Part shown: one piece after another, positions 1 through 64,000 of the stretch
How the letters are laid out: every line of letters starts with the position of its first letter
Numbering within the stretch: position 1 is the first letter of the stretch
Source: Acorus gramineus
Taxonomy: Eukaryota; Streptophyta; Magnoliopsida; Acorales; Acoraceae
DNA: 64,000 nucleotides
NCBI GenBank assembly: GCA_030737835.1
Contig: CM060848.1
Span: 19,197,309 to 19,261,308 of the forward strand
Direction of reading: 5' to 3'
Notes under the pieces: generated by a model
The model's database searches: none
What the model was told of the DNA's origin: nothing
The model's input: the letters and a program-made list of their open reading frames with translations, nothing else
Program-made: the position numbers and the translations under genes

Positions 1-354
1 ATGGAAAGACGGGTACGAAAGCGGAAACAGAAGATGAGGAGGCGTCGCTGTTGCTGACGTGGCGGTGATTGGTCTTCGTTTATCTTTTTGAGTGTGTATT
101 TAGGATGGATAATGTTACGTTCATCATCCGCTTTTAGTACGGAATATTAGCAAATAGGGTAAAATGTTAACAAAAATAGTTCTAATATAATATAATAGAA
201 AAAAAATCTGATTTCAACTAATCCACAAGGTTTTTATAGCACTTTTGTTGGATAATATCTAGGATAGTTATATAAAATTTCTTGGTATATTTTAATATAA
301 TAATATTTATAATATTTTATGTCACATTAATATTTATAATCCACACAATTATAT
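1..354. other. AT-rich intergenic DNA
   Basis: No gene is seen. The first 60 bases are GC-richer than the rest and could be the edge of something outside the window. The remainder is AT-rich and leads into the LTR-like element at 355. Confidence 0.5.
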
Positions 355-1230
355 TGAAGGTGTTGTATTCCTTCAATAAGGATTGTCGAATCGGATGTCC
401 GCCTCTCGGTGAAAGTCCAGGTTGTCAAGCCTGATATCTTGAACCAAGAGAGCCAATGGGACATCAGTGTATTGCCGATCATAGAAACTTTGACGCTCAA
501 GTCAGTGGAGTGAATGAGTAGAGAATATGAAGTGGAGAAGAAGATGAAAACTCTAGAATTATGATTGCTTACTTGTAAATGTTCATCTCTCTCCTTCTTT
601 CATTGCCGTTGTAGCCGATTGAGTGGCCACGTTACTTCCCGCTCAAACATCCCTCTATCTCAATTGGAATCTTCTAACATGGAAGATTTTGTAGGTTTCG
701 AGACTAGGGGTTTATTGGGATGTTGTGGCCACGTGGAGCTCTCTCATAGGCCCTAACCACGACTGCAACGAATAGTGGCAAGCGGCCTATCTGGGTCAGG
801 GCACATCTCTTTTAATTCGACGGAGCAGAGCAGCCTTGGCCATGCCTTGTGGTATCTGCTGTCGCTTTCTTCCTTTGGTTGAGGCCGGGTCCGAACCCAG
901 ATCAGGGTGATACGGTCATGTTAGATATGAGTGACTAGCCTGATCGACTTGCCTCGATCGACCCGGGAAAGGTGTGTCGATCTGGTCGCAGTTGTGACCT
1001 TCTCACCCTAACGCTTATGGAAGAGGAGACTCAACCCGAAATGTCCTGCTTGGATTAGGTGACTCCCGAGTAGGCCTTTGCGAGCATGACTCTCTCGTCG
1101 AGTCATCCTGCCCCTTTGTCTCTAGTCTAAGGCTATTCGATTCTAGCCTGGGCAGGGTCACGCTACCCGTTTACCCAGTTGGCCGAGACACACGCCACCT
1201 TTAGGAAGAGCGCGAAATCCCCCCTCTACA
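355..1230. mobile_element. solo LTR-like fossil of a retrotransposon
   Basis: An 876-bp block, clearly GC-richer than its AT-rich surroundings, starts with TG and ends with CA. It is flanked on both sides by the pentanucleotide TATAT (350-354 and 1231-1235). These are the marks of a single long terminal repeat left after recombination. No gag-pol coding, primer-binding site or second LTR lies next to it, so it is a relic without internal parts. The flanking repeat is low-complexity, which weakens the call. Family and age cannot be judged without other copies. Confidence 0.42.
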
Positions 1231-1630
1231 TATATTATTCTAAGTTATATAAATTTATAAGATGTAATTATCTATTTTGAATCTTAAGAAAAGATTAGAA
1301 GAAGAAATATTTGTTTTGGATCATAGTGAACTTTAATAAATTAGTTAAAGGGTAAAGATGTAAAATTATATCACATACACTTGAAAACTATTTTTTGTTA
1401 ATATAATAGATAGGAGATACATGAGAGATGAGAAAATAAAAGCTGTTACACCTAATAATAATTGGGATTGGTTGGAATTTGATTGTCCCATTTAACGGGG
1501 CAAATGGAAACACTGGTATTTTATTTATTACACTTAGTTATCATAATCAAACAAAGTATTGTATTTACCTGGGGCAAATGAGAACACATCCCCATTTGCA
1601 CCATATCCAAGCATGCCCTTAAAATTCAAA

Positions 1631-1932
1631 ATCACTATAGATCCTAGGGTTATTAATAAAGTGTTAAAAAAAATTTGCGTTATCCCAATTAACAAAACAT
1701 ATGTTTAAAATTAGCGAGATTTGAAACATTACTAAAATACCCCTTGGAAAAAAATCATCTTTAACTCCTCCGAATCTTCGTAAAATCACAAAAAGTCACT
1801 ATAAAATAAAAAAAATCACCATAGGACCTTGTGCTATTAATAAAATGTCAAACAAACCTTTTTCATTACCCCAACTAACCCAATATATGGTTAACATTAA
1901 CCAGATCTAAAACATTACTAAAATACCCCTAA
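1631..1932. repeat. diverged tandem repeat, period about 184 bp
   Basis: Two blocks of about 115 bp (about 1631-1745 and 1815-1932) share the same ordered pieces: a TCAC(T/C)ATAG start, TATTAATAAA, a run of AAC-containing AT-rich DNA, and the end ACATTACTAAAATACCCCT. They are clearly related but well diverged. No coding potential is seen. Confidence 0.5.
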
Positions 1933-2263
1933 TATCTCTCACTCACCTCATGTGAAGGTGTTGGCAAGGTGGCCTAAAGAAGAAGCACTGTCGGAATGAG
2001 ATTGAGGTGAAAATGTTGAAAAAAGGGCTTGATTTTGTAGATCAAATAGGGTTTGATGGCTATATTTTTTTTACTGTTAAGGATGACATTTCTAGATATA
2101 GATATTGAAAAATGATAGGGATATTTCGTTTTATAAAAAACTAAAAATCTGATTTTCTAAAGTTTGCAGGACTGATTTTAATAAGTTTCTTGTGATATAA
2201 AAATTGAAGTATGTTATGCAATTTTTATTGTGGAAAATAAAATTATCAACAATGTTGATATAA

Positions 2264-2847
2264 GGCCATCTCCAGCCCTTACTCAAACCTATACCTAAAT
2301 TTCACTCAAAATTCGAGTAAAAGCTTGATTTGATATGATGTGTTTTCAACCATCACTTTGTGCTTTACTCAAATCTTTTAAAAATTTCACATCTTTTTCT
2401 AATTATTTCCTATAAACATTTTCAAAGTCCTGTTCTCAAATTACTACTCAATTTTTCTTTCTTTCAAAATATTTAAATTTAAAAATTATTATCATCCATT
2501 TTTTTTAAAAAAATGTAAAATAATATTTTTTTTATTGGAGTAAAAATAAGAAGTTAAAAAACAAAGATGAAAACTTAAGAAAGAATATTTTTTGGGAAAA
2601 CATCTAATATAATTAAACTAAATAAGGAATTGAAGGGAAAAAAATATTACATTGGAAAAAAACGTAGAGATAAAGGAAAAAAAAAAATGTTGAAATTTGG
2701 GTAAAGATTTAAGTCTCGATTTGGATAAAGACTTGAGTAAAAGCTTGATTTGATATAGATATGGGTAAATTATTGGAGAGGATTTTGGGTGATTTTTACT
2801 TAAATTTAAGTTTAAGTAAAGGTTTGGGTATAGGATTGGAGATGCTC
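2264..2847. mobile_element. Tourist-like MITE (PIF/Harbinger type)
   Basis: The ends are inverted copies: GGCCATCTCCAGCCC on the left and, read from the right end inward, GAGCATCTCCAATCC. Both arms continue with related sequence rich in ACTCAAA/TTTGAGT. TAA flanks both sides (2261-2263 and 2848-2850), the 3-bp target used by PIF/Harbinger elements. At 584 bp with no ORF it is a non-autonomous element. Confidence 0.7.
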
Positions 2848-4089
2848 TAACACAAGGAAAAAATATATTTTTACGGTCAAACCTTTTATACGGAGATAAA
2901 ATGTGATTTGACTAAAAAGAAAAACTATTTTGAATATACACACATCTAAACATTTCTAGTGCTGTTTTTGATATGAGAATATTATTTTAAAAAAAATGTT
3001 TATGTATAATGAATTTTTAGATATGAATGAGAAAATCAATGAAGTGCAACTGTGAATTCAAACTGATTTTGAGCTTCTGCGTCACTAATGCTACCTAAGT
3101 AAGTTAGAAATAAATGGGTTGGGTTTAACTAGACTCAATTCACTATACCAAATTACCAAGCACGGGTCATGTACTTATGTCCCCGATTTGGTCTACAGTC
3201 AAATAGGTCTTTTGGTCCTTCAGCAACAAAGAAAGGTTTATATCATTAACTCTTTTGATGCTCATATTAAAACAAAGCGAAGTCTTTTCAAAGATTAATA
3301 ACAAGAAACCATTTCAATGTTCACCGTTTTATTTTTCATACATTTAAAAAATCTATCAAAATGATCATTTGAAAAAATCAGTGAAGTTTTATAATGGAAA
3401 AAATCTATATAACCCTCTCCAGACTACTTAGAATACATATAACTTTCTAACTTTTCTTAAAATTCATATAACATTCTAAAAACACATAGCATCTTGAGTT
3501 AAATTTTATTGATAAATAAAAAATATTATGTTTGGTTAATTCTAGCTGAAACTACAATATATTAAAATAAATCCTTATTATGTATTAAAAATATAAAAAA
3601 TTATCGATAAATGATGATTTTACTTCTCTAGATAAGATTTATAATATATTCAAAAAGATAAAATATTCATTTACATAAAAAAAATTTGAGTAATTTGTAG
3701 GGTTTTTTCCTTTTAAAATATATCTTTTCCCCCCTCGCACTGCCAAACGGAGTCTAAAAGTCAATTAGTTTACCACTTTTACAGTGGGTGGTCGGAGAAA
3801 ATTAATAAAGAACAACATGCATGCATGGACTCCAATACATAAAAAAAAAAAAAAAAAAAAATTGTGAACTGACTAAAATTTTCTTATTACGTCAGTATAA
3901 ATATTGATGCCGCAAGAATTTAAGGAAACGTAACCTCCCCCGCTGACTGAGAAAAGCTAAGCTAACGAAACAGAGGAGGCACGCAAAACATGTATGCACA
4001 TATATCTGATTATACCTCCACCTTGAATGGTCTACTCTCTACTTATAATTAATGTACATACATACACCCCCCAAACCCCACCACATATA
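2848..4089. other. AT-rich intergenic DNA 3' of the MATE gene
   Basis: No ORF with protein character is seen on either strand. An A-run lies at about 3840-3861. The DNA downstream of the MATE stop codon, toward lower coordinates, is presumably its 3' UTR and spacer. Confidence 0.5.
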
Positions 4090-5736
4090 TCACAGCCCCA
4101 ATTCACCAAAAAACTCTTCTTCCCTTCCACATTTATGCTTCACTGCGGCATCCATCTCAACCCACCCCACCAGCTCCTTTGCCTTCATCGCCTCCCTCTC
4201 CCAATCCGTCCCGCAAATCACCGCCACCACCGACACCACGCACGCCATCTGCGCTGAGAGCAGCCCGAGCACCAGCCCCACAAACCCGAACCCGAACCCG
4301 AAACCCAACACCACTGCCACGGGCGCCCCGATTAGGTAGAACGAGCAGAGGTTGATGACCGCGCCGATCGACGGCCTCGCGCTTCCCCGCAGGACTCCGC
4401 ACCCCGTCGTCTGCGGGCAGTTCGCGAGCTCGCACAGCCCCACAAGCGGCAGCACCGCCAGCGTGAGCTCGAGCACCTCCTTGTCTTTGGTGAAGACACC
4501 CACCCAAGCTTCCTTTCCCAGGGTGGTCAGCATCAGCCCGAGGCACGCAGAGAGGAACGCCAGCCCCATCGCTACCGCTGCCGCGAGCCGGGCCCGTGCG
4601 GGCCGGCCCGCGCCGAGCTCGTTCCCCACGCGGGCCGAGGTGGAGGAGGCGAGAGTGGCAGGCAGAGTGTACATGAGCGAGGTGGTCTGGATGACGATGG
4701 CGGAGGTCGCAAGCGCCACACGCGGGTTGCGTAGGTACCTGATGATGCAGAGAAGAATTTTTTTTTTGAATTTTTTTTTGAAATTTATCATTTTTATGTT
4801 AATTATTGCATTTGGTAAAGAAAAATATACAAAATAAAAAAAAAAAGATACTTTGATTATTTTTCAAGACTTTAACAGTTTTTCAAACTTTTTTTTATAA
4901 AAGTTAATTAAAATGATAAATATATATAATTTTTAAATATTTTAATAATATAAAAATAAATAGTATTTTTTTTTGATGATATATATGAAAAATTCATTAT
5001 TTTTATTTAAATAATTATTTTAAGATTTTATCATGTAATTATAAATTTTATCAATGGATTTAAAAATAAGTTTGTTAATCTCAAAATAATTATCTAAATT
5101 AAATATTTAAACATAAATAATCAAAACAACCATTTTTAATTTGCATCCGTACCCCGACATGATTGTCATGAGCTCGTACCACCACCACTCGAGGCAGACC
5201 GCGGCGCAGCTCGGCAACGCGAGGCGGAGAAGGGAAACCCACTCTCCGCCTGCGGTGGGCGGAGTCAATGACGTAAGGGGCGCGTAATTGGGCGGGTTGC
5301 GCGCGTACAAGGTGTAGCAGAGGAGGAGCGCGAGCGTGTTGAAGTTGGTGCAGAAGCCCGCGATGGCGACGCCGGGCACGCCGAGGCGGAGATGGAAGGC
5401 AAGAAAGGCAGTGATGGGGAGGTGGAGGAGCAGCGCGAGCAACGCGCACCACATCACGGGCCGGGGCGCGCACTTGCTGCGGAAGTAGACTCGTAGGGGG
5501 TGGAGGAAGCTGTTCGCGACGAGGTCGGGGACGGCGCACGCGCAGTACGAGCTCGCGACGCGCGCGACTTCCCTGTCTTGCTTGAGAGCGACCATGATGG
5601 GTTCGAGACTGACCCAAAGGAGGGATATGGGGGCGGAGGCGAGGAGGAGGAGGAGGATGGTGCGGCGGAGGGTGAGGGAGGCGAGGGCGGTGTTGCCGGA
5701 GCCGAAGGCCTGGCTGCAGAGGGGCTCCATGCCGGA

Positions 5737-5772
<36 letters not shown>

Positions 5773-6140
5773 GGTGAAGCCGACGGCGAGGGCTCCGGCG
5801 GCGAGTTCGAGGCTGCCGAGGCGGCCCATGCAGACGACGGAGACCATGCCGCGGAGGTAGCCCACGAGGTTGATGGCTGTGATGGGGAGGCCTATGTCTT
5901 TCATTGTCTCTAGCTCCTCCAATACCTTTTAATAAAAGTTGGTAGGCATTTCTATTTCAACATAAAAGTATAAAATAACAGAGATACAGAAAACAAAAAC
6001 CAATAAAAAAAAAGATTTGAAAGGTGGGTCTTTTTATAAAGTATATGTATTCGATTTTTTTGTTGATGATGTTGGTGTGATATAAGAGATCGTACCTCTG
6101 GCATTGTGGGATTGCTCTGTTTTTGGTCCTCTGTAACCAT
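4090..6140 (-). CDS. DTX56: MATE efflux transporter, DTX56/RHC1-like
   Basis: Three coding exons on the minus strand: 6140-6096, 5925-5153 and 4738-4090, with GT-AG junctions in frame, give 488 residues. The ATG at 6138-6140 opens a 15-residue first exon that splices onto VLEELETMKDIGLPIT. The protein has the MATE architecture of two six-helix halves. Visible signatures are MGRLGSLELAAGALAVGFTN, GMEPLCSQAFG, CLEWWWYE, RVGNELGAG and CPQTTGCGVLRGSARP. From memory these agree best with Arabidopsis DTX56 (RHC1, At4g22790), a membrane protein in guard-cell CO2 signalling. MATE proteins are usually H+-coupled exporters of organic cations or flavonoids; the substrate here is unknown. Coding DNA is very GC-rich while intron 2 (5152-4739) is almost pure AT. 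A helix in the second half reads GFGFGFGF, encoded by a hexanucleotide repeat near 4284. The subfamily call is strong; function is inferred. Confidence 0.92.
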
Positions 6141-6186
6141 TGTGTTCTGTGTTTTCTTCGTTGTTGGGTGGTGTGTGTTGTGCATT

Positions 6187-6212
6187 TGAGAGAGAGAGAG
6201 AGAGAGAGAGAA
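6187..6212. repeat. (GA)n microsatellite in MATE 5' leader
   Basis: A GA run of about 26 bases lies 47 bp upstream of the MATE start codon. It reads CT-rich on the transcript strand, and a second shorter GA run lies near 6330-6350. CT-rich leaders and GAGA-type sites for BBR/BPC factors are common in plant promoters; a regulatory role here is only possible. Confidence 0.7.
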
Positions 6213-6825
6213 AGGGAAGGGAATGGTGGATGCACGTCGCAAAGAAGAAATTTTGAGTGGGGAGGGTTTTTTATAAGGGTTTTATTAATGAACGTGAGAG
6301 TTGGAGATCAACAACAGACTGATTTGAGAGGGAGAGAGAGAGAGAGACGGACATGTCGCTTGTCTGCGAAATCTCAATGCGTGAAAAGTTGACCCAAGTG
6401 AGATTTTTCAACTATAAATAAAAATATAAAAGTGAGATTTTTCAACCACCTTTTACAAGGACATTAAACGGCGGATAAAGATTGAAAAGAATATGAAACT
6501 GTAGCTGTAGTTGGATTATGTTTAATTATTATATATATATTATATATTAGAAGATGGTTAATGGTTTGAATATTAATTATTATTTATCCAGTGACTCAAT
6601 TTTTTTACCTAGCTTTAAATTACATTAATTAAAACACTCTTAAAACATTTGTATATCACTTTTTCAATGAGTGAATTATCTATTTTTATTGATTTGGGCC
6701 AAAAAAAGTTGGTAGGGTCGTCGAATATTTTTCCTTATTATCATGACATATTCTTGTATGATCTTTTAAGAGAAAGCATTGTTCTGATCTATTAGGAATT
6801 TTGAGACATTTTATGCCGTGCCATT

Positions 6826-7150
6826 GAAGGGATTTCGTGGGAAACCTATGCATTTCTTGAGACAGATGAGTTCACAGAGGTCTTCCCAGATCCTACCATT
6901 AGAGATTTCACAACTTTAATATGTGCATTCGGAAAATACTGTCCTCACTCCTAGTGATCATTTATTAAATTAAAGATTTCATTGGATATGGGGCAATCCT
7001 AGGTGCTTTTGCTTATGCATGGTACTTGTCAAAGAGATTTTCTTGTGCAAAAACATCAAGGATCACATCCCTAAAATACACCCTTAAAATAAACATACAT
7101 CTAGTTTTAACTTTTATAATCTTGCTTTTAATATTCAGGGCATATACCTT
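6826..7150 (+). pseudogene. unidentified coding-like fragment
   Basis: From 6826 one frame reads IEGISWETYAFLETDEF and on through DPTIRDFTTLICAFGKY to a stop near 6958. Just downstream another frame reads GYGAILGAFAYAWYLSKR followed by a hydrophobic stretch, ending near 7150. The residue composition is more protein-like than in surrounding ORFs, but no start codon, splice signals or family could be recognised. It may be a decayed gene fragment or chance. Confidence 0.2.
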
Positions 7151-10100
7151 AATTTGAAAGATCTACTATAATAAAGAAATCTACATATAAAGTAATATAT
7201 ATTCTATAAAAGCATAAAATAAAAAATAAGGCTATAATAGTGGGACTTGGTGTATCAAAAACCGGGACCTCTTCAGAGCATCTTGATTAGAGGAGATTTA
7301 ACCATGACAAAAAAAGTGTCACTATTAATAACACATACGGGGGAGATCATGTGACATGGTGATGAACTATATAAATTCATAGGAAAATTTAATTAGCATA
7401 TAGAACTTTGAAATAAGAAAAAATTGAATATATATTATTGAATATCATACATGGTTTAAAAGTCAAATTTTTTATATATTAAATAATAAGGAGGGAAATG
7501 ATTATTGGTTTGGACTATGGATATGATTCTTTCTTCAAATGATGTGACTCTCATTAATATATACACTCAATTCGATTTGTAATCTTGTCTACAGTTCAAA
7601 AATGATCCATCAACTGTCTATACAATTTACTATTGGAGTATATACTGTGATAATGTAATATATATTTTACCAACGCAGTGAATAAAAAAATTTAGTTTTC
7701 AAAAAAGAAAAATATATTAATTTATTTAAGCATATATTTCAATAGATTAGTGTATTTTTTAAAAAAACAATAAAAAGAGTGAGGGTTGCATACAAGAATG
7801 AATGGACATATCATTTTTCTTCATTTTTTAAACAAAGAAAAGTAGTATCAGTATCACATTATTATCATTTTTTTTGTACTTCGGGTCAACAAATCCCACA
7901 TCAATACTCGACTATCTAACACTAATCAATGTTTGTGTATCAGCAGACATAATGGAAGTTATACAAGGATGTCTATATGAAGCCCCACATAAGGTGGGTG
8001 TGTGAGTTTTATAACTAATTTTGGATACCTACCAAACTACATTCCGTGCTCATGAATCCCACCAAGAAGAATTGGGCATATAATTAAATATCTAATTAAC
8101 CCACTTGCAAGTAAAGGTGGGTTGGAGTGAGAAAATATATGAAAAAAACAATTCAAAGGTGCCCAAAAATGACTTGAAATACAAAGTTTCATAATTTTTA
8201 ATTAAACATCAAAATAACTTTATATATATATAATTTTGGGATAGTTGGACGAACATGCTTCACTAAAGAAATGCTAGGGCAACTTTATTTTTAAACATTC
8301 CTTCAATTCCGTTCTTAAAATTTTATAATAAAAAAGATTGCACTGGTAATGGTGTTGTATGCCCGATCCATGAAGAATTTCTACAAGATTAATAAAAAAA
8401 ATTGCATTGGGCTATTTAGTTGTTGCAAAACCATTATATTTTTCGTAACGAGTAAGTATATTTCTCAAAAATGTGTGGGAAGGGGTCTTGCCTGTGCGAG
8501 GGCGAGTAATGTGTCTATTTAAGGGGGTATCATTGTAATATAATTGAGGGGTAGGTTTTGTTTCTTTCTTAATAGATCCTTTATCTACTATTTTACTTGA
8601 TTTGGGCATGCTTTGTATTAATTAATATAACTAAAGACTCATGCCTATCTTTTAAAAAAAAAAAAAAAAATCAATCTCAGTGCATGCATTGTCATCTTGA
8701 GATCAGTGAGAATCTTATTGAGCTATCTTTGCAGTGTACTTCCATTTCATCTCCGAATGTGCTGCGGGGAAATAGTGCCCCCCAAAACGGGTGTTTTCGT
8801 GCATGGAACGACATCCTTGACAGGTCCTAAAAGCATAACCATTTCAAGATATATATAATATATGGCACAGTCTAATATATGTTTTTTATACTAGACCCAT
8901 TTCATATATTAGAAATGATATCAATTAAGCATGGTTCGTAGTTGACACACAATGCACAAACTATTCTTTCCTTTTTCTTTGATTGGTCCCCACCCCATCA
9001 ATTCACTGAAATCTCTAATTACATTGCACGTTTGTGATTTGTTTGGCAAGAGAACCGTAAAGGGTGACATGAGATGTGGTATATGAATACTCCAACACTC
9101 AAATTATAAGGTGATTTAAAAATTGACATGATTTTAGAATGACGTATTCTTCATACTTTGTATCTAGTATCTCAGATATATTTATGATATATTTCACATT
9201 TTTTATACGTGACCAGTTTAGTATATATTCTTATTCATCTTCTATTAGAAACCCCAGTTAAATCTTCTATTCTTTGCTCATTCTTGAATATCAATAACAA
9301 AAATAAAAAATTGTTCCTCTCTCTCATACGATATACAAGGGGAATGAGAAGTTCTCATGTTGGATTAGAGTTACTTTGCTCATTCTTGCTTTGTTGGCAT
9401 ATTTATGTTGAGAATTGTAATTTAGAATCTCTCATGTTTAGTTAGCAATCCACTATGTACGCATAACAACAATTGGGTGAATTTTTAAGTACTTAATAAA
9501 ACATATTAATTCCATATTAATCCACTCATGCTAGTTGATGCAGATCTAACTTTGTCCATGTGATTATATACCATGTTTGATAGTATTTCATTCTTGTTTC
9601 ATGGAGTTGGAGTTTAAACGGATTAATTGTACACTAACTCATGTTCTAACACGTACATTTTTTTTTTTGAGGATTTAAAAAAAATTTATATACTTGATAA
9701 ATTATTATAAAAAATAGATGACAAAGAACTCGTGTTCTAACACGTACATTAATTGCACACAAACTCATATTCCAGCACTTCCATTGAAGCTGAACTCGAT
9801 ATATCCATGCATGGCAAGTAATATTTATTGTAAGAAACTAATGTTATTTTTAAATACATTCAACCTAATTAACCTTTCAAACCCAATACTGATGCGCAGA
9901 ACGTGCAATTCCCTATCATCCTTTCTTACTGAAAATGAAATGAAAGTGCTCATTTTCAAAGTACCATGCATTCATATCATATCATAGTTGTCAAGTCTCA
10001 GCAGTTGCTCTCTCTATCTAGTTCCACTTTTGAGGCACGTGCTAACACGTGCCTATTATCGAGTACCAAATAATTCATCCATAAAGTGTTTCCTTGAGAA

Positions 10101-11679
10101 GGACAGGAGTGCCTGACTTCCTTAGGAAGAATATTCACCTGATACAAGTGAGGAAGAAATTTAAAAAATATATTTATTCAATATTCAAATCAATTATTTG
10201 GTGATATTATATTGTACTGAAAAATCCATGTGTGGGTGGTGCCTTTGTGTTCTAAAATATCTTATCTATTATTTTTATTTTTATTTTTATTTTTTTGATA
10301 TCAAAAGGACATCCCGTAGTTAACTTTATTATCAAGTTGAGAATGTTACCTCTGTCTGTTTATCGTGGTTTAACAGAAAATTCTTTTGAATTTTTAACAA
10401 CATGCATGTGTTTAATTGATGTTTAAACCCTAAACCCCTTACTGTCATTCTTATATCTAGTTCTTTGGGACATTTGTTTAATTGATGTTGAAGTGTAGTT
10501 GAACTACCGTTCATAATTAATGTATGAAAATTCCCAAAATAAATATGAATCATTTTCAATATTTCATCTTGATGGATGAATATGAGGACTTAATATTCTA
10601 TTTCTTACAGTTATTGATGGGGCTGAGGGGGGTTAGGTTGTCAAAATATATATTTTGAAAAAAAATCACCCTTCACTGTAGATAAAATATTATGATTATG
10701 CACAATGTAATTAGCAAAGACTTTTATCAACTAGCTAGATGGACATGCAAGCGTAGACATCATTTTTTTCAGTACAAAAAAATAATTATCATTTTTTTTT
10801 CCAAATAAGGGGGGTGTTATCAATGTAAGAAAAGGAGGTTGAGGGGGCATAGCATATATAGCTAAAAATGGTTTCTTTCGATATAACATTATATTTAAGA
10901 ATGATTGATTCTTGAACAATTCTTTATATATTTATATACGACTATATTCCATGGTTAATTTCAACCATTTCTCTCCTTTATACATCCTTGCCCATAATAT
11001 TTCAAAAGAACCCCTATCACCACAATAACAGATCTAAACACGTATTGTGTGCCATGTGTCTAGGGTTTGTGACTGTACTCTTCATTTCAATGTGGAAAAC
11101 AGACCTAGTTAGTAATAGTAAAGAATATTGTTGAGGTGACCTAGCCCTAACCCTAAAACATCATATCCCTCCACTTTATCCCAAAACGTGAGAGCACGCA
11201 ACATGTCCAACAATGCAACACCTAACTCACTCATTTTTCTATTAATTAGACGGTGGCACATTTGTTTACTTTGTTATATTTGAAGTGGGACATTGCCCAC
11301 CCTTCACTCACTCACCCCCGTCTTGAAATATAAATCCCTGCCTTTTCATGTGCTCTTTATATATTAAAAATAAAATGCTATATATGTTCTTTTTATAGAT
11401 TTTTGATCAACTGGACCTAAGTCCGGTATGCACTTTGCAGGCATTGCATGCATGTGATGGTAGCTAGCCACTATATATGTGTATATATCACATGTGCATG
11501 CATGTAATTTTGGAAGAGGCCATGTGTTTGTACCAATTGTACGTCCGCACAAGCACGTAACATTTTGTTACTTAAACATGCATGCACGTTCCCAATGTTG
11601 GCTGTAGTCATCGTGACTTGTTTGGCTATCTATTTCTTTAACAGTGTTATTAATCATACTAGCTTGCTCATTATTTTTT

Positions 11680-12260
11680 AAAATCATTTAAAATTTGATT
11701 ATTTTGAATATTTTTAAAACGAGTGATTCGACGCGTTACTAGAGCCATAAATGTAAAAAAGTTCGCTTTGAGATTTTCAAGTATTTACAAAAATATCGAT
11801 TAGTAGAAATAAAAGGCGTCCCAAACTCGTAATTGTCTGAAATTTTTACTGAAACTAGATATCGATGAGATCTTCAAATGTTGTCGTTACGCCACAACGC
11901 GCGCATATTTTTCTATTTTTAGGCCCTCAAAATGACATTTTTGTTATTTTTAGTAACTTTTTAGATTTTGAATATCTTTATCAAAACAACTCGGATTTGA
12001 TTGAAATCAAATCCAAGGATCTCCTAAGATCCCCTAGATTACAACAAACTTCTGTTTTTACTATTTTTAGTTTTTTTTTTTAGTATAAAAAGGAGACTTG
12101 TAATATAGGGTTTTTAGTTTTTCATTAATATATTTTTTAGTTTTAATTCTCTTTTGACTTTTAAGAATTGTGGTTTGTTGAAGGATCTTAACCCTTGTTG
12201 AATCTTTGTTTTAGTTTTTCATTGCGTTACCGATTAAGTATCAGGAAATGGGTTTCCGGT
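11680..12260 (+). mobile_element. possible LTR-retrotransposon fragment
   Basis: The stretch has an LTR-like order: a mixed-composition upstream part, a TATAAAAAG box near 12085, and a T-rich leader ending in TTGAAGGATCTTAACCC-type sequence that resembles R/U5 regions. No flanking target repeat or coding part was found, so it is at most a fragment. Family and age are unknown. Confidence 0.22.
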
Positions 12261-12708
12261 GTTTTTAAGTTTACATGAAACTAGTTCCCCAAATCCATTT
12301 ACAAACAGTAAAGTAAAGAGTGATCAATTTTCATAATCATAATAAAATAGTTTCTTGCAAATTCGATTTCAAATTCAATTGTTTTATATGAAAAAAAACT
12401 AAAATATGAAATCTGTCTCCAAAGGGGTACTTAAAAACTGAATAGTTTGTTTCTTACCTAAAATTCCATAAGAATTAGTTTGTCCCTCGTGGATGCTATA
12501 AGACTGACACTACACTGATGCGCTAGTGTGATTAAAGCAAATTAACTAGGGTTATCAATCAAATAGTATATATTCATTAGACACTTTATATCGATCGATC
12601 ACGTGGAGGGAAGAAAAATATTTCTAACAAATTCATAACATTGTTTTGACGTAGCTCCTATTGTATCCAATAGCTCTTCATAATTGGATATTCATCTGCC
12701 AAAGCAAA

Positions 12709-12900
12709 AAAAAAAAATTTTTTTTGAAACAAAGATAGACAGGCTACTGCGATTTCATTAAGATGTGTAGCAATACAAGTTTGAACTAAAAGTAAAACAA
12801 AGATACATCGACAGAAAGTGAAAAATGAGCAAGACATAGGAGAACGATAGAGGGGGAGGGAGAAAAAAAAGAAAAGGAAGGGGGGAAGAAGAGACATCTA
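12709..12900 (-). mobile_element. 5'-truncated LINE tail (L1-like)
   Basis: On the minus strand a T-rich leader ends in TTAATGAAATCGCAGTAG, then CTGTCTATCTTTGTTTC and an A-run (T-run on the plus strand at about 12720). This form, a pyrimidine-rich 3' UTR followed by poly(A), matches the 3' ends of plant L1 elements and resembles the copies at 17744 and 35888. No target-site duplication could be fixed for this copy. Confidence 0.4.
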
Positions 12901-13053
12901 ACAAAACATATATTTTATTGAAATTGCATTTTTGTCTTTTACAAGTGTTTTTTTTTTTTTTTGAAAAAAAAATCTCATTTTTTTAAAAACCCATGGATAA
13001 TTTATTTTATTTTTTCTAATAATTCGTCTCTATCAGACGCAAATTCTGTGTAA

Positions 13054-13283
13054 GAGTCCGTTTGGATATGAGTTTAAGTAGATTCTGCGTTTGAAAAGCT
13101 AAAAAATTTAGAACTCATATCCAAACATATTTTCAGCGTTTAGTTTTTCAAACCACAATCTTTCTTTTTAGGCTAAAAAAATTCGCGATTGAAAATCTAA
13201 TAAAACATAGCTTTTCAAAAACTGAGTTTGAAACATAAGATTTTAAGAATATCAGATTTCTAAGCTCACATCCAAACGCACCC
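13054..13283. mobile_element. Tourist-like MITE, 230 bp
   Basis: Left end GAGTCCGTTTGGATATGAG and right end, read inward, GGGTGCGTTTGGATGTGAG form about 19-bp terminal inverted repeats. TAA flanks both ends (13051-13053 and 13284-13286). The size, ends and target agree with a non-autonomous PIF/Harbinger element. Confidence 0.72.
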
Positions 13284-14182
13284 TAAGCCATTATTCCGAC
13301 ACCATTTCAGTGCTTGGGACCAACTACTCCACATTGTCTCCACTGCACAAATGAATCCCCACTCTCCAGCTGTTCCATGACATGGACTCTACCCCATATA
13401 TATATCACATTATAACGAAATATATGGTGTCCGATGCACCAAGGTCGTGTCGAAGTATATCATGCATGTGAATATGCACCCAACAGTGGAGATGATATGG
13501 AAAGAAGGACTGCATGCATTACATCCAAAAACACAGGCACATTGTTTGAAAAATCTGAAACAACAGACACCATCTCATCCCACTAACGAGTAATGGAGCA
13601 GAATTGTCCCATTCATGCCCACAAAGATCAGATCCCTATGACTGTATCCAACTAGTACAGAAGAAAAAAAAAAGTTTTTAAAAGTTCACAATATCTTTAT
13701 GACTTTATCCACATTTTGTCTTTCAGAAACATAGTGGGTCAGTTTGATAACTTTAAATCAGAAGAAAAAAAAAATCTAATATTCCAATTATAATAGATTT
13801 TGTAGAATGCAAAATTTGATATACGATGTTAAGGAATGAACACTAAAATGAAGGATTTAAACACAATTTTTTTAGATATTATTCCAACGTAATGATAATG
13901 AGAATGAATGTTAAAAAGAGATGGTATCTTTACGTGAAAATCCTCTCCTCTGCATGACATAGTGGGGGTATCATACTAGAAGGATTTCCATCCAACGCAT
14001 ACTCCACATTGTTTGGTGTCCATGGAAGAGGAGCTCATCTTTTATAGGTCAACTTGGAATATTTGGCTTTTTCTTCCACTCAAATGTTTGAACTTTGAAG
14101 TATACTTTTTTTCCCATATATTTATGTATCTTAATTTATACGTATCCTCGATGACCTAGTGATAAACGGAACACCTCCCCCT

Positions 14183-14278
14183 GGAGGGGACCTTGCATCA
14201 AGTCATAATGCTTGTACACAATGCAACCTTGGAGGGGACCTTGCATCAAGTCATAATGCTTGTACACAATGCAACCTC
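14183..14278 (+). repeat. 48-bp tandem duplication
   Basis: Two adjacent 48-bp copies beginning GGAGGGGACCTTGCATCAAG differ at one base (47 of 48 identical), so the duplication is recent. Just upstream, TGACCTAGTGATAAACGG resembles the A box of tRNA-derived SINEs, but no B box was found. Confidence 0.85.
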
Positions 14279-15066
14279 ACTAAACTGGTTTAGTGAGCCA
14301 ATCGAATATAGTACTAGTATTCTGATCCACTGAGTGTTAGTTACTTTATACCTATTAAGGACTCTGTATCTAGTCTTTATGTTTGAAAAATGTGTGCACA
14401 ATTCCATTGGATTGGTTTAGTAGTTCTATATTTTCACAATTAATACATTATGAATCTAAAATGACCTAAACCTTTATAATACTAGTCCTAAACCTTTACA
14501 GTACTAGTCTTTTTTTTCTTTTTTTTTTGGTGTAACTTTATAATACTAGTCTTGATATGACCCACTCCCACTGTTAAAGACTTTGCATCTAATCTTCAAT
14601 TGACCCATCAACTTTTAAAAAAAAAACAAATAAACTTTTATCTGGTGGGGTTATTCTAAAAGCTCATTTATACAACTATATCATATCAGGAGGCCCTTTA
14701 TGCGACCAGACTCCATCAATTTTTTTTTTTTTTTTAAAAATGATATGTCCAACCCAATTGCAGGCTCAATTAGAGTTCACACTGATTTTTTTAAATCATA
14801 TACTATCTAATTGAAATACATGCAGTTATATAACATGAAATATATACCAAGATAAATTAGTATATTTTTTTCGTATTGAAAAAATAAAAAAAAAATTGCG
14901 TTATATACTATGATAGTACAATATATACTGCGTTATCATAATTTATGGAGTTGCAAAAAACACTGAGTGTATTAGCGTTAAAAAAAATCAACTTTTAAGT
15001 GGTGGAACCCAATAAAAACCATGTGATAACAATAAATTTTTTTAAAAATTTATTAAATTTTTTTTA

Positions 15067-15612
15067 ACCCCCCCGTTTGGGGTGTGACATAGGGTTATTT
15101 GCCTTTGATAGTTATACTGGGATAGATAACAATCCATGCTGAATAGGTAAATTTTTGTTTGGTTGTCTTTTCTATTATTCTCATTGGGAAACGTAAAATT
15201 GATCTTTTTGTTGTTTGGTTCACCTTGAATAAAGTAATGATAAGTGGTAGATAAGAGATGGATAAGAGTTTATAACTTTTTAAATGACAACTATACCCCT
15301 GCATAAATTATTTGTGTTTAGGAATAAGTATGAGAGATGTGTGTGTGATATGATAGATGTGACAGTTTTTGAAATGCGTGCAGAGAGTGTTAGATTAGAT
15401 AAAAATTTTAAAATAACAGAAAAGAGTATTTTTATCTATTGGCATAGATAAACCCTGATAAACAACTCCACCATTTTCTTATAATAGTTATCATGTCTTA
15501 TCCTAACTTATCCAGACATAGTTATTAAGGTTTATTCTTTTCAAACAAATAGCTGTTTGAGAGCTATTCTACTGTATTTCTATGATTTATGCTCCACCGC
15601 AAACGGGGGTCG
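15067..15612. mobile_element. MITE with CCCCCGTTTG ends
   Basis: The left end reads CCCCCCGTTTGGGGTG. The right end, read inward, gives GACCCCCGTTTGCGGTG. The body is AT-rich, about 545 bp, with no coding. The target-site duplication is unclear, so exact limits may be a few bases off. It resembles hAT or Harbinger MITEs. Confidence 0.55.
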
Positions 15613-16650
15613 TGTGTGAGAGACTCTGCAGCATATTATATAACACTTGTATACCACAATAAAAAAGTATATTTATGGGCCTATATATGCTTGACACGTT
15701 TGATTCAATTACAGACCAAATATTTCCTTTCTTTTTTTTTTGTCTTGAATTGATGATGCATGATCGTTATCCTTCTCGTTGACGTTCAGTTATTGCGGCT
15801 GTTGCTATGATATTGTACATATGTGGTTGAGCAATCAAAAGTCGTTTGACGACATGAAAAAATTATAAAAGAAGATTGGAATGGCATTTTTCATTTGTTG
15901 TGGCTTCACTGTGATGTTGTTTATGAAGATTGGGGTCCACCTTGGCTACTTGTGTGTGTTGAATTCGAACTCAATGCGCATCGTCTCTCAATGAAAAGGG
16001 AAGTGTTAGATACACTCAGTTCTCATTTGCAATCTCAATTAACTATAAAAACTAATAGTTTACTAATAGAGTATATATATTATTCTAATTTAATATATAT
16101 TTCATTAAAAAAATTTTAAAAAATATTTGTTGGTTTACCTATATATATACTTTCACTTTTCATAATAGTATCTATTCCATTAGGTGAATATATATATTTA
16201 AAAAAAAAAATTAAAACGGTTGATACTGCAAAGAAGACTAGACATATCATTTTCCTAAAAAGTAAAGAGCACTGATACACTCAATTTGATTTTTATAGTC
16301 CCATAGTATAGCACAGTGCATACTACATTATCATAACGTGTGAACTTCATCACAATATATAGAACTACAATTTATAACTCTGATTACAGCCCTATAATGA
16401 GCGTGCATTGCATATGCTTCAATTAAAATACATAAACAAAATTAAAAAGTAAGGTACACTTGAGAATTCAAAATAAATAAAATTAGAGGCAATCTTATTT
16501 TTAACCTCCATACATGTTTTATTTAAAGAACCACAAAGAAATATAAAATTAATATGCATCCTTATTTTTTTTATTTTTTTTTTAATATATACATACAACG
16601 AGAATGCAAGTAACTGAATAATCATATGAATGAATAAATAACAACTACTA

Positions 16651-16672
16651 CTACTACTACTACTCCCATCAC
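16651..16672 (+). repeat. (CTA)n microsatellite
   Basis: Seven or so ACT/CTA trinucleotide units lie just left of the MITE at 16690. No gene overlaps it. Confidence 0.8.
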
Positions 16673-16689
16673 TGCTTAGGCAATAGCTT

Positions 16690-17128
16690 TCCCAGTTTGA
16701 AACCGGAATAAGCCCCCAAATAACCTTGGATAAAAGGGAATAAGGGATAAAAGATACTTGAAAACATAGAATAACTAATGATAAAGCATGCCAGAATAAA
16801 CAGACATAAAGTGATATATAGATTTCAACCAACCTGGAATTAAAGTTATCATAGGTTATTCTACCAAAAAAATATGTGGGCCCACTATCAAATCAACTGT
16901 CATCATCTCTTATAAATCACATGTCAAATCAACTATCATTATTTTTTTACCTTTTATAAATGATTATCTATACTTTATTCGCATTTTACCTAAATAACAA
17001 AACATTTATTCTTACGTTCACCAACGAGAATAATTCAAAATACAACCAAACACAAAATCACTTTATCCTCACTTATGTCAGAATAAATGTATACCAAAAA
17101 ATAAGTCATATTCCTGTTTCAAACGGGT
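16690..17128 (+). mobile_element. Tourist-like MITE, family B copy 1
   Basis: Left end CCAGTTTGAAACCGGAATA and right end read inward CCCGTTTGAAACAGGAATA are inverted repeats. The interior closely matches the element at 57723, with shared blocks such as TATGTGGGCCCACTRTCAAA, AACATTTATTCTTACGTT and CCAACGAGAATAATTCAAAA. The small ORFs inside both copies are by-products of this repeat. Confidence 0.72.
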
Positions 17129-17654
17129 GCCGGATTCAAAAATCCCTACATCTTGCCTAAAACTTCCCCTGGCAACTATTTCTCATGTAAATGTATCAAC
17201 ACAAAATCCATAGTATTCATGGATTCTTGGAATCCATTATGGAAAATGTTATCGCTAGTCACTCCTGAAGTCAATTTACATGCATACATTTTTTATGTTT
17301 TTCCTAATTGAGTATATAATGCATCAAGTGATTTTATATACTGCATTCCATGACATGATGGACCGTAGAAATTACTGCAAAAGTGTTAATAGTCTAGTGT
17401 GAAAGAGCCCATCAATTGTTAATAAAGCAAAATTCCTTCACATGCTTGTGCGAGCAGAAACCCAAAACAAGCAAATATGGACTGGAACTCCATTGACTTC
17501 ACTGACTCAGGTAAAAATCTTTCAATTTAAGTTACATGAGATATTTCACTCTTTTCAGAACCTTGTTGCAAACTAACTCACAAAAATTTATTTTACATCA
17601 ACATACCAGCACATGATGCTTTTCTCCTCCCCCACCTCTTCCAGCACATCAGCG

Positions 17655-20600
17655 TCACTCCAGACGTTCCATCTGTTATAAAAGGGGGAAAACAAAAGGA
17701 AATCTATATTCAGAAACATTACAGGGCATTGAAACTGAAACTTTTTTTTTTTTTTTTTTGAGAAAAGGTAAATCTTGTTACTGACACTTTCATTACTAAA
17801 AATATATTACAAATCCGAATTGGGGATGAGAGGATTCAGAGAAAAAACAAGAAGAAAAAAAAAATCATGGCACAAAAACAAAAGACACGGGGGTTTGGAT
17901 GATCAGTAGACGTGGTATCTACCAATTACTGAAACTTAACTTCTTAACTTCTTCAACCAATACATTATTAGGATTTTGAAAGACAAGATTGGAAGCACTC
18001 AGAAACAATAGGAAAACATTTGCCAGAGTTACCTTCCAAAGCCCATCATTTAGATAATGCATATTGTCCACACCGATTCCTTTGTTAATAGCCCTTCTGC
18101 AGTGAAGCAATTCAATAAACAAATCAAAAGGCAATACCATAAAAAGAGCTCTTGTCCATTTTCTTAATATATAAATTTGATATCACCTCAAGAATTCATC
18201 ATATTCTCAGATATTTGTATCCTTCCAGACCAAAATATTATACTAGTAAATAAGCCATATTGTATCCTTTTCTTAAATGCAATATAAATACACAGCCAAC
18301 TTTGTTCTGTTCAAGTTTACATGAAATTATTTATGATTTTTATTTAATGTAATTAAGAACATCCACAGAGTAAATGTCAGATTCATCGACATACCAGAGT
18401 GAATAAAAAGAAATATGCTATTTAGAAAAAGAAAAAAATATTTTTCTTAAAAAAAAAACTTTTAATAGATCTAAGAGCTTGGTTTAAATACATATTCAGG
18501 GTGAGAATTATATTGTTAGATAGGGATGGAGCATTTTCTTGTAGAGTATGGCTTTGGGGGTAAATCTAAGTCTATGAGATAAATACACTAACTATTTTAT
18601 AGAGTGCATCTCAGTTTGGGTGTTTTCCAATTTAATAAATCTAATGAACAGCCCATTCTAAAAAATAAAATAACAAAAAAAAAAAAAAAAAACTGTAGCC
18701 ACAGAAATTATCCAGGCAGTTGAAGGAATAAGTATAAGTTCATCTTTTGACTGTGTAGAAGGTAATTACGGTGGAGATAGACCACTGGGTAAGCAGCATG
18801 CATCTTTTGTAGAATAATATGAAAATGCTACATTAATAAATGACCTTTAGGTGAGTTTAAAACATCAAAGCAGATTCACTAAGAGAGTGTGCATATGACT
18901 CTAACAAAGCAGTGTGACAGGACAGTATGTGTCAGCACACACAAAGATGATGGGAAATTAGACAGAAAGATTAAAATAATTGCTAGTTTTACCAGATTTG
19001 CTTGTCTATTTTTAGTTTTATTAAAAAGCTGATAATTGACTTGCTCTTTTCTTATGTTTCTATAATGAAGTTTTTAATGTAACAAGAAATGTTTCAAACC
19101 TAACCATATACATGTTACATTAGAATAGTTCATAAATTATTTGGAGACTTATTACAGCCATATCCACCGTGTCTAGGGAGTTGACTGATCTGCTAGAGGC
19201 TTATGCAACCTGGAATGAAATCCCTCATAATATAGTTATTTTTGAAGTCCATTCAGATAGAGGCAAGTAGTGAACTAGGCTTATATGGATATGTGAAAGT
19301 TTTGGGTGCACATTAACCACGTAACTATATTTCAAACTAGTAGTGGCATTACTAGACAGGGATACAATAGTAAGAGAAAGGGTAATATAGCTATTCTCCA
19401 GAAGTCAAGGAACAAGAATGCATTCCAAAAGAATTCTCCTCCAAGATAAGCAAATAAGGTAACTGTGCCCAGGAAGATACATATTCAGATTTGAAGTTGA
19501 AATCTTTTTTTTAAAAAAAATTTAAGTGCAGTGCCTCGCACACAATCGCAAAAGGTTATAATAAGAAAGGATAACTTACATGTCTTTGGCCGACAGTTTT
19601 GTAAATCCAATTGCCAGAGCATGTTGCTTTCCTTCTGCCATTATGGCCTGAAAAGTCCACAAATTATACAGCTATATGCATAGCTAAAAAATTCACGACT
19701 AAATTGACAATTAAATACAAGATATGAACAAAATATTATCTTTGAAAAATGCTCAAAGTGCATATTGGTAATTTGGTATACAGTCCTCACCACAGGAGTT
19801 TCTTCAAGAACCTCATCATCCAGAACACCACCTGGAGATGTCAGACCAGGACACATTATGTTTGCACCGGAAAGAACAAATTTGATAGCGCCCCTGTCTA
19901 CTTGTAATTTTTTCATTATATCTGGATCTGCAAAGAAAGACAAAATATAAGAAAAAACAATGAAAGATAAAATTAAGAATATCTTTCAGAATTAGATAAT
20001 CAGATCATTCATTAATCATATTCAATTCAGAATGAGTTAACCAAATGTCTAAATTGGTCCATAGCTATTTTGTTCCGTTGAGTGCCTGAGTGCCTTCTGG
20101 GAACCAGGAGTGGGGGATCCTATAACATCTATGGTTTTCGAGATTAATTTCCCTGTGTTAACTGGAAAACAATGAAAGAAAAGGGAAGTTGAAAACTTCT
20201 CTATATTGATATTCTACTCATTTTCTTTAGGCAGTGGACCAAGCTAAGAGTCAAATAACCGCAGCTATTCCTAAAAAGTAAAAGGAACGGAACTTAATCA
20301 TGATAAGACTCCAAAGTTACAAGTGAAGATGAGCGGATGTACACTGATGAAGAAGTCGCAGAGTTGGCATGTAAGGACCATCACGAATATTGAAAAATAA
20401 TGGAACATTGTTCACCACCACCAGATTCAAATGATTTTGGCTGTAAGAATAAAATGGAAAAACACATCAGAACTAATCTAAAATTGAGATTTACAGCCGT
20501 TCACACGGTTATAAAAAAATGCCCTTCCCTAAGCATGCTCCAGGTTATAGAAAAAACAAAGGTGAGCTGTATTAAAATGAAATTTAAATGTCCAGGCATG

Positions 20601-22061
20601 TATGTCTATTCTAACCATCTGCTAATATTACAAGTTTGAAGTTTCTCTCTCAAGAAATAAACATGTATACAAAAAAGGAAATGAAGTACCACCACATCCA
20701 AGATGAGCACACACAACATTGGAAACTGTATATTTTCATCAAAGTGCTGATAATAAAATTGCCAACAAGGGAAAAAAACACATCCAAATAAAATAACATC
20801 TACTTTTCTTGTCAAGAACAAATAGATAATAAATGAAATCAAACCATTTCACAACAATAAGTGGAGATTTCTTTGGAAGTAGATCCTCCAGCACAGGTTC
20901 AAGGCCTGGGTACTGCAAGATAAGAGGAAACCTCTTGTCAGAAGGACTTTTCTTGGAGGAGCAACCATAAAAAACAGTGAACATCTATGATCATAGACCC
21001 CAACCTCATCAGCAATGCTTTGCCGAATCTTCCGCTGAACGGATGACTTCACTTGATTTTGGGCTGATACATCCTCTAAAGAAAACCTGTGAAATTAAAA
21101 TCAGTGGACATTAAAAAAAGAATTCAGCATTTGAAACTGACAAAGTTGTCTTTTAAGGCTTGTTTCCTGCACCAGCCTATCTAGTAACTAAGGATGCATA
21201 TTAACAATGCCATACTAGTATAATTATCTATATCCATGCTAGAATAGCTAACGTTGCTACCCAAACAAGGGCTTAATGAAGGTGAGGTTTTGCAATTAAC
21301 CATAATAAATGATGCAGAAAAGGCGAGAAAAATGCTAAAATATCTTTCCAACATAAGGAAGAATCAAGAATCAACATATACAGAAAAAATGGGAAGGAAA
21401 GGGGAAAACTTGTTCAATCAAGTGCAATCCAATAATTAAATGTAAATGCTGCAAACCAATGCAAAGAACCGAAGCCAAACCCAAACAAGGTGGGAGAATG
21501 TGCGTCCATAGGCCATATCATACCCTCCATGTCTCCAACTATCAATAACCACAAAAGTTTACCCAGACATCTATAGAGCGCAAACATATTTCTATTCAAT
21601 TATACTTCTATTCCAATGGAATACAATCCAATTACACATAGTTACAGATCTTGTTTCTTGAGATATTTATTCACATCCAAAGCAATCCTCTTTTACATGA
21701 TCTCAAACAGTTCACCATTACCGAAATCCAAAATTTCCAGATAATACTCCACAAAAGCCCTAACCAAAACCAAATCCTCAAAAAAACAAAAATGTCCAAG
21801 AGTAATGCAACCGTTCATCATCACTTCCATCACACGTATCATACACGCCACAGAATCCGATCGATCAACCGCGTTTAAAACAAACTGTGACGACGAGCAA
21901 CAATTTGATGCAACGAATTCATAAAACAAATGGAATATTGGGGGGCGGGGGGAGGAAAAACTATTCAACTCAAAGCAAGAAAGATGAATCGATCAAAAAC
22001 CCTAGATTACGATCGTTAAAAAACAGAAAAATAGGGCACGAAACACTCACTTTTTGAACAT
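17655..22061 (-). CDS. MCTS1: MCTS1 (MCT-1) homologue, PUA-domain translation factor
   Basis: Eight exons on the minus strand: 22061-22051, 21086-21005, 20912-20845, 20440-20343, 19927-19791, 19647-19580, 18096-18033 and 17672-17655. All have GT-AG borders in frame and give 181 residues, the same length as human MCTS1. The first exon is only 11 nt (MFK plus two bases) and the last encodes MERLE. Motifs include [51 protein letters not shown] and [17 protein letters not shown]. The N-terminal half is the pre-PUA fold and the C-terminal half (about 92-172) a PUA RNA-binding domain. In animals MCTS1 pairs with DENR on the 40S subunit in re-initiation and ribosome recycling, and the same role is expected here. 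Intron 1 (964 bp) and intron 6 (1483 bp) are long; intron 7 carries a LINE insertion. Confidence 0.95.
17744..17927 (-). mobile_element. 5'-truncated LINE with 10-bp target duplication in MCTS1 intron 7
   Basis: A 184-bp insert ends, on the minus strand, in TTTACCTTTTCTC followed by a poly(A) of about 16 (T-run on plus from 17744). It is bounded by perfect copies of ACTGAAACTT at 17734-17743 and 17928-17937. Poly(A) plus a direct target-site duplication shows L1-type retroposition. It lies in the same orientation as the host gene, between exons 7 and 8. Confidence 0.75.
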
Positions 22062-22127
22062 TTTCTATGGAGAGGCTGACGAGGGCAGCAGACAAGCAGC
22101 GTGTGAATAGTTTTATACTTTGGATGG

Positions 22128-22146
22128 CTCGGTCTTATAAAGCCCT
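22128..22146 (-). promoter_or_regulatory. TATA-like box of MCTS1
   Basis: On the minus strand GGGCTTTATAAGACC lies about 75 bp upstream of the MCTS1 ATG. That places a transcription start near 22105 with a leader of about 45 nt. This is a position-based call. Confidence 0.45.
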
Positions 22147-22240
22147 TTTATGCTCGCTGTGGGTTTTATAAGCGTGTTGTTAACACAGGTTTTTTTTTTT
22201 TTTTTCTGCTCCACTTCGAGTCCATGGAAATTTTAGCTGA

Positions 22241-22683
22241 GCCCTAGTTTTGAACGGAAATAAACCTTATTTTTAAGTATACATTTATTTTGATGTAAGT
22301 GAGGATAAAATGATTATGTATTTGATCGTGTTTTGAATTATTTTTATTGATAAATGTAAGAATAATTTTTTTATTGTTTGAATAAAATGTGAATAAAGTA
22401 TGGATAAATATTTATAAAATATGAAAAAATAATGATAATTGATTTGACATGTGATTTTATATTAGTTATGACGGTTGATTTGACAGTGGGTCTACATATT
22501 ATTTGGATAGAATAACTTAGAATAACTTTAATTCCAGGGGTTGGTTAGAATCCATATACCACTTTATACCAATTTATTATAGCATACTTTATCCCTACCT
22601 ATTCTATGTTTCCAAACATCCAAAATCCCTTATTTTCTTTTATACTATGTTATCTGAACCCTGATTCCGTTCCAAACAAGAGC
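22241..22683 (-). mobile_element. Tourist-like MITE, family B copy 2 (inverted), upstream of MCTS1
   Basis: The ends are GCCCTAGTTTTGAACGGAAATA and, read inward from the right, GCTCTTGTTTGGAACGGAAT. The interior is the reverse of the 57723 copy, with blocks such as TTTGACAGTGGGTC and GGTTGGTTAGAATCCATAT. TTA follows on the right; the left target is altered. It starts about 180 bp upstream of the MCTS1 ATG, so it sits at or just behind the promoter. Confidence 0.7.
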
Positions 22684-23082
22684 TTAGAAAATCAATGGAG
22701 CATACAAGCGTTTAATGAGATATATGCATCGACAGAAATCATTAAAGCATTTGTTTCATTTTGTATAAAAGCATATAATTCATTTAGGTATATTATTTTT
22801 AAAAAATTTAAAACATATGTATACTAAAATTAGGACTGAAAATAGGGTTGTACATAACATTATTCTTTTATAAAGTATCAAACTTTTTTTCACAAAAAAA
22901 AAAAAAAAAAATTGTTTTAAGAGCACTGATGTATTCTATCTGTTTTATAGCTTCAATTACAATATCATACATTGTGATAATGCATCATATTTGTTGTGTT
23001 ATCGGTATCATAGTATATGAGTTTTATAATAGTGGATAATGTAAATTTTTTATTATATTTTCAAAACAATAAAAGGTTAAAA

Positions 23083-23558
23083 ATATATGCATGCCTGCAA
23101 ACTTGAATAATCACATATAAGTCTCTGTGAAAGTTGGGGCAAACACATGAATCCCTGAAAACTCACAAAAATATAATTATCATGCTCCGGTTAAAATTTC
23201 ATTCAAATTTGACATAATATTATATCACCATATAATTGTGTAGAAGTTATAGTCTTCTTGAATAATCATAAAAATAAATTAATCCATGCCAAGATCATAT
23301 TATCCTTGTAAAACTTTTTATGTTTCTTCATTTCTATTGAGGTATTGATTGAAAATGGTTAAAAATTTAAGAATAATTTAAATCATTTCATGGTTATAGG
23401 TTAAAGTTAAGCAGGGTAGGTTGGGTTATAATTATTTTTTGTTGAAACCAGATATGTATATGGGTTTTTGTGAGTTTTCAAAGACTTGTACGTCTACCCT
23501 AACTTTGATAAAGATTTATATGGGATTACCCATGTTTACAAGGACTTAGATGTCTTTA
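23083..23558. mobile_element. long-TIR MITE, copy 1
   Basis: The left arm (about 23083-23172) and right arm (about 23470-23558) are inverted relatives about 90 bp long. They share AACTCACAAAAA near the inner edge, ATATAARTCT in the middle and a GCAAAC or GTAAAC run near the outer edge. The centre is AT-rich and non-coding. It belongs to the same family as the element at 23857. Long arms with no coding suggest a Mutator-like or other long-TIR non-autonomous element; the target site was not resolved. Confidence 0.6.
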
Positions 23559-23856
23559 ACTCAACAATAAAAGATATATTATTGTATATGAGGCCTCAAT
23601 GAGAATTGTATAATTAAAAAAAGCCAGGAGAGGGCGTATAATTAAAAAAAGCTAGTGCAAACTGTAATTTGGCTATACAAGAGCCTGGACATATCATTTT
23701 ACTTGTTTAAAAATGACTAATTTGGAGATAATATATAATTTTGAGTTTTAATAGATAAAAAACTGTGTGCAACAGCACTCAAAAATTTAAAACATACACG
23801 TATTATCCATAACATTTTATATTTTATAACGAAGGGCCGAACCATAAGTACTAGCA

Positions 23857-24490
23857 TTTAAGACACTTACGTCCCTACAAATATGGGAATTCTATATAAG
23901 TCATTGTCAAACTTGAGACAAATGTATAAATTCTTAAAAACTCACAAAAATTTATATACACCCCTGCTATCAATAAAGGCTAACCAAAACCCGACCGAAT
24001 TTAATTTTTTGAATGGGCCCTAGGCGAAATTTTAAAGTAAGGCCCCATATATTATGTTTTTAAAAAATCTAGATTGTTTTAATCTTGCACTAATATATAA
24101 TAATTTAAATTAAGACATTATACAATATCATATGCACTTAATAAAACAAAAAATAAAATAAATTTTAAAAATTGAAATGTCAATTGGATTATAGTTGGAG
24201 AAATTTAGGAAAAAGAAAAATATTTTAAGAGAATATCAAACAGATTGAAAAAGTTTATTGAAATGGATTAAGTAAAGTAACACATTTCACTATATTTATA
24301 GGGACCATAATGTCTATAAAATTACATGGTGATGAATATTCTAATAATATTCTATTAAATTTGAATGAAAATTTAACTCACTAATGATATTTGGGTTTTT
24401 ATGAGTTTGCATGGACCTGTATGTCTACCCTAACTTTAACAGAGATTTATACGAGAATGATCATACTTACATGGAGGTAGATGCCTTTGA
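23857..24490. mobile_element. long-TIR MITE, copy 2, abutting NADK3 promoter
   Basis: The arms match the copy at 23083. The left arm carries TAAGACACTTACGTCC and AAAAACTCACAAAAAT. The right arm read inward carries AAAGGCATCTACCTCC, GTTAGGGTAGACATACA and AACTCATAAAAACCC. The right end lies about 97 bp before the NADK3 start codon, so the element probably supplies part of that gene's promoter or leader. Confidence 0.6.
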
Positions 24491-24586
24491 ACCCTTCTTT
24501 AAATTGTATCATAAACGTAATCTATCTATCATCGTCCCCCTTCAATCTCATAAATCACTACATCAAGACCACGCCCGGAAAAAGAA

Positions 24587-25327
24587 ATGTCGACCAGACG
24601 ACGAGTGCTTCTGCTCCTGAAACCCTTCGACGTCTACCCACCTCGCGCGCGGGCGGCCGCGCCATCCTCTCCTCCTCTCGCCCGCCCCGCCAATCCCCAG
24701 GTGCCACTCCCCCCCCCCCCCCCCCAACAAACCCACACGCACTTCTCCTGTTCGTCCATATAACCCACTGACCCACAATGTCCCCATTGCGCGTTCAAGG
24801 TGCGCAAGTACCTGGACGACAGGTGCAAGGTCCACAGAGGGGCCATCGATTCCTGCCAAGGCGTGCTTCGGCGGAAGACCGTCGACTGGGAGGTCGTCAT
24901 GCGCGACGAGTTGTCGCGGCCGATCAGCCACGTCGATCTCGTCATCACCATCGGCGGGGACGGCACGCTCTTGCGCGCCAGCCACTTCATGGACGGGTCT
25001 GTCCCCGTCGTCGGGGTCAATTCAGATCCCACGAAAGCTGAGGAGGTGATGATGATTGAATTGGACTTTGTTTTGGTTTTTGTTGTGTTAGTTAGTTTGA
25101 TTAATTGGTTAATGAGTGTGTTTGGGATCATGTGATTTTAAAACAGAGCAATGTGGGCCATTTCAAAGATCGAGATTCACCCTACTAGGTCAGCTTAAAC
25201 ACCTGTGAATGGGTATCATTAGAGTTGTAAAGAGCATCTATATTTAGGATCATAGCTCTTTTTGAGTTTAAAGAAGCTCTCTTTTAGTTTATTATTTTGG
25301 TAGGTGTCAAGCAATAAAGAAATTTTC

Positions 25328-25381
<54 letters not shown>

Positions 25382-26928
25382 AGCCCTAGTTTGGATAAAA
25401 TAATAGATGTGAAATAGGGGTAAATAAGCCTAAAATATCTGTTTATATGCAAGGAATATATGGGTATAATTATGCCAAAATATGTAAGAATAAATTGATA
25501 TTAATGTACTAGATCCCCCAAAAATTGTGTCATTCTATCCAATATATTCCACTAGTATAAGAGAATTCACCTCTTATAAATCAGGGGCCCACATGTCACC
25601 ATTTTTTCACCTATTATAAATCATTTTTGACATCTTATTTATCTTTTATCCACAATTTATCCATGGCAACCAAACAATTAAAATTTCATAATTATGTTTT
25701 CTAATGAGAATAACTAAAAACACATTCCACTGATATAGTTATTTATATTAGAATAATTATCTATCACAGAACAATTTATGTCACTATCCAAACAGGGTTT
25801 AAAGTTCTTCATCATCATCTGTCGACTATGCTATTAGTTAAGCTAATGCTTTTGGAAAAAAGAGTAACTAATCCTTGAATGTGTTTGTTTGATCATGTTG
25901 AGCTTCTTACTGTGAAAACAGTCTCTTTGCGTTCTCTACAGGTGGAGGAGTTCAATAATGAATTTGATGCGACCAGGAGCACGGGTTATCTATGTGCTGC
26001 AACAGTAGAAAACTTTGAGCAGGTAAGTGAAGTAGCTTTTCAGTTAGGCCTCCATTTGATTGCTAAATTTGACTTTTCATTGATGCGATGCATTTGTATT
26101 ATATGTTTCTAAAGGTATTAGATGAGATCCTAGAGGGTCACCGAATTCCTTCAGAGCTGTCAAGGATATCAATAACCCTAAACGGTGTTCCGTTGTCAAA
26201 CTCTCTGAACGATGTACTCATCGCACACCCATGTCCCGCAGCTGTGTCTCGCTTCTCGTTTCGGTGGGTTCTTTTTCTACTTTTATGAGTGCAGATAACA
26301 ACCGGTTTCTTTAATGAGCGTTGATACACTCGGTCATTTCTGCAATCTCATTTACAATCATCATATCAATGTAAAATCATCTAATGCAGTATAAACTCCA
26401 CTATAGAACACTTAAAAATATATACATTTAATTCATACGAGTATGTACTTCATTTTTTCTTTTATATAAGAATGTACTTCATTAGACAATTCAAACATGT
26501 ACAAGCTACAAAAAGGACTGGGCGTAACATTTTCCTTTTCTAATTAAAACCATGTATGCAGAATTAGAAGAGATAAAGAGTGGATCGCACCTTTAGTCAA
26601 TTGCAGGTCAAGCGGCCTCAGAGTCTCCACTGCTGCAGGATCAACAGCTGCGATGCTCTCTGCCGGTGGATTCACAATGCCCATCGCATCTCGGGGCCTC
26701 CAGTATATGGTCAGGGAACCCATCCTGTCTAAACCTGGGAACCATCAACGAATGCATGGGTTGTTAAAGCCGGAGCAGTCAATGCAATTGATGTGGTACA
26801 GCAAAGAAGGCGTTGTATACATCGATGGTTCTCATGTATTCCATCCGATACAGCATGGGGATGCCATCGAGATTTCGTCGAAGGCCGCAACTTTGAAGGT
26901 TTACTTGCCTTCACATCTGTTGAAGTAG
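24587..26928 (+). CDS. NADK3: NAD(H) kinase, NADK3-like
   Basis: Five exons, 24587-24700, 24800-25045, 25942-26022, 26115-26263 and 26562-26928, join in frame to 318 residues, against 317 remembered for Arabidopsis NADK3 (At1g78590). The product phosphorylates NADH (and NAD+) with ATP to make NADPH; the Arabidopsis enzyme prefers NADH. Motifs: GGDGT at 90-94 in VDLVITIGGDGTLLRASHF, GVNSDP, STGYLCAATVENFEQ, LIAHPCPAAVSRFSF, then CRSSGLRVSTAAGSTAA, the NAD-binding TAAGSTA region. Exon 5 must begin at 26562 rather than at the in-frame cag 26624, because the extra codons restore the IRRDKEWIAPLVNC link present in homologues. Exons 1-2 are very GC-rich. Introns 2 and 4 carry repeats. The gene converges on FANCI 630 bp away. 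Confidence 0.94.
24707..24725 (+). repeat. C-homopolymer in NADK3 intron 1
   Basis: A run of about 18 C lies seven bases after the exon 1 donor. Such a tract is prone to length polymorphism and, being pyrimidine-rich, may serve the nearby acceptor in this 99-bp intron. Confidence 0.8.
25333..25381 (+). repeat. (CT)n(AT)n microsatellite in NADK3 intron 2
   Basis: About 16 CT units run directly into about 9 AT units. The tract ends at the left border of the MITE at 25383. Confidence 0.85.
25383..25799 (+). mobile_element. Tourist-like MITE in NADK3 intron 2
   Basis: Ends GCCCTAGTTTGGATA and, read inward from the right, AACCCTGTTTGGATA, flanked by TAA (25380-25382 and 25800-25802). The interior shares GGGGCCCACATGTCACC and CACCTMTTATAAATCA with family B elements but is more diverged. 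Confidence 0.62.
26310..26545 (+). repeat. dispersed AT-rich repeat in NADK3 intron 4
   Basis: The segment begins GAGCGTTGATACACTCGG and ends near GGGCGTAACATTTTCC. Similar pairs of end motifs (GATACACTCA... and ...ACATATCATTTT or TAACATTTTCC) recur at about 7550-7830, 15998-16250, 22838-23045, 47440-47640, 52620-52930 and 54300-54650. It is an old non-autonomous repeat family whose class I cannot assign. Confidence 0.4.
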
Positions 26929-27558
26929 TGAATGACTGAATTTATAAAAAGTTCTCTTTCTTTCTTCATTTCTGTATATATACCTGTCTGAAGGTATTAG
27001 AGATTTCACTTTCGATAAAAGAGACCACTGGGTATTTCTCGTGGACCACTTTTCAAGAATTAAAACTTTATAATAAGGAAGAGAGTCTCTGTATGAACAA
27101 CAAATGAGCAGCATTGATTGCAATTGATGAAATAAATGTAATTTCACATTATCAAAATGAAGCCATAATAATCAGTTGCAGCTCTTCATACTTGAAAGTT
27201 AACTTGAGACATGACAAATGAATATCATTCATGGCAATGGATTAGCATTTTTGTATACAAGCATTCTATAGCAATGTGATGAACTTCTTGCCAGCATCAG
27301 AAACCAAGAGATTTGGTTGTTGATGCAATACCTGCCCCAGGTATATTTTCCAGTTCCATTAGAACAGCTGTTAGTGTGTGCTATAATGTCAATTGTTCCG
27401 TCTTGAACTGCAGTACTGTAAACAAAATTCCTCTCCATCTTGACTTTTGAAGCCTTCATCATTAAAATCTTTTATTATTTTTGGATATCTAGCTTTTATG
27501 CACAAAAATATATTCCGACATTCAGAACATGAGAAGTTCAGATCCTGAATGCACTTCG
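26929..27558. other. convergent intergenic spacer NADK3/FANCI
   Basis: This 630-bp gap between the two stop codons must hold both 3' UTRs and poly(A) sites. No other gene is seen. Confidence 0.6.
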
Positions 27559-30500
27559 CTATAGTTCTTCATCCGAGTCCTCAATGATCTGTGCCTTCTT
27601 TGCCATCTTGGTCTTGATAACCTCACCTTCGTCTGGTTCAGAATCTAGAGCAGCAATACCACCCTCACTAGAATCAGATAATATGCCTTCCCCGGGCTGC
27701 TTGTCTTCCTCCATATCTGATTGCCCACTTGATTCATTTTGAGATGCGGTAGAATTATCCTGGCTGGGCTCATGCTCAGGCATGTTCTCTGGCACGGTCA
27801 CTTTCTTTGGTTCCAGTATCTTGAAATCCCTTGCAGTGCTACGCTTTGCATGCCTCAACAGATTGACTTTAGTTAGCTTGCTAAGTTGAATGAGATATCT
27901 CTCATAATCCTCTATCTGGAACACCAATTCCGGGATGCATTTATTCTCTCTTTTGATCTTGCCAACAACTCCTCTACCCTGTGCATTGGCTTGTTGGTTC
28001 TGCATTGAAATATACCCTTAGCATAAAATTTTGCAAGTGTGGAATTAAGAGACTTGAAAACTTGGATTAAAGAGGTTACAGAGTATACATACATTCTGCA
28101 TGACAGCCACAAAGTTGTACAGGGGAGCTGTTAGTCTTTTGCAGGTTACTTCTGCAAGTCTCTGGAACTTTTGTCCTGGGTAAAGCTGTTTGTAGCCTTT
28201 AGGAGCAATGCAAAGTTTAGTCATTCGAGCCAAAAGCTTATAAAATCTCGTGGTTAATTTCAACAGCTGCTCTGCTTGAGGATCTGCAGATCAGAAATGT
28301 AGATCAAAGTTACTCAAATTAAAAAGCTAAAAGAGCTCTGAGAACTTCTACTAATGAAGCTTACCCTTGAGGCTCATCTCTGCAAAAGATGATAGCATGG
28401 TCACCAGTGCTTCTGACCTCGCATAAAGTGATTCTTCCAAGATTAGCACAGGTGGTTCTTCTCTGATTTCATCACTCTCTTCCAGGTCATTGATTATGTG
28501 ATTGGTGGTGGACAATGACTTCAATTTCAATAAAGCCCATTCTAAATCAACAATAATAGATTCTATCAACTGCAGTAACATTGAAGCGATTCTACTTGCC
28601 GTTGAATTATTTATAATGGGATAAATTTCTGAACTTTTTACGGGTTCATTGTCATCAGATCCAATAACTTTTAACAACTCCAAAGCGATTTCTTGTGCGA
28701 TGGCCAAGTCATTTGGAGGAGATGTTAGATATATGGAAAGTGATACCACACTTTGTGTGGCCCTTGGATTTTCTACTGTGGTGCTTCTACATATACGGAG
28801 AACCCAAGCTCCATGAAAGTTCCGTAGGTTGCGGGGCAGTTTATTCCCAATTGTCAATATGATATCAGAAAGAACCTGCAAAAGAAATGGCTGTTTTATT
28901 TCTAGTGTGACATATCAAGGAAGCAAAACAAGCAACTAGTGAGCTTAGGGTCATTTAAACCAGCATCTCAGGTTATGATCATAGTATTGATCATTCAATG
29001 ATACCCAAAATTGTACATAAAGGTGACCATGAATTTGACTACAGAGCATGCATGAGTCATGTAATGCACATAAGTGGACAAAACTCTGTTATTAGTAACA
29101 AAATTACTTGTCAAAAGAATAGCTATCAATACAGCAATACTAGTTACCTCAGCTTCACAGGAAAACGGTAATAGTTCAGATAGAAATGGCTGTAATATCT
29201 TTATGATTAGAAAATGCATATTTCTTGTACAATCATCATCTAGCACCACCCCTAGTTCATCATCACTGCCTTCAGTACCCTCGCCACTTTTTACCCATTC
29301 AGATGAGACCGTGGATATCAAACCCTCCATAAATTCAGCAAAATGAAGCCCACATGAAACGATCTTAATCAATTCATTCAAGCATGACAAGGCTAAATGA
29401 AGCTCCTCCCCCTTATTCTCTACACCTCTCCTACCCTTGGTTCCTTTCTTCTGCTGATCCTTCTTTGACTTTGAACCTGACTTGAGTGCCAGAACCAATT
29501 TAATTAAAGGAGGTCCGAATAGTTTGATATCTCCATAAAAAAGAGTCTTTAGTAGGTTTGTGTTTCCCATTGAAGGAAATGATTTTAACAGTTGAAGACA
29601 AGACTTCAATACAAAGTGCATCATCTTCGAAGAATGAGTTGATGCCTTGCATGAAGATGTTTGGCTCTGATTCTGTGATGATTTCTGAGTACCAGGAACA
29701 TCTATATTGCTTAGCTTCAGTGAAATCATTAATAACTGACGAATACTGGAAGCTGCCAAGAAAGGTCTTCTCGATAAAGATATTTTTTGGTCAGCTCGTG
29801 AGCACACTTTGGAGTTGCTGTTGGACTTATCTAGGATATCCTGAACAGTATTTCTTAAAGACCCCTTCTTTGAACTGCTCCTCACTTTATTGATGCATGA
29901 TTCTTTTTCCACAAAGTCATGCAAGTCAACAAACTCCAAAAGTTCTTTTTCTAGGCCATTTTTTTCCAAGTCTGCTGCCTTCTCGAGTTCTGTAGTGATC
30001 ACATTTATGAGAACCTCAAGAATTCCAGACAAAATCCAGGCAAGGTAACCGGCATTATCTCCTTCACCGCCTCCATCTTGACTCAGAGCTAAAATGTCTG
30101 ATGAAAAATGAAGGGAATTAATATAAAAGGCAGGATGTTAGTTGAAATGTACAGAAATGCAATTTAAAATCTCCGCAAACCTTCTCGGCTGGCATCTCTA
30201 AAATATCTTCGTATCTTCATTAAAGCATTTGAGAATGCTTTACCAGAAGAAACTTTTCCTGGCTTCAGTATTTTAAACAATTGCAATTATACACCTATTA
30301 CATATTGATAAGCTTATTGCAAAATATAGGAGGGACATCTGAGATACCTCAATATCTTGTGAAAGAGAAAATCCAAAGCATGCCCATGGATATTCTGATG
30401 AGCGGTCTGATTTACAATGTTGTTGAAGAAGAAGGATCCAAGAAACACAGTATAATAAACAATCCAGAGGTTCTTCAATGGAAATTCTTCCGCTCTCTGA

Positions 30501-33500
30501 TCTAACACAGCCTCTTAATGTAAGTGGAGAGCTTGCTTCCTGCACATGTATGCTTCAGTCTTGCATTTAAGATTGCACGCAATGTGACAGATGAAAATAT
30601 TTCCATTTAAAATGGCAAATAAGATTCTATGAACTATCTAACATGAACATGGTAACAAAGATTATGATAAAAACCTAAATAAAACGCTTCATAAACCATT
30701 GCCAGTCCATTCCATATGAAATATGTCCTCTCCAAAGTTGGATTCAAACTATAGAGTAATATTAACATAAGTAACTGTAGTCCACAGCATCTTATGTTCT
30801 AGAAATGATCCATGCCTGCATACTAAAAATTCCAGGCCAAACTTTATGAGCAGAGAATTCCAAGAGTAAATTGGATAGAACAATTTATACAGAATGGGGA
30901 GTAACATACTTCTCAAATATTTGAGTTCCTAACAAGGAAGTATAAGGCATTATGTGAGGACATCTATAGTCCAAATAACATTAGCACACAGACGAGATGG
31001 TCTAATTTATGAGAATTCTCTTGTGTGCCCAAATGACTTCTAAATTCAGATTATTTGGACAGGAACTTCAGCAGATCAAGTATAATGGTCACATAATTGC
31101 TTCCAGAGCATGAAGGATCAGAACAGAAGTCAGATTAAACAAAAAAAAATGATAAAGAAACTAACATGTATACAGGCGTATGATACACTACATTCAATAT
31201 AGAGGCATTCATGCTACATAATTGGCAGACAACGGTATATATTGTTTTTACAAGAAACATATACAACAAAAAAGATCAGATCCATGAGATGCACTCATCT
31301 CATATCCATCCAACATATTGATGTAAATATTATTCTATAAATCACATGGAAATTTTTAAACGAAATTGTACTAAGTTACCTCTTTGTAGAAGTGAAGAAA
31401 GTGAGACCAGAGAAGATCAAACACAAGTCCTGCAGCAAACGGGTCCAATACCACAAGTTTCAAGAGGCCATGGTACAAGACCTCTTTGGCTTTCGCCTGG
31501 TCAAGAAACCCCATATATAAGACAGGATATTGCAGATTAAAAATTAATATAGGCACCTAGTGAGAACAGCTTACCTGCTGAGAGAGACATCTTCGGAGCA
31601 AACCACTTAGTTCGTGAAAAAGACTTCTCTCTCCCATGCTAGGTATATCAGTTTGCTGGCTGGAACTTGCCTGGCTAGATGATTCTCTCATAGAAATAGG
31701 GGCAGTTTTCTTGGATTTGCTTTCCAACAAAATCAGCTCAATAATTGCATTGGTAGCGGCAAGATGAACTGCATCTTCTTTTCTAAACATGGCCTTGCGC
31801 ATAACTAAGATGGTGTAATCCTATAGAATATTGAAAAGCAATCTATTTAATACCACATTTAACATAAACTTTCAGTCATATCAGGACATGCAGTTACCAA
31901 ATCGATTATACCTGGAGGTCACGGCTGAATTTCATTAGAGGCAGAAGGGAAGTAACGAGGGCCATTGCAGTTTTATCGTGCATCACAGTGAAATAATCCA
32001 ACAATTCCTTCAACCGCGCAACATATTCGAGCATAGGATAGGTATAATTTCGAACCAGACATTCAAGAAGCCTTTAAAAAAAAGGATCGGACTAGTAATT
32101 TTCAAATTCCCACAAAAAATGAATTATAGACATTAAGCAGGGATGTGACAGAGATTACCTCATAATTGGAATGCTTTGTTGAGGCTTTAAAGAAAGGATA
32201 CGAAATCTGCACTGCTGTATTATCTGCGGAGGATCAAAAATGTGAATTTCAAGTGTTGGAAAAAATGCTACATGGCCTCGAAAAAACTTATCAGAAAACA
32301 AGAAAATCAAAGAGATGATATTAATAGCAAGGCATCTCTCTTATGGTACCCACTATATCAATGAAAATAACAATTTTAAGTCTAAGAACATCTTTTATTG
32401 GAATTGGCATGCATGTTATGGGGTGTGCTGCTTGGCATGGAAAGCAGATATCATGTGAAAATGAAACAAACCCATTTATTATTATATATATTCAACCAAT
32501 CAAGTCATCAAGTGATGCAATCACACTCACAACTCTTTAACTCATCACACACCAAATCATCTATCTAGAAAAAGGCCATCAAGTCATTACTGCACATAAT
32601 TTTAACACTCATACTTGCGTTCGAGGGGCTTTACAAATGCCAAAAACATCAAACTGACCTCATTCCGTGCCATGTCATGAACATCGAACAAAATCTTTAG
32701 TATTTGAATTCCAAGCTCTTCGATTCCCATCAACCCTTCAGAGACATCAAACTTCTCTATGTCGTCACCACCCGCAGATTCTAAGAGAACAAACCCCAAC
32801 TGAACTATGCTGGGAATCACATGTTCCCTTCCACAATTGCTTTCATTGACCTAACAAATTTAACACCAATAAAAACAAACCCAAAAAAGCTATATGTAAA
32901 CCAAATTCAATTCTGATCGACAAGTTAAAAAAGATTACAGCTTTCATCAAAGCTTTCTCCACTCTTTTCGCACTCTGCAAACATTCCTCTTTCAAACAAT
33001 CCGGCAACCACTTACAATTCCTACAAACGTTTTACAATAAGCCATCAAAATAGTCCCTAAAATCAAGATATTCTAAAAAAGTTATACCTTGCATTCTTGT
33101 AATCTCGATAAGAAACCACCACGGTCGATTTAAGCACCCCAATCGCACCCTCATTGAACCTCCGAACCCTAGCAACCGAAAGCAGCACCGCAGCAGCGAA
33201 ATGATTAAGCACGCGAGGATCCGATCGGACGATCCCCAGCACCTCCCGCCCCAACGAAGGGTCCTGCTTCACCGCGAAGTTCACGTGGAGGAGCACCGTC
33301 CCCTCCACCTGCCTCACGACCGCCGCGCTCGCCGACGCCGCCCCCTTCTTCCCCCTCCCGAAGAATCCCAAAACCCCTCCGACGGCGGCTCTCCTCCCGA
33401 ACCCCTTCGACGCGAGCAGCAACAGCTGGTAGACCACCGACGGGAGGTCCTGAAGGTCCACCTCGCCCAGCCCGCGAAACACCCTCTCCAGGAACTCATC

Positions 33501-34061
33501 GGCCCGGGACCGGACCGAGACGGGGAAGTCGCGGAGGAGGGAGACGAACTTGACGAGGACCGCCTTCGACCAGTGGAGGGAGAGGATCCGATCGATGGTG
33601 TGGTTCGCGGTGTCGGCCGTGGATAGATCGAGGAGGCGGGGGAGGAGATCGAGGGGCTGGGATTCGTCGAGGGTGGAGATGGAGGGGAGATCGGAGAGGA
33701 TGTGATCGAGGAGGGGAGGGAAGTGGTCGGGGGGGAGGCGGTGGAGGTGGAGGGAGAAGAGGTGGAGGGAGGCGGAGGAGTGGCGGTCGGGGAGGCGGAG
33801 GTAGGAGAGGAGGAGGGAGGAGAGGAGGGAGGAGAGGGAGGGGGAGAGAGGGGTTTGGGAGATGAGGGAGAGGAGGGAGGAGATGTAGGCGGAGACGGAG
33901 GCGGAGGACGAGAGGGAGTGGAGGAGGGAGAGGAGGGCGGAGTGGGGGAGGGTGGAGGGTAAGGGGGAGTTCGAGCGAGCGAGGGTGAGTATATCATCGA
34001 GGGTTAGGGGCGGCGGAGGGTGGTGGGAAAGGGGAGAGGAGGAGGACGTGGCGGCGGTCAT
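27559..34061 (-). CDS. FANCI: Fanconi anaemia group I protein (FANCI) homologue
   Basis: Thirteen minus-strand exons: 34061-33088, 33020-32939, 32850-32659, 32223-32159, 32071-31912, 31820-31575, 31496-31380, 30539-30348, 30262-30181, 30097-29148, 28875-28365, 28283-28093 and 27999-27559. All keep frame and give 1400 residues (human FANCI 1328). FANCI pairs with FANCD2 and is monoubiquitinated on chromatin during interstrand crosslink repair. Evidence includes [16 protein letters not shown] (human VVQSIVQLGFILLDS), LVMRKAMF with Lys500 at the likely human K523 site, an SQ cluster just after it, [12 protein letters not shown], and the C-terminal [19 protein letters not shown] and STARDFKI. The protein ends in an acidic tail. 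Start chosen at 34059-34061 (MTAATSSSS), because a TATA-like box at about 34190 would put transcription start below the upstream in-frame ATG at 34172. Exon 1 is GC-rich with Ser/Pro/Leu runs; exon 9 (82 nt) is the least certain. Confidence 0.93.
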
Positions 34062-34130
34062 GGCGGCGGCGGCGGCGGTGGCGGGGGAAGTGTGTTTTGG
34101 AAGTTGGAGGGAAAGGGATTTGTTTTTCGG

Positions 34131-34138
34131 GCGGGAAA
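34131..34138 (-). promoter_or_regulatory. E2F-type site at FANCI promoter/leader
   Basis: The minus strand reads TTTCCCGC within CATTTCCCGCCCGAAAAAC, the classic E2F consensus (TTTSSCGC), about 70-77 bp upstream of the chosen ATG. E2F drives S-phase transcription of replication and repair genes in plants, so it fits the role of FANCI. Binding is inferred from the motif only. Confidence 0.6.
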
Positions 34139-34187
34139 TGATTTTTTTTTTTTTTTCCGTGCTTCTGCGCATCTTCAATCCAAGCCG

Positions 34188-34200
34188 TGAAATATAAAAG
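34188..34200 (-). promoter_or_regulatory. TATA-like box of FANCI
   Basis: The minus strand reads CCTTTTATATTTCACGG about 130 bp upstream of the chosen start codon. A transcription start about 30 bp downstream would fall near 34160. Confidence 0.4.
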
Positions 34201-35887
34201 GTTGCCTCGGAGGAAATTTATGTTTTGATGGTGTTGCACTTCAATCATCACTCTCTATTTTTTTTTATTATTTTAAAATTATATAATGTTATATAAAAAT
34301 TCATTAATAAATATTATTATTATTATTAATCTACTTATATAAAAATTATATCATTGAAAATATCTCTTTCCAACTATAGTATTTTTTGTTAAAAATAGAT
34401 TAGCGGATTTAAATATACATTAGATTGAATTAATTAGTGTATGAAGTAAAAAATCAAAAATGTGATTTGGAGTGGCTTTCAAATTTGGAGGGTCAAATCC
34501 AAATCTCTAAATTTGGAGACCCTTCAAATTTAGAGATGGATATAAAATGTGGTTTGAGCACATCACCCTACCCTAATTTAGAGATATGGAATATAATTGA
34601 AGCAAACCATGCTCCTTTAATTATTAAAATAGTAAACATCATCTTATATATTTTTATGAAAAATGTGTATAATTTATAATGTATTGCGTGGACTTCGTTG
34701 GAAACATAGAAAATAGCTAAAGAGGCATGTACGTGGACTGTCCACCTGTCATAGCTAGAAATAACCATTTTGAAGACGTGCCATTATTATTTTATAAGAC
34801 GTAATATGTTATATGATAAGATGAGCTCATAATGGTACAATGTCTGCATTGTTTTATTAAACATCTAGATTTCATTAAACTGGGTTGATTTTCAATGCTT
34901 TGACACGTAGACAAAGATTTGTAAATTATGAAAAAATAATTTGACATATAACTCTTTTAAACACATAAGAGTTGATGACAAGTAATTTAACATGTGAACC
35001 TCTTTTATATCAAAGGATTAGATTGGAAGAAATAATATAATTCCAGAAAACCTAGAATACAAATATCAGTTTATTCTCACTTATTCCGACATAGTTATAC
35101 CTATCTATTCCAATCAAACAAATGGGTTTTGGGGCTTATTCCTCTCTATTCCTCCATATTCTCCCCCAGTTCCTATATCCAAACAGGGCAAGGGCATCAA
35201 CTGAACTTTAATTTTGTTCTGAAATTCTTCGTAGTCCAGTGTCATCCTTATGGATCCAATAATCCAATATACTATTAACATTCCATTTTCATGTCCTTTC
35301 TGTATAAATTAGAGCAAGATCCTAACTCCTAACATGCGCCCTTCTTGTCCCATTGTCCTCCCCCCCCCCCTCCCCCAAAAGACCATGACTCTAATCTACT
35401 CAACCTTGCTAGATATACAAGTTTTCTGAAATTAGTTTTGCATTTGACTGTTGAGCTTACATTCAAGTCATAATTAGTTTGAGATATCATAGCCTGGAGC
35501 CTCCAAATGCCAGTGAGGCATCACAATTTGATGTTTGTATTGCAAATGATTTGGCAAAATGATACTAACAAGAAGCTATCTTCATCAGTGTTTTGAGTTT
35601 GAAGTTTAAATACCTCTGATCAAGGCCTAAGCAATATTGGTCTGATCTGATGGAACATATCCAATGAGTAACATTGGGTGGTGGTCTATTAATGTCACAC
35701 CTGTAAAAGTAAATTTTGCGTTTAGGTTGTCACAGGCAAGGCTAAGCCAGACCCTGATGTATAGAAATATATATGTCAGAGAAATCAAGGAGCAGAGCAG
35801 GCATTGCCGCTGATTACAATGTTTGTCACACATGCCTTCTTTTCTCTTTCTGTCACACACAATTTAATTTGTTAACATTAATTGTAT

Positions 35888-36190
35888 TTTTTTTTTTTTT
35901 TTAAGAAAATGATAGACATTCGGCCTCAATTGATTAAAAAAGGGAATGCTCAAATCAGAAAAATACAAGGAAACAAGCCAACAAAAACTTGACCTACTAA
36001 TAACCCATCGAGAGAGGACTAGTAGTAGAGATATCTACCGTCTCTCTCAATAAAATATAAAAAATACACGAGATTACTCCTCAATACAAATTTATCCCTC
36101 TATAAAAGAAATCTTTCTCACTCCTACGCAACACATGCCCCACTCCTTGATGAATTGAAGAACCATCGCCCAGATATTGACCACATTAAA
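35888..36190 (-). mobile_element. 5'-truncated LINE tail
   Basis: On the minus strand a fragment runs to GCCGAATGTCTATCATTTTC and a poly(A) of about 15 (plus-strand T-run at 35888-35902). The shape is like the LINE tails at 12709 and 17744. The 5' limit near 36190 is a guess, and no target-site duplication was found. Confidence 0.4.
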
Positions 36191-36640
36191 AGGTTTTAGA
36201 TGTTAACATGTGATTCAATGCAGTTAATGAAGATATCAAACAAGGCATTAGATCTTGGTATCAAGAGTATTGTCTAATATAAAGTTTACCAAAATTCATT
36301 TTGGTCAGTGGGTTTATATATATATATATATTGAAATGATAAAGTGCAACCGTGCAATACAAATCTGAGCCATCCAAATCTAATCTGAATGGCTCAGATC
36401 TAATATATATTTTCGTGAACTCTTTTTTTTTTTTTAAGAATTTTTGAGCATATCTATTTCAATCATAATGCACATATGATAAATTCTGAATTTGAGTACA
36501 AAGGGTGGGAGAGATAGAAAAAAGAAAAAGAAAAGTAAAAAACAGAACAAAGCATAATACAGGTAAGAGTTCGTGAAAATGTACTGTTGAAAATGTGTTG
36601 GTTGAACGGTTGCACCGAATCACTCCTATATATATACGAA

Positions 36641-36664
36641 TGTATGTATGTATGTATGTATGTT
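36641..36664 (+). repeat. (ATGT)n microsatellite
   Basis: About five to six ATGT units lie roughly 800 bp upstream of the SWEET start codon. Confidence 0.85.
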
Positions 36665-37469
36665 TTCTAGGGATGTTTGGTTTGCAATTTAACCCATCTG
36701 ATTCCTCAAATCATAATCGCACCCCTAAATCTGATACCAAACACTACCTAAGAAAGCAATCAAAGCATAATACAAGGTTGGCATAGCTAATCAGATAACC
36801 CATATGTTTTATGAGGGAAACTTTATCTCATGCCTCTATCATGATGTGATTTGATTCTATTTCTGGAGCGTCCGTTTATATTAGGCAGTCAGTTCCTTTT
36901 AATATGCTTGTCACTTTGTGAATCATATTTGGAATAGACATATGAATGGTGTGCCATGCTACAGGATCAAAAATGAGTAGCTGGACAATTCAGGAAACAA
37001 TGCAACTTTTGGAAGCACAATATGACAATCATTATTAACTTTTGAGAGATAAGAGGGGAATATCAAGAACTATAGATTGTGAATCATGTGATCACAGTAC
37101 TTTGTTTGGAAATGTTGAAAGAGATGGGAAGGCATGGCCGGTGGTAACTTCTTTTTTTGATGCGTGGAGAATGATTCTTTCAACTCAAGATATGTTTTTT
37201 GGTGGTTCAGATACTAACAACACATGCAACACAAAGTTCCAAAGAAGGATTAGCAGAACCACCAAAGTGAAAGAACACCACCAATAGAACTGGGGTCCCA
37301 TCTCACTTTGCCAATACTACAAACCAATTTGAATCCTTCCACCATAAAAAAGCCGTGTCGTGCATTGAACGGTTGATATATTACCAACCCATAGAAGAAG
37401 AAGCCAGAATCCAATGTAACTGGAGCCCTCACAATATCTTCTCTCCACAACCACTGCATCCCATGTGCA

Positions 37470-40269
37470 ATGGCAGAACTCAGCTTCATTGTTGGACTAG
37501 TGGGTAAGTCCTAAATCAATCCATGTAATCTTCAATTCATGCTTCATGCATGCTTTGTTTGTTGTTGACATGTTAAGATGGATTGATTTCTTTCAGGGAA
37601 TATCATCTCCATATTGGTATTTACTTCTCCTATGTGAGTTACAAGTTACTCTGCTTTGTATGTTTTACACATAGTTCTGTCACTAGTAGTTTATACAGTG
37701 GTTCTATTGTCTTTGTAGTGCGACTTTCCGGAGAGTGGTGAAGAAGAAGTCCACAGAGAATTTCAAGGGAATTCCATACATAACAACGCTGTTGAGCACG
37801 TCGTTGTGGACTTTCTATGGACTGCTCAAGCCAGGAGGTCTGCTGGTGGTCACTGTTAATGGAGTTGGCTCTGTTTTGCAAGCCATTTATGTCATTCTCT
37901 TCCTCATATATGCACCCAAAGACACCAGAGTGAGTGAAACACATCATAAGTGTTGATGCACCTGTGCATGCAAAAACAGGATGTATTAATGGCTTGTTAC
38001 ATGATGTAGGTGAAGCTGGCGAAGATTGTGGCGATATTGAACATCGGATGCTTTGGAGGGGTGATCTTGGTCACGTTGCTTGTGATCCATGGGAGCGTTC
38101 GACTTGTCGTGATAGGGGTCATGTGCGCAGTCCTGACTGTGGGCATGTATGCTTCTCCAATGGCAGCCATGGTATTGTGTCTAATCTATTGTTGTTGTTG
38201 GTGTCATCTTTAGAAGGTCTTGAGTAGCTGTTGAAAAATATATATTGCAAGGGGAAGGTAATTTGTTCAGTGGGGGGCTTTTATTTTTTTGCTTAAATAG
38301 GGTTGGGATATACATATGTAGTTGTTGTTGGATCATATCACGATCTCCAATTAAAAGTATAATCTGTGGCAACACCTCACACTGATCAATCCTGATTGGA
38401 TCACATAATAGAATAACATTTGAATAATGTAGTAAGTAATAATTATAGAATTAAATCGATCTTTTTGCCATTGGTTTGATTTTACATAGGCGTTTGTAAT
38501 TTGGCAGTATTATAATAATAAAATTGTTAATTTATTTATTTCTTACCTAAAACATTATCCTTATTTTATAAGAACCTTTTCTATTTGTTTTATTTTTTTC
38601 CCTATTTAAAATTTTTTTTTTTAATTATTTTTGGAATCAACGACTCAATGAGTTACAAGTTTTTCAAGTTTTAAACAGTAATCTGTGTACACTGTCAGGT
38701 ATAGACAATACAAAAAATTTCATCCGGATCATGCGTGGGTTTTTATTATAAATAACTGTTACAAGTCAAAGTATAACGACCATTACGGCCTTATCTACCC
38801 GTCTCTTGTGTTGTGTGGATGAGGGTCACCACGCCTCTCGTTCTTTTCTCTTTTTGAATTTCATTATTTTCTCGTGACCCCCCTTTTTAGATTTTTTATT
38901 TATATTAAAATAGGTATATCTACATTTTACTTCAAAAAAAAAAAAATGTTATAGTCAAAGTATAACGACCTGACTTGACATATTCTCATCAGCTAACACA
39001 GAGGACTCATGTGAAGTCGTATGATCACTCACTTGGATCTCTGTTTCTTAAATTATTTTGGTTGCAGAGGAGAATAGTGAAGACGAAGAGCGTAGAATAC
39101 ATGCCCTTCTCCCTCTCTTTCTTCCTCTTCCTCAATGGTGGTGTCTGGTCCGCGTATTCTCTGCTCGTCAAAGACTTCTTCATCGGCGTAAGTCCCTTTG
39201 TTTCTTCTTCACTCTTTCTCACTCTTTAACAACATGATATGTATTTTATTCGTGATACGTATATAGTCTATATTGAAAATTTTTGGAATTCAGTCATGAA
39301 TTTTATTCGTGATTGGGGGATTGCTTGTGTTAAGGGCAAACAAAGTTTTGTATATTGGGAGCAAAATTATTATTGAGGAGTAGACTTTAATTTTATTACT
39401 CCTTCGGTATGGCTATTTTCTATCTTTTTTGTATTTTGAACATGTTTCGTTTTGATTTGAATAAAATTGAAAAGCATGCCTACCATTTAATAAATAAAAA
39501 CAACATGATGTGTATTGAATATTATAATCAACCGTTCATGCATGGCATATAAAAATTTCAATAAAACCCCAAAACCTATATCTCATGCATATTAGAAAAA
39601 AGAGAAGAGAAGAATATGCAAAATTCCTTTCTCTTTTTCTGTCTCACAGGATAAGCATGAGAAAAAGAAGTGAGAGTTTTGGAGGGCTTAACTCAATTTT
39701 ATTTTGTCCATCATCATCATTTGATTGTCCATCATAATTATTAGAATTACATATAAGTCTTATCTAAAATCCACAAATGTTTTGATTTTTTAAAAATAGT
39801 AAATGAGTATGTGTGTGATGAAAAATGTATAGATCTATTTATAGCAAATATATATATAAAAAAAAAAGTTAATGAGGTGAGGTATATGTGTATATAGACA
39901 GATCATGCAGACTGCGTGTAACAACGTTATCTTCGTTAACAGGTTCCAAACGCGATTGGATTCGTGTTGGGCTCGGCCCAACTGCTGCTCTACATGGTCT
40001 ACAGATCATCCAAATCAGTGGACACTATGAAGGATGAGAAGGTTGAGGAGGAAGGGTCGGCACACCTCATCGGGCACGTCGAAATGCACAAATACGATGA
40101 TGGGGATGACGACGACGATAAAGTGAAGTCTGAGAGGCAGCTTTCTAAGGGGAGCAGCCTCCCCAAGGGGGGGTCGGTGTCCAGGCAACACAGCCTGCAA
40201 AAGATAGTGAAGGCTCGCTCTTTCACTCCTTCCGAGCTCCGATCGATCCGGGTTGATACAGATGGCTGA
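37470..40269 (+). CDS. SWEET16: SWEET sugar transporter, clade IV (SWEET16/17-like)
   Basis: Six exons, 37470-37503, 37597-37633, 37719-37929, 38010-38171, 39068-39187 and 39943-40269, give 296 residues. The phases and sizes are those of a typical six-exon SWEET gene. Two MtN3/saliva triple-helix repeats flank a linker helix to make seven membrane helices. Repeat 1 holds NIISILVFTSPIATFRRV and LLSTSLWTFYGLLKPGG. Repeat 2 holds MYASPMAAM, KTKSVEYMPFSLSFF, LNGGVWSAYSL and VPNAIGFVLGSAQLLLYM. The P, TSLW and VEYMP positions are family hallmarks. Clade IV members are facilitative hexose or fructose carriers of the tonoplast, so vacuolar sugar exchange is likely. The cytosolic tail (about 80 residues) carries an acidic DDGDDDDD run and several Ser-rich basic motifs that could be phosphorylated. 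Intron 4 (896 bp) and intron 5 (755 bp) are long. Confidence 0.94.
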
Positions 40270-41717
40270 GAAACCACGATCCTGATGTACTGTAACACTT
40301 TTTAAGGAAATCGCAGTAGACTGTCTACCTTTTACCACAAAAAAAAAAATAAGGCATTCAAATTTTTATTTTTTTTTTCGCGCGCACGCGTTTTGTAGTT
40401 GTGTTATATGAACAATATGAAATCTCATGTGATTGAGATTAGATTTGGTTCATGGAAGGATTGCTCTGAATTTCTCGAGCAAAATGGCATGAAAATATAG
40501 GATTGTGATAATTATATAAAATAATTGTTAGTTTTATATATGTTGTGCATTCGGACTAACTAGTCTTTGGTTGGATCCCACAACTAATTAGGTAGTGTGT
40601 AGAAATTGTGTTTGAAAAAAAATTGTATTATCTTTCAGAAAATATATTTTTACTAGATTGATAAAAATATTTTCTTATAATTAAAATTATTTGTTACTTT
40701 CTTCAAAGTCTTTAGAGGCTTCTGTAAATGAGTTTGGATAGAATATGATTTCTGTAAATTAAAAAAGTGTTCAAATCCATTCCAACCGTTGGAACAAGTT
40801 TTCTTTTGTTGAATAAAACTTAACCAATGCATATATTTCAACCCTTTATAAATGAAAAAATTAGTTTGTAGTTATAAATGAAAAAGAAAATTACAAGTAT
40901 TTTCCTGTGAACCTAATTTCAAAAGAAGAGTTCAAGTGAAAAACTCATTTTAAAATTTTCCAAACATCACCATAGAATAAAAATAAAAAATTTCCGATCA
41001 ATTACAAATAAATGTAAAAATAGTGTAGGACCTACAAATACAATATAAGGTTTTCTTTACAAAATAAGGCAATGTTTAATGTTTTGTTTATAGGGAACCT
41101 TTCGTCATTCATTAAGTGTTGCCCGAATTTGTCTGTGCTAATTTTGTTGTGAAAAACAATTGTGAAAGGCATTATTCATATTATACATCCCTACAATTAT
41201 TTATTGCATTGAAAAACTTTTCACCTATATAAGTTGGACTGTAAATAAAAAAAAAAAAAAATGAAGGTGCGAAATAAAAAGTAAATATTTATCAGGAGAT
41301 CCCGACCATCCGATCTTAAATCAGACAACGTTGGATTTATAGACCCTATTAATTATAACATTGTGTAAAGAAAATCTTTGGTAAGAAAGGTAATGTAGAT
41401 TTGGTCTCTACATTATAGATACTGCTCCTATATGAAAGATTTTCTTTTTGTTTTGCTTTTATTACTTTCTTAATTTGTAACGATTGATTTAAAAAACATA
41501 TATTGCTTGTAAGCTCTCAAAGTTGAAGAAAATAAATTTATTTATAAAACAAAACTTCAAGAACTAAAGTTTCCCCTACACAAGGTGATTCATGTCCCTG
41601 CTCAATCGCTCTATAGATTATGTTTATGTGTTTTATTTGATTGTGTATCTTTTTCGATGTGATTATAATACAGGTTGATCATATTCGCGAAGAATCATAT
41701 CGTATCGAGCTACTAAT
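40270..41717. other. intergenic DNA between SWEET and CKI1-like gene
   Basis: AT-rich, no gene seen. A short CG-alternating stretch (CGCGCGCACGCG) lies at 40379-40390, within the probable SWEET 3' region. Confidence 0.5.
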
Positions 41718-44700
41718 ATGGGAAGGAAGTGCTCTTTGAAATCTTTGCAGGCCTTTCAATTCATTCTTTTTTTGGTGAATCCTATTATCTTTGCTTTGCT
41801 TTCCATTGAATCAATTTTTTTTTAATCTGTTCTTAATTTTTCTTAGATATGTAATGCCCACACACATTGATACTTGTTAAGTTCTTTCTATGCGATTAGT
41901 TGAAATCGCAAAACAATAAACTATATTTTCCTTTTTGAATGATTATTTCGCGCGGGAAGAGGCATCGACGTATCTTAGTATTAATTTAACATGCGTCCTT
42001 GCGATATAAGATGAATCTATATGTAAGATCTCCTTGCATTAACTGAAATGTATTTTCTAGAATTTTCGGCACAATATTTGATGCTCACTCTCTTCTACTT
42101 CTAGTAAGGTTTTCTCATGCTAAGTCTCAACTTCACTTCTAGCTCTATTTCAAACCTTTTCATATCTGACTACCACAATCAACTAGCCTTGCAAGATATA
42201 TGTAATTTTTCAGTCATGATTCAGTGACTCAAAATTTGATGTTTGTTATTTTTATTTGATTGGTAAAATTTGATTAATTTGGTGACCTTGATTTTGGATC
42301 AACTATTAGAAAACATCATTCTATTACTTTTAGGAGAGGTTGATTATCCTGTATTACTAACATGGTTTATACACATGTTTATGGGAATTTATCATGGTAC
42401 ATACAAAGGCACTTCTAGTTTTTCTCCAATGCATTCAGCCTTTTCACATAAATGAAAAAAAAATAGATTTATGCTTTATCAGGAGTTCATGTTCACAGAG
42501 TGAGAATTCAAGAACTCCCTTTGAAAATAAACTTGTAGTACATTAAACAAAGCTTTTGAGTTTGTTTATGATTGAAAGTTCTTTATTTGTGGCCAATTGT
42601 AAGTATATTGGTATGTTGTCATCAGAAGTTGTAAGTTTTTTGATCTATATAAAGCTCAAATTTTCTTGCCCTGACTGATTTTTGATGATTTATGACAAGA
42701 AAAATAAGTCAATGTGAATGTTACATTTTAATTAACAATCATGGTTGATGGTTCCATATTTTTTTATCATGCATGGATGGATTGATGCTTGAGTTGTTTT
42801 TTTTTTTTTTTTAAGACAATCATGTCAGGAGAAGATTCATGTGAAACCGAATGTGATTATTTTCAAGTTCTGTTTTTAATGATGAATATATTATTGGATC
42901 TAGTCTTTTTGATGCATGAATTTCAAGTGAACAAAGTCTTCTGCATTTTATTCTACTGAATTATTGTTTTTTTTTTCCTGAGATAATGTAGAAATTATAT
43001 TTCAAACATTAAAAGCATCAAGATCCATAGTCTGAAATGGAAAAAAAGAGACGGGACTAAATGACAAAGAAGAAAAGCAAAAACAAAAACCGAAAATCTG
43101 AACAATGAGAATAGGAATACAGAATTATTGTTACTACTAACAACAAGGTTTAAACAATTCAGTCATTGTTATTACACTTAATTAATGATAATGTCTACTT
43201 TGCTAAAAAAAAAAAAAGGGTTTAAAGCTTTACACTGTTTGGACGCCTATAAAACATCATAGAATTTAATGAAATACATACCAGCATTTCAACACATACT
43301 ATTTATCCTGATAAGGCTCTTTGATGAAATAACATATCATTTTCAACACAAAATATTAGGTGAACCTCTGTTTATTGGAGTTGTTTGCAACATAAAACCA
43401 AGTCCACTTATCATTCTGTAATGTTTTTTTTTTCTTGTCCCATGAAATGAAATCTGATGCTAACCACAGTTGTATATGGGGGACTTGAGTGCAGGCACTG
43501 GCAGCACTCACTGTCACAGTGATCTTGATATGGACTTCAGTGGTGAAACATGCCGAACATCACATTCAAGAAGCTCTCCATAAAACTAGTATTCAATTGC
43601 TTACAAGCAACATTGATAAGCAGGTATATGTGAATATAACTAACATTTGTTTCTTATATATAGCATTAATACGATATGATTCAATGCAGACGATGAAATA
43701 CACAAGACTTTCATGCGATCTCGACCATGATCCGGTCGCAGAGAACAAAACATATGAGTTTAGCTGTTCTTCAATTGACAGTGTTGGAGATCAATTGGTA
43801 AGCTTTAGTACCAAATGACAGCTTTTCTGAAAAAAGTTGATTGAGAGCAGCTTTTACAAAACTAATTGTTTGTATTGCAGAATTTGGTATTGGCTTTCCC
43901 TACAAAGGATCCAAGGCAGATTATACATGAATTGAACAGGGCGGCGTGGGGGTTGATCGCGCCAATGCTGGTGCTTCTGTGTCTTGTGACATTCGTAGGC
44001 GTAAACGTGTTCTTCAAAGGTCACTGGAGGGAGATGGCGCTGCGTGCGAGCCTCGTCAAGCAGAAGGAGGCAACTCAACAGGCAGAGAGGAAGGCCGTGA
44101 ACAAGAGCATCGCATTCGCTAATGCGAGTCACGACGTGCGAACCTTGCTTGCGGCCATCTCCGGTCTCATTGAGCTCTGCCGCAAGGACATTGGATTGCA
44201 GGCTGAACTGGAGGAAAGTCTGAAGCAGATGGAGAGCTGCGCAACTGACTTAATGGGTGAGTTTGGCTTAGACAATTTTGATTGTCTGAGAACTACTGAT
44301 GGCTTCTGACATGTTTGAAACTAATTGTCGAACTGATTCTACTTCATTATCAGTTTCATATGATTGGTTCCAAACAATATTTTTTTATATATAACTTTAT
44401 TTTTATTTCTTTTTTATTTTTGAATTTCGGCAGTCATACAAAATGGCTTTTATGAAAAATTGCTATTGAAAATTGATTCCAAACATGATTTAAGTCCCCT
44501 AGTTGATTATTCATTTGAAAAATCCATTCTCCGATAATCAGTTCAGTACAAGTGTTTCTAAAATTTGGCATTTGATTTCAGATTTTGTTCTTCATGTATT
44601 AGAAGTCAATAAAAACTGTTTTTCTGAAAAAGATGGTTGAGAATAGTTTTTCCATATACGCTTTATTTTAATCAATTTAGAACATAAACTGCTTCCCAAA

Positions 44701-46799
44701 TTTGGTTTCAAACAAAGCCTAAGCAAGCTGAGTATTCATGTGCTCAGGGATACTGAATGCGGTATTAGACGCGAGCAAATTGGAGGCAGGAAAGACAACA
44801 CTCAACGAGGATGAGTTCAACATAGCACAAGTTCTCGAAGAGGTGGTCGACATGTTCCATGTCGTCGGTTTCCAAAAGGGACTGGAGCTTATTTTAGATC
44901 CCTGTGACGGTTCAATCTTGAAATGGTCCCTTGTGAAAGGAGACTGCAGGAGGCTCAAGCAGATCATGTGGAACCTCCTCAACAACGCCGTGAAATTCAC
45001 CTCCGTAGGGCACATTCTGGTGCGCGCGAGGGCTAAAAAGCCGACTTTGGAGAACCAAATCCACTCCAATGCCAGCCACAACTTCCGCCTCTTTGACCGG
45101 CGTAGCTGGATGAGTAAGATGTTCAGCAAGGGCGACGGCGAGACAGGTTCCACCCGTGCTGTGAAGAGCGATCCGGATTTAGTTGAGTTCGTGATCGAGG
45201 TAGACGACACGGGGTCAGGAATCCCAAAGGAGAAGAAGAAGTCTGTGTTCGAAAACTTCGTACAGATCAAGAAGTCTGGGTATGATGGACCTGAAGGCAC
45301 TGGTCTGGGACTCGGCCTCGTTCAATCTTATGTGAGTATTCTTCGATCAGTAGTAACTAGTAATTCTTGTTGTATGATCTACGCGTGACTGTTGTAATTG
45401 TTTCAGGTACGACTAATGGGTGGAGACATTAGCATAGTTGATAAAGAGCCTGGCGAAGAAGGCACGTGCTTTCGATTCAATGTCTTTCTCAGAATGAAAG
45501 AAACTCAAAGCAGCCATACCCAGTCCGAAATCGAGTCCCAGCAAAGGTTCAGAACCACACCACCCAATAATCCCCCAAAGCTGGAGAAAATCCATGCTGT
45601 TCTCTTCGTCCGGGGAGAAGAGACGAGGAGGATATCGCGCGACTGGCTTAGCAGACTTGGAGTGAAAGTATGGCCTGTCACTCGATCTGAGCAACTCGTT
45701 CAAATCCTCGACGACATGAAGAGGAAGCTGTCCTCGAAGTCGAAGTCGGTGCCGCTCTCCCCTGATGTCTACTCAAGCAGGTCGGCGTCTGGAAACTCAC
45801 ACACCATTGATGTAGAAGAAGAGTCGACAAGCTCCATCGATGTGGCCCAACATTCTTCACCGTTGATGGGTGCAATCACTACAGACCGGCACAAAGCATA
45901 CAGATCAAAAGGCGCGGTGAGGTATTTGGTGATACTCGTTGACATGAGTTGCAGTTCTTTTGCCGAGATGTGTTCGATCCTCGCCAACTTCACGAAGGGT
46001 CTCCCGAGTTCCAGGTACAGGATCGTCTGGATAGCAGCGCAGAACACTCCGAGAGCGGACTTGAAGAGCCTGAGAGACCAACAAGTGCTGTGCGACCTCA
46101 TGCTGAAAGGGCCTTTCCATGGCTCGCGGCTAGACGCGGTCCTGAGGCTTCTTCGAGAGTTTGGGAGAACGGTCGAGCGGAGGATTGAAACAGAACCAGT
46201 CACCAAACCGAGTTCATCAAAACCAGCGCCGCCTAAACCTGATTTGAAAGATGCGAAGCCACTCAGCGGAATGACTATGTTGGTCGCGGAGGATCACATG
46301 GTGATGCAAAAACTGACCCGGGCTAAGCTGTCCAGCCTTGGCGCGGACACCGTGTTCTGTGAGAATGGGGAGGAGACCTTAAAGTCAGTCCAGGAGGCTC
46401 TTCGGAGGATGCCTGAAGCTGATCAAGATGGGACTTCGAAGAGGTTCCCTTATGATGCCATTCTCATGGACTGCCAGGTAATGAATATAGGATAAATTTT
46501 GTAATCCAGAATCTTTAATAACACCAACCCCCACATGGTATAGTTTGATAACATCTCACTTTTTGTATTCTTATATTATGTGTTTCCAGATGCCTGTGAT
46601 GGATGGATTTGAAGCGGCACGACTGATACGGCTCGAGGAGAAAGGCTATGGCATGCACATACCAATCATAGCACTGACCGGGCACGCATCGAATGAGGAA
46701 TCAACAAAGATCTACCAGGCTGGGATGGATCACCACCTTGTAAAGCCCCTCCAGGTAGATCAATTACTGGAGGCTATCAGAAGTACCAGGACGCATTGA
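41718..46799 (+). CDS. CKI1: CKI1-type hybrid histidine kinase with reduced ectodomain
   Basis: Seven exons, 41718-41774 (tentative), 43495-43623, 43690-43797, 43881-44256, 44748-45331, 45407-46477 and 46590-46799, give 844 residues; Arabidopsis CKI1 has about 1122. Tentative exon 1 plus exon 2 make helix 1 (FILFLALAALTVTVILIW). Helix 2 is about 121-143. The kinase has ANASHDVR with phospho-acceptor His182, N box MWNLLNNAVKFT, G1 VDDTGSGIP, F VFENFVQ and G2 EGTGLGLGL. The receiver has AEDH, phospho-acceptor Asp773 in LMDCQMPVMDG and a conserved Lys in LVKPL. CKI1 feeds phosphate to AHP proteins and type-B response regulators without cytokinin, acting in female gametophyte and vascular development. 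Only about 80 residues lie between the two helices, where the family has about 300. An in-frame TGA at 43486 shows that exon 2 needs an upstream exon; the one chosen fits frame, donor and hydrophobicity. Confidence 0.88.
42960..43100 (-). mobile_element. possible LINE tail in CKI1-like intron 1
   Basis: A T-run at 42967-42976 is followed on the plus strand by CCTGAGATAATGTAG and A-rich DNA. Read on the minus strand it looks like the end of a pyrimidine-rich 3' UTR plus poly(A), as in the other LINE tails here. No target duplication was found. Confidence 0.25.
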
Positions 46800-49700
46800 T
46801 TCCAGTTTCAGATGTCTTTTGTGTGCATATAGAACAATCAAATGTCATGTGAATATAGAGCAACAAAAACAGGATTTTGAGAGAATTATATCGAGTAGAT
46901 TAACAATGTTTCAAGCATCAAAATTACAACATGCTTTGTTGGGTGGTGGACTATATTATAAGAATAATTAACAACTCTTAACATTTCCCAATTCAGGATT
47001 TCCAGATGTAACATCTATCTATGATGCTAATGAGTTCATTAGGCAGAGAAATACATTATATCAAAATCACAGCCTGCTTTTAAGATTAATTAGTACCTCA
47101 TAATTTTCCAGTTCAGGATTCCCAGGTGAGATACCTATCTATCCCCATTGACAGTATATAATTCCTCTTGGTGTTGAATTTCAACTACCACATGGAAAAT
47201 GGAAATGTATGATTACACCTGTGAGTACACAAAAATGATAACCAGGTAATGTTAACTACATAGTCTAGCACTCCCATCCATACTTTCTTTCTGTTTTCCC
47301 AATCAAAACTGCTATCATTACAGGAATCCAATTGCATTTGAAAAGGAGGAGATAAAACAATCACCATTGTCCATGTCATAAAAATATAGGACGCCAATAC
47401 ACTCAAAAAAATTCTGCAGACACTCCTCCAGATGTCATGCCATTTAACTCAGTATATGAAATCTCTACTATGTTAATATATACTCTATTATGAACAATGT
47501 AAAATGTATGCATTCAATTCTTTCGAGCATATGCTTCACTTTTTTGTGAAAGCATGTACTTTAAAAAAATTCAAAAAACATATTCAAATTTGCAAAATTG
47601 ACTGCAAGAATAACTAAGTATAACATTTTCCACCAATATAAGGTAGCTTGGGCATGACACCAGGCATGTCTGCCAAACGTAATCCAGAGATGGCCAAAAT
47701 CATGGTGTTCACCCCCAAAATTTCAAAAAAAAAACAATAAATAAATAAATTTAGGAGATACTGCTCTTATAACTCCTGTTGGTTTGACTGTAACAGGAAC
47801 GTGTTGGAAAGTATTATTCACTATCAATTTTTAAAGAACCACTAGTCTAACTTGAGGTTGCTAGATAAGAACTTGTTGACACAACTTGATTCCTGATCTT
47901 TGAATTGGCCGACTTTGTCAGCACCTCACAACATCTAGATCACATAACAAGGAAGATTATTTCCATAAAGCCTCTTTTAAGCTCATGATTTACCTGTTTC
48001 ACTGGGAGTTAAATAAGTAGCGTACATAATGCATTATGAAGCCCAAATTAATTGTGTTTCTATCAAAAATTTCCTTTACCTTGTAGCATCTTACAGAAAA
48101 AAAAACCGGATTCTGTTGTTGTAAACCACCTAATGGTGCATTGGAATCTTACGACAAACTACTTGGTGTCTTTTGAAGAACAAGGCTAAAAGAAGCTATG
48201 GAACTAGCATCCAAAGTAAATATAAACCTGAAATACAGAGATAGAGTATACCAGGATGTGGCGATGTGCAAACATATGCATGTAATTCATAGATGACATA
48301 GCTTACCATTGACCTCAACTTAGAGGATTGTTTGAAGTAGAGCACCAGGACAGCTACCCAAACACAGAACACCACCAGCTTGTGCAATCTTGATATGAAG
48401 TTTAATAAATTCGGTTAGTCATTTGCAGCCCCTATCACCAGAGAAATCCCCTTTTGCTTGGTTGGCTAGTTCCCATGGGCGGCTACCATCACATAATATA
48501 ATGGAAGAATATTAATTTCAGGAATGGATTGTCACATTCACTTCATCAGCCACGATGAAGATCCCTGGATCAATCGTTTAATCTCACTCTTTGTCAGTGA
48601 AAAAGAGGGTTTCAGCTCTTGAAGCATTCAAATAAAAAATTTTAAACTTCGAATAATTCAAAGAAACTTCCCACTGGCATCACACAAGTGGTGAAATCTT
48701 TCTCAAACTATTCATCGCTGAATTAGATGGTAAGCATGGTCCAGTCTGCTACATAATCTTCCACCCTGACAATTTAGCCCCTACTCTTCCACTATTTTTA
48801 CTGGATTCAAATCAAGGTACTCTCTTATTTAAATGTAGATTTTAAGTAAATAAAAATGTAGTTGATGAATTCAACATTTACTTCAATGCTTTTGAGGAAA
48901 ATAAGTTATGCCCAAAGGGGCAGTTTTTTAAATTGCTCTTCATAAACCAACTTAGGGTAGGATTACTTTAATTGATCTCACCAACCAACCCACCTACAAC
49001 TTTAACCAACCTACCTATCTAACTAAGCCTGCTTTTATCTAAACTGGCTTCCCAAACCTCGTTCTCTTGTAAAAACTAAAAGAGGATACAAAGGAGGTTG
49101 TCGAAGATGGTGGCCTGACGACATACAGGGGTGAGTGTGCAGTTGTGGTCAAACTATGAGTTAATGTCAGGATATGTTTTCCCCTTCCATTCGATATTCT
49201 CAATGTTGGTTCTCTTAGAAAGTATTTTCCCTTTAATTTGATCTTTTCTCCACAAACAAAGCTCTACCGGGGGAATCAGAAATTCCTCCTACCTTTTAAC
49301 CAATCAACCACCCAAAGTGATAATTGTTTATGGGAAAGATGTGTTGGGTTGAAAATACATGGGACATCTTTAATATAATTCTAAAGGGACTGGAGAAAGC
49401 ATATACTCAAGGCTGAGGTCACTGTGGGAGGGGAGTGTACATTTGTTGTTGAGTGAGGGTTTTAAATGGAGACTAACCATTCTTATGTCGCCTCCAGTGT
49501 TTTCATTTTCTTCTATAGTGGTTTACTTTGCAATGATAACTACAAGTCCCATGAACAAATTTAAGAGAACAAGAAAAAAAAAAAAGATAAACATGCTGCT
49601 ATGGTCAAAAGAACAACATATCTGCTCAATCCAATCACCCCTTCAAGCTCTTTACATCAACCAAGATGTAGATAATTCCGGTATAACAAACATAAGATTT

Positions 49701-49957
49701 GATAAATAAAAAAATGAATAGAAAACAATTCAAACAAGTAATCTAGACACAAATGCAATGAGTCTGGCATTGCCCAAAAATACACACAGAAAAACAACAT
49801 ATGGGCATAATTATTGACACGGACGTTAGCAATCAATGACAAATAAACTGCAATCAACAACGAAGTCTAGAACAACAACAAACATAGTAGTATACCCTAT
49901 AAAATAGTACTACTTGGGAGCTTGCTTACATACACAGAAGGTGGCATCAGATCGTGT
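46800..49957. other. intergenic DNA between CKI1-like and SEC15B
   Basis: No convincing ORF or RNA gene is seen. A copy of the dispersed AT-rich repeat lies at about 47440-47640. The first few hundred bases hold the kinase 3' UTR and the last few hundred the SEC15B 3' UTR. Confidence 0.5.
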
Positions 49958-52408
49958 TCAGCTCACATCCTTGAGCCTCTTGATCAAAGTATCCAACGAC
50001 TTCTTCTTCGGGTTTGGCTTCATCCCCCTCGTCCCAAATGTGCTAAACAGCCTGTCCGAAGAATCCCTAAACTTCTCGGAGATCGTGACCACCTTCTTAT
50101 AATCCAGCTTGTCATAGTTCTTCCCTCGGATAACCGGGTTCAGGAAACTCTCTGGGTGGCTGCTCATGAGCAGGTTGACAAGCTGCCTTGCCTCAGCCAG
50201 CGCACCCCTCAGCTGCCCAGCCACCGCCTCCGTATCCCCATCATCCTCTACGAATAGGTGCGCTTGGTTATCCGCAAAAGACTCAAACAGCCGAATATCT
50301 GTATCAAACCCCGTGACGGCATTCGCATTGAACCTTTTCAAAGAATCCGACAAGAACACCCCCACGATGTTCTCCGATATGTGGGAGAGAATCCCCAGGA
50401 GGACCCTGTTGAGAACCTGCACTGGAAGGATCTGCTGCGCTGTGGATACAAGCGTCTCGAGGTAGATGATGACCTCATTGGCGTACTCGTTCCCGTACTG
50501 CGGGGGATCGTCACCCATCCAATTAACGTTCTCCGTCAGGAGCATGAAATCGTCCACCTTCGTTCGCAGCAATCCCGCAAGGAGCTCCTCAGCTGCATCC
50601 CGTGACTTCTTCAGCGGGAACACCCGCCTCCGCCCCGCCCCACCCCGCTCCACCACCCTCGACGGGATCCCAGAGAGCTGCGCGGCGTGCTTGAAGAAGA
50701 AGTCGCAGGCGCGCTCGAGCGCGGCCATGTTCGCCGCCACCTGCATCGCCTGCGAGACCACGAGCGCCGCCGTCGCGAGGAACCTCAGCAGCGCCCCGTC
50801 GAGGACCTCGCCCAACAGGCGGTCGAGGTACCTCCTCACGACGTCGTAGAAGTCAAGCTGGCCGCCATGGGACATGAAGCTGACGGAGTCCACGATGAAC
50901 GAGCGGACGATGCGGCAGCAGCCGGGGACGGTGGAGGAGAATGGCGCGACGTAAGGGAACGCGGGGACGATGTCGGACGTCTGGAGCTGGAACGCAAGCA
51001 CGTTCATCGAGTACTCGTACTCCTTCTTCATGAGCATCTGCTCGAACTTGTCGGCGGCGAGGACCTCGGCGATCTGCGCGCGGCAGTCGGAGAGGAGGAG
51101 CTCGTGGTACTTGTCGCGGTGCTTGTTGAGGACGTCGAGGAGCGGCTCGACGAGGTAGCCGTAGCGGCGGAGAGTCACGCCGAGGAGGCTCACGTAGTCC
51201 TTGATCAGCAGGAGATGGTTCGCGGTCTGCATTCGAGAGAATTGGTCTTCGAGGACCGAGCACATCTTCGCCACCGCCGTCTCCCAGAGGTTGTCGACGT
51301 CGGATCTGGAGATCAGACCCCCTCCGGTGCGAAGGATCCTGTCCTCGACGATGAAGAACCCCACGATCTGCGCGAAGAAGGTCTGGTGCGACTCGAGGAA
51401 GGGCGTCATCGAGGAGACCTGGAAATCCGAGGTCAACTGGAGCTTCCGGTTCTCGATGTAGTAGGCCTTGAAGCGGTCTTGCAAGCCGAGCGTCTGGTGT
51501 ATGTGGTACGCCCTGTAGAGAGGGGTCAGATCGAACCCTAGCTTCTCCTTCAAGTCGCCGTGGTCGGAGACGACGTCGTTGACGGTCCCGATCTCCTCGT
51601 CGTCGTCCTCCTGGAGCGAGTACGTGACGCAGTCCCGGAGGCCGGTGCTGACCCGGCTCTGCTCCTCCGCCTGCCGCTGCTTGGTGCGGAGGTCCTCCTC
51701 CCTCTGCCGAGCGGCGGACGCCTGGCCGATGGCGATCTGACCGAGATTCCGGCTGGCGACGCGGATCTGGACGAGCCAGTCGCCGAACTCCTTGGCGATC
51801 CGCCGCTCGGCGTGGGAGCGGACGGCGGGGATGGTGCGGTCGAGCATCCGGCGGAGGGTGCAGGAGGGGATGGCGGGGAGGTGGTCGCGCTCGATGGCAT
51901 CTACGGATCGGAGGGCCATGTAGAGGTTGCCGTCGGCGAGGTGCTCGTTGGCGCGCGCGCAGGCCTCGAGAGCGCGGACGCAGGCGCGGACGGCGTCGGA
52001 GGCGAGAGAGGCGTTGCGGGCGACGACGCGGGCCTCGACGAAGGCGTCGAGGGAGGAGAGGAGGGGGGAGGCGACGGAGCGGAGGAGGGAGTTGGAGTCG
52101 GAGAGGGAGGACTTGAGGGAGTCGACGTCGGAGAGGAGGGAGCGGAGGTCATCGACGGCGCGGATGAAGTCCTGGTAGTGGGCCTTGCAGACCTCCTCGA
52201 TCTCGGATTCCTTGGAGCGGGAGAAGGCGCGGAGGGAGTGGAGGAGGGAGTCGGGCTTGCCGGAGGAGAAGGCCTTGCGGACGAAGGGGCCGAGGTCGTC
52301 GCCGTTGCAGATGGCGGAGGAGATGAGGATGTGGTCGTGCTTGTCGCCGGAGGAGGGATGGATCGGATCGGGACGGTGGTGGGGGGTGGGGACGATTCGG
52401 CGAGTCAT
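49958..52408 (-). CDS. SEC15B: exocyst subunit SEC15B
   Basis: A single uninterrupted frame of 816 residues starts at the ATG 52406-52408. The frame opens 15 codons earlier only through a TTG, so the ATG is taken. SEC15 links the Rab GTPase on secretory vesicles to the octameric exocyst that tethers them to the plasma membrane. Diagnostic blocks, remembered from Arabidopsis SEC15B (At4g02350), are ILISSAICNGDDLGPFVRKA, SKESEIEEVCKAHYQDFI, GFDLTPLYRAYHIHQTL, FFIVEDRILRTGGGLIS, DQFSRMQTANHLLLIKDYVS, KFEQMLMKKEYEYSMNVL, CRIVRSFIVDSVSFMSHGGQ and the end SLDTLIKRLKDVS. The N-terminal third contains helical, coiled-coil-prone sequence, and the C-terminal half holds the Sec15 helical-bundle domain. 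No intron is needed, as in SEC15B relatives. The coding strand is highly GC-rich, which creates long antisense ORFs. Confidence 0.97.
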   Translation of the reverse strand: MTRRIVPTPHHRPDPIHPSSGDKHDHILISSAICNGDDLGPFVRKAFSSGKPDSLLHSLRAFSRSKESEIEEVCKAHYQDFIRAVDDLRSLLSDVDSLKSSLSDSNSLLRSVASPLLSSLDAFVEARVVARNASLASDAVRACVRALEACARANEHLADGNLYMALRSVDAIERDHLPAIPSCTLRRMLDRTIPAVRSHAERRIAKEFGDWLVQIRVASRNLGQIAIGQASAARQREEDLRTKQRQAEEQSRVSTGLRDCVTYSLQEDDDEEIGTVNDVVSDHGDLKEKLGFDLTPLYRAYHIHQTLGLQDRFKAYYIENRKLQLTSDFQVSSMTPFLESHQTFFAQIVGFFIVEDRILRTGGGLISRSDVDNLWETAVAKMCSVLEDQFSRMQTANHLLLIKDYVSLLGVTLRRYGYLVEPLLDVLNKHRDKYHELLLSDCRAQIAEVLAADKFEQMLMKKEYEYSMNVLAFQLQTSDIVPAFPYVAPFSSTVPGCCRIVRSFIVDSVSFMSHGGQLDFYDVVRRYLDRLLGEVLDGALLRFLATAALVVSQAMQVAANMAALERACDFFFKHAAQLSGIPSRVVERGGAGRRRVFPLKKSRDAAEELLAGLLRTKVDDFMLLTENVNWMGDDPPQYGNEYANEVIIYLETLVSTAQQILPVQVLNRVLLGILSHISENIVGVFLSDSLKRFNANAVTGFDTDIRLFESFADNQAHLFVEDDGDTEAVAGQLRGALAEARQLVNLLMSSHPESFLNPVIRGKNYDKLDYKKVVTISEKFRDSSDRLFSTFGTRGMKPNPKKKSLDTLIKRLKDVS

Positions 52409-54932
52409 CGTGGACGGTTGGATTTTTTTGCGGGGGACGAATCGGACGGTCAAATTGGAGTCTTGGACGGTTTTATTTTTTACATGGTTTGGTGAGGGTG
52501 ATGGAGTGGGAGGACTTGGAAGACGGGAGGACTTATGGGGATAGATTTGGTGGAGTGAGAGAGGAGGTTGGTAATGGGGAGTGTAAACCGGACACCTAAT
52601 GTGAGGGTTGCATACTGTGGACGCTTGTTTTTGTTACGAGTGCTTTTATACTCAAAATTTTTTTTTTATTTTTTTTAGTATTAAAACACAGTCCTATATA
52701 CTACATTAGAAATTCAATTAAACATATAATCTTCTTAGATACTTTATATATCTCATTAATGTTTTTCTTACATTTATTAAAAATGGGTTCATTCAACTTG
52801 AAATTGAATGATATGTACTTTTTATCAAAATTTATACCTCATTAGATGATGTTTGCTATTTTACAAAAAATAAAAATATATGAGATCTCAGCTTTGGTTG
52901 GTGAATATGACACTGTCTAACATTTTCATTTTGTTATTGGTAATAGAGGAGTGGGCTGGATCTGTGAGATGTAGCTGCCCATTTTGATCAGTTCTCATTT
53001 CATGAAGGAAAATAATATGTCCAGTTCCATTTACAGTTCACATCGTTCTTTTTTTAAAGATCATACACTTTACAAGAAGTAAATGTTGTTTTGCTAATAA
53101 AATATCAAATCTTTTCAATAAAATATTCATCATGGCATTTGTTTTGCTAAATATCAGATTCATTAAAATCCATACAACCCTTAAAAATTCTATTTTATTC
53201 AATTTTAAATCATATAATATATGTATTTCTTTCAATAAAATATCATGTATAACATAATGGCATGCATTAATAGGATACTCAAATTAGATGTTCTTAACAT
53301 TTTTTTATTAAAAACTATGAATCTAACATTTTAAAAATGAGATCTTTTTTTTTTTAATTATAACATGAATTCACAAATATAAATTTAAATTCACACTATA
53401 TTTATATAAAAAAAAAGTAAATTTTTTTTAAGCATTAACACAAATGGAATAAAAAAAAATGAGGCAGATAAAAAAGACACAAATGAAATCCACGTCTAAA
53501 ATCACACAATTAAATTTTAAAAAATCAGAAAATCTAACTTAAAAACATGACCCAAATAAGGAACAAATAGAAGTAGGATTAACTAGCAAAAGAAATTTTA
53601 AAAAAAAAAAGCCCCGAATGAGACCTAGATCTAAAATCCCAAAATCAAGAAAAGAAAAATATTAAATCAAACTGCAAAAACAGATTAATAAACCAAAAAA
53701 TAAAGAGAAAGATCATTGAAAGAGGAATACTTGCAAAAGAGATAATGTAAAATGAGATAAAGAGATTGAGAGTTAGGGAAGAGAGAGAGAGACCGATTGA
53801 TTGTTTTTTATGTGAAAAAGTAACCCCCGCGTGCAAATAAATGTTGTTACAGATGAAAACACATAGGTTGGTTGTGATTTTGTTTACCCCATAAAACGGT
53901 GTAAATGAGATCATTGTGCATTTATTTGATACCTCTATTTATCCTAACCAAACATTTATTTTTGTTTGACCCAGTGCAAATGAGAACTTACTCCCATTTG
54001 CATCTTATCCAAACATGCTCTTAGGCTCCGTTTGAATCTGCAATAGGACAGCTTTGGCAAGGAACTTCACGTAATGTCATCGCGGAGAAAAATAACATCT
54101 ACATTTCAATACTAAAATCAGCGTTTAAAGACAAAAAGTTCCCGGTGTTTAAAACTCCCCATAAACAATTAATGCTTTTCTATTGTGTCATGCTTTCTTA
54201 AACGCGGAGTTTTCTACGACACACCCAAACGCATAATTGATTCCTAAACGAAAAACATGTCAAAATAGACTCCTAAATGAGTCTCCACAATGTTTTAGAT
54301 GGATTTTATTACACAATACACTGATATGGAACACATACATTATGATAGTGCATTAAACGATACTACAAATAGGCTGAGCACCCTAAAAAGAAGAGGGGGA
54401 CATATTTAAATATTAAAAATGTTAGACTCAATCATTTTTACTATTTAAAACGCAGACTATATATATTTTTTTTCAAATAATAAACATCATCGAACGAAGT
54501 ATATACTTTAATGAAAAATATGCATCACTTTATTTTAAAATGAATGATCTCATTTTTAATAAATTAAAAAATAAAATATATATTTGACCCAACAATACAT
54601 ATGTTCATTAAATTTTTATATTATATTATAAATATGAATGGCTGTGTGTAAAATCTCCCCTGAATATTCAAGGTGCCCCAAACTTTTTCTTTGATCTATA
54701 GTGATCTTGGCCTGTTTAGTCTGAGCCATTAATTGCCTGGGCCCCACCGACAAACCAAAACTTACCCGCATTTCCTTCCCCAATCTGACCCGGGAGACGA
54801 ACGGATACAGCCACCACTCACTCACGAAGGACACGTGTCATCATCCAAAGAACCCTCCCCAAAATCCCCCATATAGAAACAGAAACAGAGATCCCAAAAC
54901 AATACCTCCCAAAACTATCGAATTTCGATCAA
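52409..54932. other. intergenic DNA between SEC15B and DUF538 (divergent)
   Basis: Holds the SEC15B promoter (first about 200 bp, GC-moderate) and then AT-rich DNA with copies of the dispersed repeat at about 52620-52930 and 54300-54650. A MITE-like segment at about 54022-54250 has ends GGCTCCGTTTGAATCTG and CACCCAAACGCATAATT. No gene is seen. Confidence 0.5.
54830..54842 (+). promoter_or_regulatory. G-box/ABRE upstream of DUF538 gene
   Basis: GACACGTGTCATC, with the palindromic CACGTG core, lies about 95 bp upstream of the DUF538 start codon. This is the usual bZIP/ABF or bHLH site and suggests response to ABA, light or stress. Confidence 0.6.
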
Positions 54933-55442
54933 ATGGAGAACCAAATCACCTTCGCATCTCTCCTCCTTCTCCTCCTCCTAATCCCCACCGAATCGACGGC
55001 ATCGGCACCATCCCTCACCGAATCGACGGTCTACGACCTCCTCCAGACCTACAACTTCCCGATCGGGCTCCTCCCCAAGGGGATCACCGACTACGACCTC
55101 GACCCGGCGACGGGGAAGTTCACCGTCCGCCTCAACAGCACCTGCGGCTTCGCTTTGCAGGGGACCTCGTACAGCCTCCGGTACCGGACGACCGTCACCG
55201 GCAAGATCAGCCGGAACCGGATCAGTGACCTGACGGGGGTCAACGTGAAGGTTTTGTTCTTCTGGCTGAACGTGGTGGAGGTCGAGAGGGACGGGGACTA
55301 CCTTGATCTGTCGGTGGGGATAGCGTCGGCGGAGTTCGGGGTCGAGAACTTCGCCGAGTGTCCCACGTGCGGGTGCGGGTTCGACTGTGTGGGTCGGGGA
55401 GTCGTCGACGATCGTTTGAGGAGGGGAAGCTTTTTGATGTGA
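54933..55442 (+). CDS. DUF538 family secreted protein
   Basis: A single exon of 169 residues starts at ATG 54933. Residues 1-24 form a signal peptide (LLLLLLLIP core, then small residues). The rest is the DUF538 domain: YDLLQTYNFPIGLLPKGI, YDLDPATGKF, STCGFALQG, GKISRNRISDLTGVNVKV, WLNVVEV and the Cys-rich end ECPTCGCGFDC. The length is usual for the family (about 150-180). The fold is a beta-rich, BPI/lipocalin-like domain of unsettled function; members respond to stress and some occur at the cell wall. The closest relatives I recall are At4g02370 and At4g02360, which lie next to SEC15B and SAG21 in Arabidopsis. The same neighbours occur here. A G-box lies in the promoter. Coding DNA is GC-rich. 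Confidence 0.93.
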   Translation: MENQITFASLLLLLLLIPTESTASAPSLTESTVYDLLQTYNFPIGLLPKGITDYDLDPATGKFTVRLNSTCGFALQGTSYSLRYRTTVTGKISRNRISDLTGVNVKVLFFWLNVVEVERDGDYLDLSVGIASAEFGVENFAECPTCGCGFDCVGRGVVDDRLRRGSFLM

Positions 55443-55704
55443 TGTTTTTTTAATGATGTGATGTTTTTTAAGGGTGCGTCTTTTGTATCACTGGTTGGGG
55501 TTTCTATGATTTTTATTTTCAATGGAAGGTCATGTCAGCTCGTTTGCATATGGTTTTTTTTGTTGTTTTTACATGTGTTGCCTGTGTTCGAGTTTTTGCT
55601 TTTTTTTTTTAATTAAGAGTGCGAATACACGCAGCCAGTAACTCGTTTTGCAACTCCTAGTTATGATAATATAATATATATTTTACTGTCATACCTTATA
55701 TGTG

Positions 55705-56242
55705 TTAAGTCTGTCAATTATTTTAAAAAATATTTATATTTAATTAGAATATGTATCTAAAAATACAGAAAATATTCAATATTTAAAAATTCATATCCGA
55801 ATCAAATAATCTGTATTAAAAAATTATCGGATCGGATATAGGCTATATCCGATCCGAACAATATCCGTATCTGAACTGTTATTTTATTTATATATGTTAG
55901 AATTAGTTTCAAGCTTTAGATGAAAATCCAACGGCTCATGATATATGGCAAAACACAAACCTATTTAACCATGTTGGATACTTGTTTAATTATATTAGGA
56001 TTTGTGTTTTTATGTCTTTGATGGATGCCTATTTAACCATGTTAAGACTTAAGATTTTCTAAATTTTTTATATTTTAATCTGGTTCGGATATTATCCGAA
56101 TCCGTATCCGGATTTTTGGATCGGATACAGATATGGATTTTGGAATATCCATCGAATATCGGATACGGATTTTTTTTCAGATATCCAATTCGGATACGGA
56201 TATGGGCCTATCCGATCCGTATCCGTCTGATCGACATGCCTA
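55705..56242. mobile_element. element rich in GGATAC/ATCCGA repeats, inserted in an older repeat
   Basis: Interspersed copies of GGATAYGGAT and its reverse complement fill both outer thirds (about 55787-55875 and 56085-56225). The ends TAAGTCTGTCAAT and, inward from the right, TAGGCATGTCGAT look like weak inverted repeats. It splits a copy of the dispersed AT-rich repeat, whose halves lie at about 55610-55700 and 56243-56350. The class is uncertain (hAT-like ends are one option). Confidence 0.4.
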
Positions 56243-57540
56243 ATCATAGTATGTATTGCAGTTTTTTTTTTATTATAAAAAATATATTAATATATTTCAA
56301 TATATATTTCATTTCATATAATAACATACACTGTATAATTTTATATAAAATAAAAATAAAAATAAACTATGATTGGGGCTCTTTTTCCTTTCATTAATGA
56401 TGGGTTCTGAAACCAAATTGGAATCTTACATTTTTAATGTGTCAATCTAAATATTTTGACTGACACAAGAAGAATTGTTTTGAACTGGTTTTGCATTTGG
56501 GTTACCCTCACTCACACCTAAAGTATATTCCCACTATCTAGATTTTTGTGGGTGGTGGGGAGGGGAAATAATGTGAGGGGGGGGGGGGCGCGGGGGAGGG
56601 TGGATGGGACGGTGGAGGGGGATGACACATTGATACCGAAGGATGTCAGAAAAGGATAAAGTTTGAAGAGAAAGAGAGGCCGGGAGGGGGTCGGTGTCGT
56701 CTGCCCACTACTCTTAGGCCCCTCTCTCTTTGTTTACCTCTTATTCCCATCATCTCTTTAGGGTGTGTTTGTGTCAAAGGAAAAATGATGAAAAGTGAAA
56801 AAAATTTCTTTTGATAATCCAAAAATTTATTATTTGTGTCAAATAATGGAAAGAAAAAAATTTCATCACTTTCCTTCTCATATTTTGTTTTATTAGAAAA
56901 AGTGGAAAAAAATTTTATTTTTTCTATAAATGAAAATTTAAGAAAAAGTGATGAAATTTTTTTTTACCACGTGCACGAAACTATGAAAATTGGTAAAATG
57001 AAAAATCTTTTACTTTCACCACTTTTCTTCTGACATAAATTCCTTCACTTTCTTTAATTTTTCTTTAAATTTGTGCAGTAAGACACGCTTGATGCCCTTC
57101 TCCCTCTATCCCTACTGACTGTCCCCTAGCCCTCTCTTTTTATCCTTTTTGTTTTCACCAGCCAGAAGTGATTTTTTTTTTTGTTAATAAGAGCATAAAC
57201 ATGAGTAGTGAGATTTTTTTTTATTAGTAAGGCTAAAAATTTGATTAATAGGACTAAATGCTCCCATATGATCTGGTTTGGTTGGGTTGAATTGGGCAGG
57301 TTATTTTTTCATTTAGGTTAGGGTAGGTTATACTTTCATTTCACAGTGACTTGCAATTGAGATTGCTTTGGTTTCACGTTAACTTTCACGTTGGATAGTT
57401 TTTGGTTTTCCACTGATCACGTGCAATGAGTGGGGGTATTTTAGAAATTTATTTACAAACAAATTTTACGTTCATTAAATGAATCTAAAATATAGGTTTT
57501 AATCTACGTATGTAGTTGATTTAACTGCAATAAAGAAACA

Positions 57541-57573
57541 TAGTCCTTTAGCCAGATGTTCTAACCACTGGCC
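57541..57573 (-). mobile_element. possible tRNA-derived SINE relic
   Basis: The minus strand reads GGCCAGTGGTTAGAACATCT followed by GGCTAAAGGAC, which matches a tRNA A-box arm (TGGCNNAGTGG). Further on, CAGTTAAATCAAC is a poor B-box candidate. It is too decayed to be a tRNA gene. Confidence 0.3.
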
Positions 57574-57722
57574 CCCCGTTTGGATTGAAAATAGGTCCAT
57601 AAATAAGCGAGAATTAGTTAAAATGGCATTGAAATGGATGTTCGAAAAGTTGAAATAAAATAGTATTTGTATGTCATAATTAATTGATATAAACTGATAA
57701 GTATATTCTAACGAACCCTTTA

Positions 57723-58184
57723 GCCTCCGTTTGTTTTGGGAATAAGCCCCCGGATAATTTCGGATAAGGGATAAAGGGTGTTTGGAAACCCCGGACAACT
57801 CCTGATAAAGTATGCTAGAATAAACTGGTATAAAGTGATATATGGATTCCAACCAACCCCTGTAATTAAACTTATCATAGGTTATTCCACCCAAAGAATT
57901 TATTCCACCCAAAGAATATGTGGGCCCACTGTCAAATCAACTGTCATCACCTCTTATAAATCATCTATCAAATTAACTATCATTATTTTTTCACATTTTA
58001 TAAATCTTTATCCATACTTTATTCACATTTTATCAAACAACAAAACATTTATTCTTACGTTTACCAACGAGAATAATTCAAAACACAACCAAACACAAAA
58101 ATCATTTTATCCTTATTTATAGTCACTTATGCTTGGATAAATGCATATCCAATAATAAATCATATTTCCGTTCCAAACAGGGGC
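57723..58184 (+). mobile_element. Tourist-like MITE, family B (best-preserved copy)
   Basis: Ends GCCTCCGTTTGTTTTGGGAATA and, inward from the right, GCCCCTGTTTGGAACGGAAATA. TTA flanks both sides (57720-57722 and 58185-58187). At 462 bp it shares long interior blocks with the copies at 16690 and 22241. A short internal duplication (ATTCCACCCAAAGAAT, about 57888-57917) is specific to this copy. Confidence 0.78.
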
Positions 58185-58187
58185 TTA

Positions 58188-58466
58188 GAGTTAAGTTATT
58201 ACAAGTTATTTAATCCAAAAGAATACGTGACCCCACTGTGAAATCAACTGTCGTCACCTCTTGTAAATAAATTATTATCATTTTTCATCTTTTATAAATC
58301 CTTATTTACACCTTATTCACATTTTATCAAAATAAAAAAAAATCATTAATATTTTTTTCAATGAAAATAATTTAAAACACAACTAAATAAAAAATTATTT
58401 TTATCTTTATTTATACTAAAATAGTTATAGACCGCATAATAACTTAATTTTCTACCCAGACGGGGG
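58188..58466 (+). mobile_element. left-truncated family B MITE
   Basis: Directly behind the 57723 copy, a second partial copy repeats the right two-thirds: GTGACCCCACTGTGAAATCA, TTATAAATCCTTATTTACAC and TTTATCAAA. It ends at CCAGACGGGGGTC. The left end is missing or replaced by the neighbouring element. Confidence 0.55.
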
Positions 58467-60960
58467 TCAATTGGAGAATTCGGTATGAGTCCTGACTCAT
58501 TTAAGTTAAAAGAAGGGGATAAAGAATATAATCTTACGAAGATCCAGGTAACCCTTGTCTTTTTATGAAATCCAAATAACCCCCTGAAACCATACTAAAA
58601 TTCAAATCAATCCCTTGAATTAAATAAACCCTAACAAAATTGAAATATTAATGTAATATTATGTTATTTTAACCCAAATAATATGAAATAATATAAATAA
58701 ATCCTTGTATTCTAGAAAAAAACACAAGCAACCCTCTATAAATTACAGTTTTATCCCTCCTGTTTAATAAACCCCTTCTTCATTCACTGGTGACAGTGGG
58801 CGTGGAGGAAGCCAAGCTTGGCCTCCATCGCCTTCACCTCATTCTCAGTTTGCCTCGCCGCAAATAGATGGTTTCGTATGAAAAAAAAACAGGAGGGTAT
58901 CTAGATTTTAATAAAATTGTGGGAAGTTATATGTATTTATCCCTAAAAGAAGATATAAGAAATAACTACTTATTAGTATTTAACCAAAAAAAATCTACCC
59001 GCAACATGATTTTTTTAAAGTTGTACGTATACACACATATGTAGTGATCGGAATACAGGACTAACGAAAATGAGTATACAGTGCAAATACGATGACATGG
59101 AGCACGGTAGCATTATTAGGGTTGATTTTATCCTTGAAAATATTTCACTTACTGTGGACCTCTACAACAAAATATATGTTTATATTTATTTATATCATCT
59201 AATATATATATTAAGCATTTTTAAAAATACATATTTTTTATAGTGTATTTCAGGTATTATCAAACACATGATTATTTTCTTAATCATGTTCTGTATTAAA
59301 CAAGTTGATAAGATTATCAATCTCAATCTACACAGAATTCAAATTCCACTTGTCAATCAAACATGTCATAACCAAACAATCTCACCTAAGGACATAATTA
59401 TGAGACGTGATTGATAATCAAGGCTAGGAACCAGTCCACGCAAGCTTTTTTTTCCACATTTTCAGCATTGCATTCCACATGGCTACGTTCCTTCTTTTCA
59501 TTCAGTTCATTAGTCTTTTGTACTTTATGTGATATTGTCTTACAAACTGGGGATTTTGTTCTTTTATTATTGTTCTGATGGTCCAACAATTTGATTTTAT
59601 ATGGATCAGCAAAATTAGTTTTAAGCCTCATGTGGATTTGGTTCTCTAGATATCAAATTCAAATTCTTCTCTGTTTCAAATTTCATGAGTTCATCTAATA
59701 TATAGGGACTGTGATTGATTATTTGTGTAAGTATTTTTTCGGAATTAATTATAAGGTTGCTATTTAGAGAAAGACAATTTATTTAAGAGAGAGTCAAGGT
59801 CGACTCAATATATTATGAGGCATAAGGCGATTAAAATTATGTTAGAAAACATTCTAAAATACAATGATTGAATAATATCATCCATGTACATTAAGAATAT
59901 TAAATACATTACACATGATATGAAGAGGGATAATTTTTATTATTAAAATTATTGATTTAAAAACAAAGAATATGAATGTATTTATTGTCAAATCTCATCA
60001 ATTCATTTTTAGAATTTTTATTGTCATACTATTCAATGATAAAATAAAGATTTATTGGTTAGTTTCTAAAATAAATGACAATGAATGTTCATTAACAAAA
60101 TCCTATATAATAGAAAGTGGTAAAAGTCAATAGAAGCACATGGATGGCATTGTTGACTAACCATTTGTAGTCATTAAAAATGCATCAAACATTTTGTAGC
60201 GATGCACCTCAAAATTAATGTATTTCACAAAATCCACCAAGACGCAAGTCAATGGGGATTTGGTCCCAATTTTTTTGGTTCTGACCACAAAACACAAATA
60301 AAAATCGGGGGTTTGGTAGTCATATATATATATATTATATATATAAGAAAAATAGACTGAATTTTAAAAAGATTCCTCATCTAAAAACAAGTTTTTAAAA
60401 TTATAAAAAAATTATCAAATCATAGATTAGATGTACTATTTTTAAAAAAATTTACAAAAGTCAGGATATCATTATTTCTTGATAAAATTAATTATATGTC
60501 CCTGTGGCCACCCAATATTATTTTTAGGCCCGTGAAAAATTTTAAGTTTTTTTTAAGTCTATAAGACGGTGAAAAATTGTCTTTAAGCTCCTCTAGGATG
60601 TTATTTAAAAATATCAAAAAGGCCCTAACTAATTATGTAAATGTTAATAATATACTGAAAAGTATTAACAATATACTCAATATATTTAACAATGTACTGA
60701 AGAATGTTTATAGTATAGTACTAAAATAATTGGATGGATGTATTTTCAGTATTTTTGAACAATATCTGGTTAGATAGACTTAAAGATAATTTTACATCGT
60801 TTTAAAGACCTAAAAAAATTAAAAAACTCTAAGAATTTAAAAATAATAGATGGTTGACCACAAGGTCAATTAATTAATTTCCCTTTCTCTTGTTTGATTT
60901 ACGGTAAATTGGTAATAGCAAATATCCACTGTAGTCCTCCTTTTAGGTCTAATTTTATTC

Positions 60961-61760
60961 AAACTTCCTTCAATTTTGGCGAGAATCATGGATAATATTA
61001 TACGATATTGCGTAACCCCGTATATTCCCCCCGAAAATTTCAATTAACGATATTGACCAAACCCAGGTCCCCACGCCGCCTACGCATGACTCGTCAAAAC
61101 AAGCTCTTCATGGACTTCATCCGACCGAGTTTACCTCACCCGACCGAGTTGACTCACCAATCCATCTAAGACAAAAACATCAATCGAACACCATGAACGA
61201 ACGAGGCACTACTGACGCCTTTCATTGATAATTATTAAAAATAAAAAACCGTTACATAAAAATTTCAGATCGATCAGCAAAAACAAACCGATGCCCTAAT
61301 TGTTCTGGGACTTGCGAGAGAGCAGGATCCGGCGCAACTCGGCCGCGTCAACCTCACCGCGTCTGTTGGCCGGACGGTAGTAACCCGTCACCGGATCCGG
61401 CACCCACGATGTCTCCGCCTCTGTCTTCTTTCTCATCACCGCCGCCGCCACCTTCTTCTTCTCCTCCATCGCCGCCGTCGTCGCCGAATACCCCCTCCTA
61501 TCAATCCAAAATCACACGCATCAGCAGAAATCCCAAATTAATGACTTATCTAAACTGACGATCAGATGCGCTCGCGCGAGACTCACCTGCGGATCAAAAC
61601 GGGGACTCCGTCGGAGAGAGCGGTTCGGATGATAGCGTTGGAGAGAGAACGAGCCATCTGATCAGGATCGAAGTCGAACGAACGGTTGACGTTGCTTCTG
61701 CCGCTGCCGCTGATCTTGATGGCTTCTTCACAGCAGCAGCTCTTACGATCTCGGGATGTG
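60961..61760 (-). repeat. segmental tandem duplication, arm 1
   Basis: This arm (3' flank, LEA copy 1 and 5' leader) matches 63291-64000. Similarity starts at AACTTCCWTCAATTTTG, runs through GATAATWTTATACGAT and GCGTAACCC, includes both LEA exons and the intron, and continues into the leader. The two stop codons are 2249 bp apart. Confidence 0.85.
61296..61657 (-). CDS. LEA5/SAG21-type late embryogenesis abundant protein, copy 1
   Basis: Two minus-strand exons, 61657-61587 and 61497-61296, joined inside an Arg codon, give 90 residues. The LEA_3 (Lea5/SAG21, Pfam LEA_3) pattern is clear. It has a basic, amphipathic N-terminus MARSLSNAIIRTALSDGVPV, a hinge RRRGYSATTAAMEEKK, the VMRKK segment, the signature TSWVPDPVTGYYRP and the C-terminal EVDAAELRRILLSRK. 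Arabidopsis SAG21 (At4g02380) is a small mitochondrial protein induced by drought, ROS and ABA, and the N-terminus here fits mitochondrial import. The one-intron structure after the RR is usual for the family. Promoter: TATA box 61803-61812 and G-box 61881-61886. It is the 5'-complete member of a tandem pair. Confidence 0.93.
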
Positions 61761-61802
61761 AGGAGAGTTGTGAGTGGAGAAGGAGAGGCGTCTCATTGGG
61801 TT

Positions 61803-61812
61803 CTATTTATAG
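61803..61812 (-). promoter_or_regulatory. TATA box of LEA copy 1
   Basis: The minus strand reads CTATAAATAG, a near-perfect plant TATA box, 146 bp upstream of the ATG. It implies a transcription start near 61775 and a leader of about 115 nt. Confidence 0.75.
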
Positions 61813-61878
61813 GCGGAGGAAACGTAGACGAACCCGTCAATTGAGTCGTCTAGGGTAAAGCTAGGCCTGCCATCGTTA

Positions 61879-61891
61879 GACACGTGTGTCG
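61879..61891 (-). promoter_or_regulatory. G-box/ABRE of LEA copy 1
   Basis: ACACGTGT with CACGTG core at 61881-61886 lies about 70 bp upstream of the TATA box. This is a common ABRE spacing in stress-induced LEA promoters. Confidence 0.65.
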
Positions 61892-63290
61892 CCCCCTATT
61901 CTTGACCGTCCAAACGCAGGTTTCCTTTATGGATTTTTTTTACCGTCCGATTGATGGGTTTCCTTGATGGCTTGATCGTCACGCATCAAGATCACCATCC
62001 GTTCTGAAGGATTTTGGGGTTAGTGAAATCTGGGCGGTTGATCTGGTGATCCCGTGGTGGTAAGTGGGGAAAAATCGTTGGGCGGCGGGGTTTCGCGGCA
62101 GTGGCCAGTTGGTTGTCTCGATTGGGGGGTCCAGCTGGCGTAAGCGGGGACCGGTACCGACATGTGAATAAAGAGGGTAGGGATGTAAATAAGAAAAGTT
62201 CTGAGGGTTTTTTAAGCCTGACGTGGCGTGCGCGGATCTAGAGATTCGGGACGGTGTCTGGCTTTGAGTGGTTCCGTGCGGCGCCGGCTTTTCACGGTGC
62301 CTTCACGTGTTGGTACTTATGGGGTCCACGGGACCACGTCCCCGGATGACTTGGTTGATGGACTGTGTGACAAACGTTGGATGGAGAATCAGTGGTGCTT
62401 GTTGTTTTCTCTTGTATTTCCGCTGGGCCCCGCTTAAAGGTCTTCAATACCCAGTCCAACGGGTGGTGCTTTCCCGCCGGGTGGGTGACTTTGAGTTTCT
62501 TTATGGAAAATGTTACGTTATAGTCACTTTTATCTTTTGAATTTTTATATACACACGTGATTTTATAGAAAATAAAATGCATTGAATTATTTGAATATAT
62601 TAAAAATATACATTTAATTTTTATTTTTATAATTAAGTATATACTAAAGGACTGTTTGATAATGCGTTATATCAGTTATAGTATTTAAAAACACCGTCAA
62701 ACAAAAACCTTCGTCCAAACAAAATTTCGGTGTTTGTGTTTTAAGGAGAGTTGTGGCAGTGAAAGACAATTTTCAGTGTTTTTGAACGCATTGAAACAAT
62801 TTTTCTTAGAAACTATGTCGATTATTTGAACACGGAGGCTCAGGATGCATTGCCAAACATAACCTAATATAGTATATGCTTTAATGTATAAGAAATGTTT
62901 AGAGGGTGATATATTTTTGGATATGCATTACAAATTAACCTTTGAATTTTTTTTTTTAATAAACGATAGATAACATTGACATTGGAAAAACAAAAAGGTT
63001 ACATGGTTTGAAGTGAGGATGAGAGGTCCTACTTGCCAAACCACGTAGGTTTGGTGTTGGGGTTTATGGAATTTTATAATTTTTATATTGCACTGAAGTA
63101 TTTATATTATACTGTTTATTGTAATTTTTTTACTTGGTAAGTAGTAAAATTTGAATCAATGACGCAAATCCGAATTATAATTCTTGCTTTGACTCAAGGA
63201 TATGTCGGTGGCGGTCATGATATTTCCCGGTATTGCGCACTCGCTTTGATTGTGTTTTGTTATTGCCACGTATGTTTTCATTTCTATTAC
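61892..63290. other. spacer between LEA copies
   Basis: The first 600 bp are GC-moderate promoter-side DNA of LEA copy 1. The rest is AT-rich with a MITE-like segment (about 62645-62870, ends ACTGTTTGATAATGCG and TGCATTGCCAAACATAACC). No gene is seen. Confidence 0.5.
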
Positions 63291-64000
63291 AACTTCCATC
63301 AATTTTGCCAAGAATCATGGATAATTTTATACGATGTTGCGTAACCCTGTATACTCCCTCCGCCGCCCACACATGACTCGTCAAATGGACTTCATCGAGT
63401 TGACTCGCTAAATCATCGCAACAAAACACAAAACCAAAACGTTAAAAAACACGCCACAGTGAACGATCGAGAGATTGCTAATGCCTTCCATTGACGAATT
63501 TTAGAAAAACCGTTACATAAATTAGCCAAAACTAATCGGATCCCCTAATTGTTCTCGACCTTGTGAGAGAGCAGGATCCGGCGCTGCTCGGCCGCGTCAA
63601 CCTCACCGCGTCTGTCGGCCGGTCGGTAGTAACCCGTCACCGGATCCGGCACCCACGATGTCTCCGCCACCTTCTTCTTCTCCTCCATCGCCGCCGCCGT
63701 CGCCGAATACCCCCTCCTATGAATCCAAAAGCGCACGCATCAGTAGACATACCAAATTAATAATGACTCATCTAAACTGACGATCAGATGCGCACGCGCA
63801 AGACTCACCTGCGGATCAAAACGGGGACTCCGTCAGAGAGAGCGGACCGGATGATAGCGTTGGAGAGAGAACGAGCCATCTGATCAGGATCGAAGTCGAA
63901 CGAACGGTTGACGTTGCTTCTGCCGCTGCTGCTGATCTTGAAAGCCAAAACAAATGAATGGCTTCTTCACAGCAGGAGCTCCTTCGATCTCGGGCTGAGG
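63291..64000 (-). repeat. segmental tandem duplication, arm 2 (cut by window end)
   Basis: Matches 60961-61760. In its 5' leader part the arm has a short insertion (AAAGCCAAAACAAATGA, near 63942) missing from arm 1. The promoter of this copy lies outside the window. Confidence 0.85.
63545..63879 (-). CDS. LEA5/SAG21-type protein, copy 2, shorter linker
   Basis: Two minus-strand exons, 63879-63809 and 63716-63545, use the same split Arg codon as copy 1 and give 80 residues. The N-terminus differs from copy 1 at one position (IIRSALSDG for IIRTALSDG). The protein keeps RRRGYSATAAAMEEKKK, TSWVPDPVTGYYRPADRR and EVDAAEQRRILLSHK. It lacks ten residues of copy 1 between KKKVA and ETSW, so the family's conserved (V/I)M(R/K)KK block is gone, through an in-frame 30-nt loss. 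The frame, splice sites and signature motif are intact, so it is probably expressed. Its promoter is off the window. Confidence 0.9.

Follow-up and report, generated by a model that had tools for sequence, protein, structure and literature searches.

The gene described here lies in a 64-kb stretch of Acorus gramineus DNA (the window, by which the whole stretch analysed is meant) and is predicted to encode a hybrid histidine kinase of the CKI1 type, with the kinase and the receiver in place and with a space between its two membrane helices that is too small for the usual ectodomain. The reading preferred by us, to which we give about an even chance, is that of a working CKI1 orthologue whose sensor would have been removed by a frame-keeping deletion and which would signal without an external ligand.

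In Arabidopsis, CKI1 sets the identity of the cell that gives rise to the seed endosperm. The precise input signal of this kinase is given as unknown in the available text of one review, the table of which lists "Cytokinins?" (PMC6944256). A natural CKI1 that has shed most of its outer domain, with the rest intact and no other copy found, would offer a ready test of the role of this domain in central-cell fate.

Gene model

The gene consists of seven coding exons on the + strand, between 41718 and 46799, and its spliced product has 844 residues and ends in a stop codon. In the spliced model all the exon borders are of the GT-AG type and the phases are consistent throughout the gene. The original prediction had placed the gene at 43495..44256; the feature seen there is real, but the gene extends much further. 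Its components up to the stop codon are as follows:

Exon 1, 41718..41774, + strand: start codon (ATG) and first 19 residues, running into helix 1; GT donor, phase 0 into exon 2
Exon 2, 43495..43623, + strand: remainder of transmembrane helix 1 and about 29 residues beyond
Intron 2, 43624..43689, + strand: 66 bp, GT-AG, GC 0.24, stop-free, in frame, between two phase-0 exons
Exon 3, 43690..43797, + strand: 36 residues of extracellular remnant
Intron 3, 43798..43880, + strand: 83 bp
Exon 4, 43881..44256, + strand: juxtamembrane segment, transmembrane helix 2 and start of HisKA, the His being residue 182
Exon 5, 44748..45331, + strand: remaining HisKA and the N, G1, F and G2 boxes
Exon 6, 45407..46477, + strand: end of HATPase_c, linker, and receiver domain through the Asp at residue 773
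Exon 7, 46590..46799, + strand: remaining receiver domain and stop codon

By a codon score for which exons 5-7 of the same gene and the adjacent Sec15 frame served as training set, the whole of exon 4 reaches +0.44, and windows in exons 4-7 go up to +1.05. Exons 2 (-0.20) and 3 (-0.15) both lie above -0.41, the 95th percentile for intron 66-mers, exon 1 (-0.39) is barely over it, and intron 2, at -0.76 per codon, is intron-like. The score backs the exons modestly, because of the origin of its training set and because an alternative frame of exon 3 comes close behind (-0.19 against -0.15). The gene model is least certain in exon 1, which contributes 19 residues. The length of intron 2 is divisible by three and no stop is found in it; its retention would therefore still give an intact protein, with only 22 additional residues. 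Within intron 4 (44257-44747), positions ~245-468 belong to a dispersed repeat that occurs in at least 39 other places of the genome with 69-80% identity, as judged from the best 40 of 127 candidates, self included.

Domains and relationship to CKI1

HisKA, HATPase_c and receiver domains were each found above the Pfam cut-off in the 844-residue protein, and a CHASE domain is absent from its Pfam matches, which sets it apart from the CHASE cytokinin receptors. Two membrane helices are predicted, the hydropathy windows above 1.6 spanning residues 7-39 and 116-146. The H, N, G1, F and G2 boxes are present, as are the Asp, Thr and Lys of the receiver, the acidic pair of which is E-D instead of D-D. 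The kinase His, the N/G1/F/G2 boxes and the receiver Asp, described as retained in the original prediction, have thus all been located by motif.

As regards the identity of the kinase, the receiver matches the PDB entry of CKI1 (3mm4) with 97.7 bits, compared with 47.6 and 47.5 bits for the isolated receivers of histidine kinase 4 and 31.5 bits for histidine kinase 5 (4euk). The top PDB match of the whole protein is not CKI1 but 7p8e (131.9 bits in total, 93.2 in the kinase stretch and 29.7 in the receiver stretch); the CKI1 entries in the PDB match list are receiver constructs only, so that for the kinase part the comparison is limited to a provisional Arabidopsis CKI1 sequence. In this sequence (1122 aa), 160 receiver residues are identical to 3mm4, a check that covers the receiver only. 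Against it, the Acorus gramineus protein shows 35% identity over 857 aligned columns, linker included (E 1e-148), and exon 4 shows 47% identity over 101 residues. By these alignments the gene is closer to CKI1 than to histidine kinases 4 and 5, the other named plant hybrid kinases in the comparison. The protein is a variant of the CKI1 clade and not a typical member, since the large extracellular domain of about 300 residues is missing.

The space between the helices

The hydropathy windows are separated by 76 residues, and the distance is 85 residues when the helix cores are set at ~11-33 and 119-144, in agreement with the ~80 residues originally estimated between helix 1 (exon 2) and helix 2 (exon 4). 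By the same window rule, about 307 residues presumably lie between the helices of Arabidopsis CKI1, as counted in the provisional sequence. In the DNA, the cores delimit 43537-43940, that is, 404 bp, 149 bp of which are intron. The earlier remark that no hidden exon fits into the introns of 66 and 83 bp is consistent with this distance, with the GT-AG borders and with the matching phases.

This lack of room is a stronger argument than the homology searches, which are insensitive. The provisional CKI1 ectodomain gave a best score of 20.4 bits against the 64-kb window, below the median best of 30 shuffles (22.3), and against the genome its sole match was exon 4 of the same gene. The sensitivity of the translated search is low: even exon 2 of the gene studied here goes undetected when the window is searched with the N-terminus of the provisional CKI1 sequence. 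A diverged ectodomain could escape an Arabidopsis-based search of this kind, and exon 1 is weakly supported, both of which favour the idea that the gene model is wrong and that the ectodomain resides in unrecognised exons. We give this idea very little credence, since the ectodomain has to sit between the helices, where no room exists; moreover, in 40300-43480 no + strand frame is longer than 62 residues and no 30-codon window scores above -0.22.

The residues that are left have been compared with both ends of the CKI1 ectodomain. Exon 3, read on into the beginning of exon 4, aligns with the final stretch of the CKI1 ectodomain at a score that 2 of 2000 shuffles reach. Exons 1-2 align to the CKI1 N-terminus without gaps and nearly start to start, but the similarity is weak, the score being reached by 50 of 2000 shuffles, or by 72 of 2000 when the blocks were shuffled apart. 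Taken alone, neither exon 3 (944 of 2000 shuffles) nor the portion of exon 2 beyond the helix (1578 of 2000) can be told from shuffled sequence. By these alignments, the view that the ends were kept and the middle was lost is well supported on the side of helix 2 and no more than plausible on the side of helix 1, and intron 2 is possibly the scar where ectodomain-coding sequence is missing.

The remnant loop has two Cys and, at residue 81, one sequon for N-glycosylation, and its segment entering helix 2 is better conserved than any other outer part of the protein. These features would suit a loop of 76-85 residues that serves as a small sensor or partner-binding module, the kinase being re-wired and not blind; dimerisation or a partner in the membrane could still be sensed by the residues that follow helix 1 and by those that lead into helix 2. 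We regard this as unlikely, as a Pfam search of the loop up to E 10 gave no family and its length is less than one third of that in Arabidopsis. In the provisional CKI1 ectodomain, too, no Pfam domain lies above the cut-off.

The proposed deletion and the quality of the assembly

A genome search with the junction (43600-43720), up to an E value of 1, gave no match besides the junction itself. A repeat-mediated deletion was considered and rejected, there being no tandem repeat at 38-48 kb and no second genome match of the junction. An AT-rich repeat of 27 nt partly overlaps intron 2 and has a copy in intron 4 (78%), but was not counted as evidence of deletion, and the dispersed repeat of intron 4 does not lie at the junction.

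The shortfall is restricted to one place, as would be expected if the assembly had dropped at least ~0.7 kb of real ectodomain sequence between 43623 and 43690. Such an artefact is very improbable, given that the 64-kb window contains no N, that tandem repeats and further genome matches are absent as described, and that the join yields an in-phase GT-AG intron.

Copy number in the genome

A search for a second full-length CKI1, proposed together with the original prediction, has been carried out in the 398.6 Mb assembly, and none was found among the best candidates scored. With a query of 672 residues (exons 4-6 of the 844 residues), three of the ten matches are the same gene and the other seven are kinase pieces with 26-36% identity. 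With the N-terminal part as query, the same gene accounts for four of the six matches, and the remaining two have E values of 0.93 and 9.4. As regards other species, the text available from one study gives three CKI1 genes each in Populus and Prunus and one each in Arabidopsis, soybean and rice (PMC3866579), and two CKI1 genes are reported for Medicago in the source excerpt.

The alternative of a decaying paralogue, raised in the original prediction, has become less likely with this result. A neutral frame of 2.5 kb should soon gain a disabling change; the frame is intact and the copy is single, and function is therefore favoured over old decay. A recent loss-of-function allele or early pseudogene, with a new and perhaps heterozygous deletion and a frame whose intactness reflects youth only, would be compatible with the single copy represented in the assembly. 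It is nonetheless a rather improbable explanation, because the frame, the splice sites and the catalytic residues are all intact, because no second CKI1 was found to cover the loss, and because Arabidopsis cki1 mutants are described as female-gametophyte lethal in the available text of PMC7402358.

Other genes in the window and in the assembly

On the - strand of the window, the frames at 28351-28914 and 33063-34217 match the FANCI solenoid and helical domains and represent a homologue of Fanconi anaemia group I, one open frame at 49958-52633 (about 890 residues) encodes the exocyst subunit Sec15, and two MatE-domain frames at 4090-4863 and 5107-5928 correspond to a MATE transporter. On the + strand, a DUF538 protein is encoded at 54789-55442.

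Elsewhere in the genome, five phytochrome loci (L024-L028) were observed. L024 is taken by us to be PHYC, L025 has PHYA as its best match, with 1206 bits to the entries named phytochrome A and 1138 bits to 8isk, probably a maize protein, and L026 and L027 have PHYB, one of this PHYB-like pair being diverged; L027 had been considered as PHYE, an assignment since dropped. L028 is somewhat PHYE-like, with 50.6% to a provisional Arabidopsis PHYE sequence; its values for the other four phytochromes, of which two are partial sequences, are 41-49%. This resemblance to PHYE is a weak hint at a plant other than a monocot. Ten fragments of rbcL are present in the assembly, none longer than 166 residues. 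Two of them (L029 and L030, in G000 C10 at ~4.67 and 4.98 Mb) have equal scores, 166 residues and 91% identity and lie ~312 kb apart on a single contig; the assembly thus includes DNA of plastid type, which may be duplicated.

Proposed mechanism

For the working CKI1 orthologue that we prefer, an internal deletion would have taken out the extracellular (or lumenal) sensor, kept the frame and left an intron of 66 bp between two phase-0 exons. The original claim that the sensor was lost while the output stayed can be followed in so far as a CKI1-type kinase with its sensor missing and its output intact is found; the loss as an event is inferred by us from one provisional Arabidopsis sequence and from published lengths. 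The two helices would anchor the protein and HisKA should mediate dimerisation, and phosphate should be relayed from His 182 to Asp 773 and then to phosphotransfer proteins. Having no more than ~85 residues outside, the kinase would be blind to whatever ligand the ectodomain might recognise, and expression, localisation and the balance of kinase and phosphatase activities would determine its output.

The deletion of a sensor can lock a histidine kinase on or off. A version with both helices, kinase and receiver would be expected to retain the output and to lose any contribution of the ectodomain. Constitutive activity is suggested here by analogy, because Arabidopsis CKI1 is already reported to be ligand-independent: the available text of PMC6518804 describes a constitutive activation of the phosphorelay by CKI1 in protoplasts. 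The deletion as cause, the activity of the protein and a role in the female gametophyte would all form part of this proposal. Its furthest extension, which we hold to be possible and rather doubtful, is that the sole CKI1 of a flowering plant has had the loss of its sensor fixed and still specifies the central cell, needing no extracellular ligand. If this were true, CKI1 would be a positional output device and not a receptor.

Comparison with known histidine kinases

Among the titles and abstract openings listed in searches of an open-access collection, one of which listed 25 of its 46 papers, none reports a CKI1 lacking its ectodomain. Six published proteins have been compared, by length only, and four of the entries are far above 844 residues and two below. 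Medicago MtHK3 (1051 aa) and MtHK4 (1103 aa), labelled CKI1, barley HvHK1 (1088 aa), grouped with CKI1 and AHK1, and sorghum SbCKI1 (1138 aa) are placed by their authors, in the excerpts available, in the CKI1 or CKI1/AHK1 branch and are ~200-290 residues longer; for SbCKI1, the excerpt also has the same authors calling it an AHK1 orthologue and finding no conserved HisKA in it. Zizania ZlCKI1 (810 aa, with 0 predicted helices in the available part of PMC7690396) and sorghum SbHK1 (743 aa, called an AHK1 orthologue and not labelled CKI1 in the excerpt) are grass proteins of the CKI1/AHK1 branch with a similar or smaller length, and are either truncated gene models or real short forms. The length of ZlCKI1 raised the idea that short CKI1 proteins might be the rule in grasses. 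The long grass proteins HvHK1 and SbCKI1 speak against it, but SbHK1 is short too; as it is not labelled CKI1, it leaves our estimates unchanged.

CKI2/AHK5 resembles the Acorus gramineus protein in being a hybrid histidine kinase with no large extracellular domain, but it is described, in the source excerpt, as lacking a membrane helix, and two helices are predicted here; moreover, the AHK5 receiver (4euk) is the weakly matching one mentioned above.

A close likeness is seen to Arabidopsis CKI1, which also has two helices, HisKA, HATPase_c and a receiver and no CHASE domain, and whose His box, linker, pre-helix-2 segment and helix 2 align with the Acorus gramineus protein. The difference lies in the outer part, with ~307 residues between the helices in the provisional Arabidopsis sequence against 76-85 here, and in the overall length, 1122 against 844 residues.
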